DNA of 64,000 nt from Flavobacteriia bacterium (GTDB taxonomy: Bacteria > Bacteroidota > Bacteroidia > Flavobacteriales_D > Crocinitomicaceae): assembly GCA_026391005.1 (NCBI GenBank), contig JAPLEV010000052.1, positions 1-64,000 of the forward strand. Direction: 5' to 3'. The notes below the pieces were generated by a model. That model had not been told where the DNA came from. It did no database searches and worked only from the letters and a program-made list of their open reading frames with translations. Below, one piece after another: positions 1 to 64,000 of this stretch. The number at the start of each line of letters is the position of its first letter. The first letter of the stretch is position 1. Position numbers and translations under genes: made by a program.

Positions 1-195
1 CAGCATTGCTTTTCCCTCCTGCTTGGCTTTTGTTGATTGGCTGTATTCTCGGCCTTTCCAAACATTTGAACTATATCGAATAAAAATCTTGACAGGATAA
101 ACCTTCAAAGCTTTAATCACATCTAAATGAACCATTTCTGTCCCACCTATTGATAATAAAGGCATAAAAAAAAAGATTTCCTTTTGATTAGTCAT
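1..195 (-). CDS. Glycosyltransferase, N-terminal fragment truncated by window edge
   Basis: Reverse-strand translation from ATG at 195: MTNQKEIFFFMPLLSIGGTEMVHLDVIKALKVYPVKIFIRY...; 'LSxGGTExVxLDxIKAL' is typical of GT4 N-termini. Directly abuts the next GT gene. Not in ORF track. Confidence 0.6.
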   Translation of the reverse strand, partial: MTNQKEIFFFMPLLSIGGTEMVHLDVIKALKVYPVKIFIRYSSNVWKGREYSQSTKAKQEGKAML

Positions 196-1434
196 TTATG
201 GGTTTTGATTTGTAACTTTTGAAAAAAAATCTAAATACTTATTGTAGCAAGTATCCATTTCAAACTGATTCGAAACAATCTTACAGTTCTCTTTTTTTTC
301 TTGTAAAAAGTTGGGGTTAATTAGATACTTTTCAATCGCATCTGAAAATCTCTTCACCTGCTCGTCGAATTCAACGTCCTGAATAGGAACAATTGTCCCC
401 GCAAGCAAACCATTATATTGAATCATATTAGGGATTTCGGCATGTTGAGTTGAGATCACAGGAATGTCAAACATAAGAGACTCAATAATAGTGTTAGGTA
501 AGCTTTCTCCGGGATAGTAAGTGGGAAAAGCTACTAGATCTATGGATGAAAGAAATTCATCAATTGGATCAATTAAACCAAGAAATTGAATTTTTTCGTG
601 CTTCACATACTTTAATTTAAGGTAATCCATATAGTTCGTTTCTGAAAAAGCGAGCATTAAAGTGATGTGTTCATATTTATCTTCCAATCGTAAAAATGCC
701 GCTATTAAAATGTCCCACCCTTTGCTTTCTACTCCTCTGGCAAACATACCGATGTTAAGCTGATCAATTTCACGATTTTTTACGCTTTGTTCTTTTCTTT
801 CGTAACCATAATAGATTTTCTCTAATATTAAATTGCTGATCTCAATATGTTGTAAGATTTCAAGATTTTTGTCGGCGCAATAAATTACGTTTTTTGATTT
901 TGAAAGTGCCTTTTCTGCACGTTCTATAAAATTATTATTTAATATTTCATTCCCTGTGGCCTTGGTTATTTGATCAAGTTCACCATCATCATTAGAATCT
1001 TTATACAGATAATATTCATAAGGTCCGTGCATTGAAATCACATGAGGGATCGTAAGATCTTTCGAGAAAAAATCATCCGTTTCGAAAAGATGACTGTTTA
1101 ATAGATCAGGTTTAAAATTGACAATTTTTTGCTTGGTTTTGTTTTCAATAAATTCTTTCCGCCAGTCTAATTTTCCAACTATCATAGCGGCTCTATTTAT
1201 TTTCCAAAGAAAAAAATCTAAGAATCGATTAGGCAGATAAGGTCCAATCAATTCAACACTAGAAAAAGTATCACCAAATATTATTTTCACGCGATTTAGA
1301 TGCTTTTCTTCAATCGGCAATAAAGAAAATAGCGCAATTTCATGTCCCTTAACTGAAAAGTATTTGGCGAGCCTTAACATGAAGTTTTCAGCACCTGCAT
1401 TATCAAAATTATTAATACCAAATACTATCCTCAT
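196..1434 (-). CDS. Glycosyltransferase family 4 (GT-B)
   Basis: N-term 'NAGAENFMLRLAKYFSVKGHEIALFSL' and C-term 'PTYYPGESLPNTIIESLMFDIPVIST' donor-binding motif. Confidence 0.85.
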   Translation of the reverse strand: MRIVFGINNFDNAGAENFMLRLAKYFSVKGHEIALFSLLPIEEKHLNRVKIIFGDTFSSVELIGPYLPNRFLDFFLWKINRAAMIVGKLDWRKEFIENKTKQKIVNFKPDLLNSHLFETDDFFSKDLTIPHVISMHGPYEYYLYKDSNDDGELDQITKATGNEILNNNFIERAEKALSKSKNVIYCADKNLEILQHIEISNLILEKIYYGYERKEQSVKNREIDQLNIGMFARGVESKGWDILIAAFLRLEDKYEHITLMLAFSETNYMDYLKLKYVKHEKIQFLGLIDPIDEFLSSIDLVAFPTYYPGESLPNTIIESLMFDIPVISTQHAEIPNMIQYNGLLAGTIVPIQDVEFDEQVKRFSDAIEKYLINPNFLQEKKENCKIVSNQFEMDTCYNKYLDFFSKVTNQNP

Positions 1435-1437
1435 TTA

Positions 1438-2328
1438 TTAAACTTTCTTGAAAATTGCAACAATTGTATATCCTTTTAATCGCTTTGGAACTATCGCATT
1501 AAAAAGAGCAGGGAATCGAGAAATACTTCGCAGTAAAAATGGTAATTTGCCCAGAACAGTTGCGTAATGAGCTTTAAAATCTTTTAATTGTGAGGGATCT
1601 AATGGTGTAAACAAAACTTTTTCAAGCTTCATAGGATAGTATTTCTGTAATGCTAAAAACACCTTCTTGTTCCATAAACCCATATGATGAGGAGGGAGAT
1701 TAAGAATATTGTAAAGATGACCAAAGGAATCATTATTTGGAACCGAAACAATAAAAGACCCACCTTTTTTTAAAAGTTTTAAGGAATTCTTTATAAAATA
1801 ATCAACATCAGCTAAATGTTCCAGTAATTGAAAAGCGCAAACCACATCAAACAAAGATTCATTTTGATCTGCGTACTCGTGCAAAGGTGATGATAGTACA
1901 TCCAAACCTTTTTCAATACATATATTAATGGCTTCTTGATTTAACTCCAAGCCTTTACAACTTATTCCATTTTTTTTGAAATTCTCTAATGCATAACCAT
2001 TTCCACAACCTAATTCTAGTAAGGAAGAGCCTGGAGCTATCAAATTAGAAACTGCACCAAACTCCCATCGATCTTTTAAATAATAAAAGTCAACATTTTG
2101 TAAATGTTTGTAAATATCCTCTTTCCCTTGAATTGAAAATGGATAATAAAATCGATAATTAGTATCTAAACACCTGACAATAAATATTTCTTCTAGGTCA
2201 TTAAAATAGGAAGATGCATCAAAGTTAAATTGATCTGAATATAAGCTTATAATCTCCTTAGAATCAATGATTTTTTCAACCATTGTATTTGTAGAACCAG
2301 TGATCGGACTTTTTATTTTTTCTTGCAT
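1438..2328 (-). CDS. Class I SAM-dependent methyltransferase
   Basis: 'LLELGCGNGYALENFKKNG' motif I, 'FDVVCAFQLLEHLADVDYFIKNSLKLLKKGGSFIVSVPN'. Confidence 0.85.
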   Translation of the reverse strand: MQEKIKSPITGSTNTMVEKIIDSKEIISLYSDQFNFDASSYFNDLEEIFIVRCLDTNYRFYYPFSIQGKEDIYKHLQNVDFYYLKDRWEFGAVSNLIAPGSSLLELGCGNGYALENFKKNGISCKGLELNQEAINICIEKGLDVLSSPLHEYADQNESLFDVVCAFQLLEHLADVDYFIKNSLKLLKKGGSFIVSVPNNDSFGHLYNILNLPPHHMGLWNKKVFLALQKYYPMKLEKVLFTPLDPSQLKDFKAHYATVLGKLPFLLRSISRFPALFNAIVPKRLKGYTIVAIFKKV

Positions 2329-2337
2329 CCTTATTCA

Positions 2338-3543
2338 TTAAGATAGTAGAGACCAATGATAGTCATCTATATATCGAGCATGGTTTGGAATCCAATAGTA
2401 ATCACGTATTTCGTTAAGGATTATCACTTCAAATGGACAAATATTTTCCAATGTTTCAAAGTGATTTTTGGATGATAATTCAGCAAAATAAACGGTAAGA
2501 CTATATTTTCCGGGATAAAGCCTCAGTTTTGGGAAGGTACATTTTAATTTAAACACACCTATTTCATTACAAAAAGGGACTTCGCTATCGATATTTAAAA
2601 CATGAGTAATGGGTGTTCCTTCATTATCAACAATTTGAAAAGAAACCGCAGCGCCTTTTAAAAGTCGATTTGTTTCAATATCAAAAGCAATTGTAAGCGG
2701 TTTGTTAACCTGTTGAATATTTTCAGATTCGCTCGATTGAATTTCCACTCTTTTGATGTAAGGATGGTCAGGTGTTTTGGAATTGACATATACATCATTA
2801 CTATTACAGAGATATTTTTGTATGGCTGCATTTGTATCACCATAATATTCGACCATTCCATTCTCCAATAAAATACATTTATTAGTCAAGGCCGAAACGG
2901 CTTGCATATTGTGACTAACAAATAAAACGGTTCTCCCAGAATTAGCCACCTCACTCATTTTCCCTAAACATTTTTTTTGAAATTCTGAATCACCTACAGC
3001 TAATACCTCATCAATAATTAAAATTTCTGGTTCCAAATGTGCAGCAACAGCAAAAGCTAATCGCACGTACATTCCTGAAGAATAATGTTTCACTGGAGTA
3101 TCTAAGAATTTCTCCACCCCTGAAAAAGCAACAATTTCATCAAATTTAGTAACGATTTCAGCTCGTCTCATACCTAGTATCGTACCATTTAAAAATATAT
3201 TTTCTCTCCCAGTTAATTCAGGATGAAAACCAGTACCCACCTCTAATAACGATGCGACTCTACCATTGAGTTCTATTTTTCCTGAAGATGGCTTTGTGAT
3301 TTGCGAAAGGATTTTTAGTAAAGTACTCTTTCCAGCACCATTTTTACCAATTATACCTATAATTTCACCTTTATTAACATTAAAACTAATTTCTTTTAAA
3401 GCCCAAAAGGTATTTAAAACATTTGTTTTTTTATGGAGAGAAGAAATATGATGTCTAAACGTGTTATCTTTAGTGGTGCCTAAAGTGTAGGACTTAGAAA
3501 TATTTTCAACTTTAATTGCAGTTTCCATTTTAATATTATCCAA
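2338..3543 (-). CDS. Polysaccharide ABC exporter ATP-binding protein (Wzt/TagH-like) with C-terminal Wzt-type domain
   Basis: Walker A 'GIIGKNGAGKSTLLKIL', signature 'YSSGMYVRLAFAVAAHLEPEILIIDEVLAVGD', extra ~150-aa C-terminal beta domain. Confidence 0.88.
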   Translation of the reverse strand: MDNIKMETAIKVENISKSYTLGTTKDNTFRHHISSLHKKTNVLNTFWALKEISFNVNKGEIIGIIGKNGAGKSTLLKILSQITKPSSGKIELNGRVASLLEVGTGFHPELTGRENIFLNGTILGMRRAEIVTKFDEIVAFSGVEKFLDTPVKHYSSGMYVRLAFAVAAHLEPEILIIDEVLAVGDSEFQKKCLGKMSEVANSGRTVLFVSHNMQAVSALTNKCILLENGMVEYYGDTNAAIQKYLCNSNDVYVNSKTPDHPYIKRVEIQSSESENIQQVNKPLTIAFDIETNRLLKGAAVSFQIVDNEGTPITHVLNIDSEVPFCNEIGVFKLKCTFPKLRLYPGKYSLTVYFAELSSKNHFETLENICPFEVIILNEIRDYYWIPNHARYIDDYHWSLLS

Positions 3544-3635
3544 AAAGTCTAATTTTACTTAAATTAATTAAGGAAACAGTTTAAACAAAATTAAAAAAAT
3601 ATTTTTATCTTGGCAAAAAAACATTTTCTAAAGAA

Positions 3636-6600
3636 ATGAAAAAGATTTTAATACTTTTTATACTGGTAATTTCACTCAGTGAGTGTACTGTTTTAAACGC
3701 TCAAAACTCACCTTCGAGTATTCCGGGTCTATTTATTTGGCTAGCTGCAGACAATGGCGTACAGACCTCGGGTAATGACGTTACATCATGGAATAATCTG
3801 ACTGGTTCAGGTAATAATTTCTCATCAGTAAATGCCTCGTTAAGACCCAAATTTTTTCCATCTTCGAATTTAAATGGTTTACCTTATGTCAATTTTGACG
3901 GCACTGATAATTTACAAACAGCCAATAATTTAACCCTTGGTAATGCAACTATTTTTATTGTTGCTAAGCAGAATAATAGCGAATCGGATTATGCACGTAT
4001 CATGGACCATGGATATAACACCGGATTTTGGATAGGTCGATTAGGAAACGCTGCTGGAGGTGGCTTCATAGAAACAGCAGCACCTTTTGGGAATTTTCAA
4101 TCCATTGCTAATACCCAACCTTTTATATTATCCTATACGAGAAATAATGGCACCACCAATTATCATTTAAATAAAGTACCATTTACTACTCCTTCACGAA
4201 CAACTGGTCCACAACAAACAAGCACAAACAAAATATTTCTAGGATCAACTATTACTGGAGACAACTTTGGAAAAAAAGATATTTTTGAAGTAATCATTTA
4301 TAATTTGGCTTTATCAAATCAAGACAGAATAGCCATTGAAACCTACCTATTGAATAAATATTCAAGTAATATTAACTTGGGACAAGATATAAATGCTAGT
4401 AATTTTTGTCCTGTTACATTAACAGCCCCGCCAGGATTTACAAATTTACTTTGGTCGAACGGTTCGACAGCAAGTTCAATATCAGTGAATCAAACTGGGG
4501 CATATTGGTTGCAAGGGAAAAATATATTTGGAGTTACATCTCGAGATACGGTATTGCTTAATTATCCTATTATTAACACACCTATTAGTTCTACTATTTG
4601 TTTAAATAATGCTGTTCAATGGAGCGCTAATTTAGGTCCTGGCTTTACTTATTTATGGAGTACTGGAGCAACAACATCAAGCTTAAACATCAATTCTGCA
4701 GGGCCATACTCGTTGCAGGTTACAGACGGACTGGGCTGCACTGCGAACAGTGGGACGATCAATTTTACAATTGATAGTTATTCTCAAACAATCAATTTAG
4801 GCAATGATACAAGCTTGTGTATCGGAAATTTAATCGCTTTACAAGCAGGCGCTCCATCGACAGTTTCTTATCTCTGGCCAGATGGATCAAGTGCCTTAAA
4901 TTATCCAGTGAATACAACTGGTAATTATTTTGTAGAAACAGTGAATACAAATGGTTGTATTGGCCAAGACACGATATATATTACGATTGTCGGGCAAGCA
5001 CCCATTGCCAACTTTTCACTTCAGAATCAATGCTTTGGCTTATCCAATACTTTTGGCGACTTAAGTATAGGACTTCCCAACGACCCCGTGAACACATGGC
5101 AGTGGAATTTTGGAGATGGTGCAACAGCTACTAATCAAAACCCAAATCATACCTACCTTTCGCCAGGAACCTATTTAGTGCAATTGTATGCGGAATCTAC
5201 CGGAGGCTGTGGTGCTTTTCATACAGCGTCACTTGATGTCCATCAGTTACCTATTGCATCTTTCATACATTCAGGAAATTGTGAAGGACAAATGGTTAGT
5301 TTCACGAATACCAGCAGTGCTGTAAGTGCTCCGATATCAAGTTACTTATGGGATTTTGACCAACAAGGCACTATTTCATCGACACTTGCTAATCCTTCTT
5401 GTTTATTTATGAATGCCGGAAACTTTGACATTTCGTTGCAAGTAAGCGATACTAATGGATGTATAAACAGTGTAATCGATTCAATAGACATCGCGATAAG
5501 TCCCAACGCATCTTTTGTGGTTAATAATGCCTGCGAGGTTTCAGATGTGGTAATCCAAAACAACAGTACAATTGCCAATCCATTTAGCATAGTAAATCAT
5601 TACTGGGCTTATGGTGATGGTACTTTTGCAAATAATCCAATTATAGACAAACAATATTCTACCTATGGAAACTATACCATTCTATTAGTTGAAACTGGAA
5701 GTAATGGCTGCAGTGATAGCATACAACAAAATGTAACCATTCATCCGAATCCTGATCTTGATTGGCAAATAGGTCCCGCTTGTCAATTTTCCTTCACGGA
5801 ATTCACAAATAATTCCACTGTACCAATTGGTTCTATTGCCAATACAGATTGGTTGGTAAATTTACAATTCCCATTAACTGGCATAAGTGGTAGCTACTCG
5901 TTTCTCACTACTGGTATTCAGTATTTGAATCTCTCCTCAACAAGTGATCAAGGATGTATGCGCGATACTTTAATTTTAGTAAATGTTGCTGGTCCATTGC
6001 AAGCCAACTTCGCGATCGAACCTAATCAACTAGTCGCAGGAATAAACAGCTCTTTTATTAATACCAGTTTGGGCGGTGATAGTTTTTTGTGGAATTTTGG
6101 AGATGGGGATTCATCTACAGAAGAAAATGTATTCCATAATTACTCCAGTAACGAAATTGGAAATACACTCACTGTGAGTCTACAAGTATCCAACAACATT
6201 GGCTGCATGGATACATTGGTTCAGAATTATACCTTAGGCGCTCCACATTTTGACTTGGCCTTAAACAATCTATTTTGTCAAGACATCGAATCCTACTGGA
6301 CGATTGGATGTGAATTGAAAAATCAAGGCAGTATCGCGATCACGCAAGCAAATTTAGTAGCTTCCCTGTTAAATGGACTTCCAATAATGGAAAACTGGCA
6401 AGGATCATTGGCACCGGGTGAGAGCACTATTTATATCTTTCAAAGTCACCCAGCGGCTTATATTGCAACTCAAGATAATTATATTTCATATGTCTGTGTG
6501 GAGGGAGAAGGATTTAATGCTTTGAACCTACTCGATGAAGAATTAGCAAATAATACAAGCTGTAGGAATGTTGAAAATGATGGTGTTATTTTATTGCCTC

Positions 6601-6842
6601 TTTACCCAAATCCAGGAAATGCCTTTTTGGAAGTAAAAGTATTTGTTCCTCAAGGACAGGAATTTGAGTTGGGTTTATACGATATTCAAGGTCGAATAAT
6701 CTACAAATACTCAGAAAATGAGGTGATTACTGATGCTGTGAAGCTCATAAACATTCCTACACAAGAGCTATCTTCAGGCAGCTATCTCCTTCGATTAAGT
6801 GATGAGACAGGAACTCAAATCAGGAAGTGGGTAAAAGAGTGA
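3636..6842 (+). CDS. Secreted multidomain PKD protein with LamG-like N-terminal domain and T9SS type A sorting domain
   Basis: Signal peptide; 'PGLFIWLAADNGVQ...YVNFDGTDNL' concanavalin/LamG-like; PKD motifs 'WQWNFGDGATATNQNPNHTY', 'SFLWNFGDGDSSTEENVFHNY'; C-term 'LYPNPGNAFLEVKVF...LRLSDETGTQIRKWVKE'. Confidence 0.85.
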   Translation: MKKILILFILVISLSECTVLNAQNSPSSIPGLFIWLAADNGVQTSGNDVTSWNNLTGSGNNFSSVNASLRPKFFPSSNLNGLPYVNFDGTDNLQTANNLTLGNATIFIVAKQNNSESDYARIMDHGYNTGFWIGRLGNAAGGGFIETAAPFGNFQSIANTQPFILSYTRNNGTTNYHLNKVPFTTPSRTTGPQQTSTNKIFLGSTITGDNFGKKDIFEVIIYNLALSNQDRIAIETYLLNKYSSNINLGQDINASNFCPVTLTAPPGFTNLLWSNGSTASSISVNQTGAYWLQGKNIFGVTSRDTVLLNYPIINTPISSTICLNNAVQWSANLGPGFTYLWSTGATTSSLNINSAGPYSLQVTDGLGCTANSGTINFTIDSYSQTINLGNDTSLCIGNLIALQAGAPSTVSYLWPDGSSALNYPVNTTGNYFVETVNTNGCIGQDTIYITIVGQAPIANFSLQNQCFGLSNTFGDLSIGLPNDPVNTWQWNFGDGATATNQNPNHTYLSPGTYLVQLYAESTGGCGAFHTASLDVHQLPIASFIHSGNCEGQMVSFTNTSSAVSAPISSYLWDFDQQGTISSTLANPSCLFMNAGNFDISLQVSDTNGCINSVIDSIDIAISPNASFVVNNACEVSDVVIQNNSTIANPFSIVNHYWAYGDGTFANNPIIDKQYSTYGNYTILLVETGSNGCSDSIQQNVTIHPNPDLDWQIGPACQFSFTEFTNNSTVPIGSIANTDWLVNLQFPLTGISGSYSFLTTGIQYLNLSSTSDQGCMRDTLILVNVAGPLQANFAIEPNQLVAGINSSFINTSLGGDSFLWNFGDGDSSTEENVFHNYSSNEIGNTLTVSLQVSNNIGCMDTLVQNYTLGAPHFDLALNNLFCQDIESYWTIGCELKNQGSIAITQANLVASLLNGLPIMENWQGSLAPGESTIYIFQSHPAAYIATQDNYISYVCVEGEGFNALNLLDEELANNTSCRNVENDGVILLPLYPNPGNAFLEVKVFVPQGQEFELGLYDIQGRIIYKYSENEVITDAVKLINIPTQELSSGSYLLRLSDETGTQIRKWVKE

Positions 6843-6934
6843 TTGTTCTACTTTTTTTTGAGGAGACTGAGGCTCTCGAAGGCCCGCAAAAAAAGTAAAG
6901 AAAGCCCTCCCATTTCGGCAGGCTCAATGCAGCG

Positions 6935-7072
6935 CCTTCATCCCCCTCCAAAGGGGTAAATATTATTCTTTTTGTAAATAATAACATTCTAGTTTAGACC
7001 TTGCAGTTGAAAGCTTTCCTCCCCCTTCATCCCCCTCCGGAGGGGGAATTATTATTTGTGTGAAATAATTAA
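6935..7072. repeat. REP-like extragenic palindromic repeat, two diverged copies (about 6935-6983 and 7024-7072)
   Basis: CCTTCATCCCCCTCCaaaGGGGtaaatattatt...aaataat and CCTTCATCCCCCTCCGGAGGGGGAattattatttgtgtgaaataatt; 18-bp perfect palindrome TCCCCCTCCGGAGGGGGA at 7030-7047. Confidence 0.7.
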
Positions 7073-7227
7073 GACCAATCGATAATATTTTTTTTCGTCG
7101 CCTATTATTCTGAAAAAATGTATCGAATTGAAATATGGGTACCATAAAGCAGCTCGCAGAGATCGCTGCTATGGTCATTTTTCAAGAGTGGAGTGCATTG
7201 AAGAATAATCAGTGACTTGATTTTTTG

Positions 7228-7253
7228 CTACTTTTTTATCAAGTAAAAAGTAG
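7228..7253. repeat. Perfect inverted repeat (9-bp arms, 8-nt loop)
   Basis: CTACTTTTT-tatcaagt-AAAAAGTAG. Confidence 0.6.
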
Positions 7254-7402
7254 ATAGAGTTTTATAATAAAAGTGGCATGCGTGCATGCTCTCCAATCCT
7301 AAGACTTGATCCTTTCGATTCGCTGTGTCTCTCGACTACGCTCGATTCACTCAGCGGGCATCGTGTCCGCCAGGCAGGATCGAGATGCCCTTCTCAGAAG
7401 AC

Positions 7403-8233
7403 TCACACATAATCCGCCATATCACCTTCTACCTTTTTAAAGTAAAAAAGACCGGAAATAAATAGAAATAGGATCATCACGAAGGACACATACATTAAAT
7501 AACCAGGAGCTTCGCCACCAAAAATAGACCAACGAAATCCTTGAACAACTCCAGCAATAGGATTTAAGTAATATATTGTTGCTGCCCATTTGGGTAAGTG
7601 TTGCATAGCAAAGTCTGCGGGATATGCGATTGGTGTGATATACAAACCAATTTGAACCATAAAGGGAACGACATGTTGAAAATCCCTAAAACGAACAGTT
7701 AAAGCACTCAACCATATCCCAACGGCTAAAGCGGCTAGCATTCCAAAAAAAAGAAAAACGGGTGCAAGCCAAACATTAGAACTCGGTATGATTCCATAGT
7801 AAAACAATAAAATTATCATTAGAACAAGTGAAATACTTAAATCAATTAAACCAACCGCAGCTTTAGATAAAGGAATTATTAAACGAGGAAAGTAGATTTT
7901 TTTAATCATCCCTTGACTTGCGATAATGGAAGAACCTGCATTGGTCATCACAAAGGAAAAATAACTCCAAATTGTCAAGCCAGTCATTGCAAATAGTAAA
8001 TATGGCACCCCCGTATTAACCCCAATGAAGTTCCCAAAAACAAGCGCTAAAATAAATAAGGTAACCACCGGCTGAAGTAGTGCCCATAAAAATCCAATTA
8101 TCGTCTGAGCATATCGGACCTTGAAATCGCGCCATGTTAGGGTAATAAAGAGATCTTTATACCGATACAACTCTTTAAAGTCCGGAATTATACTCGAACG
8201 AGAAGCGTCAATTATTTTATGATGATTTGGCAT
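7403..8233 (-). CDS. ABC-2 type polysaccharide exporter permease (Wzm-like)
   Basis: 'YKDLFITLTWRDFKVRYAQTIIGFLWALLQPVVTLFILALVFGNF' typical of Wzm/TagG; multiple TM helices. Confidence 0.87.
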   Translation of the reverse strand: MPNHHKIIDASRSSIIPDFKELYRYKDLFITLTWRDFKVRYAQTIIGFLWALLQPVVTLFILALVFGNFIGVNTGVPYLLFAMTGLTIWSYFSFVMTNAGSSIIASQGMIKKIYFPRLIIPLSKAAVGLIDLSISLVLMIILLFYYGIIPSSNVWLAPVFLFFGMLAALAVGIWLSALTVRFRDFQHVVPFMVQIGLYITPIAYPADFAMQHLPKWAATIYYLNPIAGVVQGFRWSIFGGEAPGYLMYVSFVMILFLFISGLFYFKKVEGDMADYV

Positions 8234-8432
8234 TTAACTATCTTATTTACACTCCAAAGTTAAGCTAATTTTCAGAAACGCACACGGGGTTGATCTTCAT
8301 TCCAATCGAATTGATTACCTGGCTGCAATAACTTAAAAAAAAAAAAAAACTCATCTAGTAAAATTAATATTGTCCACTAATTAAGTCATTATTATAAAAT
8401 TTGTTGGTGTTGGCATTATTTTAGATATTTGC

Positions 8433-9086
8433 ATGAAAAAAGCTATGAAACCTATTGTCATATTCCTACTCTTTATTTTATTAAGTCCAAATATTACTTT
8501 TTCGCAAGATAAAAAAGCACAAGATTTATTAGATAAGGTTTCAAAAAAAATGAAAGATCTTAAGTCTTTTTACCTTGAATTTAACGCTGTTATAAAAAAT
8601 ACTACAAACGGAAAATCTGAAAATCTTAAAGGTACAGGTTGGGTAAAAGGCAATAAATATAATGCAAACTTCGCGGGCAATACTATTATTTCAAATGGTT
8701 TTAAGACCTGGACTATCATAAAAGAGGATAAAACTGTATACGAATCAGACGCTAGTGATGAAAATGAAGCTATAAACCCTAAGAAAATAATGACAATATG
8801 GGAAACTGGCTTTCTAAATAAATATGTAAAAGAGGAGCAGTTAAATGATCAAACTGTTCATGTAATTAATTTAACCCCTAAGAATCCCAAAAAATCCGAT
8901 TTTAAAGACATTATCATTTACATTTCAAAAGCAAATAATGAAATGACAAAAGCTGTGATAAACTCGAAAGACGCCTCTACAATGATTTATTCAGTTACAA
9001 AATTTGAAAAGAATCCTAATATTAAAGATACTAAGTTTGTATTTGATAAAAAGAATTATCCGGGATACCATATAGAAAAAGATTAA
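8433..9086 (+). CDS. LolA-like outer-membrane lipoprotein carrier family protein
   Basis: Signal peptide, 'AQDLLDKVSKKMKDLKSFYLEFNAVIKN...GTGWVKGNKYNANFAGNTIISNGFKTWTI' LolA fold pattern. Confidence 0.75.
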   Translation: MKKAMKPIVIFLLFILLSPNITFSQDKKAQDLLDKVSKKMKDLKSFYLEFNAVIKNTTNGKSENLKGTGWVKGNKYNANFAGNTIISNGFKTWTIIKEDKTVYESDASDENEAINPKKIMTIWETGFLNKYVKEEQLNDQTVHVINLTPKNPKKSDFKDIIIYISKANNEMTKAVINSKDASTMIYSVTKFEKNPNIKDTKFVFDKKNYPGYHIEKD

Positions 9087-9535
9087 CGTTTCAAAGCGCG
9101 ATCCATATCACGCTGATCATCTTTCAGCTTTAAATCTTCTCTTTTGTCGTGTAGTTTCTTTCCTATCGCACAAGCAATAAGGGCTTTTAACCAACCTTTC
9201 TCTGATAAAAATAATTTTATTGGTATTAAAGTATTTCCTTTCACCTTTAAAAACTTTATAATCTTTGTTATCTCTTTCTTATTGAGTAATAATTTACGGT
9301 CCGCTCTCGGCTTATGATTGTAGATTGAGCCGTTATCATAAGTGGTAATATGCATATTTCTAATCCAAACCTCTCCATCTTTTTCGATACAATAGGCCTC
9401 TAGAATACTTGCTTTTCCTGCTCGAATACTTTTTATTTCGGTTCCAGACAACTGAATCCCTGCGATGAATTCGTCTTCAAGATGGTACTCAAATCGAGCG
9501 CGTTTATTCTTAATATTAATTTCAGTTGAAGACAT
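9083..9535 (-). CDS. smpB: SsrA-binding protein SmpB
   Basis: 'NKRARFEYHLEDEFIAGIQLSGTEIKSIRAGKASILEAYC...RKLLLNKKEI...GWLKALIACAIGKKLHDKREDLKLKDDQRDMDRALKR'. Confidence 0.95.
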   Translation of the reverse strand: MSSTEINIKNKRARFEYHLEDEFIAGIQLSGTEIKSIRAGKASILEAYCIEKDGEVWIRNMHITTYDNGSIYNHKPRADRKLLLNKKEITKIIKFLKVKGNTLIPIKLFLSEKGWLKALIACAIGKKLHDKREDLKLKDDQRDMDRALKR

Positions 9536-9635
9536 GGTACAAATTTAACGTTAATTACAATCGATTTAAAAATCTTTTTGAGATAAATAGTAAAGCTTAA
9601 ACACATGGAATAATACATTATCCTTAAATTTGGCC

Positions 9636-10250
9636 ATGAAATTACCATCAAAAGTACTAGAAGAAGTGGTTGATCAATTATCTTCTTTGCCGGGTATAGG
9701 AAAACGAACCGCACTTAGACTTTCTTTAAATTTACTTAAAAGAACCCCTTTAGAAATTAGTCATTTTACGCAATCTATTATTTCGTTAAAAGAAAGTATT
9801 TTTAGTTGTTCAATTTGCAATAATATTAGCGATGAGCCCATCTGCTTTATTTGTGCAAATCCAAATAGAAATAATAAAATAATCTGCGTTGTTGAGGACA
9901 TAAGAGATGTTATGGCCATAGAATCTACTGGAACATTTAAAGGCCTTTACCATGTCCTTGGCGGATTAATCTCTCCTATGGATGGCATTGGACCTCAAGA
10001 CCTCACTATTGGCTCTTTACAAGAGAGAATTGTTAATCTAAACGTTTCAGAAGTTATTTTTGCACTCAGTCCAACTATGGAAGGCGATACAACTAATTTT
10101 TACCTATTCAAAAAAATTAACCGTCCCAATTTACTTATCACCTCCTTGTCGAGAGGAGTTGCATTTGGATCAGAATTACAATATACAGATGAACTAACCC
10201 TTGGTCGGTCGCTTGAACAACGTCAAGAATTTAAAATGCCTCATTTATAA
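9636..10250 (+). CDS. recR: Recombination protein RecR
   Basis: 'LPSKVLEEVVDQLSSLPGIGKRTALRLSLNLL', Cys4 zinc finger 'CSICNNISDEPICFIC', TOPRIM; ATG at 9636 preferred over TTG at 9630. Confidence 0.95.
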   Translation: MKLPSKVLEEVVDQLSSLPGIGKRTALRLSLNLLKRTPLEISHFTQSIISLKESIFSCSICNNISDEPICFICANPNRNNKIICVVEDIRDVMAIESTGTFKGLYHVLGGLISPMDGIGPQDLTIGSLQERIVNLNVSEVIFALSPTMEGDTTNFYLFKKINRPNLLITSLSRGVAFGSELQYTDELTLGRSLEQRQEFKMPHL

Positions 10251-10257
10251 ATTGGAA

Positions 10258-10992
10258 TCACTTAAACAAGGATGTACGATGTTTCATAAATCTAAATGAC
10301 AAACCGAAAACAAGAATAGAAATAGCAAAATAAGCATCAGACCACATCCATAAAACAGCCCCTTCCTGCGCGAAACGGCGCACTAAAATTAAAACTAGAA
10401 AAGTCGTAGCTGTTGAAATAATACTTGGATATTCATTTGAACAAATCGTTTTAACAGAAAATTGATTGCCTGATTTTTTGTGTAAAAATATATTTGGAAC
10501 AAAAGCAGGTACTTTATCTGCCCATGATTGAAATTCATTCCCGAATTTATTTATCAAAAACTTTTCTTCTACCAACATAATTCGTTCATAAAATAACCAG
10601 TAACAAAGACAAAGAAGTAAGCTTAAAAGAGGATTAACCAAATAAATTGATAAGCCAAGCCAAATTAAAAAGTTAGCAAAATATAATGGATGTCGAACCA
10701 TTGAATACCAACCTTTCGTGTTTAGCTGATTTGCAACTTGTTCATGCCTATTTCTTCCAGATGTATGCTCGTTTCGATAACCAATTATTACAATTCTGAA
10801 AATATGACCTAATAAAAATAAGCTAATACTGGCTATCGAAATAAGCAGATTAAATGATGGGAATAATTTTAAAAATGTATAATCATGAAAATAAGCAATG
10901 GGAAGAGCAATTATGAAAAATAATAGCGGTAATTGTCCCCGATAACGAAACAAAAAATTTCCATTTTTTTCTAAAGAATCGATTAATGCCAT
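10258..10992 (-). CDS. Isoprenylcysteine carboxyl methyltransferase / PEMT-like integral membrane methyltransferase
   Basis: 'GWYSMVRHPLYFANFLIWLGLSIYL...YERIMLVEEKFLINKFGNEFQSWADKVPAFVP' ICMT-like signature. Confidence 0.75.
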   Translation of the reverse strand: MALIDSLEKNGNFLFRYRGQLPLLFFIIALPIAYFHDYTFLKLFPSFNLLISIASISLFLLGHIFRIVIIGYRNEHTSGRNRHEQVANQLNTKGWYSMVRHPLYFANFLIWLGLSIYLVNPLLSLLLCLCYWLFYERIMLVEEKFLINKFGNEFQSWADKVPAFVPNIFLHKKSGNQFSVKTICSNEYPSIISTATTFLVLILVRRFAQEGAVLWMWSDAYFAISILVFGLSFRFMKHRTSLFK

Positions 10993-11059
10993 ATGGTAAC
11001 AAAAAATGATTATATTGCCGTGTAATTTACAAAAATAAGATTAATCATAGAAAAGTCGG

Positions 11060-11443
11060 ATGAAAGAAAAATTTGAATTAGAATACTTATTAAAAACATC
11101 GCCACGCGTATTAGAAAATATGATTGCCTCTCCGACTGGATTAAGCGAGTGGTTTGCCGATGATGTTATTACAAACGATGATATCTATCATTTTGAATGG
11201 GATGGGGCAACGGAATCTGCAAGATTATTGCACCATAAAATGAATGCTAGAATTCGTTTTATTTGGCTAGAAGACGAAGAAAATAATTTAGATGTATTTT
11301 TTGAAATTAACTATCAAGTAGATTCAATGACCTCAATGGTTGCATTAAGAATCATTGATTTTTGTCTTCCAGAGGATTTAGAAAATGCCACTATGCTTTG
11401 GGACCAACAAGTCGGGAATCTAAAAAGACTTTTAGGCGCCTAA
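11060..11443 (+). CDS. START-like / SRPBCC domain protein
   Basis: 'FELEYLLKTSPRVLENMIASPTGLSEWFADDV...FEWDG' AHSA1/START-like pattern common in Bacteroidota. Confidence 0.75.
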   Translation: MKEKFELEYLLKTSPRVLENMIASPTGLSEWFADDVITNDDIYHFEWDGATESARLLHHKMNARIRFIWLEDEENNLDVFFEINYQVDSMTSMVALRIIDFCLPEDLENATMLWDQQVGNLKRLLGA

Positions 11444-11501
11444 ACTTTAAATAATACAATTAGGTGCTTTATCATTATTTTTGCATTTTAAAAACAGCGG
11501 C

Positions 11502-12974
11502 TTGAAACGGCTTTATCTATTTAGCATACGATCTTTTGTAGGGCCATTTCTAATCACTCTAGTGATTTCCATGTTCATTTTGATCATGCAATTCTTTTGG
11601 GTATACATTGATGATTTAATAGGAAAAGGGCTCAGTATTTGGGTTATTTTAGAATTGCTAGTTTATGTTTCGGCTAGTTTAATTCCCTTGGCCTTGCCCC
11701 TAGCAATTTTATTATCATCCTTAATGACCTATGGAAATTTAGCAGAGAGTAATGAACTTACCGCCTTAAAATCAAGTGGGCTATCGCTTTATAAAATAAT
11801 GAGACCTCTTACAGTTATGGTTATTTTCATAGCAGGACTAACCTTTTATTTTGCCAATTACGTAATCCCTGTTGCTAATCTTAAGTGGCACTCATTAATC
11901 TATGATATTCAAAACACCAAGTTATCAGCTATCATTACTCCCGGAGTTTATACCACGCAATTAGAGGGGTATGCCATCAAGGTAAAAAGTGGAAACGATA
12001 GCCTTTTTAATGACATTATTATTCACGATCACTCTATTCCGACAGAATTTAAAACAGTTAAAGCAAAGGAGGCACGTTTGTATAAATCAACCAACGGAAA
12101 GTATTTATTTTTTGATTTAAAAGATGGGGCAATCTACGAAGAGCTAGAAATTCAAAGCCCAATCTATCTCCCCAATGGTCAAGAAGAACCGGGTTCGAAT
12201 AGCACCCGTCCTTCTCGCGTATCACATTTTTCAAGAGCATCCTATAAAATGAATATTACTGGCTATAAATTGAATCGTTCAGACGAGGATATTTTTGCCG
12301 ATAAATTCGAAATGTTAAATGTATTCCAAATAAATGCAGCAACCGACTCAATAAAATTAAAAAGAAATAAAATTAAAAATTCTTTCGTTAAGGGAATTAT
12401 GAGTAACATTTCCACTTTTGTTAAAATGAATCCAATTGAAAATTTACGAATGAACAAAGGTGACAATAAGCAAACCGCTATAGCGAGCATAAAGACTTGG
12501 AATGAGTTAGATTATAATACAAAGAAAATCGCTTTAAATGATGCAATAGCAAAATTGAGACGTTTGAATCAAAGTATTGAAAGCCAGCAAGAATATATGA
12601 AAACGATAGCTCGTGAAGAAGACCAATATTGGATTGAATTTCATCGTAAGTTTGCATTAACCTATGCAATTATTATTTTATTTTTCGTTGGGGCGCCCTT
12701 AGGAGCAATAATTCGAAAAGGTGGATTTGGGGCACCGGTTGTCATTGCAGCCATTATTTTTATGATTTATTTTGTTTTGATTAGTACTGGCGAAAATCTT
12801 GCTGATACATATGTGGTTTCGCCATTGACCGGAATGTGGTTAGCAGGAGCTTTTTTTACACCTATTGCGATATTAATAACCAAAGCTGCCGCTGACGACT
12901 CACCGATATTTAGTCGTGAGTTTTGGAGTAAAATTTTTAAGAGAAAGAAGAAAAATGCGGATCCTTTACATTAG
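11502..12974 (+). CDS. LptF/LptG family LPS export permease
   Basis: 'LKRLYLFSIRSFVGPFLITLVISMFILIMQFFWVYIDDLIGKGL' and 'FFVGAPLGAIIRKGGFGAPVVIA'; TTG at 11481 in the ORF track overlaps a TAnnTTTG box, so TTG 11502 is preferred. Confidence 0.88.
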   Translation: MKRLYLFSIRSFVGPFLITLVISMFILIMQFFWVYIDDLIGKGLSIWVILELLVYVSASLIPLALPLAILLSSLMTYGNLAESNELTALKSSGLSLYKIMRPLTVMVIFIAGLTFYFANYVIPVANLKWHSLIYDIQNTKLSAIITPGVYTTQLEGYAIKVKSGNDSLFNDIIIHDHSIPTEFKTVKAKEARLYKSTNGKYLFFDLKDGAIYEELEIQSPIYLPNGQEEPGSNSTRPSRVSHFSRASYKMNITGYKLNRSDEDIFADKFEMLNVFQINAATDSIKLKRNKIKNSFVKGIMSNISTFVKMNPIENLRMNKGDNKQTAIASIKTWNELDYNTKKIALNDAIAKLRRLNQSIESQQEYMKTIAREEDQYWIEFHRKFALTYAIIILFFVGAPLGAIIRKGGFGAPVVIAAIIFMIYFVLISTGENLADTYVVSPLTGMWLAGAFFTPIAILITKAAADDSPIFSREFWSKIFKRKKKNADPLH

Positions 12975-14130
12975 CCAAAAGCCCGCTTTTCCAATAGTGG
13001 ATGGAGGTAGCTTTGCAATAAATCGCTTTTTACATGACCTAAGTGCCTCTTTCATTGGCGAAATAGATTACCTTATTTTTTCAACGGATAAACATCCTTT
13101 CGACATTAATTCTAATCTACATAATACGATTAAAAACATTACTTTTTATCCGCTCAATATCAATACCAACCTATCATTTTTTTCTTTTTTACGGAGCTGT
13201 TTTTCAACTATTCCATATAATGTTAAAAGATACCATGACCTATCTATTATACTAAAAATTAAGGAACGACTTTCGATAAATGAATACGATTATATTTTTT
13301 TAGACGGGTTTTACACTACCGCCTTTCTGCCTGAATTAAAGGCACTTTCCAATGCGAAAATAATATATCGTAGTCATAATGTAGAACATCAAATTTGGAT
13401 AGATCGAGCTAGACTTTCTAAAAATGGTTTAAAACGAATAGTTTTAAATATGTTAGCCAAAAAAGTAGCAAAATACGAAGAAAGATTACCGGATAATATA
13501 GATTATATCGCTGCTATTTGTGATAGTGACTACCGTTATTTCAAAAAAAATGCGAGGTGTATAGTGCAGGTAATTCCGGTTTCAATACCCCCAACCACTC
13601 CCAACGATTCGATAAAGCTAAACCAAATCTGCTTCATCGGTAATTTTAATTGGTTTCCCAATGTAGAAGGAATTTGCTGGTTTATTGATAATGTTTTCTT
13701 TGTCCTTAAAAAGGAATACCCAAGCTTAGTATTTCATATTGCCGGATATGGTTCCGATTTGGAATTGAAGCAGTACGAAAATGATGCTATTATCGTTCAT
13801 GGAGCAGTGGCTGATTCGTCGGCTTTTATTAAAGCACACGGAATATTTATATCTCCAATATTTTCGGGTAGCGGAATCAAAATAAAAGTGTTGGAAGCCA
13901 TGAATACAGGCGCACCGGTAGTATTAAGCCAAAAATCAGCTGAAGGAATAAACTTCTCTTCAACTCGTTCTTTCTTCGAAACAAAAGAGGAAGCAACGGA
14001 ACAGATTAAATCATTATTAGATAGTGCACATTTAATGGAGGAAAATCGAAATGAAATGATCGCAATTATAAAAGCTCAATTCTCGCAAGATGCTGTTATT
14101 GCCAAATTAAAATCCATCTTGCATGACTAG
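12955..14130 (+). CDS. Glycosyltransferase (GT4-like)
   Basis: 'MRILYISQKPAFPIVDGGSFAINRFLHDLS', 'ICFIGNFNWFPNVEGICWF', 'PIFSGSGIKIKVLEAMNTGAPVVLS'; ATG at 12955 overlaps lptF end. Confidence 0.85.
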   Translation: MRILYISQKPAFPIVDGGSFAINRFLHDLSASFIGEIDYLIFSTDKHPFDINSNLHNTIKNITFYPLNINTNLSFFSFLRSCFSTIPYNVKRYHDLSIILKIKERLSINEYDYIFLDGFYTTAFLPELKALSNAKIIYRSHNVEHQIWIDRARLSKNGLKRIVLNMLAKKVAKYEERLPDNIDYIAAICDSDYRYFKKNARCIVQVIPVSIPPTTPNDSIKLNQICFIGNFNWFPNVEGICWFIDNVFFVLKKEYPSLVFHIAGYGSDLELKQYENDAIIVHGAVADSSAFIKAHGIFISPIFSGSGIKIKVLEAMNTGAPVVLSQKSAEGINFSSTRSFFETKEEATEQIKSLLDSAHLMEENRNEMIAIIKAQFSQDAVIAKLKSILHD

Positions 14131-15289
14131 AAAAAAAATCGTCGTTATGTCGTCAAGGTTCCCTTTTCCATTGGAAAAAGGCGATAAGCTCAGAACCTAT
14201 TACATATTAAAATCATTGCATAAAACCCACGATGTTTATTTAATTAGTTTAACTGAAGAAAATATACCAACAGCACATCTTAAAGAAATAGAAAAATTTA
14301 CTAAAGCGATTCATATTTTCAAACTTTCAAAAATCCTTAAGTATTTGAGACTATTCTTAGGGATTCTCAATAGCCAACCGTTCCAGGTTAATTATTTTAC
14401 ATCGATAAGAGTAAAAAATAAAATTGATGGGCTATTGGAATCTATAAAACCAGAGCATATTATCTGTCAATTAATACGCTCGGCTGAATATGTAAAAAAT
14501 TACCATGATTGTCCGAAGACCATAGACTATATGGATGCGCTTTCAAAAGGAATGGAAAGAAGAGCAAGTAAGGCGAATTGGTATTCGAGCTTTATTTTTA
14601 AACTTGAAGCGAAACGTTTAAAAGACTACGAACAACGTATTTTTAATTATTTCGAATATCAAGCCATAATTAGTAAGCAAGATCAAGATTACATTACTCA
14701 TCCCGATCAAAAAAAGATGCTTGTTTTACCAAATGGTATTGATGACTATTACTTTGAGCAGCTTGAGGTTGAACAAAAATACGATCTTGTTTTTGTGGGT
14801 AATTTGAATTATCCACCTAATATTGATGCCATCAACTACCTCTTAAAGGAGATTTTGCCTTACATCCCAGAGCATGTTTTATTAATATCAGGAGCTCACC
14901 CTTCCAAAAGTTTATTGCAGAAAATTGCAAGAACACCCAATGCAAGAATAACCGGCTGGGTAGATGATATTAGAGTATCGTATTTACAAGGGAAAATATT
15001 AATCGCCCCCATGCAAATTGGTACGGGAATGCAAAATAAAATACTAGAGGCCATGGCTTTAGGAGTTCCGAGTATAACGACCACCTTGGCAAATAATGCA
15101 ATCATGGCAAAACACCAAGAAACAATATGGGTTGCTGACACAAAAGAGGATATTTTACTTGGAATCGAGCGCTTATTAGGAGATGAGCAATTATATCAGA
15201 AAATCCAAGTTCAAGCAAAAGAATTCGTTCGGGAGAAGTATAATTGGAATACGATTATATGTGACCTTTCAAAGTCTATTCGGATTTAG
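14123..15289 (+). CDS. Glycosyltransferase, TIGR03087/Stp1-like
   Basis: 'SSRFPFPLEKGDKLRTYYILKSL', 'LVFVGNLNYPPNIDAINYLLKEILP', 'PMQIGTGMQNKILEAMALGVPSITT'. Confidence 0.82.
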   Translation: MTRKKIVVMSSRFPFPLEKGDKLRTYYILKSLHKTHDVYLISLTEENIPTAHLKEIEKFTKAIHIFKLSKILKYLRLFLGILNSQPFQVNYFTSIRVKNKIDGLLESIKPEHIICQLIRSAEYVKNYHDCPKTIDYMDALSKGMERRASKANWYSSFIFKLEAKRLKDYEQRIFNYFEYQAIISKQDQDYITHPDQKKMLVLPNGIDDYYFEQLEVEQKYDLVFVGNLNYPPNIDAINYLLKEILPYIPEHVLLISGAHPSKSLLQKIARTPNARITGWVDDIRVSYLQGKILIAPMQIGTGMQNKILEAMALGVPSITTTLANNAIMAKHQETIWVADTKEDILLGIERLLGDEQLYQKIQVQAKEFVREKYNWNTIICDLSKSIRI

Positions 15290-16019
15290 CATTAAATCTT
15301 CGAAAATGGTCGTACTTATCCTTAATAAACATAATCAACTCCATTTCTGATGCCGTTTTAAGAAAATCAGTCTCCAAATTTAAAAAAGCAATAAAATCAT
15401 CGAATTCCTCTTCCGATAAATTAATAATATCAAATGCAACATATAATCTTAAAAGCTCTTTCACTACCCTTCGCTGGTCATCCTTAAATTCTTGTTCAGC
15501 AATCCATTTTTTATTTTGTTCCTTTTTCGAAAAAGCTTGATATATCGCTGTAATTGGACTTTCTAAGACATTGATTCCAGAAACTAATTTCGTTTCTCGT
15601 AAAGCAAGAGCTGCTCTTTCTTCTTTTAATTGCTGTAATGATTTTAATGGTCGAATAATAACCTCTTGAAACTCTTGTGGAATCCTTTCAATATATGCTA
15701 AAACTTGACATTGACAGTTAGAATCCGGGTAGGCAATAAATTGATAAATAGGATAATATTTAGTGGAAAGCGCAATAATATCGTTAGGACTTGCCATAAG
15801 CGAAAAAGATCCATCTGGTTGACCGAAAACACCTCTTCCCTTTGATTTATTTATTACCATTAAATTATAGAAACCTTGCGGAAATAATGAATCAATAACC
15901 TGACCTTTAATGAATACCCTATCGCATTGTCCATATAACTCGACAGCACTAAAAAATAAAAAAACAATAAATAAGAAATTTTTCTTTTTATAATTTATCA
16001 AAATACCAGCTAAAATCAA
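15276..16019 (-). CDS. Carboxypeptidase-like regulatory-domain protein, hypothetical
   Basis: Signal-like N-term then 'FIKGQVIDSLFPQGFYNLMVINKSKGRGVFGQPDGSFSLMASPNDIIALST' (CarboxypepD_reg-like). Confidence 0.55.
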   Translation of the reverse strand: MILAGILINYKKKNFLFIVFLFFSAVELYGQCDRVFIKGQVIDSLFPQGFYNLMVINKSKGRGVFGQPDGSFSLMASPNDIIALSTKYYPIYQFIAYPDSNCQCQVLAYIERIPQEFQEVIIRPLKSLQQLKEERAALALRETKLVSGINVLESPITAIYQAFSKKEQNKKWIAEQEFKDDQRRVVKELLRLYVAFDIINLSEEEFDDFIAFLNLETDFLKTASEMELIMFIKDKYDHFRRFNAKSE

Positions 16020-16926
16020 GAGAAATTAATAAAATTATTGGAGCAATAAGAGAGAATAACCAAAAGAAAATTATCATAACTTTAAAAAACAGACTTGCAT
16101 CTTTACTTATTGGACTGATTAAAATTGCACTTACCTGACCAGCAATTAACGGATTACTATCTTCATCCGAGTATTCCATATATTTTTTTAGTGTAGTAGA
16201 GTTGTCAATAAGAACGTTTTTAATAGTTGCGTAATCGCGGTTAGTAAGTTCATCGTATGTACATAAATAATTCACATCTAGATCGTCAAGTTTTGATCGT
16301 ATAGCATAATTTTTTTGCATCCCACGAACCCTGACACCCATAATGAAACCGAAAACGATTACCAAATAATCTTGAATCACCCATCCTACTATAATCATTA
16401 ATAAAGATGAAGCCAAAGCAAAAATCATCAAGAAGAGATCGCGTTGACGATGCACCAACAATTTAAATAATTGACCACCGTCTAAGGGATCAACGGGTAA
16501 TAGGTTAATTGTATTTAAAAAAATAAATACAAAACCCAAAGTTAGCGCTGAATCATTTTTATAAACCGCGGCTAAAATAAAAGTCAAACAGCCAATCAAT
16601 ATACCCGGAAAAGGTCCAAAAAAAACGACTAATAGACTTTCACGTTGGGAATACTTGGGTTTTGAACCTTGAACAAAAGCACCCATAAGAGGAATGAATA
16701 ACATTCTAACATTTTCATATTTAAAAAACTTCATAAACAAGAAGTGTCCCATTTCATGTAAAAAAAGAACTAGTATTAAATAAAAAATAAAATCAATCTT
16801 ATCAGAAAAAATCAAAAGCAAGGAAAGAACAAAAATTACCATTGATAAGATTGTTAAACCCCAATTACTTTTAACAAGCTCTTTTTCTAAGAATGGTTTT
16901 TCAGGATACAAAGAATCATTATCCAT
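15988..16926 (-). CDS. Site-2 protease (M50) family membrane metalloprotease
   Basis: 'LFLHEMGHFLFMKFF' HExxH motif and 'NLLPVDPLDGGQL' motif; multiple TM helices. Confidence 0.85.
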   Translation of the reverse strand: MDNDSLYPEKPFLEKELVKSNWGLTILSMVIFVLSLLLIFSDKIDFIFYLILVLFLHEMGHFLFMKFFKYENVRMLFIPLMGAFVQGSKPKYSQRESLLVVFFGPFPGILIGCLTFILAAVYKNDSALTLGFVFIFLNTINLLPVDPLDGGQLFKLLVHRQRDLFLMIFALASSLLMIIVGWVIQDYLVIVFGFIMGVRVRGMQKNYAIRSKLDDLDVNYLCTYDELTNRDYATIKNVLIDNSTTLKKYMEYSDEDSNPLIAGQVSAILISPISKDASLFFKVMIIFFWLFSLIAPIILLISLDFSWYFDKL

Positions 16927-16929
16927 AAA

Positions 16930-18276
16930 TTAATTTGATGCCCCCCCTCGCATATTTTTCATTTGACTCATCATATTTGACATTGCTCGAGGATTATTCA
17001 TCATCTTCATCATCTTTTTCATCTCGTCAAATTGTTTCATTAATTTATTGACCTCCATAATATTCGTGCCACTACCTTTCGCTAATCTTGCTTTACGAGA
17101 TGTATTTAAAAGTCCTGGCGTAGACCTTTCTTTTGGAGTCATGGAAAGAATTATAGCTTCAACACTTTTAAAGGCGTCATCGGGAACATCCACATCCTTT
17201 ACTGCTTTTCCCATTCCCGGAATCATGCCCATTAAATCCTTGACATTTCCCATTTTTTTAATTTGATTCAATTGTGCTAAAAAGTCATTGAAATCAAATT
17301 GATCTTTCATTATTTTCCGTTGAAGCTTTCGCGCTTCCTCCTCATCGTATTGTTCTTGTGCCTTTTCCACTAAGGAAACAACATCTCCCATACCTAGAAT
17401 TCTGTCTGCCATCCTAGCAGGATAAAAGACATCTATTGCATCCATCTTTTCCCCTGTCCCGACAAACTTAATCGGTTTGTTTACAACAGACTTTATAGTC
17501 AGCGCTGCCCCACCTCTTGTGTCCCCATCTAATTTTGTAAGTATAACGCCGTCAAAATTTATTTTATCATTAAAGGCTTTTGCCGTATTTACAGCATCTT
17601 GCCCAGTCATTGCATCAACGACAAATAAGGTTTCACTTGGATTTAGCGCGGTTTTTACACGTGCAATTTCATCCATCATCTGTTCATCAATCGCTAAACG
17701 ACCTGCAGTATCGACAATTACTACATTAAAACTGTTGCTTTTTGCATGCTGAACAGCACTATTAGCAATACGCACAGGATCTTTTTCTTCCTTATTAGAA
17801 AAAACTTCTATTCCCAATTGATCGCCAAGAACATGTAATTGATCTATTGCAGCAGGACGGTAAACATCACATGCTACTAGAAGTACCTTCTTGTTTTTTT
17901 TATTTTTTAAGTAATTACCTAATTTTCCTGTAAAGGTCGTTTTTCCGGAACCTTGAAGACCTGACATTAAAATAATTGAAGGATTTCCCTTCAGGTTTAT
18001 TTCAACTTCATTGCCACCCATCAACTCCTTTAATTCCTCATGGCAAATTTTCACCATTAGTTGACCAGGAGATACTGCAGTTAGCACATTTCTTCCGAGC
18101 GCTTTATCTTTCACTGTATTAGTGAAATTTTTAGCCGTATTAAAATTGACATCGGCATCCAAAAGAGCCCTTCGAACTTCCTTCAGTGACTCAGCAATAT
18201 TTATTTCGGAAATTTGACCCTGTCCCTTTAATACTTTAAAGGCACGTTCAAATTTTTCAGTAAGATTTTCAAACAT
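16930..18276 (-). CDS. ffh: Signal recognition particle protein Ffh
   Basis: 'GLQGSGKTTFTGKLGNYLK', 'VDTAGRLAIDEQMMDEI', 'TKLDGDTRGGAAL', Met-rich M domain. Confidence 0.97.
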   Translation of the reverse strand: MFENLTEKFERAFKVLKGQGQISEINIAESLKEVRRALLDADVNFNTAKNFTNTVKDKALGRNVLTAVSPGQLMVKICHEELKELMGGNEVEINLKGNPSIILMSGLQGSGKTTFTGKLGNYLKNKKNKKVLLVACDVYRPAAIDQLHVLGDQLGIEVFSNKEEKDPVRIANSAVQHAKSNSFNVVIVDTAGRLAIDEQMMDEIARVKTALNPSETLFVVDAMTGQDAVNTAKAFNDKINFDGVILTKLDGDTRGGAALTIKSVVNKPIKFVGTGEKMDAIDVFYPARMADRILGMGDVVSLVEKAQEQYDEEEARKLQRKIMKDQFDFNDFLAQLNQIKKMGNVKDLMGMIPGMGKAVKDVDVPDDAFKSVEAIILSMTPKERSTPGLLNTSRKARLAKGSGTNIMEVNKLMKQFDEMKKMMKMMNNPRAMSNMMSQMKNMRGGASN

Positions 18277-18480
18277 TATTTGTAGCTATTTTAACTTGAG
18301 CAAATTTAATGAAAATTACTAAATTTTTAATCTTATTAACTCATTTGAATCAATTAATATCTAAACTAAAAAAGATGATTCCTATTTTATTGAAGAATTA
18401 ATTGTAATTTAACAAGCTAAAGTTGTATTGGTACATTTTTTTTTCTGTAACTTTATGACTCATAATTAAACGTTCTTGCC

Positions 18481-19005
18481 ATGAAAAACAATTTTCTACT
18501 CATTATAATCCTTATTTGTGGGATTTCAGTAACTTTTGGTCAAGGACCAGAAAGAAGAGTTTATGCCACAGCTGGAAAAGTTGCAAAGTGCCAAACGTTA
18601 ATTTTTGGAAGTACAAATACAGTGTCCTACACTATTGGGGAACCAATTGTTAAGTGGTCAAATGTTGATGGTAAACGTATCCACAATGGCTTCCAACAGC
18701 CCGATCAAAATTTCGCTGTATCTCCAAATGTTTCGGGAATGTCAGTATCTGATCCATCGTTTTTGATTTACCCAAATCCATTTAACAATTACACAATCAT
18801 TCAAGGTCCTGAGGAACAAAAAGGAATTACCAAAATACAGCTTATTGATCAAAACGGAAAACTAATCTCTGAGGATGAGATGATTGACTCACGACACCAT
18901 ATGGATTTTGAAAGTAACTTAGCTCCCGGGCAGTACTTTTTAAATTTTTATAACGAAAGCGGCTCGTTACTTCAACAGACAAAAATTATTAAGGCCTCTA
19001 ATTAA
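18481..19005 (+). CDS. Secreted protein with T9SS type A sorting domain
   Basis: Signal peptide; 'VSYTIGEPIVKWSNVDGKRIHNGFQQP'; 'FLIYPNPFNNYTIIQGPEEQ...LAPGQYFLNFYNESGSLLQQTKIIK'. Confidence 0.82.
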   Translation: MKNNFLLIIILICGISVTFGQGPERRVYATAGKVAKCQTLIFGSTNTVSYTIGEPIVKWSNVDGKRIHNGFQQPDQNFAVSPNVSGMSVSDPSFLIYPNPFNNYTIIQGPEEQKGITKIQLIDQNGKLISEDEMIDSRHHMDFESNLAPGQYFLNFYNESGSLLQQTKIIKASN

Positions 19006-19027
19006 TAGTTAAAAATCTTCGCGAAAT

Positions 19028-20968
19028 ATGTTTAAACCAAAATCTTTTAGGTTAACTTGCTGCGCCTTAATTTTATTTTTTATTCATTCATTTCAAGTAA
19101 ATGCGCAAGCACCAGATGGCATAAATTATCAAGCGGTTATCCGAAATCTTTCAGGGTCTTTGATCGCAAATACAACCATCGCTATACGAATACAAGTTAA
19201 GCAAACAAACGCCTCAGGAACAATTGTTTTTCAAGAAAGACACAGCGTTACCACCTCAGCACAAGGGGTTGTGAATTTAGTCATTGGACAAGGCACACTT
19301 CTTGGTGGTAATTTTTCGACTATCAATTGGGTCAATGGCCCCTATTTCGTGAGTCTTGGCGTAAGTTTTACAAACGGAACGAACTACCTTGATTACGGTA
19401 CTCAACAATTGATGAGTGTTCCTTATGCGCTTTATGCCAAAAATGCAGGGAATCAACTAAATCAATGGCGATATGGGAATGCGATTCCCGCAGCAGCTCT
19501 AGGTGCAATGGGTGATTTTTACCTAAACATGACTAATGGAAATGTTTATTATAAGTCAGCTGCAACAACTTGGACGCTAACAGGTAATATTACAGGACCA
19601 GCAGGAGCTGCTGGAGCAACGGGTCAAATCGGTTTAACAGGTCCGGCAGGTTCAAATGGAGCAACAGGACCGGCAGGTCCAGCAGGCGCAAATGGAGCAG
19701 CAGGCCCACAAGGTGCTCAAGGATTAACTGGTCCCGCAGGACCAGCAGGTGCAAATGGAGCAGCAGGCCCACAAGGTATTCAAGGATTAACTGGTCCCGC
19801 AGGACCAGCTGGAGGTCCGGCAGGACCAGTTGGACCAGCAGGCACAAATGGTATCTCAGCTTATCAATCAGCCCTTAATAATGGTTATGTTGGCACTGAG
19901 GCATCTTGGTTATCAAGTTTGACAGGTGCTGCAGGACCACAAGGTCCTCAAGGTTTAATAGGTCCAGTTGGACCAGCAGGAACAAACGGTACAAACGGTA
20001 ATTCAGCTTATCAATCAGCCCTAATTAATGGTTATGTTGGCACTGAGGCATCTTGGTTAGCAAGTTTGACAGGTGCAACTGGACCAGCAGGAGCAACTGG
20101 AGCAGCAGGCCCACAAGGTCCGCAGGGGAATCAAGGAATTCAAGGGCCTGCAGGCGGTGGGATGACCGTTAATTGCGGCACTGCGTCTAATACGAATTAT
20201 ACCATTAGAGGTGATGGTAGTGGTATTTATGAGTGCACCAATGCTTTGGTAATAACAAGTACAGGAAAAGTTGGAATTGGAACCTTATCACCTTCATCCT
20301 CTTTTGACTTACATATAGGTTCAGGCGGCTTTTTAGTTGACGGAACATCATCTACTTCTAATATACTTGGACGGCTTCGAATTGGCTCCTCTAGCAGCAG
20401 CACTTATGATCTTCAAGTAGATGGTCATGGTTATTTTACAAGTGGTTTGCGAATCGGCACCACTTCTGCACCTTTAACAGGTGGTATCCTTGCAAATGGT
20501 ATAATAGAATCGAATACTCGTTTCCAGCAAGGAAGCAGTACCTCTGGAACGGGGACTACAATGGTACGAACCTCAACCGGTGAGTTACGTCCCGTTTCAT
20601 CTACTAAATTCGTAAAAGATAATATCCGCGATTTAATTTTTTCAAAAGAAAAAGTTTTTGCTTTACGTCCTGTAATCTACAACCTAAAACCAGCACTCGG
20701 TGGTAATCAGGAAATTGGCTTAATCGCTGAGGAGGTTGCTGAAGTGATGCCTGAACTTGTTATTTTAGGACCAGAAAGACAATGGGTTGGAAATACAGGT
20801 GTTCCCCAAACCGATGCTAATGGCGTAGAAATCAATGACCCTTCTAAAATGGTTCCTTATTCAGTCTATTACGACCGCTTGCCTGTTTATTTGTTATCCA
20901 TAATAAAAGAACAAGAAGAGCGAATTAACGCTTTGGAAAAAAGGTTGAATGCAATGGAAAAGAATTAA
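19028..20968 (+). CDS. Collagen-like (Gly-X-Y) tail-fibre-type protein with C-terminal S74 intramolecular-chaperone-like domain
   Basis: 'PDGINYQAVIRNLSGSLIANTTIAIRIQVKQ' N-domain; long GPAGPAGANGAAGPQG runs; 'SSTKFVKDNIRDLIFSKEKVFALRPVIYNLKP...GLIAEEVAEVMPELV'. Confidence 0.85.
   Translation: MFKPKSFRLTCCALILFFIHSFQVNAQAPDGINYQAVIRNLSGSLIANTTIAIRIQVKQTNASGTIVFQERHSVTTSAQGVVNLVIGQGTLLGGNFSTINWVNGPYFVSLGVSFTNGTNYLDYGTQQLMSVPYALYAKNAGNQLNQWRYGNAIPAAALGAMGDFYLNMTNGNVYYKSAATTWTLTGNITGPAGAAGATGQIGLTGPAGSNGATGPAGPAGANGAAGPQGAQGLTGPAGPAGANGAAGPQGIQGLTGPAGPAGGPAGPVGPAGTNGISAYQSALNNGYVGTEASWLSSLTGAAGPQGPQGLIGPVGPAGTNGTNGNSAYQSALINGYVGTEASWLASLTGATGPAGATGAAGPQGPQGNQGIQGPAGGGMTVNCGTASNTNYTIRGDGSGIYECTNALVITSTGKVGIGTLSPSSSFDLHIGSGGFLVDGTSSTSNILGRLRIGSSSSSTYDLQVDGHGYFTSGLRIGTTSAPLTGGILANGIIESNTRFQQGSSTSGTGTTMVRTSTGELRPVSSTKFVKDNIRDLIFSKEKVFALRPVIYNLKPALGGNQEIGLIAEEVAEVMPELVILGPERQWVGNTGVPQTDANGVEINDPSKMVPYSVYYDRLPVYLLSIIKEQEERINALEKRLNAMEKN
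19856..20076 (+). repeat. Two 74-bp direct-repeat units (19856-19929, 20003-20076) encoding SAYQSALxNGYVGTEASWLxSLTGA
   Basis: Near-identical DNA 'tcagcttatcaatcagccct[ta/aa]t[a/t]aatggttatgttggcactgaggcatcttggtta[t/g]caagtttgacaggtgc'. Confidence 0.85.
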
Positions 20969-20969
20969 T

Positions 20970-22100
20970 CTATTCTAAATCCATTTTTAAAGGCAGTTTT
21001 AATCCGAAATTACTACTGATATTTTTGATAAAATCAGAAAAGGTATTTTTTACCATCATGCGATAAGCATCACCTATATCATCAAAACCTTTAAGATTAT
21101 CTCCAGGACTACCTTTATATTTAAATTGATACGATTTATTTATATTCCTGATATTAAAGTCAAAGTTGAAATTTGCATCTATGCCCATAAACCAGCTTTT
21201 AAAAATAGAAGCTTCTGAATATCGCCATATGCTGGGGTATTTCGTTCCTTGACCAATATTTTCTTGATTTTCTATATTATACGAAATTACAATCACAAGG
21301 TCATTTGTTCCAAGTTTAGTATTCTCGTTCACCATTTCGATTTCAAAAAAATCATTACTAAAAATCCCAAACAAAACAGACTTCATCTCTTGCACTACTT
21401 CATCTTCCAATACGTCTAAATTACCCTGCGAGAAATTTCTTTTTAAGGGGATAAGGTTACTCTCTAAAGCGTATTTTTTGTCGCTTGAATTTGCACAATC
21501 CAATGAAGCCAAAGCTTTTGCATTTTTAGAGTATTCATAGAAATCTTTTAACTCGATTTTGCTCTCAAAATCTATATATATAGTAGATAAATCTTTTGAA
21601 CGCATGTAGTTTAACAATTCACGAAAAAAAACGATCGATTTCTTGTCTGCATTTTGGTCCGCATTTTTAACTGAAGTCTCATAAACAATTAATTCTGACG
21701 CCCACAAATCATTTAGCTTTTGTTTTGATTGAGCCAAGTTTTTTGATGTTGGATAATCCGATATAAAAGAACGGACAACAGCAACATTAAATGTTTGCTT
21801 TACTTCCTCAAACCTTACGTTTTCCATTCTAGAACCCTTTTCACAAAATTTATAATATTGGTGAATATTAAACATTGTAGGGCTCTTTCTAACATTTTTA
21901 AATGCTATTTGTTCTTCAATTATTTCTACCTCTTTAACGTAACGACCATTTGGATAGTCAAGAAAATATGATTGCAAACTTGCTAACGATTTTGACTCCT
22001 TTGCCTTATTAAATGCCAGTCTTTCCTTTAGATAAAAAGAGTAAAATAAGATACTTCCAATAAGAATTCCAATAACGACAATACCACGCTTATTCTGCAT
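20970..22100 (-). CDS. Hypothetical protein with N-terminal TM segment
   Basis: Long ORF 'MQNKRGIVVIGILIGSILFYSFYLKERLAFNKA'; no family recognised. Confidence 0.6.
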   Translation of the reverse strand: MQNKRGIVVIGILIGSILFYSFYLKERLAFNKAKESKSLASLQSYFLDYPNGRYVKEVEIIEEQIAFKNVRKSPTMFNIHQYYKFCEKGSRMENVRFEEVKQTFNVAVVRSFISDYPTSKNLAQSKQKLNDLWASELIVYETSVKNADQNADKKSIVFFRELLNYMRSKDLSTIYIDFESKIELKDFYEYSKNAKALASLDCANSSDKKYALESNLIPLKRNFSQGNLDVLEDEVVQEMKSVLFGIFSNDFFEIEMVNENTKLGTNDLVIVISYNIENQENIGQGTKYPSIWRYSEASIFKSWFMGIDANFNFDFNIRNINKSYQFKYKGSPGDNLKGFDDIGDAYRMMVKNTFSDFIKNISSNFGLKLPLKMDLE

Positions 22101-22286
22101 AATTATTTATTTTAAGAACTATTATAATTTCAAATAAATTGTGTCCCAAATTAAAATTAAGACATTCAAATATATAAATTTATTGATTATAAGGTACTTA
22201 TTATTAGTTTAAATAGAACCCCATGTTATGTTTTTGATGTTTACAAAAGGCCTTTGACTATCTTAATGAAAGCGCTACTTTTCGAT

Positions 22287-23372
22287 TTATTTGTTCATGA
22301 ATTCACAGATTAATCTATGAAAGTGATGTAATCCTGTTTCGCGAGAAGGAGAGTATCTGCCTTGGTCATAAAAGCGAGAACGAATTCCCTTCTGCACATT
22401 TTCTACTATGGCCTCATCTTCATGTTCCACTTTGTCAAGTTGCGCTCCTGCACCGCGATCTAATTTGTTTTCATCATATACGAAGCTTGTAAATGAAACT
22501 TTAGTCAAGCTTATTCCCAGGGGACTAATGATGTTCAAAGATAAGCCCCAAGGATAAAAGTTGAACATCATGTTAGGGAATACCCAAAAGTAATATGCCG
22601 AAACTGATTTTCCGAAATCGGGGTGAGTATCCGGAATTTCGAAAACGTCTTCACCACCACGTGATAGTGCCAGTTGCAAATTTGAATAGCGAAATAATTC
22701 AGTGGTGTATGTTCCATAGTCAACTTCCGCATTTAAACCGGCATGTACAAATGGAATATGAAACCCTTCCAGATAATTTTCGGTGTATAAGGCCCAATGT
22801 GCATTGACGAGATAATCGCGTGAACGCGCTGGTTCAGCTTTGAACTCATGGAAAGGAAGAAATGAAATCCTATCTTGCATATCACCAAGTACTTCTTTCA
22901 AAGTCATTGAGGGTAGTATACCTGTAAAAGAAAGGTTTTCCCAACTGCCATATGGTACTTTAGGAAGATTGTCCTTAGCTGAGGGGAAATCAAGCGCATC
23001 TTCAAACTCTGGCATGTGTTGGAATGTTCCATTCAAATCAAATCGCCTACCATGATAGGGACAGCGGATGCTCTTGTCTTGACATTTGTGCTCAACTAGA
23101 ATGTTTCCACGGTGCGTACAAACATTAGAAAGGCATTGAACTTCCCCCTTATTATTCCGAGTTACGATTAAAGGTTCATCGAGTAATCCCGGCAATAAGG
23201 TATATGGAGCGATCTGACCATTCAGGCGAATATCATCTGAGTTGCCAAGAAAATGCCAAGTACGTGTAAAAATTTTTTCTTTGGCTTGTTCATAAGCTTC
23301 CTCAGAGATGTAAAATTCTGAATCAAGGGTAAAAGCCCTTTGTATATCTTCATTAACATGAAATCTTTTCAT
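22287..23372 (-). CDS. Rieske [2Fe-2S] ring-hydroxylating oxygenase alpha subunit-like
   Basis: Rieske 'CTHRGNILVEHKCQDKSIRCPYHG'; mononuclear Fe site 'NAHWALYTENYLEGFHIPFVHAGL'. Confidence 0.88.
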   Translation of the reverse strand: MKRFHVNEDIQRAFTLDSEFYISEEAYEQAKEKIFTRTWHFLGNSDDIRLNGQIAPYTLLPGLLDEPLIVTRNNKGEVQCLSNVCTHRGNILVEHKCQDKSIRCPYHGRRFDLNGTFQHMPEFEDALDFPSAKDNLPKVPYGSWENLSFTGILPSMTLKEVLGDMQDRISFLPFHEFKAEPARSRDYLVNAHWALYTENYLEGFHIPFVHAGLNAEVDYGTYTTELFRYSNLQLALSRGGEDVFEIPDTHPDFGKSVSAYYFWVFPNMMFNFYPWGLSLNIISPLGISLTKVSFTSFVYDENKLDRGAGAQLDKVEHEDEAIVENVQKGIRSRFYDQGRYSPSRETGLHHFHRLICEFMNK

Positions 23373-23373
23373 C

Positions 23374-25047
23374 TTATTTTTTTGCTAGTCTACTGTGCTT
23401 GTGTCCATAAAGAAAATACACTACCAGGCCGATGGCAAACCAGATGAAGAACCATTTCCAATTGTTTACGGCCATTCCTGTAAGCAAATAGCAGCATGAC
23501 ACTAAACCGAGCACAGGTATTAAGGAAAGATTTTTCTTAAATGAAAGGACGGTCATAACTAAACAAATTACAAAGAAGCAAATCATGGGAATGCTCTGAG
23601 CATAGTTTTCGCCTTTTAAGAGAATAGTTTCTGTAAAAAATGTTGGAAACTGAATAATTAAAAACGTGAATGTTGAAATAATTATTCCGGGAAAAATATA
23701 CTTCGCATTGATGTATGGGAGGCGAAAACGACCTTTCGTTGGCTCTCCTTCCGGCGTGCCTTTTTGAGATGGAAGCATGAGCACACCCCCACATACTAGA
23801 ACAAAGGCAAATAATGTTCCTATGCTTGTGAAATCAAGGATGAAATTTTCATCCGTGAAGAACATCGGAACCCCAACAACGAAACCTGTCACAATCGTGG
23901 CAAAACCAGGGGTTTTATATTTTGGATGAATCTTAGAAAATTTCTTAGGCAATAATCCATCGCGACTCATGGTCATCCAAATACGCGGCTGTCCCATTTG
24001 AAAAACAAGCATAACACTGGTCATTGCAACAACGGCGGCAACGGAAACTATGTACATCATCCACTTTACTCCTTTTAGCTGAAAGATTTCCGCCAAAGGA
24101 TCAGAAACACCTAAATCTTTGTACGAAACCATCCCAGTTAGAACAAGCGCTAGTAAAATAAAGACTACCGTGCAAATTACGAGGGAATAAATCATACCAC
24201 GCGGAAGATCTCGCTGTGGATTCTTTGACTCTTCGGCAAGGGTTGAAACGGCATCAAATCCAACGTAGGCAAAAAAGACAGCAGATACTCCAGCCATTAC
24301 ACCACCAAAACCATTGGGCAAGAATGGTGTCCAATTATCAATATCGATATAGAAAAACCCTACAATAATGACTAATATTACCACAACGAGTTTAATTATA
24401 ACCATGATATTGCTGATGTTTCTTGATTCTTTTGTTCCAACGTAAACGAGCCAAGTAATCAATACATTAATCATAACACCCGGTAAATCAAAAATAATTC
24501 GAAGGCCGCCCAATTGTGGTGCAGAATTCCACGCAGAAAATCCTTCCGTTCCAATTTTGGTAGAAGTGAAAGCATCGTGCGCCGCTCTATAGTTAATGGT
24601 TAACCACGTGGGTAAATCAATACCAAAACCATGAAGCAAATTGGTAAAATATCCACTCCATGAAAATGCTATGTAAATATTCCCAATAGAGTACTCCATT
24701 AGTAATGCCCATCCAATAATCCATGCAAACAATTCACCAAAGGAAACATAGGCATAGGTATAAGCACTTCCCGATACCGGCACACGAGCAGCAAATTCTG
24801 CGTAACACATTGCAGTAAATCCACAAGCAATAGCGCAAATAACATACAACAAAACTACGCCTGGTCCTCCAGAAAAGCAGGCGTTACCGATGGCACTAAA
24901 CGTTCCACCTCCAATAATGGCAGCAACTCCAAAGAACGTAAGATCACGAACAGTTAATACTTTACTCAGGCCATGACCGTGGCCATCACCTTCATCATGC
25001 GCTGATACTGTAGCCGATTTTTTACGAAATAATGACCTGAAATCCAT
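23374..25047 (-). CDS. APC superfamily amino acid permease
   Basis: 'FFGVAAIIGGGTFSAIGNACFSGGPGVVLLYVICAIACGFTAMCYAEFAARVPVSGSAYTYAYVSFGE'. Confidence 0.92.
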   Translation of the reverse strand: MDFRSLFRKKSATVSAHDEGDGHGHGLSKVLTVRDLTFFGVAAIIGGGTFSAIGNACFSGGPGVVLLYVICAIACGFTAMCYAEFAARVPVSGSAYTYAYVSFGELFAWIIGWALLMEYSIGNIYIAFSWSGYFTNLLHGFGIDLPTWLTINYRAAHDAFTSTKIGTEGFSAWNSAPQLGGLRIIFDLPGVMINVLITWLVYVGTKESRNISNIMVIIKLVVVILVIIVGFFYIDIDNWTPFLPNGFGGVMAGVSAVFFAYVGFDAVSTLAEESKNPQRDLPRGMIYSLVICTVVFILLALVLTGMVSYKDLGVSDPLAEIFQLKGVKWMMYIVSVAAVVAMTSVMLVFQMGQPRIWMTMSRDGLLPKKFSKIHPKYKTPGFATIVTGFVVGVPMFFTDENFILDFTSIGTLFAFVLVCGGVLMLPSQKGTPEGEPTKGRFRLPYINAKYIFPGIIISTFTFLIIQFPTFFTETILLKGENYAQSIPMICFFVICLVMTVLSFKKNLSLIPVLGLVSCCYLLTGMAVNNWKWFFIWFAIGLVVYFLYGHKHSRLAKK

Positions 25048-25128
25048 GGTATAATTTTTATTAACTCTAAAAGTATAAAAAAAATAGATACCCTTCTATT
25101 TTTGACTTCATCCATTACCTTTGCACCA

Positions 25129-27915
25129 GTGAAAACAAAAATTGAAATAAAAGGAGCTAGGGTCCATAATCTCAAAAACATTGATTTAAGTATCAATCAC
25201 AATCAATTAACAGTCATTACCGGTGTTTCTGGATCTGGAAAATCATCACTCGCCTTTGATACTATATTTGCTGAAGGGCAAAGAAGGTTTATTGAAAGTA
25301 TGTCATCTTATGCAAGGCAATTCCTCGGTAAATTAAATAAACCCGAAACAGACTACATAAAAGGCATTGCACCAAGTATCGCTATACAACAAAAAGTAAT
25401 AACCAGTAATCCGAGATCAACAGTTGGCACCACAACAGAAATATACGATTATTTAAAAATCTTATTTGCACGAATAGGTACTACCATTTCACCTGTTTCA
25501 AATGAAAAAGTAAAAAAGCATACAGCACAAGATGTGTTAATAGCGCTCAATAGTGCAAAGAATAATAGTAAAGTAGCAGTTGTTTGTCCAATTGTCAATT
25601 TGGATAAAACAAATCCAGAGAAAATAATTCAACAACTTATAAGTAAAGGCTTTAATCGAATTTGCTTAAATAATAATATTCAAAATTTAAATGAATTAAT
25701 TAGCATACCCCCAACTTTAAGTGATGCGCTCATTGTGATTGACCGTATTATTTTAGAAAATGGAAATGAGCTTAATAATGCTCGATACATTGACTCGATT
25801 CAATTAGCTTTTGACGAAGGAAAAGGTAACTGTGGACTTTTAGACATTGAAAAAAAAACAGTTAAGTGGTTCAATAACCGATTTGAGCTAGATGGGATGT
25901 CGTTTCAAGAACCTAACATTCATTTTTTCACTTTTAACAACCCATTTGGCGCTTGCAAGACATGCGAAGGATATGGAAGAGTGTTAGGTATTGATGAACA
26001 ATTAGTTTTTCCAAATCGACAGCTGAGTATCTACGAAGAAGCCATCATGCCCTGGCGTGGCGAAGTTATGGGAGAATACCTGAAAGAACTTATCTACAAT
26101 GCCAAAAAATTCGATTTTCCAATTCATCGCCCCGTTAATCAATTAACACCTGAAGAATACACTATTTTATGGGAAGGAAACGGCCATTTTATGGGCTTAA
26201 ATAAATTTTTTAAATTCCTTGAAAGTCAAACTTATAAAATACAATATAGAGTATTACTCTCAAGATATCGCGGTCAAACAGAATGTCCAGAATGTAAAGG
26301 TACTCGCCTAAGGGGTGATGCCAGTTATGTTAAAATAAATCAATATTCAATCCAAGATATTGTGCTACTTCCAATAGCACAATGTTATGATTTTTTCAAT
26401 GCTTTATCATTAGACGAGAACGACAGAATCATTAGCAAGCGAATTTTACCAGAAATCATTCAACGATTAGGATTCTTAAAAAATGTGGGCTTAGGTTACT
26501 TAACATTAAATAGGGCAGCCAATACCTTATCAGGAGGAGAATCCCAAAGAATAAATTTAGCAACTGCATTAGGTAGCAGCTTAGTGGGCTCAATATATGT
26601 GCTAGACGAACCCTCTATCGGACTTCATCCTATTGATACACAGCGTTTAATAAGTGTTTTAAAAAATCTGACTGCGCTTGGAAATACTGTACTTATAGTT
26701 GAACACGAAGAGGAAATAATGAAAGCGGCTGACTCCATTATTGATATTGGTCCTTTTGCTGGACAATATGGAGGAGAAGTTGTGTTTCAAGGAACATTCA
26801 AAGAACTTAAAACAGCAAAAAATAGCTTAACGGCTGATTATCTAAATCAGCTTAGATGCATTCCAATTCCCGCTAAACGAAGAATAAGTGACAAAAAAAT
26901 CAGTATTAGTGGAGCAACAAAAAACAATCTTAAAAATATCGCGATTGACATCCCATTGCAATCTTTTGTATGTATTAGCGGAGTTTCAGGATCGGGGAAA
27001 TCAACACTAATAAAAGATATAGTATACCCTGCAATTAGCACTCATCTTGGATTAAGTAGCGAGTTAAACAAAGGATTTGACTCCCTATCAGGCGATTTAA
27101 ACATGGTACAAAACATTGAATTTATTGATCAAAATCCAATCGGAAAGTCCTCAAGAAGTAACCCAATTACTTATGTCAAAGCCTTTGATGACATACGTGA
27201 ACTATACACGCGACAATCTTTATCAAAAATCCGTGGCTATAAACCAGGTTTTTTTAGTTTTAATGTTGAAGGCGGACGATGCGAAATGTGCGAGGGAGAA
27301 GGAATAATAACGGTTGCCATGCAATTTATGGCAGATATTGAACTGACTTGTGAAACATGCAAAGGAAAACGTTATAAAAGTGAAACATTAGAGATAACTT
27401 ATAGAGGAATAACAATACACGACTTGCTCGTAATGAATTTAGAGGATGCTTATCTCTTTTTTAACAGTTCGAATGAAAAGACAGAACAAAAAATAGCTGA
27501 AAAAATAAAACCCTTAATTGATGTTGGTCTAGGTTATTTAAAAGTAGGACAATCTTCAAGTACTATGAGTGGCGGAGAAGCACAGAGAATAAAATTGGCG
27601 TCTTTCTTATCAAAAACTACTGCTGCTCCCACACTTTTCATCTTTGATGAGCCAACTACAGGATTACATTTTTACGATATCGAAAAACTTTTAATTGCCT
27701 TTAATGCATTAGTAAATAAAGGACATACAGTACTTGTTATTGAACACAATGTAGAAGTCTTGAAATGTGCTGATCATATTATTGATTTAGGTCCTGAGGG
27801 AGGCGAAAATGGAGGTAATCTATTATTTTGTGGTACGCCAGAACAACTTATCAAAATGGAAAATAATTCAACTGGTCAGTTTTTAAAAGAAAAAATAAGT
27901 CAGGTTAAAAATTAA
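25129..27915 (+). CDS. uvrA: Excinuclease ABC subunit A
   Basis: 'TKIEIKGARVHNLKNIDLSI', two ABC modules, 'GGRCEMCEGEGIITVAMQFMADIELTCETCKGKRY'; GTG 25129 preferred over TTG 25102, which lies in a TAnnTTTG box. Confidence 0.95.
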   Translation: MKTKIEIKGARVHNLKNIDLSINHNQLTVITGVSGSGKSSLAFDTIFAEGQRRFIESMSSYARQFLGKLNKPETDYIKGIAPSIAIQQKVITSNPRSTVGTTTEIYDYLKILFARIGTTISPVSNEKVKKHTAQDVLIALNSAKNNSKVAVVCPIVNLDKTNPEKIIQQLISKGFNRICLNNNIQNLNELISIPPTLSDALIVIDRIILENGNELNNARYIDSIQLAFDEGKGNCGLLDIEKKTVKWFNNRFELDGMSFQEPNIHFFTFNNPFGACKTCEGYGRVLGIDEQLVFPNRQLSIYEEAIMPWRGEVMGEYLKELIYNAKKFDFPIHRPVNQLTPEEYTILWEGNGHFMGLNKFFKFLESQTYKIQYRVLLSRYRGQTECPECKGTRLRGDASYVKINQYSIQDIVLLPIAQCYDFFNALSLDENDRIISKRILPEIIQRLGFLKNVGLGYLTLNRAANTLSGGESQRINLATALGSSLVGSIYVLDEPSIGLHPIDTQRLISVLKNLTALGNTVLIVEHEEEIMKAADSIIDIGPFAGQYGGEVVFQGTFKELKTAKNSLTADYLNQLRCIPIPAKRRISDKKISISGATKNNLKNIAIDIPLQSFVCISGVSGSGKSTLIKDIVYPAISTHLGLSSELNKGFDSLSGDLNMVQNIEFIDQNPIGKSSRSNPITYVKAFDDIRELYTRQSLSKIRGYKPGFFSFNVEGGRCEMCEGEGIITVAMQFMADIELTCETCKGKRYKSETLEITYRGITIHDLLVMNLEDAYLFFNSSNEKTEQKIAEKIKPLIDVGLGYLKVGQSSSTMSGGEAQRIKLASFLSKTTAAPTLFIFDEPTTGLHFYDIEKLLIAFNALVNKGHTVLVIEHNVEVLKCADHIIDLGPEGGENGGNLLFCGTPEQLIKMENNSTGQFLKEKISQVKN

Positions 27916-27977
27916 AGGAACACTGGAATTATTAATAATGATTTCTAATTCTTATTTTTGGGCATCAAATTTAACGA

Positions 27978-28670
27978 TTGAAAAAACTCACAATAGCTAT
28001 TGATGGATTCTCATCCTGCGGTAAAAGTACCCTAGCGAAGGATTTAGCCAAAGAATTAAATTACATTTTTGTCGATTCTGGAGCCATGTATAGAGGCATA
28101 GCCTACTACGTTCTTCAAAACAAGCTTTTTATCAATGGAGAACCTGATAAAATTACCTTAATCAATAAATTAGATGAAATTACCTTAGCTTTTGAGTACA
28201 ATCCTGAAAAATTCGAAAGTGATCTTCTTTTAAATGGTATTATAATATCCAATGAAATTAGAAAACCTGAAGTAGCAGCTATTGTTTCAAAAATAGCTGT
28301 TTTGAAAGAAGTTCGAACTAAACTTGTTAAAACGCAGCAAAAGTTGGGGGAACTAGGCGGTATTATAATGGATGGAAGAGATATAGGAACTGTTGTTTTT
28401 CCGTTTGCAGATATAAAGTTTTTTGTTACCGCTGACCCAACCATTAGAGCAGAAAGGCGCTATAAAGAACTCATTCTAAAAGATCCTACTCTTACCTTAG
28501 CGGCCATCAAAGCAAATTTAGATGAACGTGACTTTTTAGACACGACGCGAGAAATAAGTCCACTTAAAAAGGCAAATGATGCGATCGAAATTGATAATTC
28601 CAACTTATCAAGAGAAGCACAATTAGCATTTGCACTAAAACTCATAAAACAAAGAACTATTGGTCTATGA
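27978..28670 (+). CDS. cmk: (d)CMP kinase
   Basis: 'IAIDGFSSCGKSTLAKDLAKELNYIFVDSGAMYRGIAYY', 'MDGRDIGTVVFPFADIKFFVTADPTIRAERRYKEL'; TTG start. Confidence 0.94.
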   Translation: MKKLTIAIDGFSSCGKSTLAKDLAKELNYIFVDSGAMYRGIAYYVLQNKLFINGEPDKITLINKLDEITLAFEYNPEKFESDLLLNGIIISNEIRKPEVAAIVSKIAVLKEVRTKLVKTQQKLGELGGIIMDGRDIGTVVFPFADIKFFVTADPTIRAERRYKELILKDPTLTLAAIKANLDERDFLDTTREISPLKKANDAIEIDNSNLSREAQLAFALKLIKQRTIGL

Positions 28671-29452
28671 TACAGTCGATTTTTTCTAAACTAAGCGTAT
28701 TACTTTTTCTATTAACACTTTTCTATTGCGTGTCGTGTAATGAGCAAAAAGATCGAAAAGAGGTTACAGAAGAGGAATTGCCAACGAATCATTTGGATTT
28801 AAATATGTATGCTAAAAATCACATCGAATCTGAGTTAAGTATTCCTGTTAACGAAAAATATACCTTAAGTATTCATAAAGAAAATTTAGATGGTGATGAT
28901 AAAATAGATGCTATTATATTAGTTAATCGATACGAATATGCACTTGAAGAAGCTGCAAGGTCAGTAAATCCTGCAAAGCAAGCAGAACTTGGCTTTATGG
29001 GTAACTATAATTACTTTTTTTATTTTGATGGTGCCTTAAACTTAATTTCTCCTCCTCTCGCCATTCCATCGTCACCGATGTTACCATTGAAAGTAAGTTT
29101 TGAAAACATCAGTTCAGCATCATACAAAGACGTGCTCATTGATTTTAGAATTCGCAATGCTAGTTATAAAGATTTTTATACTGTTTTGAAGCATACACCC
29201 CGTAGAATTTTTCAATGGAAAAATTTTGATAGCTTAGGTACAGCTGATGCAACATGTTTTCTTTTTAATTTCGAAACAGGTAGTTACAGCGAAGCGAAAG
29301 ATATAGTCATTTCAAAAGGTCGTTTAGGTGCTATTCCAAAAAAAGCAGACCTTTTTATTTATGAACCAACCATTCAAAATAAAAATAAAAAAGAAAATTT
29401 ATTTAGATTCTTTTATCTTCCTCAAAAAGAGAAGTATGTTACCTTTAAATAA
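28667..29452 (+). CDS. Hypothetical lipoprotein
   Basis: Lipobox-like 'LLTLFYCVSCNEQKD'; overlaps cmk stop by 4 nt. Confidence 0.6.
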   Translation: MIQSIFSKLSVLLFLLTLFYCVSCNEQKDRKEVTEEELPTNHLDLNMYAKNHIESELSIPVNEKYTLSIHKENLDGDDKIDAIILVNRYEYALEEAARSVNPAKQAELGFMGNYNYFFYFDGALNLISPPLAIPSSPMLPLKVSFENISSASYKDVLIDFRIRNASYKDFYTVLKHTPRRIFQWKNFDSLGTADATCFLFNFETGSYSEAKDIVISKGRLGAIPKKADLFIYEPTIQNKNKKENLFRFFYLPQKEKYVTFK

Positions 29453-29476
29453 AAGTAACCTAAGATTGGCGCTCGA

Positions 29477-30217
29477 TTAATCTATTTCATACTTCAATCG
29501 CATCGTGATATTGGCAGTTTTACGTTTTGAAGACGTATTAAAGCTACCACCCCATTCAAAATCTTCAGAAGAATTTTCGCCTGTAATCTGAAAAACACCC
29601 ATATCAGCACTTTTCATATTTCCTAAACTACCGCCGCCGCTCTCAGCAATTTTCATAGCGCGATTATAGGCGTCTTTAGTTGCTTGCTCAATCATTGATA
29701 ATTTTAAAGCCGCTAGTTTTGTGTAATAATACTGAGGAGCATTTGAATTTAATTCAATACCAGCATCAATTAACTCGGAAACTTCGCGCGATGTTTTCTC
29801 AACAAGATTAACATTTTTAGATTGAATAATCATATTTTGCGTTAGATTATATCCACTAAATAAGGAACTTCTTATGTTTCCAATTTCATCGTATTCATTT
29901 GAATAATCTTTTTGAATAGATGCCGCCTCAATAACAATATCTGAAGCCTCTATCCCTTTCTTAGACAAATATTCTTTGACTAATTTTAAGTCCTTATTTA
30001 ATTCATTATACGCCTCCTTCAAAGACATATTTTTACGTGAGAAATCAGCTCGCCAAACAATTAAATCAGAATCAAATGAAGCTTCACCTAAACCTGTAAC
30101 ACTGATAGTTGGATCTGCTTTACCTTTAGATAAATAAGAGTTCCCGAGGATGTAACCTGTAATAACTACAGCTAGCGTAATTATTAAACTTTTAAAATTA
30201 GACTTAAGAAATTCCAT
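29477..30217 (-). CDS. SIMPL domain-containing protein
   Basis: 'ISVTGLGEASFDSDLIVWRADFSRKNMSLKEAYNELNKDLKLVKEYLSKKGI...AYNRAMKIAESGG'. Confidence 0.82.
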   Translation of the reverse strand: MEFLKSNFKSLIITLAVVITGYILGNSYLSKGKADPTISVTGLGEASFDSDLIVWRADFSRKNMSLKEAYNELNKDLKLVKEYLSKKGIEASDIVIEAASIQKDYSNEYDEIGNIRSSLFSGYNLTQNMIIQSKNVNLVEKTSREVSELIDAGIELNSNAPQYYYTKLAALKLSMIEQATKDAYNRAMKIAESGGGSLGNMKSADMGVFQITGENSSEDFEWGGSFNTSSKRKTANITMRLKYEID

Positions 30218-30288
30218 GAGATTTTTTTTTATATAAAATTAGTGTTAATTTTAAGATAAACCTATTAATTACTAAGTTAAAAAAGAAT

Positions 30289-30672
30289 ATGAAACTTTCC
30301 GATATAATAGAAAATGATACCGATTTTCGTCCTTGGAATATGGAAGTATCCTCTTTTTGTATGCTGATGCACCTTTCTCAATTCGCGGGAATAATAATCC
30401 CTATGGCTGGTGTAGCATTACCAATAATCATGTGGGCAACAAATAAAGATAAGTCTTCAATTATTGATCAACACGGAAAAAATATTCTTAATTGGATGAT
30501 TTCTTTGTTTATTTATTATACAATAAGCATCATCCTCATAATACTAATTGTTGGCATTTTTGCACTAATCGCTCTTACTATGATGTGGTTTATATTTATA
30601 ATAATTGGTGCCATAAAAGCGAATAACAAAGAAATTTTTAGCTACCCACTTTCTATTCAATTTTTAAAATAA
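30289..30672 (+). CDS. DUF4870 family membrane protein
   Basis: 'MLMHLSQFAGIIIPMAGVALPIIMWATNKDKSSIIDQHGKNILNWMISLFIYY'. Confidence 0.82.
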   Translation: MKLSDIIENDTDFRPWNMEVSSFCMLMHLSQFAGIIIPMAGVALPIIMWATNKDKSSIIDQHGKNILNWMISLFIYYTISIILIILIVGIFALIALTMMWFIFIIIGAIKANNKEIFSYPLSIQFLK

Positions 30673-30704
30673 CAAAAAGTTCTTTTAACGTTTTTACCCT
30701 TAAA

Positions 30705-30746
30705 TTAGAAACTTCCCCTAAGCGTTAAAATGAAATTCCGCCCTGT
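30705..30746 (-). pseudogene. Relic of a TonB-dependent receptor C-terminus
   Basis: Reverse strand reads ...TGRNFILTLRGSF*; the intact receptor ends ...PGRNFILTLRGSF* (31340-31381); 34/42 nt identical by eye. Confidence 0.6.
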
Positions 30747-30860
30747 TAAAGCTATTTTTAAAACAGACTGACTTTAATGTATTACCTTTATCAAAAGCAA
30801 CCTTATTAAATTTTTATTTGTCTATAATTGAGTAATTTTATCACTAATTAATAAACAACC

Positions 30861-31316
30861 ATGAAAAACACAAGCATTCTATTTCTTATCGCTTTTTTTG
30901 CATTAACAGCCTGTAATAAAAAAAATAAAACAGTTACCTATGAATTAGGACAGAATTGTCTTGGTGGAATTGTTATCCAACTTGATGCTTCAAAAGAACA
31001 TGGCTTAGTAGCTGCGCTTACAGATCAAGTTACCTTCGCACAACATTTAGATTGGGGTCAATCTAAGGCAGCATGTGAAGCTTATACCGAAGGAGGTTCC
31101 GGTTGGAGACTTCCTGTTCAAGCTGAATTGGAGTTGATGTATGCGCAAAAAGCGACCATTGGTGGATTTCAATCAAGAGATTATTGGACCTCAACTTTAG
31201 GCGGAAATAACAATGCTTGGTCTAAGTACTTCGGAACACCTGGAGGAATCACAACAAGTAATTGGAAGCAATTGAGCAACTGCACACTGTGTTCTAGAGC
31301 CGTAAAGGAATTCTAA
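30861..31316 (+). CDS. Lipoprotein with DUF1566-like / C-type-lectin-like domain
   Basis: Lipobox 'FFALTACNKKNK'; 'GWRLPVQAELELMYAQKATIGGFQSRDYWTSTLGGNNNAWSKYF'. Confidence 0.75.
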   Translation: MKNTSILFLIAFFALTACNKKNKTVTYELGQNCLGGIVIQLDASKEHGLVAALTDQVTFAQHLDWGQSKAACEAYTEGGSGWRLPVQAELELMYAQKATIGGFQSRDYWTSTLGGNNNAWSKYFGTPGGITTSNWKQLSNCTLCSRAVKEF

Positions 31317-31339
31317 TAATTACATTAGTCTTTTACTTT

Positions 31340-33745
31340 TTAAAAACTACCTCTAAGCGTTAGAATAAAATTCCTGCCTGGTGCCGAAATGTTCGAAGCA
31401 TACTGACGGTAATTTTGATCTAAGATGTTCTCACATGCTACCTGAAAACTAATAGCCTTTGTGATCGAATAGGATACGCGTGCATTTAAAGTAAACCAGG
31501 AAGGCATTCCATCAACTGTTGCATAGGCAAAATTATCCTCACCAATCATATTGTAATCAACAACTCGCTTCCATCCAGCATAATTTATGAAAAACTCAGT
31601 TCGTAATCGATTAACAGATGAAATAACACTGAACTTTCCGAAAACGGGTGGAATATGATCTAAAGGATAAGGCACTGAGTCAGTTGCTATGCGACCCTTC
31701 GTGTAATTCACTGTTCCTATGACCGAAATGTATTTGTTGATTTGTCCAGCAAGCGCTCCTTCTATTCCATAGATATAAGCTTTTCCTGCATTTACCGTTG
31801 ACATAACTTGACTTAATTGACCGTCATACATAATCGAATCAGCTCCTTGAAACTGGCTATTTTGTGTCATCAATGCATTTGTCAATCGCGTATAGTAAAC
31901 ATTCACATTTACGCGCAATCCGGGCAAAATTTCCTTTGAAATTCCCACTTCACCATTAAGCGTGTATTCCACCTTTAAAGTAGGATTTGGAACAACTACA
32001 CTTCCGGGAACAGACTCAAAAACTTTACTTAAATCATCCACATTTGGCGCTCTAAATCCAGTAGAAAGATTCCCTGTAATTCTCCATGTTTTTGATGGAA
32101 GATAAACAAATCCTAAGTTCCCATTAAAAGCACTATTGTTTTGGGTGATGCTATTAAATGGAAATGGAAAATAAGATTTATCACTAAAATTTGCATTCAA
32201 GCCCACATAGGAAAAACGAAGTCCATCATTTATAATAAATTTATCACTAACTTCCCAAGTGTGCGTTGCATATAAGGCCGCAGACCACATAGAAGAACCA
32301 CCATCTGGATAGCGTGTACCGATTGCCGTTGAAGTATCAACAGAAATATTAGTAGCAAAAGCAGTAGAGTTTACTTTATTTACATAAGCCTCAGCACCAT
32401 AACGAAATTCATGCTTATTCATTTTTTTTGCGAAATCAGCATTTAAAGTAAAAATATCTAGATTTTCAACATTATGATTTTCCCAAAGATTATTGAATTT
32501 TCTGGTGATCCGACTTTCTTCAATGGATTGATAAGCTAAAATCACACGGCCTTGATCAAACAACATATTTTTCTTGGTGAATTCAAGCGTATAGGCAGCC
32601 ATCATTCTTTTCTGTGGACCATAATTCCAAGTAGCATACTTTGGATTAGATCCACTCATTTGTGTCAAACGATCATATCGCGGAACATCACCAGAATTTG
32701 ACAATTGAAAATTCAATTTATGCGTCATTGCTTCATTTTGCTTAAAAGTAAACTTTTGTAAAAGGTCATATTGCGTGTAACCTGAACCAACTTGAACATT
32801 TGTGTCTGCATTCATAACCATAGAATCAACACCATTAAATGTTGCCGCATACCATGGTCTAGATCCGAAATTACCTACATAAGGATTTCTAATAGCGCCT
32901 TGACGAAGATCACCATATTTAGAATAGGTAAAAGAAGTCAATGAACCAAAACGCTTTGTACCCACTGAAACATCCGCATGACCTGAATATCCACTTGCGG
33001 CAGAAAAATAACGCGTAAAAGCAGATGCTTTTACCAATAATTCATCATTCGTGCTTAGCGTTGGACTTTTAGTGGTAAAATTCATAACACCGCCCAAGGC
33101 ATCAGAACCATATACAACAGAACCGGCACCAAAGACCACTTCTACCCGATCCATGATTGAATTGTCGAGCGTAACGATATTTTGTAAGTGACCACCACGA
33201 TAAATGGCATTGTTCATTCGAATGCCATCCACTACCATCAGTACTTTGTTCGTTTCAAATCCACGGATAATTGGACTTCCTCCTCCCAACTGACTTTTTT
33301 GAACCATGACATTACCGGAATTAGCTAAAACATCAGCCGTTGAACTTTGGTTTTGAAAAGCAATCTCAGCAGCACGAAGTACTTGAATTTTTTGCGCTAC
33401 ATCTTTTTTCTTTTCCTCGAATTTACTAGCTGAAACAACAACCTCTTCGAAAGAATTGATGTTTTGATTGATAAAAACCTTGTATTTCGAACTTTCAATT
33501 TCTTCGACAGAATAAACGATCGAAAGATAATCTGGATGTGCAAATAAAAAGCTGAGTTCCTTTAAATTTAATTGTATCTCTCCTTTTTCATTTGTTTTTC
33601 CAAACACTGCTGATTTATCACTTTTTGAGACAAGTACATTAGCTACAGGTTGGTAAGTAGCCATGTCTATCACTTGAATTGTTTTTTGCGCATAAGACCA
33701 TCCCATAAAGAGAATGATAAATGCAGAGAATAATAATTTCTTCAT
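31340..33745 (-). CDS. TonB-dependent receptor with carboxypeptidase-like N-terminal domain
   Basis: 'EEVVVSASKFEEKKKDVAQKIQVLRAAEI', plug 'GSPIIRGFETNKVLMVVDGIRMNNAIYRGGHLQNIVTLDNSIMDRVEVVFGAGSVVYGSDALGGVMNF', C-term 'NILDQNYRQYASNISAPGRNFILTLRGSF'. Confidence 0.95.
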   Translation of the reverse strand: MKKLLFSAFIILFMGWSYAQKTIQVIDMATYQPVANVLVSKSDKSAVFGKTNEKGEIQLNLKELSFLFAHPDYLSIVYSVEEIESSKYKVFINQNINSFEEVVVSASKFEEKKKDVAQKIQVLRAAEIAFQNQSSTADVLANSGNVMVQKSQLGGGSPIIRGFETNKVLMVVDGIRMNNAIYRGGHLQNIVTLDNSIMDRVEVVFGAGSVVYGSDALGGVMNFTTKSPTLSTNDELLVKASAFTRYFSAASGYSGHADVSVGTKRFGSLTSFTYSKYGDLRQGAIRNPYVGNFGSRPWYAATFNGVDSMVMNADTNVQVGSGYTQYDLLQKFTFKQNEAMTHKLNFQLSNSGDVPRYDRLTQMSGSNPKYATWNYGPQKRMMAAYTLEFTKKNMLFDQGRVILAYQSIEESRITRKFNNLWENHNVENLDIFTLNADFAKKMNKHEFRYGAEAYVNKVNSTAFATNISVDTSTAIGTRYPDGGSSMWSAALYATHTWEVSDKFIINDGLRFSYVGLNANFSDKSYFPFPFNSITQNNSAFNGNLGFVYLPSKTWRITGNLSTGFRAPNVDDLSKVFESVPGSVVVPNPTLKVEYTLNGEVGISKEILPGLRVNVNVYYTRLTNALMTQNSQFQGADSIMYDGQLSQVMSTVNAGKAYIYGIEGALAGQINKYISVIGTVNYTKGRIATDSVPYPLDHIPPVFGKFSVISSVNRLRTEFFINYAGWKRVVDYNMIGEDNFAYATVDGMPSWFTLNARVSYSITKAISFQVACENILDQNYRQYASNISAPGRNFILTLRGSF

Positions 33746-33817
33746 TTAAATAATTTTTAATTTATACTAACATAGACCACAAGAAATTGCAGTCCGAATA
33801 AAACGTAATGGTATAAA

Positions 33818-34342
33818 TTAAACTTCTGGAGGCGGCGCTTGAGGGAGTTTGCACCAATCTTTGTGCAAATTTTGATAATAAAAAATAGGTACTGCTTTCC
33901 GGAGGAAGGAAGTAAAAACAGATGTTTCCGTGTTTTCAAGTAAAAAGAGCGTTTGGGAAAACTTCATCCATTGATTTAAAGGATGGTTGTCTGATCGGTG
34001 ACCCAAATTATAGGAAGTAGCTTGATTTAATTTCTCAAACAACCTAGATTCTTGCACGTCATCAATACAGCGAAAAATAATTCCATCAGATGTAACCGTC
34101 CGTTCAATAACATCATACATTCTTCCATTGTATTTAAATTCGTGGGATTTTATCCAGATTAAGTTCTTTTGTTCTTCCCTTGAAAAATACATGACCTTCA
34201 ATTGATCTTTGGGGACACTGTGCTTAATCACCTGTTTAATTTCTTTACGAATCTTTAACTGACTGATTTCAAAATAGGAAAACAAGCCTATTATTTGCCA
34301 AAGCATCAATATTCCCAAGAAAAAACCGATGTATTTTTTCAC
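33818..34342 (-). CDS. Hypothetical small membrane-anchored protein upstream of TonB receptor
   Basis: N-terminal hydrophobic segment, C-term 'DWCKLPQAPPPEV'; GTG start; co-directional with the receptor. Confidence 0.55.
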   Translation of the reverse strand: MKKYIGFFLGILMLWQIIGLFSYFEISQLKIRKEIKQVIKHSVPKDQLKVMYFSREEQKNLIWIKSHEFKYNGRMYDVIERTVTSDGIIFRCIDDVQESRLFEKLNQATSYNLGHRSDNHPLNQWMKFSQTLFLLENTETSVFTSFLRKAVPIFYYQNLHKDWCKLPQAPPPEV

Positions 34343-34413
34343 AAAGTAAATTTACAATAATTTACTCAAAGATGTATTTTTTCACAAAGTAAATTTACAA
34401 TAATTTACTCAAA
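34328..34413. repeat. Perfect 43-bp tandem duplication spanning a start codon
   Basis: gatgtattttttcacaaagtaaatttacaataatttactcaaa present twice, 34328-34370 and 34371-34413. Confidence 0.95.
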
Positions 34414-34429
34414 ATAGTTATTGAAAGAC

Positions 34430-35641
34430 TCATTCCCCTACTCCTTTACCAGCAATAAAGCCCGTTGTCCAAGCAGCTTGAAAATTATACCCTCCTGTTA
34501 TGCCATCAATATCAAGAACTTCCCCAGCAAAATGAAGACCTGGAACTATTTTACTTTCCATGGTACGAATGTCCACATCTTTCAATGCGACACCACCTGC
34601 CGTTACAAATTCCTCTTTAAAGGTAGTCTTACCAGAAACTTCGTAGCGATCATTAATTAACACATTTATTATTTTATTGATGCTTTTACTACCTAGATCT
34701 TGCCACCTCAATTCCAAGCTGAGCGCACATTTCTGAAGAAGAAAATGCCACAAACGGTTACTAATTGGAAAAGGGTTTAAATTGCCCATCATTTTTCCAC
34801 CTTGCGTAGCAATTATGTTTGAAATCACTTCTTGCAGCTCCATTTCTTTCTGATCATTTAGCCAATTAACAAGCACAGCAAATTGGTATTCTTTCTCTTG
34901 TAATACGCGAGCTCCCCAAGCTGATAATAGCAAGATGGCTGGTCCACTCATTCCCCAATGCGTTATCAACAATGGACCTTTGCCAATTAATTTTGTTCCT
35001 TCCACCTTCACGACCGCTTTTTCCACCACATTACCCATTAATGCCGTAATAGGATTCCCGGGCATATTGAAAGTAAATAAAGAAGGTACAGGATCAACAA
35101 TACCATGTCCCAATTTTTCAAGCCAATCCATTCCACTTTTTTTAGGTTGCCCACCTGAGGTAATGATCACCTTATCGAATTGATAGCTTTTCTCTCTCGT
35201 TTCAAGAATAAATTTATCTTGCTCCAATCGTATTGCTTGAACAGCAGCTTGGTATTCAATTTTGATCTTTAGCCGACTAGCTTCTCTCATAAAACAATCA
35301 ATGATCACCTGAGAATCATTGGCAACTGGAAAAACACACCCGTCCGGATAAACCTTTAGGGCAACACCACGTTCTGAAAACCACTGAAAAGTTTCATCTA
35401 CACCAAATATATCAAAGGCTTTTTTTAGGTAATTTTCTCCTCTTGGATAAAGCTTAGATAGTAGTATTGAATTGCGTTTTTCATTGGTTACGTTGCACCT
35501 GCCTCCACCAGAAATTTTAACTTTAGCCAAGACCTTGGTAGTCTTTTCTAAAATGATGACTTCATGATTCGGAAAATGTTGCTTTATGGATAATGCTGAA
35601 AAAAAACCTGCTGCCCCACCTCCAATTATTGCAATTTTCAT
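34430..35641 (-). CDS. NAD(P)/FAD-dependent oxidoreductase, HI0933/YhiN family
   Basis: 'MKIAIIGGGAAGFFSALSIKQHFPNHEVIILEKTTKVLAKVKISGGGRCNVTN', 'TAGGVALKDVDIRTMESKIVPGLHFAGEVLDIDGITGGYNFQAAWTTG'. Confidence 0.92.
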   Translation of the reverse strand: MKIAIIGGGAAGFFSALSIKQHFPNHEVIILEKTTKVLAKVKISGGGRCNVTNEKRNSILLSKLYPRGENYLKKAFDIFGVDETFQWFSERGVALKVYPDGCVFPVANDSQVIIDCFMREASRLKIKIEYQAAVQAIRLEQDKFILETREKSYQFDKVIITSGGQPKKSGMDWLEKLGHGIVDPVPSLFTFNMPGNPITALMGNVVEKAVVKVEGTKLIGKGPLLITHWGMSGPAILLLSAWGARVLQEKEYQFAVLVNWLNDQKEMELQEVISNIIATQGGKMMGNLNPFPISNRLWHFLLQKCALSLELRWQDLGSKSINKIINVLINDRYEVSGKTTFKEEFVTAGGVALKDVDIRTMESKIVPGLHFAGEVLDIDGITGGYNFQAAWTTGFIAGKGVGE

Positions 35642-35703
35642 TTTGTAAAAATACTTTAATTGGCGATAATCAATTTCGATTTTGGTAGAGTGAGTAAAAT
35701 TAA

Positions 35704-35822
35704 ATGAACATATAAGTAGCTAATGTTCATAATATCGTAAAATAATGGACACGTTATAGTATTTTGTATAAAAAATGGACATATATTTACATCATGTTCA
35801 TTAAAAGTAAAAAAAATGGACA
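35704..35822. promoter_or_regulatory. Operator-like array upstream of Fic gene (two ~49-bp units)
   Basis: ATGAACA(35704)-N13-TGTTCAT(35724)-N14-ATGGACA(35745); ATGGACA(35775)-N13-TGTTCAT(35795)-N14-ATGGACA(35816). Confidence 0.65.
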
Positions 35823-35841
35823 TGTAATTTAAATTAAAAAA

Positions 35842-36972
35842 ATGTACGACAGAAAAAAACCTTATAATCTACTGCCTGATTTACCTCCTAGTAAAGAAAT
35901 TATTGACGTAGAAGTATTAATGAAATGGGGTACAGCATCAAGAAATTTAGCAGAGTTAAATAAAAATATTCTTCGCGAGTTAAATAAAAATATTCTTCGC
36001 ATCCCCAATCCAAGTATGTTGGTGAATACAATTGGGCTACGCGAAGCTCAAACATCAACGGCTATCGAAAACATTTTTACTACCGAGGAAGAATTGTACA
36101 AAGCTATTTCATCTAATTTGAAAGAAGAAAATGTAGACACATCAACAAAAGAAGTATTGAATTATCGTGAAGCGCTTTGGGGGGGATTTAATTTACTTAA
36201 AAGCGAAGGAGATTTGTCAGAACAAGCAATTATATCAATATTTCAAAAAGTAAAAAATACTACACAGAGCTATCGTCCTCGGCAATCGCTTACCGTAATC
36301 AGAAGAGGAAATAGTGAATTCAAACCAGGAGAAGTAATTTACACACCGCCAAGAGGTGAAGGAATAATTGAAAGTAAAATTCGAAATTTATTATCCTTTT
36401 TGCAAGATGATAATGGAATAGACCCTTTACTGAAAATGGCGATAGCTCACTATCAATTTGAGGCAATTCACCCATTTACAGATGGAAATGGTAGAACGGG
36501 AAGGATTTTAAACCTTTTGTATTTAGTGGAACAGCAACTTATTTCACATCCTGTTTTATATTTAAGTCGTTATATTCTTCAACACAAGGACGAATATTAC
36601 CACCTCTTAACAGCGGTTACCCAAAGAGGTTTGTGGAAACCTTGGTTAATATATATGATGGAAGCGGTAGAACAAACCTCCATATATACCAATCAAATGA
36701 TTGATGAGATTATACTACAACAAGCATCAACCTTGCAATTTGCTAAAAGTAAACTCAAATGGTACACAAGTGAATTTAATGATCTGTTATTTTCACAACC
36801 CTACTTCAAACAGAAAAAAATGGGAGAAGTATTAGGAGTAACTAGCAGAACAACGCTTGCGAAATATGCCGAGCAACTTGTATCAATTGGAATTGTATCA
36901 AAGAAATACGAGGGTAAAGAAGTTTTCTATATCAATGACGATTTACTAAGAATTATTAGTGATGCGAGTTAG
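35842..36972 (+). CDS. Fic family protein (predicted AMPylase-type) with C-terminal winged-HTH-like region
   Basis: 'AIHPFTDGNGRTGRILNLLYL' Fic motif; 'STAIENIF' inhibitory-helix-like [ST]xxxE[NG]; C-term 'MGEVLGVTSRTTLAKYAEQLVSIGIVSKKYEGKEVFYIND'. Confidence 0.93.
   Translation: MYDRKKPYNLLPDLPPSKEIIDVEVLMKWGTASRNLAELNKNILRELNKNILRIPNPSMLVNTIGLREAQTSTAIENIFTTEEELYKAISSNLKEENVDTSTKEVLNYREALWGGFNLLKSEGDLSEQAIISIFQKVKNTTQSYRPRQSLTVIRRGNSEFKPGEVIYTPPRGEGIIESKIRNLLSFLQDDNGIDPLLKMAIAHYQFEAIHPFTDGNGRTGRILNLLYLVEQQLISHPVLYLSRYILQHKDEYYHLLTAVTQRGLWKPWLIYMMEAVEQTSIYTNQMIDEIILQQASTLQFAKSKLKWYTSEFNDLLFSQPYFKQKKMGEVLGVTSRTTLAKYAEQLVSIGIVSKKYEGKEVFYINDDLLRIISDAS
35953..36000 (+). repeat. Perfect 24-bp in-frame tandem duplication inside Fic gene (ELNKNILR x2)
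   Basis: gagttaaataaaaatattcttcgc at 35953-35976 and 35977-36000. Confidence 0.95.
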
Positions 36973-37043
36973 AAATCACTTCACAATTTAAGGAGGAAAA
37001 ATTCTAAGTATCTTTATCCCCATTCAACAGAAAATTAAGCGCA

Positions 37044-37667
37044 ATGGTCCCGAATTCAATTGAGATAAAAACAAGTAAAACACAACGATATTTCGCGCAC
37101 GGTACGCTGGAAAAAGCTACAAAACTTCTAATTGTCTTACATGGCTATGGCCAATTAGCGGAACATTTTATTCGTAAATTCCAACAGCTCCCTGAAGATT
37201 ACTACATAGTAGCTCCAGAAGCCATGCATCATTTTTATTTGAACGGTTCATCGGGGCGCGTTGGAGCTTCATGGATGACAAAAGAAGACAGAATTAATAA
37301 TATTGCTGATAACAATGAATACCTCAATAATCTAGTAGACTTCTTACAAACAGAAAAGCAATTTAGTGAGTTACTTGTTTTGGGATTTTCACAAGGAGGC
37401 GCAACTGCAGCTCGATGGAATGCACAAAGAAATGACATAGACCAACTCATTCTTTGGGCAAGTGTTTTTCCACCCGATCTTGAGGAATCATCAGTTGGCA
37501 ATAGTAAAAATAGAACCTTTGTTATTGGCAAGAACGATGAATTTTATGATGCTGCTGCTCAAGATAAAGAAATAAACAAGTATAGATCTTTAAATTTTGA
37601 AATCGTAGAATATGATGGAAAGCATGACATTGATGCAGACACCTTAAAAAATTTATTGGATAGATAA
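37044..37667 (+). CDS. Alpha/beta hydrolase, phospholipase/carboxylesterase family
   Basis: 'LLIVLHGYGQLAEHFIRKFQQLPEDYYIVAPEA', nucleophile 'GFSQGG', 'YDGKHDID'. Confidence 0.85.
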   Translation: MVPNSIEIKTSKTQRYFAHGTLEKATKLLIVLHGYGQLAEHFIRKFQQLPEDYYIVAPEAMHHFYLNGSSGRVGASWMTKEDRINNIADNNEYLNNLVDFLQTEKQFSELLVLGFSQGGATAARWNAQRNDIDQLILWASVFPPDLEESSVGNSKNRTFVIGKNDEFYDAAAQDKEINKYRSLNFEIVEYDGKHDIDADTLKNLLDR

Positions 37668-37669
37668 TT

Positions 37670-38461
37670 TTAAGAAGGTTTTTGTTTTCGCATCAGCGCG
37701 CGAAAAAAAGCAGGGAAATAACGCTTAATGTAAACAGCCAATACTTCTTTACCACCCATCAAAACCTCTGATTTTTCTCGACCTGCGGCACGCAGGATTA
37801 TTCGAACACATTTTTCAACCGGCATACCCGATATGTGGTTGGGATCGATAATTTGTGAAGCTTCCCCATTCGCATTAAGTGCATTGAAGGAAATTGAAGT
37901 ATTGATCTTCCCGGGACAAACCATCGTCAAGCAAAGCGAATCTTTTTCCTCTAAGGCCAAACTTTCAAAGAAACCATGCAAAGCATGTTTGGACGCTGAA
38001 TACGCAGAACGCAAATGGAAACCAAATTTACCCGCAACACTACTAATTACAATAATTTGGCCGTAGCTTTTTTTCAGGGCCGGTAAAGCTGCCTTGGTGA
38101 GCGCCACGGGTCCAAAATAATTCACCTCCATGATTTCTCGGTCCACTTCGATGGACGTATCTCGGGCATTAGCACGTTGACTGACACCACCATTATTAAC
38201 TAAAACATCAATGCTACCCATTTCATTAATTACTGTTGAAACTAAGCCAACAAAAGTCTCAGACTTTGCTAAATCTAAGGGTAAGACAAGATGCTTAGTT
38301 GGATGCATGAGCTTAGCTTTCAATTCATTAAGGCCATTGACGTTTCGAGCAGATAAGACTAAACGTGCTCCAGCTTGTTCAAATTGCCGAGCCAACTCAG
38401 CCCCTATTCCAGAGGAAGCTCCCGTTATCCATATAACTTTATTATCGTAATTTCTTTTCAT
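37670..38461 (-). CDS. Short-chain dehydrogenase/reductase
   Basis: 'VIWITGASSGIGAELARQFEQAGARLVLSARN', 'VLVNNGG', 'YSASKHALHGFFE'. Confidence 0.93.
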   Translation of the reverse strand: MKRNYDNKVIWITGASSGIGAELARQFEQAGARLVLSARNVNGLNELKAKLMHPTKHLVLPLDLAKSETFVGLVSTVINEMGSIDVLVNNGGVSQRANARDTSIEVDREIMEVNYFGPVALTKAALPALKKSYGQIIVISSVAGKFGFHLRSAYSASKHALHGFFESLALEEKDSLCLTMVCPGKINTSISFNALNANGEASQIIDPNHISGMPVEKCVRIILRAAGREKSEVLMGGKEVLAVYIKRYFPAFFRALMRKQKPS

Positions 38462-38548
38462 CCATTTGGAATAAGGTAAACAAAGTTAAAAAGAAAGCGA
38501 TACGAACTCGATGAATAATTGTTATTTTTGAGGACCAACCAATTAACA

Positions 38549-39124
38549 ATGGATAAAGCTAGCATCGACAATCATTTTCTGGAAGCCCTAAAAACATTAA
38601 AGGAATTCCATGTTCCCGAGAATATGAAAAAAATAGCATTGGCTATTTCATGGATGTCGGCTTCTCTCCAAAATAAGGGTAAGATCATTTCATGCGGCAA
38701 TGGTGGATCGATGTGCGATGCCATGCACTTTGCGGAAGAATTAAGTGGTCGATATAGAAATAATCGAAAAGCACTAGCAGCCATTTCGATCTCAGATCCT
38801 TCACATATCAGTTGTGTAGCTAATGATTACGGGTATGACTTTGTCTTTTCGAGATACGTAGAAGGCTTGGGGCATTCACAAGACGTTTTGCTAGGAATTT
38901 CCACCTCAGGTAATTCAAAAAATGTCATTCTTGCTGTTCAAGCGGCGAAAGCAATCGGCATGAAAACGATAGTACTAACAGGAAAAGATGGCGGTAAATT
39001 AGCTGAATTAGCCGACTTAGAAATCCGTGCCCCCCATTCTGAATACGCAGACAGAGCACAAGAAATTCACATTAAAGTGATTCATGCTTTGATTGACGGA
39101 ATTGAGCGGACTTTAGAGGGTTGA
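38549..39124 (+). CDS. gmhA: Sedoheptulose-7-phosphate isomerase (SIS domain, GmhA-like)
   Basis: '[65 protein letters not shown]', '[11 protein letters not shown]'; ATG 38549 preferred over TTG 38519. Confidence 0.9.
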
Positions 39125-39132
39125 ACTCCTTT

Positions 39133-39540
39133 TTAGTGCAGCATTCTCCCCATCAATCTAGGATCCATAATGCATTCTTTAAATATCCTTTTTCTGCGAC
39201 GCGCCACAAAATCATAGCATCGATCCCTAAGTTTAAGGGGGAGTAACCACCCCAACTTTAGAATACCCGTATACCAACGTAGTTTCGGAAGTAATTGAAG
39301 CACTGCTGTAGATTTTTTATAAAGATTTGAGCCATCGAAATAATAAACGGAATCTTCCTCCATAAGCAAGTTGGGATGGGCCTCCCTCCATCGATCACTG
39401 CTGCTTGCATTAAGCGGTGAAAATACCAAATCTGCCCTTATCTCGTTCGACAAAATAAAAGTCAGGACACGGTTGCATAAAGGACAATCGCCATCAAAAA
39501 ACAAGATGGCTGAAGGAACTGTGGCTTGATCTTTCAACAT
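39133..39540 (-). CDS. Thiol-disulfide oxidoreductase DCC family protein (DUF393)
   Basis: 'AILFFDGDCPLCNRVLTFIL' DxxCPLC motif; ATG 39540 preferred. Confidence 0.87.
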   Translation of the reverse strand: MLKDQATVPSAILFFDGDCPLCNRVLTFILSNEIRADLVFSPLNASSSDRWREAHPNLLMEEDSVYYFDGSNLYKKSTAVLQLLPKLRWYTGILKLGWLLPLKLRDRCYDFVARRRKRIFKECIMDPRLMGRMLH

Positions 39541-40280
39541 CGCAATGTTCTTACACCGTACCATGAATAACGCTCACCATCCACTAATTTAATTTCAACA
39601 TTGGGAAATAACTCCTGATAAAAAGCAACGTGAGTCTCATTAAAAGGAAATGGTTCAGAGCTCAAGAGCACCACATCAGGCTCCAAAAAGCCAAGCGAAG
39701 TCACTTCAGGGTAACGATCCATGGAAACACAATTCTGATAACCGATGGAAGTTAAATAAGAATCGATGTACGTGTTTTTTCCAGCAACAAAACCAGGCGA
39801 ATGCCAAATAAAATAAAGAACAGATTTTCCTTCACCTTCTGAAGCATGCGACAAAAAATAATTGTTTAAATCCCCTATCAAGGCTTGCCCTTTATCTTCT
39901 TTATTGAAAATTTCTGCCAAACAAGTAATTAAATGATTCGCATCTTCGATGGAGTTGACATCGCTCATCCAAACTGGAGCAAAAGCCATCAATTCTTCCA
40001 TATCGTCTTTCGTATTTTCTTCCTTATTGCCAATAATTAAATCCGGTTGAAGCGACTTTACTTTTTCAAGATCAATATTTTTTGTTCCGCCAATTCTTTC
40101 TTTACTTTGAAACCAAGAAGTTGGATAAATACAAAATTTTGTAATTCCCACCACCTCAGCATCCATTTCAAAATAGGCAACTAACTCTGTAATTGAAGGA
40201 ACCAGACTAATTATTCGTTTAGGCATTGCAGGAAGTACCACTTTCCTACCCAATTGATCAATGTAAGTCTTGCTAGACAT
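39534..40280 (-). CDS. Helical-backbone metal receptor / cobalamin-type ABC substrate-binding protein (BtuF-like)
   Basis: 'PKRIISLVPSITELVAYFEMDAEVVGITKFC', 'KVKSLQPDLIIGNKEENTKDDMEELM'. Confidence 0.82.
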   Translation of the reverse strand: MSSKTYIDQLGRKVVLPAMPKRIISLVPSITELVAYFEMDAEVVGITKFCIYPTSWFQSKERIGGTKNIDLEKVKSLQPDLIIGNKEENTKDDMEELMAFAPVWMSDVNSIEDANHLITCLAEIFNKEDKGQALIGDLNNYFLSHASEGEGKSVLYFIWHSPGFVAGKNTYIDSYLTSIGYQNCVSMDRYPEVTSLGFLEPDVVLLSSEPFPFNETHVAFYQELFPNVEIKLVDGERYSWYGVRTLRC

Positions 40281-40284
40281 CTAA

Positions 40285-41646
40285 TTAAGACATAGCAGAA
40301 ATCACATCATATCGCGTAACAATATGATATTTACCCTCACCTAAATCAACCAAAACAGCTGGCGTTTCTCGATTAATTAATTTACATATTTCATCAATAG
40401 TAACATTCAACTGTACGATTGGAAAGGCTGCCTGCATGATACTAGAAATTGGTGCATCTTTCAAAGATGGATCTTCAACGAGCAATTGATAAACACTTTT
40501 ATCATCAATAGAACCCACAAAACCTCCGTCTTTCATAACAGGGATTTGAGAAATGCCAAACTTACGCATAGCAGCTATTGCATGTGAAACCAATTCCTCA
40601 GCATACAAAGAAACCAGTGGTCTTTCTCCATGCTTGTTCACTAAATCTTTTGCCGTGACAAAAGTTTCTTCCAAAAAACCTCTTTCACGCATCCAATCAT
40701 CATTGAAGATCTTCCCAACATAACGACTACCATGATCATGAAAAAGAATGATAACAATATCATCTTTGGTAAGTTTTTCCTTTAATTGTAATACGCCCTT
40801 TATTGCTGCACCAGCAGAATTCCCAACAAAAATACCTTCCTCTCTCGCCAAGCGACGTGTATAAACAGCAGCATCTTTATCGGTCACCTTCTCAAATAAA
40901 TCAATAATGTCAAAATCCACATTGGCCGGCAAAATATCTTCCCCTATTCCTTCAGTGATGTATGGATATATTTCATTTTCATCAAAAATACCAGTTTCCT
41001 TATATTTTTTGAATACAGAACCATAGGTATCAATGCCCCAAATTTTGATGTTTGGATTTTTTTCTTTTAGGTATTTCCCAACTCCTGAAATGGTACCACC
41101 AGTTCCAACACCCACCACAAAATGAGTTATTTTACCTTCTGTTTGTTCCCAAATTTCAGGTCCTGTTTGTTCGTAATGCGCGGTGCGATTAGACAAATTA
41201 TCATATTGATTCACGTACCAAGAATTTGGAATTTCAGTGGCTAAACGTCGAGAAACGGAGTAATACGACCTTGGATCGGTTGGCTCAACAGCAGTTGGAC
41301 AGACAACAACTTCAGCACCAACAGCCCTTAAAATATCCATTTTCTCTTTTGATTGTTTATCGTTCAATACACAAATCAACTTATACCCTTTAATAATCGC
41401 TGTTAAAGCCAGGCCCATTCCAGTATTTCCAGATGTTCCTTCAATGATTGTTCCTCCCGGTTTAAGAATACCTGATTTTTCAGCATCCTCAATCATCTTA
41501 ACAGCCATTCTATCCTTTACCGAATTACCTGGGTTGGTAGTTTCAATCTTAGCAAAAATTTGCGCTTTCACATCCAATGCCAACTTATTGATTCGAACAA
41601 TCGGCGTGTTGCCAATCGTTTCCAAAATATTATTGTAGACTTTCAT
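40285..41646 (-). CDS. Cystathionine beta-synthase (PLP domain plus CBS pair)
   Basis: 'ETIGNTPIVRINKLALDVKAQIFAKIETTNPGNSVKDRMAVKMIEDAEKSG', 'GTSGNTGMGLALTAIIKGYK', C-terminal CBS repeats. Confidence 0.9.
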   Translation of the reverse strand: MKVYNNILETIGNTPIVRINKLALDVKAQIFAKIETTNPGNSVKDRMAVKMIEDAEKSGILKPGGTIIEGTSGNTGMGLALTAIIKGYKLICVLNDKQSKEKMDILRAVGAEVVVCPTAVEPTDPRSYYSVSRRLATEIPNSWYVNQYDNLSNRTAHYEQTGPEIWEQTEGKITHFVVGVGTGGTISGVGKYLKEKNPNIKIWGIDTYGSVFKKYKETGIFDENEIYPYITEGIGEDILPANVDFDIIDLFEKVTDKDAAVYTRRLAREEGIFVGNSAGAAIKGVLQLKEKLTKDDIVIILFHDHGSRYVGKIFNDDWMRERGFLEETFVTAKDLVNKHGERPLVSLYAEELVSHAIAAMRKFGISQIPVMKDGGFVGSIDDKSVYQLLVEDPSLKDAPISSIMQAAFPIVQLNVTIDEICKLINRETPAVLVDLGEGKYHIVTRYDVISAMS

Positions 41647-41748
41647 TCCCTTTTTTTTCCAAAGTTAATCTTTATTTTGAGCCCAAAACATTCATTTTAC
41701 TCAATAATTTTCTTGGTAATTAAGCGAATACCCTTAATTTTGTTCGAA

Positions 41749-43074
41749 ATGATAGAATTTAAAAAAGTAGCCCTTTATACCCTCGGGTGCAAATTGAATT
41801 TCTCAGAGACGTCAACCATTGGTCGATTATTTGAAAATGCTGGCTATGCAAAAGTCGATTTCGAAGATTGTCCAGATGTTTTTATCATTAACACCTGTTC
41901 CGTAACTGAAAATGCCGACAAAAAATGCAAGCAATTAGTCAAAAGAGCCAAAAAGATAAACCCCGATAGTTTTATAGCCATTATAGGTTGCTACGCTCAA
42001 TTGAAACCAACAGAAATTGCAAAAATTCCCGGCGTAAACATGGTGCTTGGAGCTAATGAAAAATTTAATGTTCTGGAACATATTGAACGTGAATCAACTT
42101 CGAACAATGGAATTTATATTGATAATCAAAGCATTAAAAAGACCAACGATTTCATTCCTTCACATTCATTAGGAGATCGGACACGATCCTTTCTTAAAAT
42201 ACAAGATGGATGCGATTACTTTTGTACTTTTTGTACCATTCCACTAGCGCGTGGTATCAGTCGTAATGCGGGTATTACAAAAACAATAGCAGAAGCGAAG
42301 AAAATTGCTGAAACATCTGTAAATGAAATCGTTTTAACAGGCGTTAACATTGGAGATTTCGGACAAGGAAGTGAAGAAAATTTTCTTTCCTTAATAAAAG
42401 AAATGGACAAAATAGAAGGCATTGAACGCTTTCGTATTTCCTCCATCGAGCCGAATTTATTGAGCAATGAAATCATTGAATTTTGCTTGCGTGATTCCAA
42501 GCATTTTGCCCCCCACTTCCACATACCTTTACAATCTGGATCCGATCGATTATTGGTGTTGATGCGCAGAAAATACCTGCGCGCTTTGTATACAGAACGC
42601 GTGCAAAAAATCAAACAATTACGGCCAGATGCTTGCATAGGTGTTGATGTAATAGTAGGATTTCCTGGAGAAACCGATGAGGATTTTAACGACACCTTAG
42701 ATTATTTGAAAGACTTAGATATTTCCTATTTACATGTATTTACCTACTCCGAAAGAGCGAATACCACTGCCATTAAAATTGGGGAGGTTGTTCCAATGGA
42801 AACAAGGCGTTTGAGAAGCAAAGAATTACATCAGTTATCAAATAGAAAAAAACGTAACTTTTATGTGGAAAATATCGATACAAGTAGGCGCGTATTATTT
42901 GAACAAGAAGAAGACGATGGATACATGTATGGTTTTACTGAAAATTACATCAAAGTGAAAGTGCCATTTGATAAAGCGCTAACAAATACATTTCAAATGG
43001 TAAAATTAATTGCCATTGACTCAGAAGGAATTATGCGTTGTGAACCCATCATGCAAAAGATATTTTCAAATTAA
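41749..43074 (+). CDS. mtaB: tRNA (N6-threonylcarbamoyladenosine(37)-C2)-methylthiotransferase MtaB
   Basis: 'VALYTLGCKLNFSETSTIGRLFENAGY', radical SAM 'IQDGCDYFCTFCTIPLARG', 'GVDVIVGFPGETDEDF'; ATG 41749 preferred. Confidence 0.93.
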   Translation: MIEFKKVALYTLGCKLNFSETSTIGRLFENAGYAKVDFEDCPDVFIINTCSVTENADKKCKQLVKRAKKINPDSFIAIIGCYAQLKPTEIAKIPGVNMVLGANEKFNVLEHIERESTSNNGIYIDNQSIKKTNDFIPSHSLGDRTRSFLKIQDGCDYFCTFCTIPLARGISRNAGITKTIAEAKKIAETSVNEIVLTGVNIGDFGQGSEENFLSLIKEMDKIEGIERFRISSIEPNLLSNEIIEFCLRDSKHFAPHFHIPLQSGSDRLLVLMRRKYLRALYTERVQKIKQLRPDACIGVDVIVGFPGETDEDFNDTLDYLKDLDISYLHVFTYSERANTTAIKIGEVVPMETRRLRSKELHQLSNRKKRNFYVENIDTSRRVLFEQEEDDGYMYGFTENYIKVKVPFDKALTNTFQMVKLIAIDSEGIMRCEPIMQKIFSN

Positions 43075-43083
43075 ACACAAAAA

Positions 43084-43515
43084 ATGAGAACTATATATAT
43101 TACCCGAAGAGAAACCTTTAATGCTGCTCATAAATTATATCAGGCCAACTGGACAGAGGAAGAAAACAATTTAGTTTTTGGAAAATGTGCTAACAAAAAT
43201 TGGCATGGACATAATTTTACCTTATATGTAACAGTAAAAGGAGTGCCAAACAAAGATACGGGCTTCGTAATGAATCTAAAAAGACTAAGTGAAATTATTA
43301 AGGAACAGGTTATTGAATCACTGGATCATAAAAATCTAAACCTAGATGTTTCTTATCTTACAGGCATAATGGCTTCAACTGAAAATTTAGCCATTGCAAT
43401 TTGGGATCGATTAGCGAATGAAATTGCAAGTAATGGAGGGGAATTAGCAAAAATAAAACTAATTGAAACAGAAAATAATTTTGTAGAATATTTTGGTGGT
43501 AAAGAACCATTTTGA
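43084..43515 (+). CDS. queD: 6-carboxytetrahydropterin synthase / 6-pyruvoyl-tetrahydropterin synthase family
   Basis: 'RRETFNAAHKLYQ...NLVFGKCANKNWHGHNFTLYVTVKG', 'VMNLKRLSEIIKEQVIESLDHKNLN'. Confidence 0.87.
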   Translation: MRTIYITRRETFNAAHKLYQANWTEEENNLVFGKCANKNWHGHNFTLYVTVKGVPNKDTGFVMNLKRLSEIIKEQVIESLDHKNLNLDVSYLTGIMASTENLAIAIWDRLANEIASNGGELAKIKLIETENNFVEYFGGKEPF

Positions 43516-43547
43516 TTGTTATGTGTCTTTAAAGTAAAATAGAAATT

Positions 43548-44114
43548 TTGAAACAAAAAGAACTAGAAGAGAATTACAGGTCCATCCTATCGCATTTGGG
43601 TGAAGATATCAACCGAGAGGGATTGGAAAAAACACCTGAGCGAGTAGCAAAAGCAATGACTTTTTTAATGAATGGATACGATGTAAATCCTGACGATCTC
43701 ATAAAAAAAGCTATTTTTCATGAAGCTTATTCAGAAATGGTGATTGTGAAAGATATCGAAGTGTATTCCATGTGTGAGCACCATATGTTGCCATTTTTCG
43801 GAAAAGCTCACGTAGCTTACATTCCTGATGGTAAAATAGTTGGATTAAGTAAAATTCCAAGGGTGGTAGATGCCTATTCTAGGCGCTTGCAGGTGCAAGA
43901 AAGATTGACCATAGAAATCAGAGATTGTGTGCAGCGTACACTAGAATCCAAAGGAGTAGCCGTTGTAATAGAATGTTGCCACATGTGTATGCAGATGAGA
44001 GGTGTCCAAAAGCAAAATTCGGTGACCACCACGAGCGCATTTACAGGTTTATTTATGAATAATGAATCAACAAGAAAAGAATTTATTAATTTAGTGCAAG
44101 CTAAACTACATTAA
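43548..44114 (+). CDS. folE: GTP cyclohydrolase I
   Basis: '[21 protein letters not shown]', '[50 protein letters not shown]', '[16 protein letters not shown]'; TTG start. Confidence 0.96.
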
Positions 44115-44133
44115 CCATTTAAATTTTTAAATT

Positions 44134-44841
44134 ATGAGCAATACATTAGACAATAATAATGCGCTAACTGCAGCAGCTAGCAGAGCATTTTTCAGAAGTG
44201 TTTACACGTATATGTTTGGAGCACTTGGTATATCAGGAATTATTGCCTACACAACGGGAACGCCAGAATTCATGAATGAATATTTTATATCTAACGGCAG
44301 TATTTCCCCACTATTTTGGGTGGTTGTATTTGCACCACTTGGATTAGGCCTACTTATCCAACTTGGTTATAATAAACTTTCTCTTAGTATGTTAACCTTA
44401 CTTTTTATTGCCTACTCCGCTTTGATGGGATTAAGTTTATCCGTTATTTTTCTAATATACACTGAAGGAGCTATTTTTTCGACATTTTTCGTGACTGCTG
44501 GTGCTTTTGCAGGCATGGCCATTATAGGATACACTACGAAAACAGACCTAACCAAATTCGGTAGCCTGTTGTATATGGTTTTTATAGGAATGTTCATTGC
44601 AGGAATAGTAAACATTTTTATGAAAAGTGATTCTATGGGATTCATTATTGCCTGTTTGGGTGTATTTGTCTTTACAGGATTAACAGCGTATTCGATGCAA
44701 CAACTAAAAGGTGTTGCTGAATCACCAGACTATTCGGAAGATCAACGTAATAAGTTAGCATTGATTGGTGGTTTACAATTGTATATACTATTTATCAACT
44801 TATTTTTATCGCTTCTCCGCATCTTTGGAGGTAGAAACTGA
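44134..44841 (+). CDS. Bax inhibitor-1 / YccA family membrane protein
   Basis: 'AFFRSVYTYMFGALGISGIIAYTTG', 'SDSMGFIIACLGVFVFTGLTAYSMQQLKG'; seven-TM pattern. Confidence 0.88.
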   Translation: MSNTLDNNNALTAAASRAFFRSVYTYMFGALGISGIIAYTTGTPEFMNEYFISNGSISPLFWVVVFAPLGLGLLIQLGYNKLSLSMLTLLFIAYSALMGLSLSVIFLIYTEGAIFSTFFVTAGAFAGMAIIGYTTKTDLTKFGSLLYMVFIGMFIAGIVNIFMKSDSMGFIIACLGVFVFTGLTAYSMQQLKGVAESPDYSEDQRNKLALIGGLQLYILFINLFLSLLRIFGGRN

Positions 44842-44928
44842 GAATTAAGACTTCATTAAAATAATGACTTTTATCTTTGAAAATGATTGGCAATACTAAT
44901 CTTTTTTTAACTTTGAAAAAAATAATTT

Positions 44929-45027
44929 ATGTCAGATAATTTCTTTGAAGAATCAACAGTCGCTCTTGGAACAATTTATACAATTTTTGTGATTAGCGTA
45001 ATTGTTTCTATTTTAGTTTGGGGATAA
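44929..45027 (+). CDS. Predicted 32-aa single-TM small protein (not in ORF track)
   Basis: ATG...TAA reads MSDNFFEESTVALGTIYTIFVISVIVSILVWG; TAACTTTG box at 44908-44915 with TTG at 44887-44889. Confidence 0.55.
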   Translation: MSDNFFEESTVALGTIYTIFVISVIVSILVWG

Positions 45028-45066
45028 TTTTTCTTTGCAGTTAACGACCACTAAGGTAATATCGAA

Positions 45067-46578
45067 ATGGCAATTGATGCGATCTTTTCATGGTATATTG
45101 AAAAACGAATTCATCGTATTGCAAATTATAGAAACAACCCTCTTTTTTGCCAGGAAGATGTATTATCTACCCTAATTACAAAAGCAGGAAACACCTCGTT
45201 TGGAAACCACCATAGATTTGAAAAGATCTCAAGTTACGAAGACTTTTCTGCCTCAGTACCCATCCAGGATTATACAACACTTAAGCCTTTTATAGAAAGA
45301 TCCATCGCTGGAGAACTTGATGTTGTTTGGCCTGGTAAAACAGATTCTTTTGCAAAATCATCAGGAACCACAGGTGATCGCGTAAAAATACTTCCGGTAA
45401 CAATGGATTCCTTGAACGAGAATCATTTCGCAGGTGGAAAAGATTTATTAGCCAATTACTACCTTAATCACCCATCGAGAAAGTTGTATTCAAAAAAACA
45501 TTTAGTGATTGGTGGAAGTGCTGATTTAACACAAAAAAACGCTAATGGATTCGTTGGTGATCTTTCAGCTATAATCGTTAAAAACTTACCCTGGTGGACT
45601 GAATACAGACGCACTCCATCGGTAGAAATTGCCCTTAATCCCGATTGGGAATCAAAATTAGAGGAAATGGCGAAAGCTACAATTTCAGAAAACATAGGAA
45701 TTATTACCGGTGTCCCTAGTTGGACTTTACTACTTATTAAGCGCGTTCTTGAACTATCCGGTAAAAGTAATTTACATGATGTTTGGCCAAATTTAGAATT
45801 GTATATGCATGGAGGAATGAATTTCGCTCCTTATGAAAAAGAATTTAAGAAATTGATACCATCCCAAAATATGAACTATGTTGATTCATACAATTCATCC
45901 GAAGGATTTTTTGGAATGCAAGATCAATTAAACTCAAAAGAGTTACTCCTAATGACAGATTCTGGCGTGTTTTTTGAATTTATTCCTATGGATTCATTTG
46001 ATGGAATAAACTCGAAAGTTATCGTACCCCTAGGTGAAGTTGATATAAATACGGAATATGCTTTAGTGATAAGCACATCAGCAGGTTTATGGCGTTATAT
46101 CATAGGTGACACATTGCGATTCGTTTCTACTTCTCCTTTTCGTTTTATAATATCGGGACGAACAACACATTTCATCAACTGTTTTGGTGAAAAAATGATT
46201 GTTCAACATGCAGAAAGTGCTTTAACAGATATTTGCCACCAACTAAATGCACAAATAAACGATTTTACCGTTGGTCCATATTTTAATGAATCAGGTTCAA
46301 ATGGCGGACACGAATGGTTCATAGAGTTTGATAGAGAACCAAAATTTCTTGATGAATTCGAGATTGCGCTAGACATGGCACTAAAAAAATACAATTCAGA
46401 TTATGAAGCCAAAAGATTTAAAAATATTAATATCGGAATTCCTAAATTTAATTATTTAAAAAAAGGTAGTTTTGAGCAGTGGCTAAAAAGTAAAGGAAAA
46501 TTAGGTGGGCAGCACAAAGTCCCGCGCTTGTTAAACGAACGAACTATTCTTGATGAAATTCAAGAACTGAATAAATGA
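45067..46578 (+). CDS. GH3 family acyl-acid amido synthetase-like (GH3 auxin-responsive promoter family)
   Basis: 'DSFAKSSGTTGDRVKILPVT' ATP motif; 'YVDSYNSSEGFFGMQ', 'GLWRYIIGDTLRFVSTSPFRFIISGRTTHFINCFGEKM'. Confidence 0.9.
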   Translation: MAIDAIFSWYIEKRIHRIANYRNNPLFCQEDVLSTLITKAGNTSFGNHHRFEKISSYEDFSASVPIQDYTTLKPFIERSIAGELDVVWPGKTDSFAKSSGTTGDRVKILPVTMDSLNENHFAGGKDLLANYYLNHPSRKLYSKKHLVIGGSADLTQKNANGFVGDLSAIIVKNLPWWTEYRRTPSVEIALNPDWESKLEEMAKATISENIGIITGVPSWTLLLIKRVLELSGKSNLHDVWPNLELYMHGGMNFAPYEKEFKKLIPSQNMNYVDSYNSSEGFFGMQDQLNSKELLLMTDSGVFFEFIPMDSFDGINSKVIVPLGEVDINTEYALVISTSAGLWRYIIGDTLRFVSTSPFRFIISGRTTHFINCFGEKMIVQHAESALTDICHQLNAQINDFTVGPYFNESGSNGGHEWFIEFDREPKFLDEFEIALDMALKKYNSDYEAKRFKNINIGIPKFNYLKKGSFEQWLKSKGKLGGQHKVPRLLNERTILDEIQELNK

Positions 46579-47378
46579 AGCAGATTTATCTATTTTTCAT
46601 CCTAATACTAGTGAATGATGCGTATACGCAAAAATTCACATGGGTCAAAATTGATGAAATAAACCTACCGAAAACTTGCGAATATTGGGAAGTAGACGGC
46701 CTAGGCAATTATTACTTTATGGAACAGCAACAAATAGCAAAACACAATGCTAAAGGACTTATTTTATATCAAATGAGTAGTAAAAAGCAAGGTGAAATAA
46801 GCCAGTTGATTCAAATTAATGCGCTTAAAATGATTGTTTTTTCAGAAACGCAGCAGCAAATATGCATTTTAGATAATACCCTTACCACAAACGGCAACTG
46901 CTTTCCATTTGAAAATATTGGACTACAAAATGTCAAATTAGTGTGTAATTCAAATAGGCCAAATTTAATCTGGCTATATAACGAATATAATGCAGGACTT
47001 CATTTATTTGATTTTGTAAATAATAAAATAATACAATCCGTCACCAATCTAATAAGTATTGTAGGTCTCGAGAATGTTCAACAAATCATAGAAATTGAAT
47101 CTAATCTTTATGTTCTAGACTCAAAAGGAAAAGTAATTGTATTTGATCTATTTATGAATCAAAAATATAGTTTTAATATTACCGGAAACTATATTTACAA
47201 GGGAGAAAAAACTTTTTGCACCCTTGAAACTAGTAAATTAAATATTTTTACATTGTCAGGAGAGCCATTGCATACGATTGATTTACCAATTGAATCAACA
47301 GATTTAGTAGTTATTAGCAACCAATATTACTTCCAAAATAAAAATAAAATAATTAATTTCGAATTGAAAAGAGATTAG
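46575..47378 (+). CDS. Hypothetical secreted beta-propeller-like protein
   Basis: Signal peptide; repetitive beta pattern; starts inside preceding stop (ATGA). Confidence 0.5.
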   Translation: MKQIYLFFILILVNDAYTQKFTWVKIDEINLPKTCEYWEVDGLGNYYFMEQQQIAKHNAKGLILYQMSSKKQGEISQLIQINALKMIVFSETQQQICILDNTLTTNGNCFPFENIGLQNVKLVCNSNRPNLIWLYNEYNAGLHLFDFVNNKIIQSVTNLISIVGLENVQQIIEIESNLYVLDSKGKVIVFDLFMNQKYSFNITGNYIYKGEKTFCTLETSKLNIFTLSGEPLHTIDLPIESTDLVVISNQYYFQNKNKIINFELKRD

Positions 47379-47432
47379 GGCTTAGAATAGTGCTGATTAA
47401 TTCTTATTTTAGCATTCTTAAATAAATTCATT

Positions 47433-48047
47433 ATGCACGTTGCTATTGCCGGAAATATTGGCGCAGGAAAAACCACTCTAACTAACCTACTCGCTAAGCA
47501 TTATAATTGGGAAACACATTATGAAGATGTTGATCAGAATCCCTATCTAAATGACTTTTATGAAGATATGCAGCGATGGTCTTTTAATCTGCAAATATAT
47601 TACTTGAACAGTAGGTTCATGCAAATTCAGGATATCCGTAATACGAAGGGAACCGTTATCCAAGACCGCACCATCTATGAGGACGCTTTTATTTTCGCTC
47701 CGAATTTACATTCCATGGGCTTGATGACAACCCGAGATTTTGAAAATTACTTTACACTATTTAATCTAATGGATTCCTTCGTTAGTCCGCCAGACTTGCT
47801 AATATACTTGCGTGCAAGCGTGCCTACCCTTGTAAACCACATCCAAAAAAGAGGAAGAGATTACGAGGAAAGTATTCGCCTTGATTATCTAAAAAGATTA
47901 AACGAACGTTATGAGGCATGGATTTCTACTTACGATAAAGGCAAGTTGTTAATCATTGATATTGACAATAATAACTTTACTGAAAACCAAGAAGATTTGG
48001 GTAAAATTATCAACTCGATAGATGCCGAAATAAACGGCTTATTTTAA
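47433..48047 (+). CDS. Deoxynucleoside kinase family
   Basis: 'IAGNIGAGKTTLTNLLAKHYNWETHYEDVDQNPYLNDFYEDMQRWSFNLQIYYLNSRF', 'IQDRTIYEDAFIFA'. Confidence 0.92.
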   Translation: MHVAIAGNIGAGKTTLTNLLAKHYNWETHYEDVDQNPYLNDFYEDMQRWSFNLQIYYLNSRFMQIQDIRNTKGTVIQDRTIYEDAFIFAPNLHSMGLMTTRDFENYFTLFNLMDSFVSPPDLLIYLRASVPTLVNHIQKRGRDYEESIRLDYLKRLNERYEAWISTYDKGKLLIIDIDNNNFTENQEDLGKIINSIDAEINGLF

Positions 48048-48052
48048 TCTAA

Positions 48053-49018
48053 ATGATAGTAGTAACTGGTGCTGCAGGGTTTATTGGGAGCTGCTTGATT
48101 GGGGAACTTAACCGGAAAGGGCTGCAGGAAATAATTGCCGTTGATGAGGAGGAGAGATCCGATAAAAAAGTAAATTATTCCACCAAAAAAATTCAGCAAT
48201 TTATTAATAGACAGCACTTTATTAATTGGCTAGAAACCAATGCATCCGGTGTTAAGTTTGTTTTTCACATTGGAGCAAGAACAGATACTACTGAAAAAAG
48301 CGTAGACATTTTCAATGAATTAAATTTAAATTATTCCAAATCAATATGGAAAATTTGTGCCCTTCATCAAATACCGATGGTCTATGCAAGCTCTGCAGCA
48401 ACCTATGGATTGGGTGAAAATGGCTACGAAGATAATCATGATACAATTCCATCTTTGAAACCATTAAATCCTTATGGCGATTCAAAACAAGCTTTTGATT
48501 GTTGGGTATTGGAACAAACAGAATGTCCTCCATTTTGGGCTGGATTAAAATTCTTTAATGTTTATGGTCCAAATGAATACCACAAAGGAAGAATGGCAAG
48601 TGTGATTTTTCATACCTTCCATCAAATTAAAGAAAAGGGAGAAATGCGCTTATTTCGTTCGCATAACCCAAATTATAAAAATGGTGAACAATTACGCGAT
48701 TTTATATATGTAAAGGATGTGGTAAATGTTTGCAGCTTTTTAATGGATAAAACACCAAAAAGTGGCATCTATAATTTAGGATCAGGAAAAGCAAGGACCT
48801 TCATGGATTTAGCATCCTTGACCTTTACTTCATTAGGACTAAGTCCTAAAATAGATTTTGTTGACACACCAGAAGACATTAGATCAACGTATCAATACTT
48901 TACCGAAGCAGACATGACTAAATTAGTTGAAGTTGGATACTCCTATCCTTTTCATACCTTAGAAGAAGGGATTTCAGACTACGTCGAAAATTACTTGTTA
49001 AAAGAAGTTATTTTTTAG
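48053..49018 (+). CDS. rfaD: ADP-glyceromanno-heptose 6-epimerase
   Basis: 'VTGAAGFIGSCLIGELNRKGLQEIIAVD', 'FHIGARTDTTE', 'LKFFNVYGPNEYHKGRMASVIFHTFHQIKEKGEMRLFRS'. Confidence 0.93.
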   Translation: MIVVTGAAGFIGSCLIGELNRKGLQEIIAVDEEERSDKKVNYSTKKIQQFINRQHFINWLETNASGVKFVFHIGARTDTTEKSVDIFNELNLNYSKSIWKICALHQIPMVYASSAATYGLGENGYEDNHDTIPSLKPLNPYGDSKQAFDCWVLEQTECPPFWAGLKFFNVYGPNEYHKGRMASVIFHTFHQIKEKGEMRLFRSHNPNYKNGEQLRDFIYVKDVVNVCSFLMDKTPKSGIYNLGSGKARTFMDLASLTFTSLGLSPKIDFVDTPEDIRSTYQYFTEADMTKLVEVGYSYPFHTLEEGISDYVENYLLKEVIF

Positions 49019-49019
49019 A

Positions 49020-49886
49020 TCAGCGTAGAACGGGGCATTTATTCCCTCTTCCTAAGCGTATGGTTACCATGCCGCCACAGTAAACATACCAATCTTTTGT
49101 TGTTGGGTTTCCTCTTCTAGCATAACGATTATCAATCAAACTTTGATTAGATAGATCAGCCGCTAAAGCACCATACTCGCTAGCTATTATGGCTGGATCA
49201 ACATAAGATGCCGATTTTACATCATCCAGATAATCAGTAAAAGTTTTCCGTATTGCAAGGTCGAAATTAAAGGAAACATTTTTCCCTACTGAAGCTTTAA
49301 CACCTAGGCCCAATGGAATACAAACTTGGAACTTTGAATATTTGCGTTTACTATTAGCAGAAGTTCCTTGACCTTCCGTTCCCAAGGCCTGAAGATCAAT
49401 AGTTTCACCATTAATGATTACACTAGGACTCATATAAAACACCCCCATTTGAGCCAAGATATAGGCCGTTGCAGTATTCCGCTTTTGTCCAAATTGAAAT
49501 GGAAAATAATGAAATTCAATTCCGCCAGCGACTTCCTTAATAGGAGATTCAAAGCTTAGATTTCGATTAATGGTAACGGGGTTTTTAGCATCACTGTCAT
49601 AAGCTTCAACTTTTCCCTGCAGATAATTAAATCGCAAACTAAGTCTAGAATGAACATTATACCTAAACATTAAGCCACCAGCCCAATTACTTTTATAGAA
49701 AGGCTTAAATTGATTTAAGTCGCCTAAATAATACATTTGGCCGATGGAAAAACCGAATTCAGACCGCGAAAAAAAATTTGCTTGCTGACTAAAAGAAACA
49801 TTTCCCCAAAAAAGAAAAAAAAATGGTAAAAGTATTTTGATGAAACGTTTATAAATCAAAAAAGAGCCCTTAAAACAAAACTTCAT
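49020..49886 (-). CDS. Outer-membrane beta-barrel protein (DUF6089-like)
   Basis: 'RSEFGFSIGQMYYLGDLNQFKPFYKSNWAGGLMFRYNVHSRLSLRFNYLQGKVEAYDSDAKN'. Confidence 0.75.
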   Translation of the reverse strand: MKFCFKGSFLIYKRFIKILLPFFFLFWGNVSFSQQANFFSRSEFGFSIGQMYYLGDLNQFKPFYKSNWAGGLMFRYNVHSRLSLRFNYLQGKVEAYDSDAKNPVTINRNLSFESPIKEVAGGIEFHYFPFQFGQKRNTATAYILAQMGVFYMSPSVIINGETIDLQALGTEGQGTSANSKRKYSKFQVCIPLGLGVKASVGKNVSFNFDLAIRKTFTDYLDDVKSASYVDPAIIASEYGALAADLSNQSLIDNRYARRGNPTTKDWYVYCGGMVTIRLGRGNKCPVLR

Positions 49887-50788
49887 AATACCTTATTAAA
49901 AGACCAGCATAATATAGAATGATCGTCGGAACAAGAAACGAAAGAATGTTCATTTTGTTTCATTAGTGCGTTAACTGAAAAACGATGCCCGCCTTGTTTG
50001 GATTCAATTTTTTGGATCAAGGTCCAAGTTTTTGTATCCCAAATTTTAATTGATTTATCGCGACTCGCTGAAACAACAATTTGACCATCTAGTAAAGATA
50101 TAATATCATAAATCACATATAGATGTGCGGGAAATTTGTAAATCAATTCATTTGAAACTTTATTCCAAATACACAAGTGTGCATCTTTACCGCCACTTAT
50201 AGAGAATAATTCAGAATATGAGCAAAAGGATGTCGCACCCATTATGTGACGTCCAAAAGTTGCATATTCATTAAAAGAGATACAGTCAAATGTTCTTAAG
50301 GTACCGTCCTCGCAACAAATCACAAAAGAGGATTCATCTCGATTTAGTACAATACGCCTAATTTTCCCGGCATTGGTGGGGATCTTCAGTAATAAATTGA
50401 ATGTAAGGGAATCCCAAATACAAATAGTTCCATTTGCATCAGCCGAATAAAACTGGGCGTTGATGCGATGCTCACAAATTGCAAAAACACCCGCATTATG
50501 CTCCCGTAATGATTGAATCTCGATACGTTTTTCAAGATCAAAAACAAGTAAAGCACCGGATTGTAAACCAACAACCAACTTTTTACACGTATCAATCAAG
50601 CCAATTGAGAAAGGAGTATCAGGTAATTTAATAGAAAAGGAATCTTGAATTCCAAGTTTTTTTGACCATCGAGCAATAAACTTATCCCCACTAGCAGAAT
50701 AAATAAAAGAATCATCTTCAGCTATTGCATAAACAGGACCAGTGTGCCCAGAAAAAGATAAGGATTTATGAAAATAAGAATCCGACAC
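49883..50788 (-). CDS. WD40-repeat protein
   Basis: 'SFSGHTGPVYAIAEDDSFIYSASGDKFIARWSKK', 'LDGQIVVSASRDKSIKIWDTKTW'. Confidence 0.88.
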   Translation of the reverse strand: MSDSYFHKSLSFSGHTGPVYAIAEDDSFIYSASGDKFIARWSKKLGIQDSFSIKLPDTPFSIGLIDTCKKLVVGLQSGALLVFDLEKRIEIQSLREHNAGVFAICEHRINAQFYSADANGTICIWDSLTFNLLLKIPTNAGKIRRIVLNRDESSFVICCEDGTLRTFDCISFNEYATFGRHIMGATSFCSYSELFSISGGKDAHLCIWNKVSNELIYKFPAHLYVIYDIISLLDGQIVVSASRDKSIKIWDTKTWTLIQKIESKQGGHRFSVNALMKQNEHSFVSCSDDHSILCWSFNKVL

Positions 50789-51615
50789 TACTCGTCATTC
50801 AACTCTATGTCACCATCATTGATATGCTGCAGGCGCTCAGCATAATCCGCTGGCAAGAAATCAAAGAATGTATCGCCACGGAGTCCTAGTCGGAGACATT
50901 CCAATGGAATTATATCATTCGGCGCGATATTCCCAAGATTGACTTCAGCACCAAATAACTTTATAAACCAGACTTGTTGATTTTTTTGAGGAGCTTCCCA
51001 TAAAATACTATCAGGAGAAACTTTAGCAATAATTCGATTAATAAGCATCGTATGCGCTGTTCCATTTGGGCGAAAAACACCTACGTTTCCGGCTTCTCTT
51101 CCTTCAGCAATCACTTTCCAGCTTCCTGCATCGAGTTCGGCTTTCATCGAATTCACCCATTTAGCAGGGGAAATAATTATTCCAGAATCTTTTGACCCTA
51201 CTTCAGAAAGAACTGTTTTATGTTTTGCTAATTGCTTTATAAGCTTACATTTTTCCTTGTGAGGGATAATAATAGATCCATCCGAAATCTCGGCTAAATC
51301 AAGGTCATATTTATCTAATAGACGCAAATAATCGTCATAACATCCTCTTGCATAAAATGCTTCAAAAAGAGTTCCTCCAAGGTAAGGCCTTAGTCCAGCA
51401 CTCTTGTATAAGTTAATTTTAGCAGCAAAATCTTTCGTAACGTATGAAGTTCCAAAACCAAACTTAACAATATCAGTTAAATGCGCTGAAGCTTCAATAA
51501 AATCCTCGGTTTCTCTTAATCCGAGACCTTTGTCCATCATCATTGTTAAACCTTGATTTCTTGGCTTATCAGATCTTACAGGTATAAAAGGGAGCTTAAA
51601 ATTTAATTCATTCAT
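50788..51615 (-). CDS. Phosphosulfolactate synthase (ComA family)
   Basis: 'RNQGLTMMMDKGLGLRETEDFIEASAHLTDIVKFGFGTSYVTKDFAAKINLYKSAGLRPYLGGTLFEAFYARG', 'EISDGSIIIPHKEK'; ATG 51615 preferred. Confidence 0.88.
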   Translation of the reverse strand: MNELNFKLPFIPVRSDKPRNQGLTMMMDKGLGLRETEDFIEASAHLTDIVKFGFGTSYVTKDFAAKINLYKSAGLRPYLGGTLFEAFYARGCYDDYLRLLDKYDLDLAEISDGSIIIPHKEKCKLIKQLAKHKTVLSEVGSKDSGIIISPAKWVNSMKAELDAGSWKVIAEGREAGNVGVFRPNGTAHTMLINRIIAKVSPDSILWEAPQKNQQVWFIKLFGAEVNLGNIAPNDIIPLECLRLGLRGDTFFDFLPADYAERLQHINDGDIELNDE

Positions 51616-53014
51616 CTTGTGACAAAGATACAAAATCCTTGTCATCTAACAATGAAGGATTTATTTCAAATAATTGCTTCGCTCTACTCTCGTCATTCGT
51701 TAGGCATTTTGCAAATAATTCGAGGGCATTTCTTTTTTGGCCAAGCATCCAGTTTAAGTTTACTTCTAGGACAGATGAAATTGCATTAGACTTATTATTG
51801 GCAATGAACGATTGTAAAAAATGCAGGGCGTCAACGGATGATGTTTTAGCTTTAAATGCTATATAATCCATTAAACAATCTTCGTCAGTAGCGTCCAATG
51901 ACAAAGAAGACTGATAATACTTATCTGCCTCCGAAACATTATCTATCTTTTCGTAAGCACCAGCTAAAACATGATGAATGGCAGCATTCTCAGGATCAAA
52001 ATCCAATGCTTTCCTTATCAAAACAATTCCTTCCTTGGTATTACCTTCTAAATCATCTATTATACCTAAACCAAGCCATGCCTCAGGTAGAGTTGGTGAT
52101 AATGCTATACTCATCTGGTAATAATGACGGGATAGATCGAATTCATTTAATTGCTCGTGTGCCTCTCCGATATAGCAAAGTGCCATAGCATCATCACCGT
52201 CTAAATTTATACACGTTTGAAATTTTTCAATCGCTTGATGATATTTTTCTAAGGATAAATAAGCATTTCCCATATTAAAATGAACAGGACTAAAAGATGG
52301 GTTAATTAAAGTTGAATAATCATAAGCCCATATAGCTTTTTCGTAATTCTCTGATTTAGAGAATGCGTTTCCTAAATTATACCAAGCTGTAAAAGAATAA
52401 GGATTTTCATCAATAAAATCTAAATAGCATTTAATTGCCTTTTCATAATTCCCAGATTGATCATAACAAAAGGCAATTTCATATAGGGCAGCTTCATTTT
52501 GCGGATTGGCATTTAAGGCTTCAGCTAAAACCTTACAAGCAGCTTTATAATCACCTATATTCTGGTATTCCATTGCAATGTCAAGGTAAACATCATCACG
52601 GTCTTCTATTTCACAGGACTCTAGCGCTAATTTAAAGTACCTAATCGCATTTTTATGATCGCGTAATTGACTAAAAATAGCGGCCTTTGTTAAATGTAAT
52701 TCTACAAGATTAAGCGTTGTTTTTTCGATGTGATTAAGAATGTCTAAGGCATCAGTCAAGAGCCCTAAACCACTTAATGATTGGGCCAATCGAAGATTAA
52801 ATAAGGGATTATAATTAAAATGATAATTCCCTAATTCTGCGGCTGAACGGGCCTTAACATATTGACCATTAATCAAAAAATGGTCAATCAATGCCTCTAA
52901 ACGATCGCTGTCTAAAAAGCCAATAGTAGCTCCTTTCAAATGAGCTTCAAAGTATTCTATATCTTCGTTTAACTTATTTTGCGAAAAATCATCATCATCA
53001 TCGTCGTCGAACAT
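51608..53014 (-). CDS. TPR-repeat protein with N-terminal poly-Asp run
   Basis: Repeated 'AWYNLGNAFSKSENYEKAIWAYDYSTLINPSFSPVHFNMGNAYLSLEKYHQAIEKF'; MFDDDDDDDF start. Confidence 0.9.
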   Translation of the reverse strand: MFDDDDDDDFSQNKLNEDIEYFEAHLKGATIGFLDSDRLEALIDHFLINGQYVKARSAAELGNYHFNYNPLFNLRLAQSLSGLGLLTDALDILNHIEKTTLNLVELHLTKAAIFSQLRDHKNAIRYFKLALESCEIEDRDDVYLDIAMEYQNIGDYKAACKVLAEALNANPQNEAALYEIAFCYDQSGNYEKAIKCYLDFIDENPYSFTAWYNLGNAFSKSENYEKAIWAYDYSTLINPSFSPVHFNMGNAYLSLEKYHQAIEKFQTCINLDGDDAMALCYIGEAHEQLNEFDLSRHYYQMSIALSPTLPEAWLGLGIIDDLEGNTKEGIVLIRKALDFDPENAAIHHVLAGAYEKIDNVSEADKYYQSSLSLDATDEDCLMDYIAFKAKTSSVDALHFLQSFIANNKSNAISSVLEVNLNWMLGQKRNALELFAKCLTNDESRAKQLFEINPSLLDDKDFVSLSQDE

Positions 53015-53165
53015 AATATAATTTTATGTTAAAAATAAAAATTTAAGTTTGTGGATACAACCAGAAAGAACCTTAGTTATGAACAATTTAAATTTATATC
53101 TTAAAAGTAATGGCTTGAGCTATTTAATCAGTTGGCCTATAGTCGTTAATCTAAATAATGTATAA

Positions 53166-54119
53166 TTAAAGAAGTGTTTCAATTATTTTATCCATACTGT
53201 ACCCTTCCGCTTCTGCTTTATAATTTTTTACCAAGCGATGACGAAGAATTGGTTTAGCGACAGCTTTAACATCATCAATATCCGGGGAGTACCTTCCATT
53301 TATCGCAGCATGACATTTGGCACCAATAATTAAATATTGAGAAGCCCTAGGACCAGCTCCCCATGTAATATATTTCTTTGTTATTTCGGCAACATTATCT
53401 GAATTCATCCTGGTACTAGCAACTAATTTTACGGCATATTCTAAGACATTATCAGCAACAGGAATTCGACGAATTAAATCTTGATATTCGATAATATCTT
53501 GACCACTCAAAATCGATATAACGTTATTAATACTATCTGAAGTAGTCGTTTTAACAATTGCCATTTCCTCTATAAAAGAAGGATAATCAACCCATACATT
53601 AAACATGAATCGATCTAATTGCGCTTCAGGCAAGGGATAAGTTCCCTCTTGCTCAATTGGATTTTGAGTAGCCAAAACAAAGAATGGCGCTTCCAAAACA
53701 TAGGTATTACCTGCAGCGGTAACACGTCTTTCCTGCATCGCTTCTAATAGTGCCGATTGTGTTTTTGGTGGTGTACGGTTAATTTCATCTGCCAAAATCA
53801 TATTTGAAAACAAAGGTCCTTTTATAAATTTAAAATTTCTTGTTTCATCAAGTATTTCGGAACCAATTATATCGGATGGCATTAAATCTGGCGTAAATTG
53901 AATTCTACTAAAACCAAGTCCCAAAGATTGCGAAATGGTATTAATCAATAATGTTTTCGCAAGACCAGGAACACCGACTAAAAGACAATGCCCTCTTGAA
54001 AACATTGAAATCAATACTTGATCTACCACCTCATCTTGGCCAATAATGACTTTATGAATTTCTTGTTTCAACAAATTTATATGTTGGACAAATTCATCTA
54101 ATTTAACTTTATCTGACAT
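53166..54119 (-). CDS. MoxR family AAA+ ATPase
   Basis: '[60 protein letters not shown]', '[21 protein letters not shown]'. Confidence 0.94.
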
Positions 54120-54120
54120 T

Positions 54121-55482
54121 TTAATTATTTTTATTTACCCCCCAATCTAAACGAAAATTACAATTAACATAGTCTTCATCGATTCTAACGTAAGCATTTC
54201 CAATTTTCAATTTAAGCCAAGTTTCAAGCGCACGTTGTTTTTTATCATTTTCTGCTGCTGCTTTAATCAAAGCATAATCGTCATTTAAATTTGCCTTATG
54301 TTGAGGAAATCTAGCCATCAAACGCACAATTCTTATGCCCTGCTTTCGCTCGAAGAGATCAGTATATAAATTAGGAGTGGTGATATCGCCTTTTTCCATT
54401 ATATCAGTCAACAAATAGATTTGTTGGTCTATTTCATTCAAATCTTCCATGCTCCAAGATTGTTCGCCAGTGTATGGATTCGAAATAATTCCATGGTTCT
54501 GTTTAGTTGTTAATTCATTTGAAAATGCAACAACCGCAGCATCCCAGGTAATTTTATTTTCTTTCAGTAAAGAATAACATGAATCCATTAACATAGCTGA
54601 CTTATCAAGCGATGCATTATTAAATTCCGGTCGTTTCAAGATATGTAAACAAACATAATCGTCCCCCTTTCTACTAATTAATTTGATAATATGATACCCA
54701 AATTCCGTCTCAATAATTTCTGATATTTCATCAACCTTCAACTTATAAATGGTTGATTCAAATTGTGACACCATCATTCCTTTCGTGCCAGATATTTTAC
54801 CCCCTAGTTGAGCACTGCCAAAATCATCAGAATTAATACGAGCTTGGGTCTCAAATAATTTGCCGTTTACCACAATATCCATTCGTATATCACTTATTTT
54901 TTTGAAAGCGATTAATTTATCCTCTTTCGTTATTTGAGGATAATTTACAATCTGTTGAAAACTCAGTTTCATATTTATAAAAGGAATACTATCAGCCACT
55001 AAAGCATTAAAATAGGTTTGAACCTCTTTAGGAGTTACATTTATATCTTGCGTAATCGATAACTGCATTTGTTGGGCAAGAAGTTTGTCTTTTATCAAAC
55101 TTCTAAACTCATCTTTAATATCATTTATTGATTTGCCATAAAACTGCTCTAATTTTTCACGGCTACCCATTTTGTTTTGAATCACCCGAATTCGATTCTC
55201 CATCTCTGAGTCGACCTGTTCATCAGAAATAATAATACTATCTAGTTTTGCTTGATTAACGAAAAGTTCTTCAAACATGATTTGCTCTAGTAAATTACAA
55301 TCCATCAATGGACTTACCTCTACTCCTGCTTGAATCACTTGTAATTTTTGATTTTCTATATCCGACAAAAGAATAATATTATCACCAACTTGGGCAATAA
55401 TTTTATCAACGACTTTATTTTGAGCCAGTATTGAATCCGCAGTAACGAATAAAATAAAAAGTAAAAAAAGTGACTTTATCAT
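54121..55482 (-). CDS. SurA-like periplasmic peptidyl-prolyl isomerase
   Basis: Signal peptide; '[25 protein letters not shown]'; parvulin '[52 protein letters not shown]'. Confidence 0.88.
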
Positions 55483-57435
55483 TTAATTTCCAAGTCCGTA
55501 AAGAACACTATCATATATGACAATCGGATGCTTTTTTCTTAATTCAGTTAACCATTCTTGTTCCAAATAATTTTGATAATCAGAAGTTGATGCACCTTTC
55601 GCTTCCTGAAATTCTTTTTGCATAATCGGCAAAACAGCAGCTACTTTCACAACATAAAACTTACCTTCAAACTCATACATTGAATTTAGACCTTTAGATA
55701 AGTTTTGATCCTTAAGAAAAGCCGTTTGATTAATATCAAATTTATTCATTTTTACTTTCAGATTTAATTCTGTGTTTTTATTAATAACCTCAATAACATG
55801 CTTAGAATTAATGGTATCATTAAGAAGCATACTACTAACCTTAGAAGCAATTTCTTTGTTCAAACATTCATAAATTGTTGCATCTAATCGATTTGGCCAA
55901 AGATATTTTTCACGATTATCATTAAAAAATTTCCTTAATCCGCTAGTATCTTTTACTGCTTTATTCCAAACTTTGTCAGACATCACTTCATAAAGGAGGA
56001 TGCCATCATGGTATTCACTAACCAAAGCTTTATAGGCAGGATATTTATTCACCAAAAGACTTTCCTCATAAGCCAAAATAGCTGATTTTTCCCAGTTTTT
56101 TAGTTGCAATTCGACAACCCGTGCTGGAACATCTTTCTTTATGCCCTTATAATTTTTACGTAAATATTCAGCAAAATCTTTTTGCATGAATTTTTTCTTA
56201 CCTAAGGTAAAGATGACCTTATTTGATTTTAGATTAATGTAGTTCCATGAACCCGTAAAATAAGTTGAATCTAAATTAGCAACAAACCACGCTAAAGGTT
56301 TCGCTCCTGCATTAGTATAGCCGTAATTAGTTTTTAATTTAGCAACAAAAGAATCCTGTGTCTTTTTTGATCGCTCATCTTTATTCACTTTTGTTTGAAT
56401 CTCTTTCTTAACTACATCAAATGGCTTGACATCAGACCATTCTAATCGCTTAATAATATGGAAACCATAATCAGTTTTGACCGGCTGGCTGAAGTCGCCA
56501 TCTTTTTTCAACAAATAAGCTGCATCTTCAAAACTAGGTACCATGCGCTGGGTAGTTCCTGTTCCGAAAGGCGGTAGTTCACCTCCTTTCTTAGAAGTCC
56601 CTGGATCATCAGAATGAAGAGCAACTAATTCATCCCATTTTTCACCCGCTAATAGTTTTTGATAGAGTTCGTTAATTTTCTTTTCTGCAGCATCTTTTCC
56701 TTCCTGATTCACCTCTTTTCCAGCTGAAATCATCAAATGAGCTACCTTTATAGTACCTCTGGCTGGCCTCTTATCTGTCACCTTTACAATATGGTAGCCA
56801 TATTTTGTGCGAAAAGGATTGGAAACCTCACCGATAGCAGTAGAAAAAGCTTTGTCCTCGAAAGGATAAACCATTTGAAATGCCGTAAAAAAACCTAAGT
56901 CACCACCGTTATTAATTACTGAAGGATCTTCCGAACCATTTTTCATTTTTGCAACAGAAGCAAAATCCTCCCCTTTATCAATTCGGGCCTTTAAACCAAT
57001 TATACGATTGTATGCCGCCAATGTATCAGCTGAAGATGCATTTGGGTCGAGCCGAATCAAAATATGTGATGCCCTAACCTCGGAACGAGAACGATCATAT
57101 GCCTCACGAACCAATGCTTGATTCTGAGCAGAATCGATTAAATACGGAAGCGCTAACTGCTTTCTATATCCTTCTAGCTCCTTATTTAATTTAGGAATAG
57201 TATCGTATCCTAGGGCCTCCGCCTCTGCCACCTTCAGTTTAAACTTAGTAAAAAGTTGCATGTATTCATCTAAGGAAGATTTATCATACTTCGGTGTTGC
57301 ATTATTTTTGAGGTAAATCGTAAGAAATTCTGATTTCGTTACTTTTTTACCATCGATTTTCATGATAATCGCATCTTTCTGAGAAAAAGATAGTGAAGTG
57401 AAAAATAAGATAACTGTCAAAAATAAAGCTTTCAT
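55483..57435 (-). CDS. Parvulin-type peptidylprolyl isomerase, multiple PPIase domains
   Basis: 'RASHILIRLDPNASSADTLAAYNRI...NNGGDLGFFTAFQMVYPFEDKAFSTAIGEVSNPFRTKYGYHIVKVTDKRPARG', second copy 'GGELPPFGTGTTQRMVPSFEDAAYLL'. Confidence 0.92.
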   Translation of the reverse strand: MKALFLTVILFFTSLSFSQKDAIIMKIDGKKVTKSEFLTIYLKNNATPKYDKSSLDEYMQLFTKFKLKVAEAEALGYDTIPKLNKELEGYRKQLALPYLIDSAQNQALVREAYDRSRSEVRASHILIRLDPNASSADTLAAYNRIIGLKARIDKGEDFASVAKMKNGSEDPSVINNGGDLGFFTAFQMVYPFEDKAFSTAIGEVSNPFRTKYGYHIVKVTDKRPARGTIKVAHLMISAGKEVNQEGKDAAEKKINELYQKLLAGEKWDELVALHSDDPGTSKKGGELPPFGTGTTQRMVPSFEDAAYLLKKDGDFSQPVKTDYGFHIIKRLEWSDVKPFDVVKKEIQTKVNKDERSKKTQDSFVAKLKTNYGYTNAGAKPLAWFVANLDSTYFTGSWNYINLKSNKVIFTLGKKKFMQKDFAEYLRKNYKGIKKDVPARVVELQLKNWEKSAILAYEESLLVNKYPAYKALVSEYHDGILLYEVMSDKVWNKAVKDTSGLRKFFNDNREKYLWPNRLDATIYECLNKEIASKVSSMLLNDTINSKHVIEVINKNTELNLKVKMNKFDINQTAFLKDQNLSKGLNSMYEFEGKFYVVKVAAVLPIMQKEFQEAKGASTSDYQNYLEQEWLTELRKKHPIVIYDSVLYGLGN

Positions 57436-57453
57436 TTTTTAATAATTTATAAG

Positions 57454-58926
57454 TTATTTAATACTATAGTTGGGTGCTTCACGTGTAATCATAACATCGT
57501 GTGGATGAGATTCACGCATCCCTGCAGTGGTAATCCTAACAAAAGTGGCGCCCTGTAAACCAGCTATGGTTGCAGCCCCGCAATACCCCATTCCAGCGCG
57601 AAGACCACCAATAATTTGGTACATGACCTCCCCCATATTTCCTTTGTAAGGAACACGCCCAGAAATACCTTCAGGGACTAATTTTTTAATATCATCTTCG
57701 GCATCTTGAAAATAGCGATCTTTTGATCCTAATTGCATTGCTTCAATAGAACCCATACCGCGATAGGATTTAAATTTTCTTCCTTCGAAAATAATAGTTT
57801 CCCCAGGTGATTCTTCAACACCTGCAAACATAGATCCCAGCATAACACTGTCGGCTCCTGCGGCTATTGCCTTTACAATATCACCCGTATAGCGTATACC
57901 GCCATCAGCGATTACTGGGACACCAGATCCCTCTATTGCCATCGCCACTTCATTTATTGCCGTAAGTTGAGGTACGCCAACGCCTGCAATTATTCGGGTC
58001 GTACATATTGATCCTGGACCAATTCCGACCTTGATACCATCAGCTCCCGCAGCTACTAAAAATTTTGCCGCTTCAGCAGTTGCTATATTACCAACAATAA
58101 CATCGAGATGCTCGTATTTTTCTTTTACCAATTTTAATTGTTCAACAACCCCTTTTGTATGTCCGTGCGCCGTGTCAATAACTATTGCATCAACTCCCGC
58201 CTCCACCAAAGCGCTTACTCGACTCATAGTGTCGAAAGTGACACCCACAGCTGCTGCAACTCTCAAACGGCCCAAATTATCTTTACAGGAAATTGGATGT
58301 TCTCTAACTTTTATAATATCTCTGTAAGTGATTAGACCAATTAATTTATTTTGGTCGTCAACAACGGGTAGTTTTTCAATTCGATTTTGTTGCAAGATTC
58401 CCTCGGCTGTCAATAAATCGGTTCCGTCTATAGTAGTAATTACATTTTCAGATGTCATTACTTCAAGAATTGGACGGTCAAGATTCTTTTCAAAACGCAG
58501 GTCTCTATTGGTTAAAATTCCCTTTAAAATCCTATTTTCATCAACAATTGGTATACCACCAATACTGTGCTCACGCATGATATCAAGTGCATCTTTTACG
58601 AGAGCAGAAGTTAGCAATGTAATGGGATCGATAATCATTCCACTTTCAGAACGTTTCACCTTTCGAACATGCATTGCCTGATCAGCGATAGACATATTTT
58701 TATGTATTACCCCAATACCACCTTGCTGAGCAATGGCAATTGCTAGCTTAAACTCCGTAACGGTATCCATTGCAGATGACAAAATAGGGGTTTTCAATGA
58801 AATGTTTCTTGAAAACTTACTTTCTAATTTTACATCTCTGGGTAATACCTCGGAATATGCGGGAACCAATAGAACATCATCATACGTTAAACCCTCCTGT
58901 ATATTTTGTAATTTATCCAATGACAT
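57454..58926 (-). CDS. guaB: IMP dehydrogenase
   Basis: '[47 protein letters not shown]', '[20 protein letters not shown]'. Confidence 0.97.
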
Positions 58927-59060
58927 TCAAAGCTGTATTTAAAAAGTGTACAAATTTACAAAAAAAAAGATGATTTTTTAACAAACAAATTAGGACAATC
59001 ACGTTAATAAATTCAAAATATTTTATGTTGGCAAGAATTATGATTAATCTTGTATTGTAA

Positions 59061-59699
59061 ATGAAATTAAAAGCACTTATTTTTCTGACATTCTTTTTCC
59101 ATCTTTTTGGAATTAAAGCTCAACGTTTAGTAGTTGACACAAGCACTATGATGCAGCTTTCAGGAGTAATTGTTTCGGATGTCGACTTGGAGCCCATTCC
59201 ATATGTAACGGTGTATGATAAATCAATACGGCGTGGCGTTATTGCCGATTTTTATGGTTTCTTTTCATTGGTTACCTTTCCCGGAGACACCCTATTTTTT
59301 TCAAGTCCTGGACACAATACATCATCCTTTATCGTGCCTGATACCTTAGAGGAAAATCGTTACAGCATAATACATATGCTCACTAAAAACCTTCAAAATC
59401 TTCCAGAAATAACCGTTTATCCATGGCCATCAAAGGATCAATTTGCTCAATATTTTTTAAACATGAAGCCATATGATGATGCCATGCGTAGAGCGCAACG
59501 TGAACTATCTGGTGAATCATTGGCTTTTGTCTCTGCTCGAATTGATACCGATGCTTCCCTAGCATATGGATACAGTCAAAATCAACGAAACACAAAACTA
59601 TACACCAACGGACAATTACCAGTTAACAACTTGCTAAATCCTTATTCGTGGGCAAAATTAATTAGTGATTGGAAAGAAGGAAAGTTGAGTCGTCAATAA
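59061..59699 (+). CDS. Carboxypeptidase-like regulatory-domain hypothetical protein
   Basis: 'QLSGVIVSDVDLEPIPYVTVYDKSIRRGVIADFYGFFSLVTFPGDTLFFSSPGH'. Confidence 0.65.
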   Translation: MKLKALIFLTFFFHLFGIKAQRLVVDTSTMMQLSGVIVSDVDLEPIPYVTVYDKSIRRGVIADFYGFFSLVTFPGDTLFFSSPGHNTSSFIVPDTLEENRYSIIHMLTKNLQNLPEITVYPWPSKDQFAQYFLNMKPYDDAMRRAQRELSGESLAFVSARIDTDASLAYGYSQNQRNTKLYTNGQLPVNNLLNPYSWAKLISDWKEGKLSRQ

Positions 59700-59703
59700 A
59701 ATA

Positions 59704-60945
59704 CTAATCCATCGGAAAGCAAAGAAAATACTTTTCTACTGGTTGAGCTAATGCAGAAATATTTAAGTTGTCAGATGCATCACTTAAGTCAATAATCTGT
59801 CCGTTTTTCATCAATAAATGAATGTTTTGCTTATCCTCATTGTAAGCCTTATTGATTAAAATATCTTGGTAGACAAAATAGTCAACATCTTCCATCGCAA
59901 TGCCGTAGGTTGAAGCACAAAGTTGTTTTTCATGACTAATTCGCTCAGCACTAAAAGGTATTTTACTAATTTCAATTTTAAATAATTTACGATTAACTAA
60001 TCCTTCAGCTAATTTTGATAATATAGGATCTTTTTCGTCTTGCCATACCTTAATTGCACTCCATATATCGTAGTCATCCAAGCGTGAAAAATAATCCAAA
60101 ACCTCATCATTAGATTCAAAATCAAGTTTAGTGATATCCTGCTGTAAAAAGAATTTCAGAGCCGGACTAGAAAATAGTACAGTACCATTTTTTGTTAAAT
60201 ACTTTGCTCGCCGCAAGGTATGAATCAACATATATTCTGCAACTACGACTGTTTTATGAAGATATACTTGCCAATACATCAAACGTCGGGCAACTATAAA
60301 TTTTTCAATTGAATATATTGCTTTTTCTTCTAACACTAAATTTCCTTCGTGAACATTGAGCATTTCAATCAAACGATCGGTACCAATAATTCCTTCGCTT
60401 ACACCGCTATAGAAACTATCACGATTAAGATAATCCAAGCGATCCATATCCAATTGACTGGAAACTAATTGATAAAGAAAGGGCTTAGTATATTGATTTT
60501 TGAAAATTGCATGCGCATTTTTTAAATCATCACCAAATTCTATTGTTAAACGTTCAATAAAATATCCCGAAATATCCTCGTGACTTACCCCTGATACGAT
60601 ATCATATTCCAAAGCATGACTGAAAGGTCCATGTCCAATATCATGTAAAAGAATAGCTAACAAAGCTGCTCGCTCCTCTTCAACTGTAATTTCATGTCCT
60701 TTCCTTCGAATAGTATTAATCGCTAAAGACATCAAGTGCATAGCACCCAGCACATGATGAAAACGTGTATGTAATGCACCAGGATAAACTAAATGACTTA
60801 GCCCCAACTGCATAATCCTACGCAAACGCTGCATGTATGGATGCGCTAATACATCGAAAATTAATTCGTCGGGTATAGAAATAAAACCATAGACTGGGTC
60901 GTTGATGATTTTCTTTTTATTGTTTGTCGTTCGATTTGGTCGCAA
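59704..60945 (-). CDS. HD-domain phosphohydrolase (dNTPase-like)
   Basis: 'MQRLRRIMQLGLSHLVYPGALHTRFHHVLGAMHL', 'LLHDIGHGPFSHALE', 'SSQLDMDRLDYLNRDSFYSGVSEG'. Confidence 0.9.
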   Translation of the reverse strand: MRPNRTTNNKKKIINDPVYGFISIPDELIFDVLAHPYMQRLRRIMQLGLSHLVYPGALHTRFHHVLGAMHLMSLAINTIRRKGHEITVEEERAALLAILLHDIGHGPFSHALEYDIVSGVSHEDISGYFIERLTIEFGDDLKNAHAIFKNQYTKPFLYQLVSSQLDMDRLDYLNRDSFYSGVSEGIIGTDRLIEMLNVHEGNLVLEEKAIYSIEKFIVARRLMYWQVYLHKTVVVAEYMLIHTLRRAKYLTKNGTVLFSSPALKFFLQQDITKLDFESNDEVLDYFSRLDDYDIWSAIKVWQDEKDPILSKLAEGLVNRKLFKIEISKIPFSAERISHEKQLCASTYGIAMEDVDYFVYQDILINKAYNEDKQNIHLLMKNGQIIDLSDASDNLNISALAQPVEKYFLCFPMD

Positions 60946-60991
60946 TTGATTACTTTTAAATTCTGAATCAAAACTATTAAAAATTAGCCAT

Positions 60992-62536
60992 ATGCAAGGA
61001 AAAATTCTGTGGGCAGATGATGAAATCGAATTATTAAAACCTCACATTCTATTTTTAGAGGCGAAAGGATATAGTGTTGAAGCGGTTACTAATGGCTCCG
61101 ATGCAATCGATAAAGCCTTTGAAAATAATTACGACATTATTTTTTTAGATGAAAATATGCCTGGTCTTTCGGGATTAGAAACACTATCTAGAATAAAAGA
61201 AAAAATTCCGCTTGTTCCAATTGTTATGATAACAAAGAGTGAGGAAGAGTACATTATGGACGAAGCAATAGGAAGTAAAATTGCTGATTATCTTATCAAG
61301 CCGGTTAATCCCAATCAGATTTTATTGAGTATCAAGAAAAATTTAGAGAACAGTAAATTAGTTTCTCAAAAAACGAATATGAGCTATCAACAAGAGTTCA
61401 GGCAATTAGGTATGGCTTTAAATACCAGAATGAATTCAAAAGAATGGATGGAGATGTATTCGAAACTTGTTTTTTGGGAATTAGAATTGGAGAAAATCGA
61501 GGACTCGGGCATGCGTGAAATCCTCGAACTTCAGAAAAAAGAAGCCAATCAACTATTTTCTGATTTTATTGAAGATAACTATTTAGATTGGCTAAATGGC
61601 ACGGAAAAAGCCCCCGACATGCTATTTAACGCTATCAAAAATGACATTAGCCCATTTCTTGGAAAAGAAAAAGTTGCTGTATTGGTTATTGATAACTTAA
61701 GATACGATCAATGGAAAATGGTTGAGCCTATCTTCTCAAAGTATTTTAATAAAGAAGAAGAAAAAATTATTTACACAATTCTTCCAACAGCCACTCATTA
61801 TGCACGTAATGCTTTTTTCTCGGGCCTATTACCGAGTGAAATTGAAAAGAAATTTCCGCAGTTTTGGAAAAGTGAAGAAGATGAGGGAGGGAAAAATATG
61901 TTTGAAAAAGAATTATTGGAAACCAATCTAAAGCGACTTGGAAAAAATATAAAGTGGAGCTATAACAAAATTACCAACTTGGAGGCAGGAAAACGATTAA
62001 ATGATCAATTCAATCAAATCAAGGACAATGACGCTAATTTTATCGTTTATAATTTTGTCGATATGCTATCGCATGCTAGAACGGAAATGGAAGTCATTAG
62101 AGAATTGGCATCAGATGAAGCTGCATATCGTTCCATAACGGTTTCTTGGCTGGAGCATTCTCCCCTATTGGAAATAATAAAAAAGATTGCAGACGCTGGA
62201 ATAAAATTGATTATTACAACAGATCATGGGACCATTAAAGTGAATAATCCAGTGAAGATTGTTGGTGAAAGAAATACCAACTCAAATCTTCGCTACAAAT
62301 TAGGCAGAGGTTTAAACTACAATGCAAAGGAGGTTTTTACTGTGAAAAACCCACAAGATGCTTTTTTACCAAAAGTTAGGATGTCTACCGAATATGTTTT
62401 TGCTAAGGATCAAGATTTTTTCGTCTATCCAAATAATTATAACCACTTTGCAAATTATTATCAGAATACCTTTCAACATGGTGGGATTTCTATGGAAGAA
62501 GTATTAATTCCATATATTGTCATGTCTGCAAAATAA
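60992..62536 (+). CDS. porX: PorX-type response regulator with PglZ domain
   Basis: Receiver 'ILWADDEIELLKPHILFLEAKGY...IIFLDENMPGLSG...MITKSEEE...DYLIKPVNPNQIL' plus PglZ 'VLVIDNLRYDQW', 'LPTATHYARNAFFSGLLPSEI', 'ITTDHGTI'. Confidence 0.9.
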   Translation: MQGKILWADDEIELLKPHILFLEAKGYSVEAVTNGSDAIDKAFENNYDIIFLDENMPGLSGLETLSRIKEKIPLVPIVMITKSEEEYIMDEAIGSKIADYLIKPVNPNQILLSIKKNLENSKLVSQKTNMSYQQEFRQLGMALNTRMNSKEWMEMYSKLVFWELELEKIEDSGMREILELQKKEANQLFSDFIEDNYLDWLNGTEKAPDMLFNAIKNDISPFLGKEKVAVLVIDNLRYDQWKMVEPIFSKYFNKEEEKIIYTILPTATHYARNAFFSGLLPSEIEKKFPQFWKSEEDEGGKNMFEKELLETNLKRLGKNIKWSYNKITNLEAGKRLNDQFNQIKDNDANFIVYNFVDMLSHARTEMEVIRELASDEAAYRSITVSWLEHSPLLEIIKKIADAGIKLIITTDHGTIKVNNPVKIVGERNTNSNLRYKLGRGLNYNAKEVFTVKNPQDAFLPKVRMSTEYVFAKDQDFFVYPNNYNHFANYYQNTFQHGGISMEEVLIPYIVMSAK

Positions 62537-62599
62537 AAACGCGAATTAAATGCATTCGAGATAAGGTATTTCGTAATTTTGACAAAATTAATCCATGCC

Positions 62600-63823
62600 T
62601 TGAAAAATCAATTTAATGTTAGCGTTATCAGAGATCAATTTCCTGCGCTTCGCCAGAAGATTTATGGTAAGAATTTAGTCTATTTTGATAATGGAGCAAC
62701 ATCGCAGAAACCTCAAGTTGTAATTGATGCGATTAACCGTTATTACGCTCTTGAAAATGCAAATATTCATCGCGGCGTTCACTTTATGAGCCAAAGGGCA
62801 ACCAGCGACTTTGAAGCTGCAAGAATTCGCATTCAAAAGCACCTTAATGCAAGAAAATCAGAAGAAATTATTTTTACAAAAGGAACAACTGACAGCATCA
62901 ATTTAGTGGCCTTTTCTTACGGAGAATTATTAAACAAAGGAGATGAGATTATTATTTCCGCCATGGAGCATCACGGCAATATTGTTCCCTGGCAAATGCT
63001 TTGTGCAAGAAAAGGCTTGGTCCTAAAAGTAATTCCCATAAATACCAATGGAGAAATTATACAAGAAGAGTATGATAAATTATTATCCAATAAAACGAAA
63101 CTAGTTTCAGTAATCCATATTTCAAATACCTTGGGAACGGTAAATCCTGTAAAAGAAATGATTAAAAAAGCGCACGCAGTTGGCGCAAAATTTCTACTCG
63201 ATGGCGCTCAAAGCATTCAACATATGAAAATTGATGTCAAGGATTTAGATTGTGATTTCTATGTATTCTCTGGGCACAAAGTATTTGGCCCTACTGGAAT
63301 TGGTGTTTTATATGGAAAAGAAGCTTTACTAGATGCCATGCCGCCATATCAAGGAGGGGGAGACATGATTGAAAAGGTAACGTTTGAAAAAACGACATAC
63401 AATCATCTTCCTCATAAATTCGAAGCGGGAACGCCACACATTGCTGGAGGAATTTGCTTGGGTACCGCTTTCGAATTTTTATCGACTATCGATTTAATAG
63501 AATCAGAAGCATACGAGCGCGAACTAGCTCATTATGCTGAGCAAGTATTGGAAACTTTTGAAGATTTAACAATTATAGGTACCGCTAAAAACAAAACAAG
63601 TGTCGTTTCTTTTAATGTAAAAGGATTACATCCATTTGATATTGGTACTTTATTAGACAAACAAGGCATTGCTGTAAGAACAGGCCACCATTGTACTCAA
63701 CCCTTAATGGATTTTTACAAGATACCTGGAACGGTCCGTGCTTCATTTGCTTTTTATAATACAAAAGAAGAAGTTGATTTCTTTGCTGAGGCCTTAGAAA
63801 AAAGTATTAATATTCTAAGATAA
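62600..63823 (+). CDS. sufS: Cysteine desulfurase, SufS-type
   Basis: 'IRDQFPALRQKIYGKNLVYFDNGATSQKPQVVIDAINRYY', 'LDGAQSIQHMKIDVKDLDCDFYVFSGHKVFGPTGIGVLYG', 'RTGHHCTQP'; TTG 62579 overlaps a TAnnTTTG box, TTG 62600 plausible. Confidence 0.94.
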   Translation: MKNQFNVSVIRDQFPALRQKIYGKNLVYFDNGATSQKPQVVIDAINRYYALENANIHRGVHFMSQRATSDFEAARIRIQKHLNARKSEEIIFTKGTTDSINLVAFSYGELLNKGDEIIISAMEHHGNIVPWQMLCARKGLVLKVIPINTNGEIIQEEYDKLLSNKTKLVSVIHISNTLGTVNPVKEMIKKAHAVGAKFLLDGAQSIQHMKIDVKDLDCDFYVFSGHKVFGPTGIGVLYGKEALLDAMPPYQGGGDMIEKVTFEKTTYNHLPHKFEAGTPHIAGGICLGTAFEFLSTIDLIESEAYERELAHYAEQVLETFEDLTIIGTAKNKTSVVSFNVKGLHPFDIGTLLDKQGIAVRTGHHCTQPLMDFYKIPGTVRASFAFYNTKEEVDFFAEALEKSINILR

Positions 63824-63826
63824 AGC

Positions 63827-64000
63827 ATGGAAGGCAATACAGATATGACGAAAATACAACATGAAATAATTTCAGATTTCATGTTGTTTGATGATTGGAT
63901 GGAAAAATATGAATACATCATTGATCTTGGAAAAGAATTGCCATTAATTAATGAGAAATACAAAACAGATGAATATATAATTGAAGGATGCCAATCGAAG
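63827..64000 (+). CDS. sufE: SufE family protein, N-terminal part (truncated by window edge)
   Basis: Reads MEGNTDMTKIQHEIISDFMLFDDWMEKYEYIIDLGKELPLINEKYKTDEYIIEGCQSK; 'YxxIIDLGKxLP...GCQS' is the SufE signature; not in ORF track. Confidence 0.88.
   Translation, partial: MEGNTDMTKIQHEIISDFMLFDDWMEKYEYIIDLGKELPLINEKYKTDEYIIEGCQSK

What the first reader, a model, noticed from the sequence alone, without database searches (positions are those of the whole stretch)
35704..35841. Duplicated palindromic operator array directly upstream of a Fic gene
Seen directly: the forward heptamer ATGRACA starts at 35704, 35745, 35775 and 35816 (spacings 41-30-41), and its reverse complement TGTTCAT starts at 35724 and 35795. 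This gives two units with identical geometry, ATGRACA-N13-TGTTCAT-N14-ATGGACA. The two ~50-bp units match at about 36 of 50 positions by eye and are offset by 71 bp. The last heptamer ends 19 nt before the ATG. Inference: this is a repressor binding array. The Fic protein has a C-terminal winged-HTH-like segment (GEVLGVTSRTTLAKYAEQLVSIGIVSKKYEGKEVFYI), so it may autoregulate, linking AMPylation state to its own transcription.
Basis: partly seen in the sequence, partly recalled or inferred. Interest (0 to 1): 0.65.

Follow-up and report, generated by a model that had tools for sequence, protein, structure and literature searches.

The report
Self-control switch of a Fic toxin gene
In front of a bacterial gene for a Fic enzyme (a likely anti-phage toxin) lies a ruler-like set of repeated DNA words that the enzyme's own DNA-binding tail very probably reads to hold its own gene down, and relatives in distant bacteria keep the same spacing but use different words that change together with the reading part of the protein.

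Summary
Six ATGRACA/TGTTCAT heptamers lie at the stated positions, in two copies of F-N13-R-N14-F offset by 71 bp. None of 200 shuffles of the window put more than 3 in 119 bp. The gene encodes a class II, SoFic-type Fic protein (PADLOC SoFic E=3e-98) with a C-terminal winged helix.

The array belongs to the fic gene, not to the locus: orthologues in unrelated neighbourhoods keep it. In clade A a Bacteroidota -7 box (TATATTTG) sits inside the promoter-proximal F-R pair. More distant SoFic genes (other Bacteroidota, Gammaproteobacteria including E. coli, a Fusobacteriota plasmid) keep the same geometry (about 20, 30, 41, 70 bp) with different words. The word follows the recognition helix: SRTT with TGRACA, KRQTAS with CGACAT, ENTAR with ACATTAA/ACCTTAA, EGTAR with ACATCAA, EVTAR with ACACTAA. 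In an unbiased scan of 312 protein columns the best-associated residue is T337, at the start of the recognition helix.

Best explanation: Fic dimers bind their own promoter and repress it, as published for the distant Fic protein CccR. New are the phased multi-site array, its family-wide spread and the apparent recognition code. Binding, sign of regulation and any AMPylation link remain untested.

The parts
35704..35710 (+). half-site F1, ATGAACA (unit 1)
35724..35730 (-). half-site R1, TGTTCAT (unit 1)
35745..35751 (+). half-site F2, ATGGACA (unit 1)
35775..35781 (+). half-site F3, ATGGACA (unit 2, promoter-proximal)
   Evidence: anchored consensus over 39 clade-A loci
35782..35789 (+). promoter -7-like box TATATTTA (orthologues TATATTTG, Bacteroidota consensus TAnnTTTG), between F3 and R3
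   Evidence: F / -7 / R order in 26 of 43 clade-A loci
35795..35801 (-). half-site R3, TGTTCAT (unit 2)
35816..35822 (+). half-site F4, ATGGACA (unit 2)
35842..36972 (+). SoFic-type Fic AMP-transferase gene, 376 aa: Fic_N + Fic + SoFic-like_C (wHTH)
   Evidence: PF13784, PF02661, PF21248; PADLOC SoFic 2.9e-98; SoFic 3zcn TM 0.90
36055..36072 (+). class II inhibitory helix motif STAIEN, (S/T)xxxE(G/N)
   Evidence: translation; E76 and N77 invariant
36469..36504 (+). intact Fic motif HPFTDGNGRTGR
   Evidence: most positions invariant
36847..36885 (+). recognition helix of the wHTH (residues 336-348); T337 is the residue best associated with operator word
   Evidence: AlphaFold2 secondary structure; column scan
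36898..36933 (+). wing (strands 353-357 and 360-364); E360 and G358 rank 3rd and 12th in the column scan

Best explanation
The array is the operator of the fic gene and is read by the Fic protein's own C-terminal winged helix. Fic dimerises through its N-terminal helices (known for SoFic/EcSofic). A dimer places its two wHTH domains on an F-R pair whose half-sites are about two helical turns apart (20 bp). Several dimers line up on phased sites: F-R, then F with a degenerate partner, repeated every ~70 bp. The promoter-proximal F-R pair encloses the -7 box, so binding should exclude RNA polymerase and repress fic. This would keep a self-toxic AMP-transferase at low level without a separate antitoxin. 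Shown here by computation: array, geometry, conservation, covariation with the recognition helix, overlap with the -7 box. Inferred: binding, dimer-per-pair stoichiometry, cooperativity, repression.
For: (1) Array exact and unique in its genome. (2) Clade-A orthologues (55-96% identity) keep it although only L001 and L003 share the window's neighbours. (3) Word-independent test: exact 7-mer inverted repeats at start offset 20 (19-23 in clade B) and direct repeats at 30, 40/41 and 70/71 peak in clade A, other Bacteroidota and Gammaproteobacteria alike, against a null maximum of 4-5 loci. A template score beats 30 shuffles in 117/196 SoFic upstreams, against 4/198 random window segments and 0/20 genes of another Fic subfamily. 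(4) Words follow the recognition helix. T337, the second residue of the modelled recognition helix, ranks 1st of 312 columns, wing E360 3rd. Within the E-x-TAR clade: N with ATT/CTT 20/20, G with ATC 3/3, V with ACT 3/3, K with CGT 4/4 (two assigned by hand), A with ATC 3 and ACT 1, with 9-10 changes on a tree built without the wHTH. (5) The -7 box lies between F3 and R3. (6) Precedent: CccR represses its own promoter through a palindrome bound by its HTH.
Against: No binding or expression data exist for this protein, and SoFic DNA binding was reported as not demonstrated as of 2023. The window's own -7 box is imperfect (TATATTTA) and its -33 element is weak. CccR's operator has a wider spacing (10-bp arms, N26). 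Phylogenetically independent word/residue contrasts are few: 3 on well-supported branches, all concordant, sign test p=0.25. Two EKTAR words were assigned by hand. The column scan uses non-independent pairs, so its ranks are not p-values.
Confidence: 0.85

Rival explanations
1. The Fic wHTH binds the array but as an activator or as an enzyme-control platform (DNA-induced dimerisation changing AMPylation/deAMPylation), not mainly as an autorepressor.
For: CbFic2, another Fic with a C-terminal wHTH, dimerises on DNA and switches from AMPylation to deAMPylation. Upstream units far from the promoter could serve as a platform.
Against: In most clade-A loci the proximal pair encloses the -7 box, a repressor position; CccR represses. 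CbFic2 was tested with random DNA only.
Confidence: 0.1
2. Another cellular transcription factor reads the array and controls fic.
For: Binding by Fic itself is not shown here; cross-regulation of defence genes by separate regulators is common.
Against: The word changes with the fic recognition helix across phyla while neighbours differ; the array has no other copy in the genome, so a separate regulator would have a single target and would have to co-evolve with Fic residue 337.
Confidence: 0.03
3. RNA-level element: the palindromes fold in the mRNA leader and control translation.
For: The strand folds better than shuffles (z -2.5, 5 of 200 shuffles as good).
Against: If the -7 box is used, F1, R1, F2 and F3 lie upstream of the transcript; direct repeats at 30/41/71 bp are not explained by hairpins; palindromic DNA sites trivially give hairpins; no Rfam match.
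Confidence: 0.02

Closest known systems
CccR of Yersinia pseudotuberculosis (class II Fic + C-terminal HTH; PMC9755527)
   Same: Fic toxin whose own C-terminal HTH binds palindromic repeats at its promoter and represses it (reporter, EMSA, footprint); class II inhibitory helix; N-terminal helix dimer.
   Different: The paper puts it at only 29% identity over 45% coverage to SoFic; one pair of 10-bp repeats with N26, not a phased F-R-F array repeated every ~70 bp; T6SS effector. A dimeric HTH-HTH distance of 70.2 A is reported, close to the 68 A expected for a 20-bp half-site spacing here.
SoFic / Sofic anti-phage Fic proteins (Shewanella 3EQX/3ZCN; EcSofic, PMC12249575)
   Same: Same family by sequence, domains and fold; the E. 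coli orthologues examined also carry an array.
   Different: Publications found describe structure, dimerisation, toxicity and a proposed downstream antitoxin AS1; none found describes the operator. DNA binding of SoFic was stated to be undemonstrated.
CbFic2 of Coxiella (DUF4172-Fic-wHTH; PMC10628234)
   Same: Fic enzyme with wHTH that binds DNA and dimerises on it.
   Different: Reported with random DNA; no specific operator known.
Autoregulated toxin-antitoxin operons with multiple operators (e.g. AbiE, phd/doc)
   Same: Toxin level held down by a DNA-binding protein on repeated sites at its own promoter.
   Different: There the repressor is the antitoxin; here enzyme and repressor would be one polypeptide.

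Membership tests
SoFic/Sofic family (Fic_N + Fic + SoFic-like_C) | All three Pfam domains above gathering score, in order | tested here: met
   PADLOC SoFic 2.9e-98
SoFic/Sofic family (Fic_N + Fic + SoFic-like_C) | Intact catalytic motif HxFx(D/E)GNGRxxR and class II inhibitory motif (S/T)xxxE(G/N) | tested here: met
   HPFTDGNGRTGR and STAIEN, conserved
SoFic/Sofic family (Fic_N + Fic + SoFic-like_C) | Fold of SoFic | tested here: met
   AlphaFold2 pLDDT 87.9; 3zcn TM 0.90/0.91
SoFic/Sofic family (Fic_N + Fic + SoFic-like_C) | Anti-phage activity | not testable with these tools
   needs a phage challenge experiment
CccR-type autorepressing Fic | Inverted repeats at own promoter overlapping promoter boxes | tested here: met
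CccR-type autorepressing Fic | Specific binding of own HTH to the repeats | not testable with these tools
   indirect support: word/recognition-helix covariation
CccR-type autorepressing Fic | Repression of own promoter | not testable with these tools
   needs a reporter experiment
CccR-type autorepressing Fic | CccR operator layout (10-bp arms, N26) | tested here: not met
   here 7-8-bp arms, N13, repeated; it works like CccR but is not the same operator type

The most novel reading that the evidence does not exclude
SoFic-type proteins are single-gene toxin-repressors with a lineage-specific, co-evolving recognition code, in which occupancy of a phased operator array both silences the gene and holds the enzyme in an inactive DNA-bound dimer form. 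Loss of DNA binding during phage attack (DNA breakdown, modification or titration) would then release both transcription and toxicity.
Probability: 0.15. Interest if true: 0.85.

Novelty: new variant of a known kind. Interest (0 to 1): 0.62.

Why it matters
How class II Fic proteins are regulated is described as nearly unknown in the CccR paper, and how Sofic toxicity is controlled as elusive in the Sofic paper. Here the answer may be written in the DNA: a family-wide operator with constant geometry and a changing word, whose word appears predictable from a few residues of the protein. That makes autorepression of an anti-phage toxin directly testable in E. coli (269 of 5,426 complete genomes carry a close orthologue), and offers a natural set of matched repressor/operator pairs.

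Tried and rejected
RNA element: no Rfam match; hairpins follow trivially from palindromes and most of the array would lie upstream of the transcription start. A regulator tied to neighbouring genes: rejected because the array follows fic through unrelated neighbourhoods. F-R pair alone as a diagnostic: rejected, since ATGRACA-N12..14-TGTYCAT turns up in other genomes of the family away from any fic gene and the reversed control pattern also does. Orthogonality of co-resident paralogues: 0 of 23 same-genome pairs share a word class, but permutation gives 1.6 on average, P=0.18, so not shown. A first relaxed genome scan used the wrong spacing (N14-16) and was repeated with N12-14. A shorter Fic subfamily used as control turned out to have its own wHTH and a different repeat, so it is a control for the geometry, not for the absence of an operator.

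Full report
Observation. The heptamer itself is common, but six within 119 bp is not: the rest of the window never has more than one per 119 bp and 200 shuffles reach at most three. The pair ATGRACA-N12..14-TGTYCAT occurs only here, twice, in the 2.64-Mb genome (relaxed form). The pair on its own does occur by chance in other genomes, so it is the array that is diagnostic.

The gene. The downstream gene encodes a 376-aa protein with Fic_N, Fic and SoFic-like_C domains. It is PADLOC SoFic, nearest in sequence to solved Sofic and SoFic structures, with a model that matches SoFic 3zcn at TM 0.90. Catalytic motif HPFTDGNGRTGR and class II inhibitory motif STAIEN are intact.

The array goes with fic. 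Eighty orthologous loci were fetched. Orthologues of 55-96% identity carry ATGRACA-type arrays, although apart from L001 and L003 none of the clade-A loci checked has the window's neighbours. In a genome of the same genus (L174) the syntenic fic gene has been cut out: unit 1 remains intact, unit 2 is broken at the deletion joint.

Same ruler, different words. More distant SoFic genes lack ATGRACA but carry other repeated words in the same place: ACATTAA, ACATCAA, ACACTAA, ACCGTA, GCACAA, TGTCAA, CGACAT, GRGTAA and others. A test blind to the word found inverted repeats at start offset 20 (19-23 in clade B) and direct repeats at 30, 40/41 and 70/71 bp in three groups, far above a shuffle maximum of 4-5 loci. 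A template score beats 30 shuffles in 117 of 196 upstreams, against 4 of 198 random segments and 0 of 20 genes of another Fic subfamily. The geometry also holds on a Fusobacteriota plasmid (ATGGTAA at -108/-39, TTACCAT at -88/-19). In E. coli two lineages 83% identical over the search query both carry CGACAT/AAACAT arrays.

The protein's own helix reads the word. Recognition helices sort with words. In a scan of all 312 usable protein columns, corrected for overall identity, T337 is first (partial r 0.33, next 0.23), wing residues E360 and G358 3rd and 12th, R336 15th. The model puts the recognition helix at 336-348 and the wing at 353-364. In the E-x-TAR clade, x=N goes with ATT/CTT words in 20 of 20, G with ATC, V with ACT, K with CGT (two of four assigned by hand), A with ATC (3) or ACT (1). 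A tree from residues 1-300 only gives 9 changes of residue and 10 of word, and all 3 independent well-supported contrasts agree. Numbers of independent changes are small, so this is strong pattern evidence rather than a formal proof.

Promoter. In 26 of 43 clade-A loci a TAnnTTT(G/A) box lies between the proximal F and R half-sites, and the anchored consensus of 39 loci reads AAAAAaTGGACATATATTTGC.aTaTGTCCA with a weak TTG 20 bp upstream. That is the Bacteroidota promoter form (TTTG, about 20 bp, TAnnTTTG; general knowledge). A dimer on this pair should block polymerase.

Mechanism and comparison. Published Fic-wHTH proteins give the two halves of the model: CccR represses its own promoter through its HTH, and CbFic2 dimerises on DNA and changes enzymatic mode. 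EcSofic is toxic and dimeric. No paper found describes the SoFic operator (the library holds open-licence papers only). I therefore file this as a SoFic family member whose operator works like that of CccR but is of a new layout: phased, multi-copy and family-wide, with a co-evolving word.

Limits. Everything here is sequence evidence.

Noticed in passing
window 35953-36000: Exact 24-bp tandem duplication inside the fic gene gives an 8-residue duplication (ELNKNILR twice), absent from the 21 aligned orthologues; the 96%-identical L001 protein is 8 residues shorter (368 aa). It may alter the region after the N-terminal dimer helix.
   Followed up: partly
L174 2470-2660 (G395:C37): Same-genus genome in which fic has been deleted from the syntenic locus, leaving an orphan intact unit 1 and a deletion joint inside unit 2.
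   Followed up: yes
L254-L273, just upstream of and at the fic start: A second Fic subfamily (~320 aa, helix SATASRDLK) carries a different compact repeat, TTTGATAGTATCAAATGATAGTATCA, at the start codon in most of 20 genomes: apparently a second Fic operator type with a constant word.
   Followed up: partly
L280, L279 (E. coli SK1144, EC554): 269 of 5,426 complete E. coli genomes carry a close SoFic orthologue; the two examined carry CGACAT/AAACAT arrays with ~70-bp period; in EC554 a further Fic family gene lies directly downstream.
   Followed up: partly
same-genome SoFic paralogues, e.g. L149/L230/L234: In 21 genomes with two or three SoFic paralogues no pair shares an operator word class (0 of 23 pairs), suggestive of insulation but not significant (P=0.18).
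   Followed up: partly
L275 (Acetobacter plasmid) downstream of fic: The SoFic-type gene on a conjugative plasmid lies directly before a DNA methyltransferase gene.
   Followed up: no
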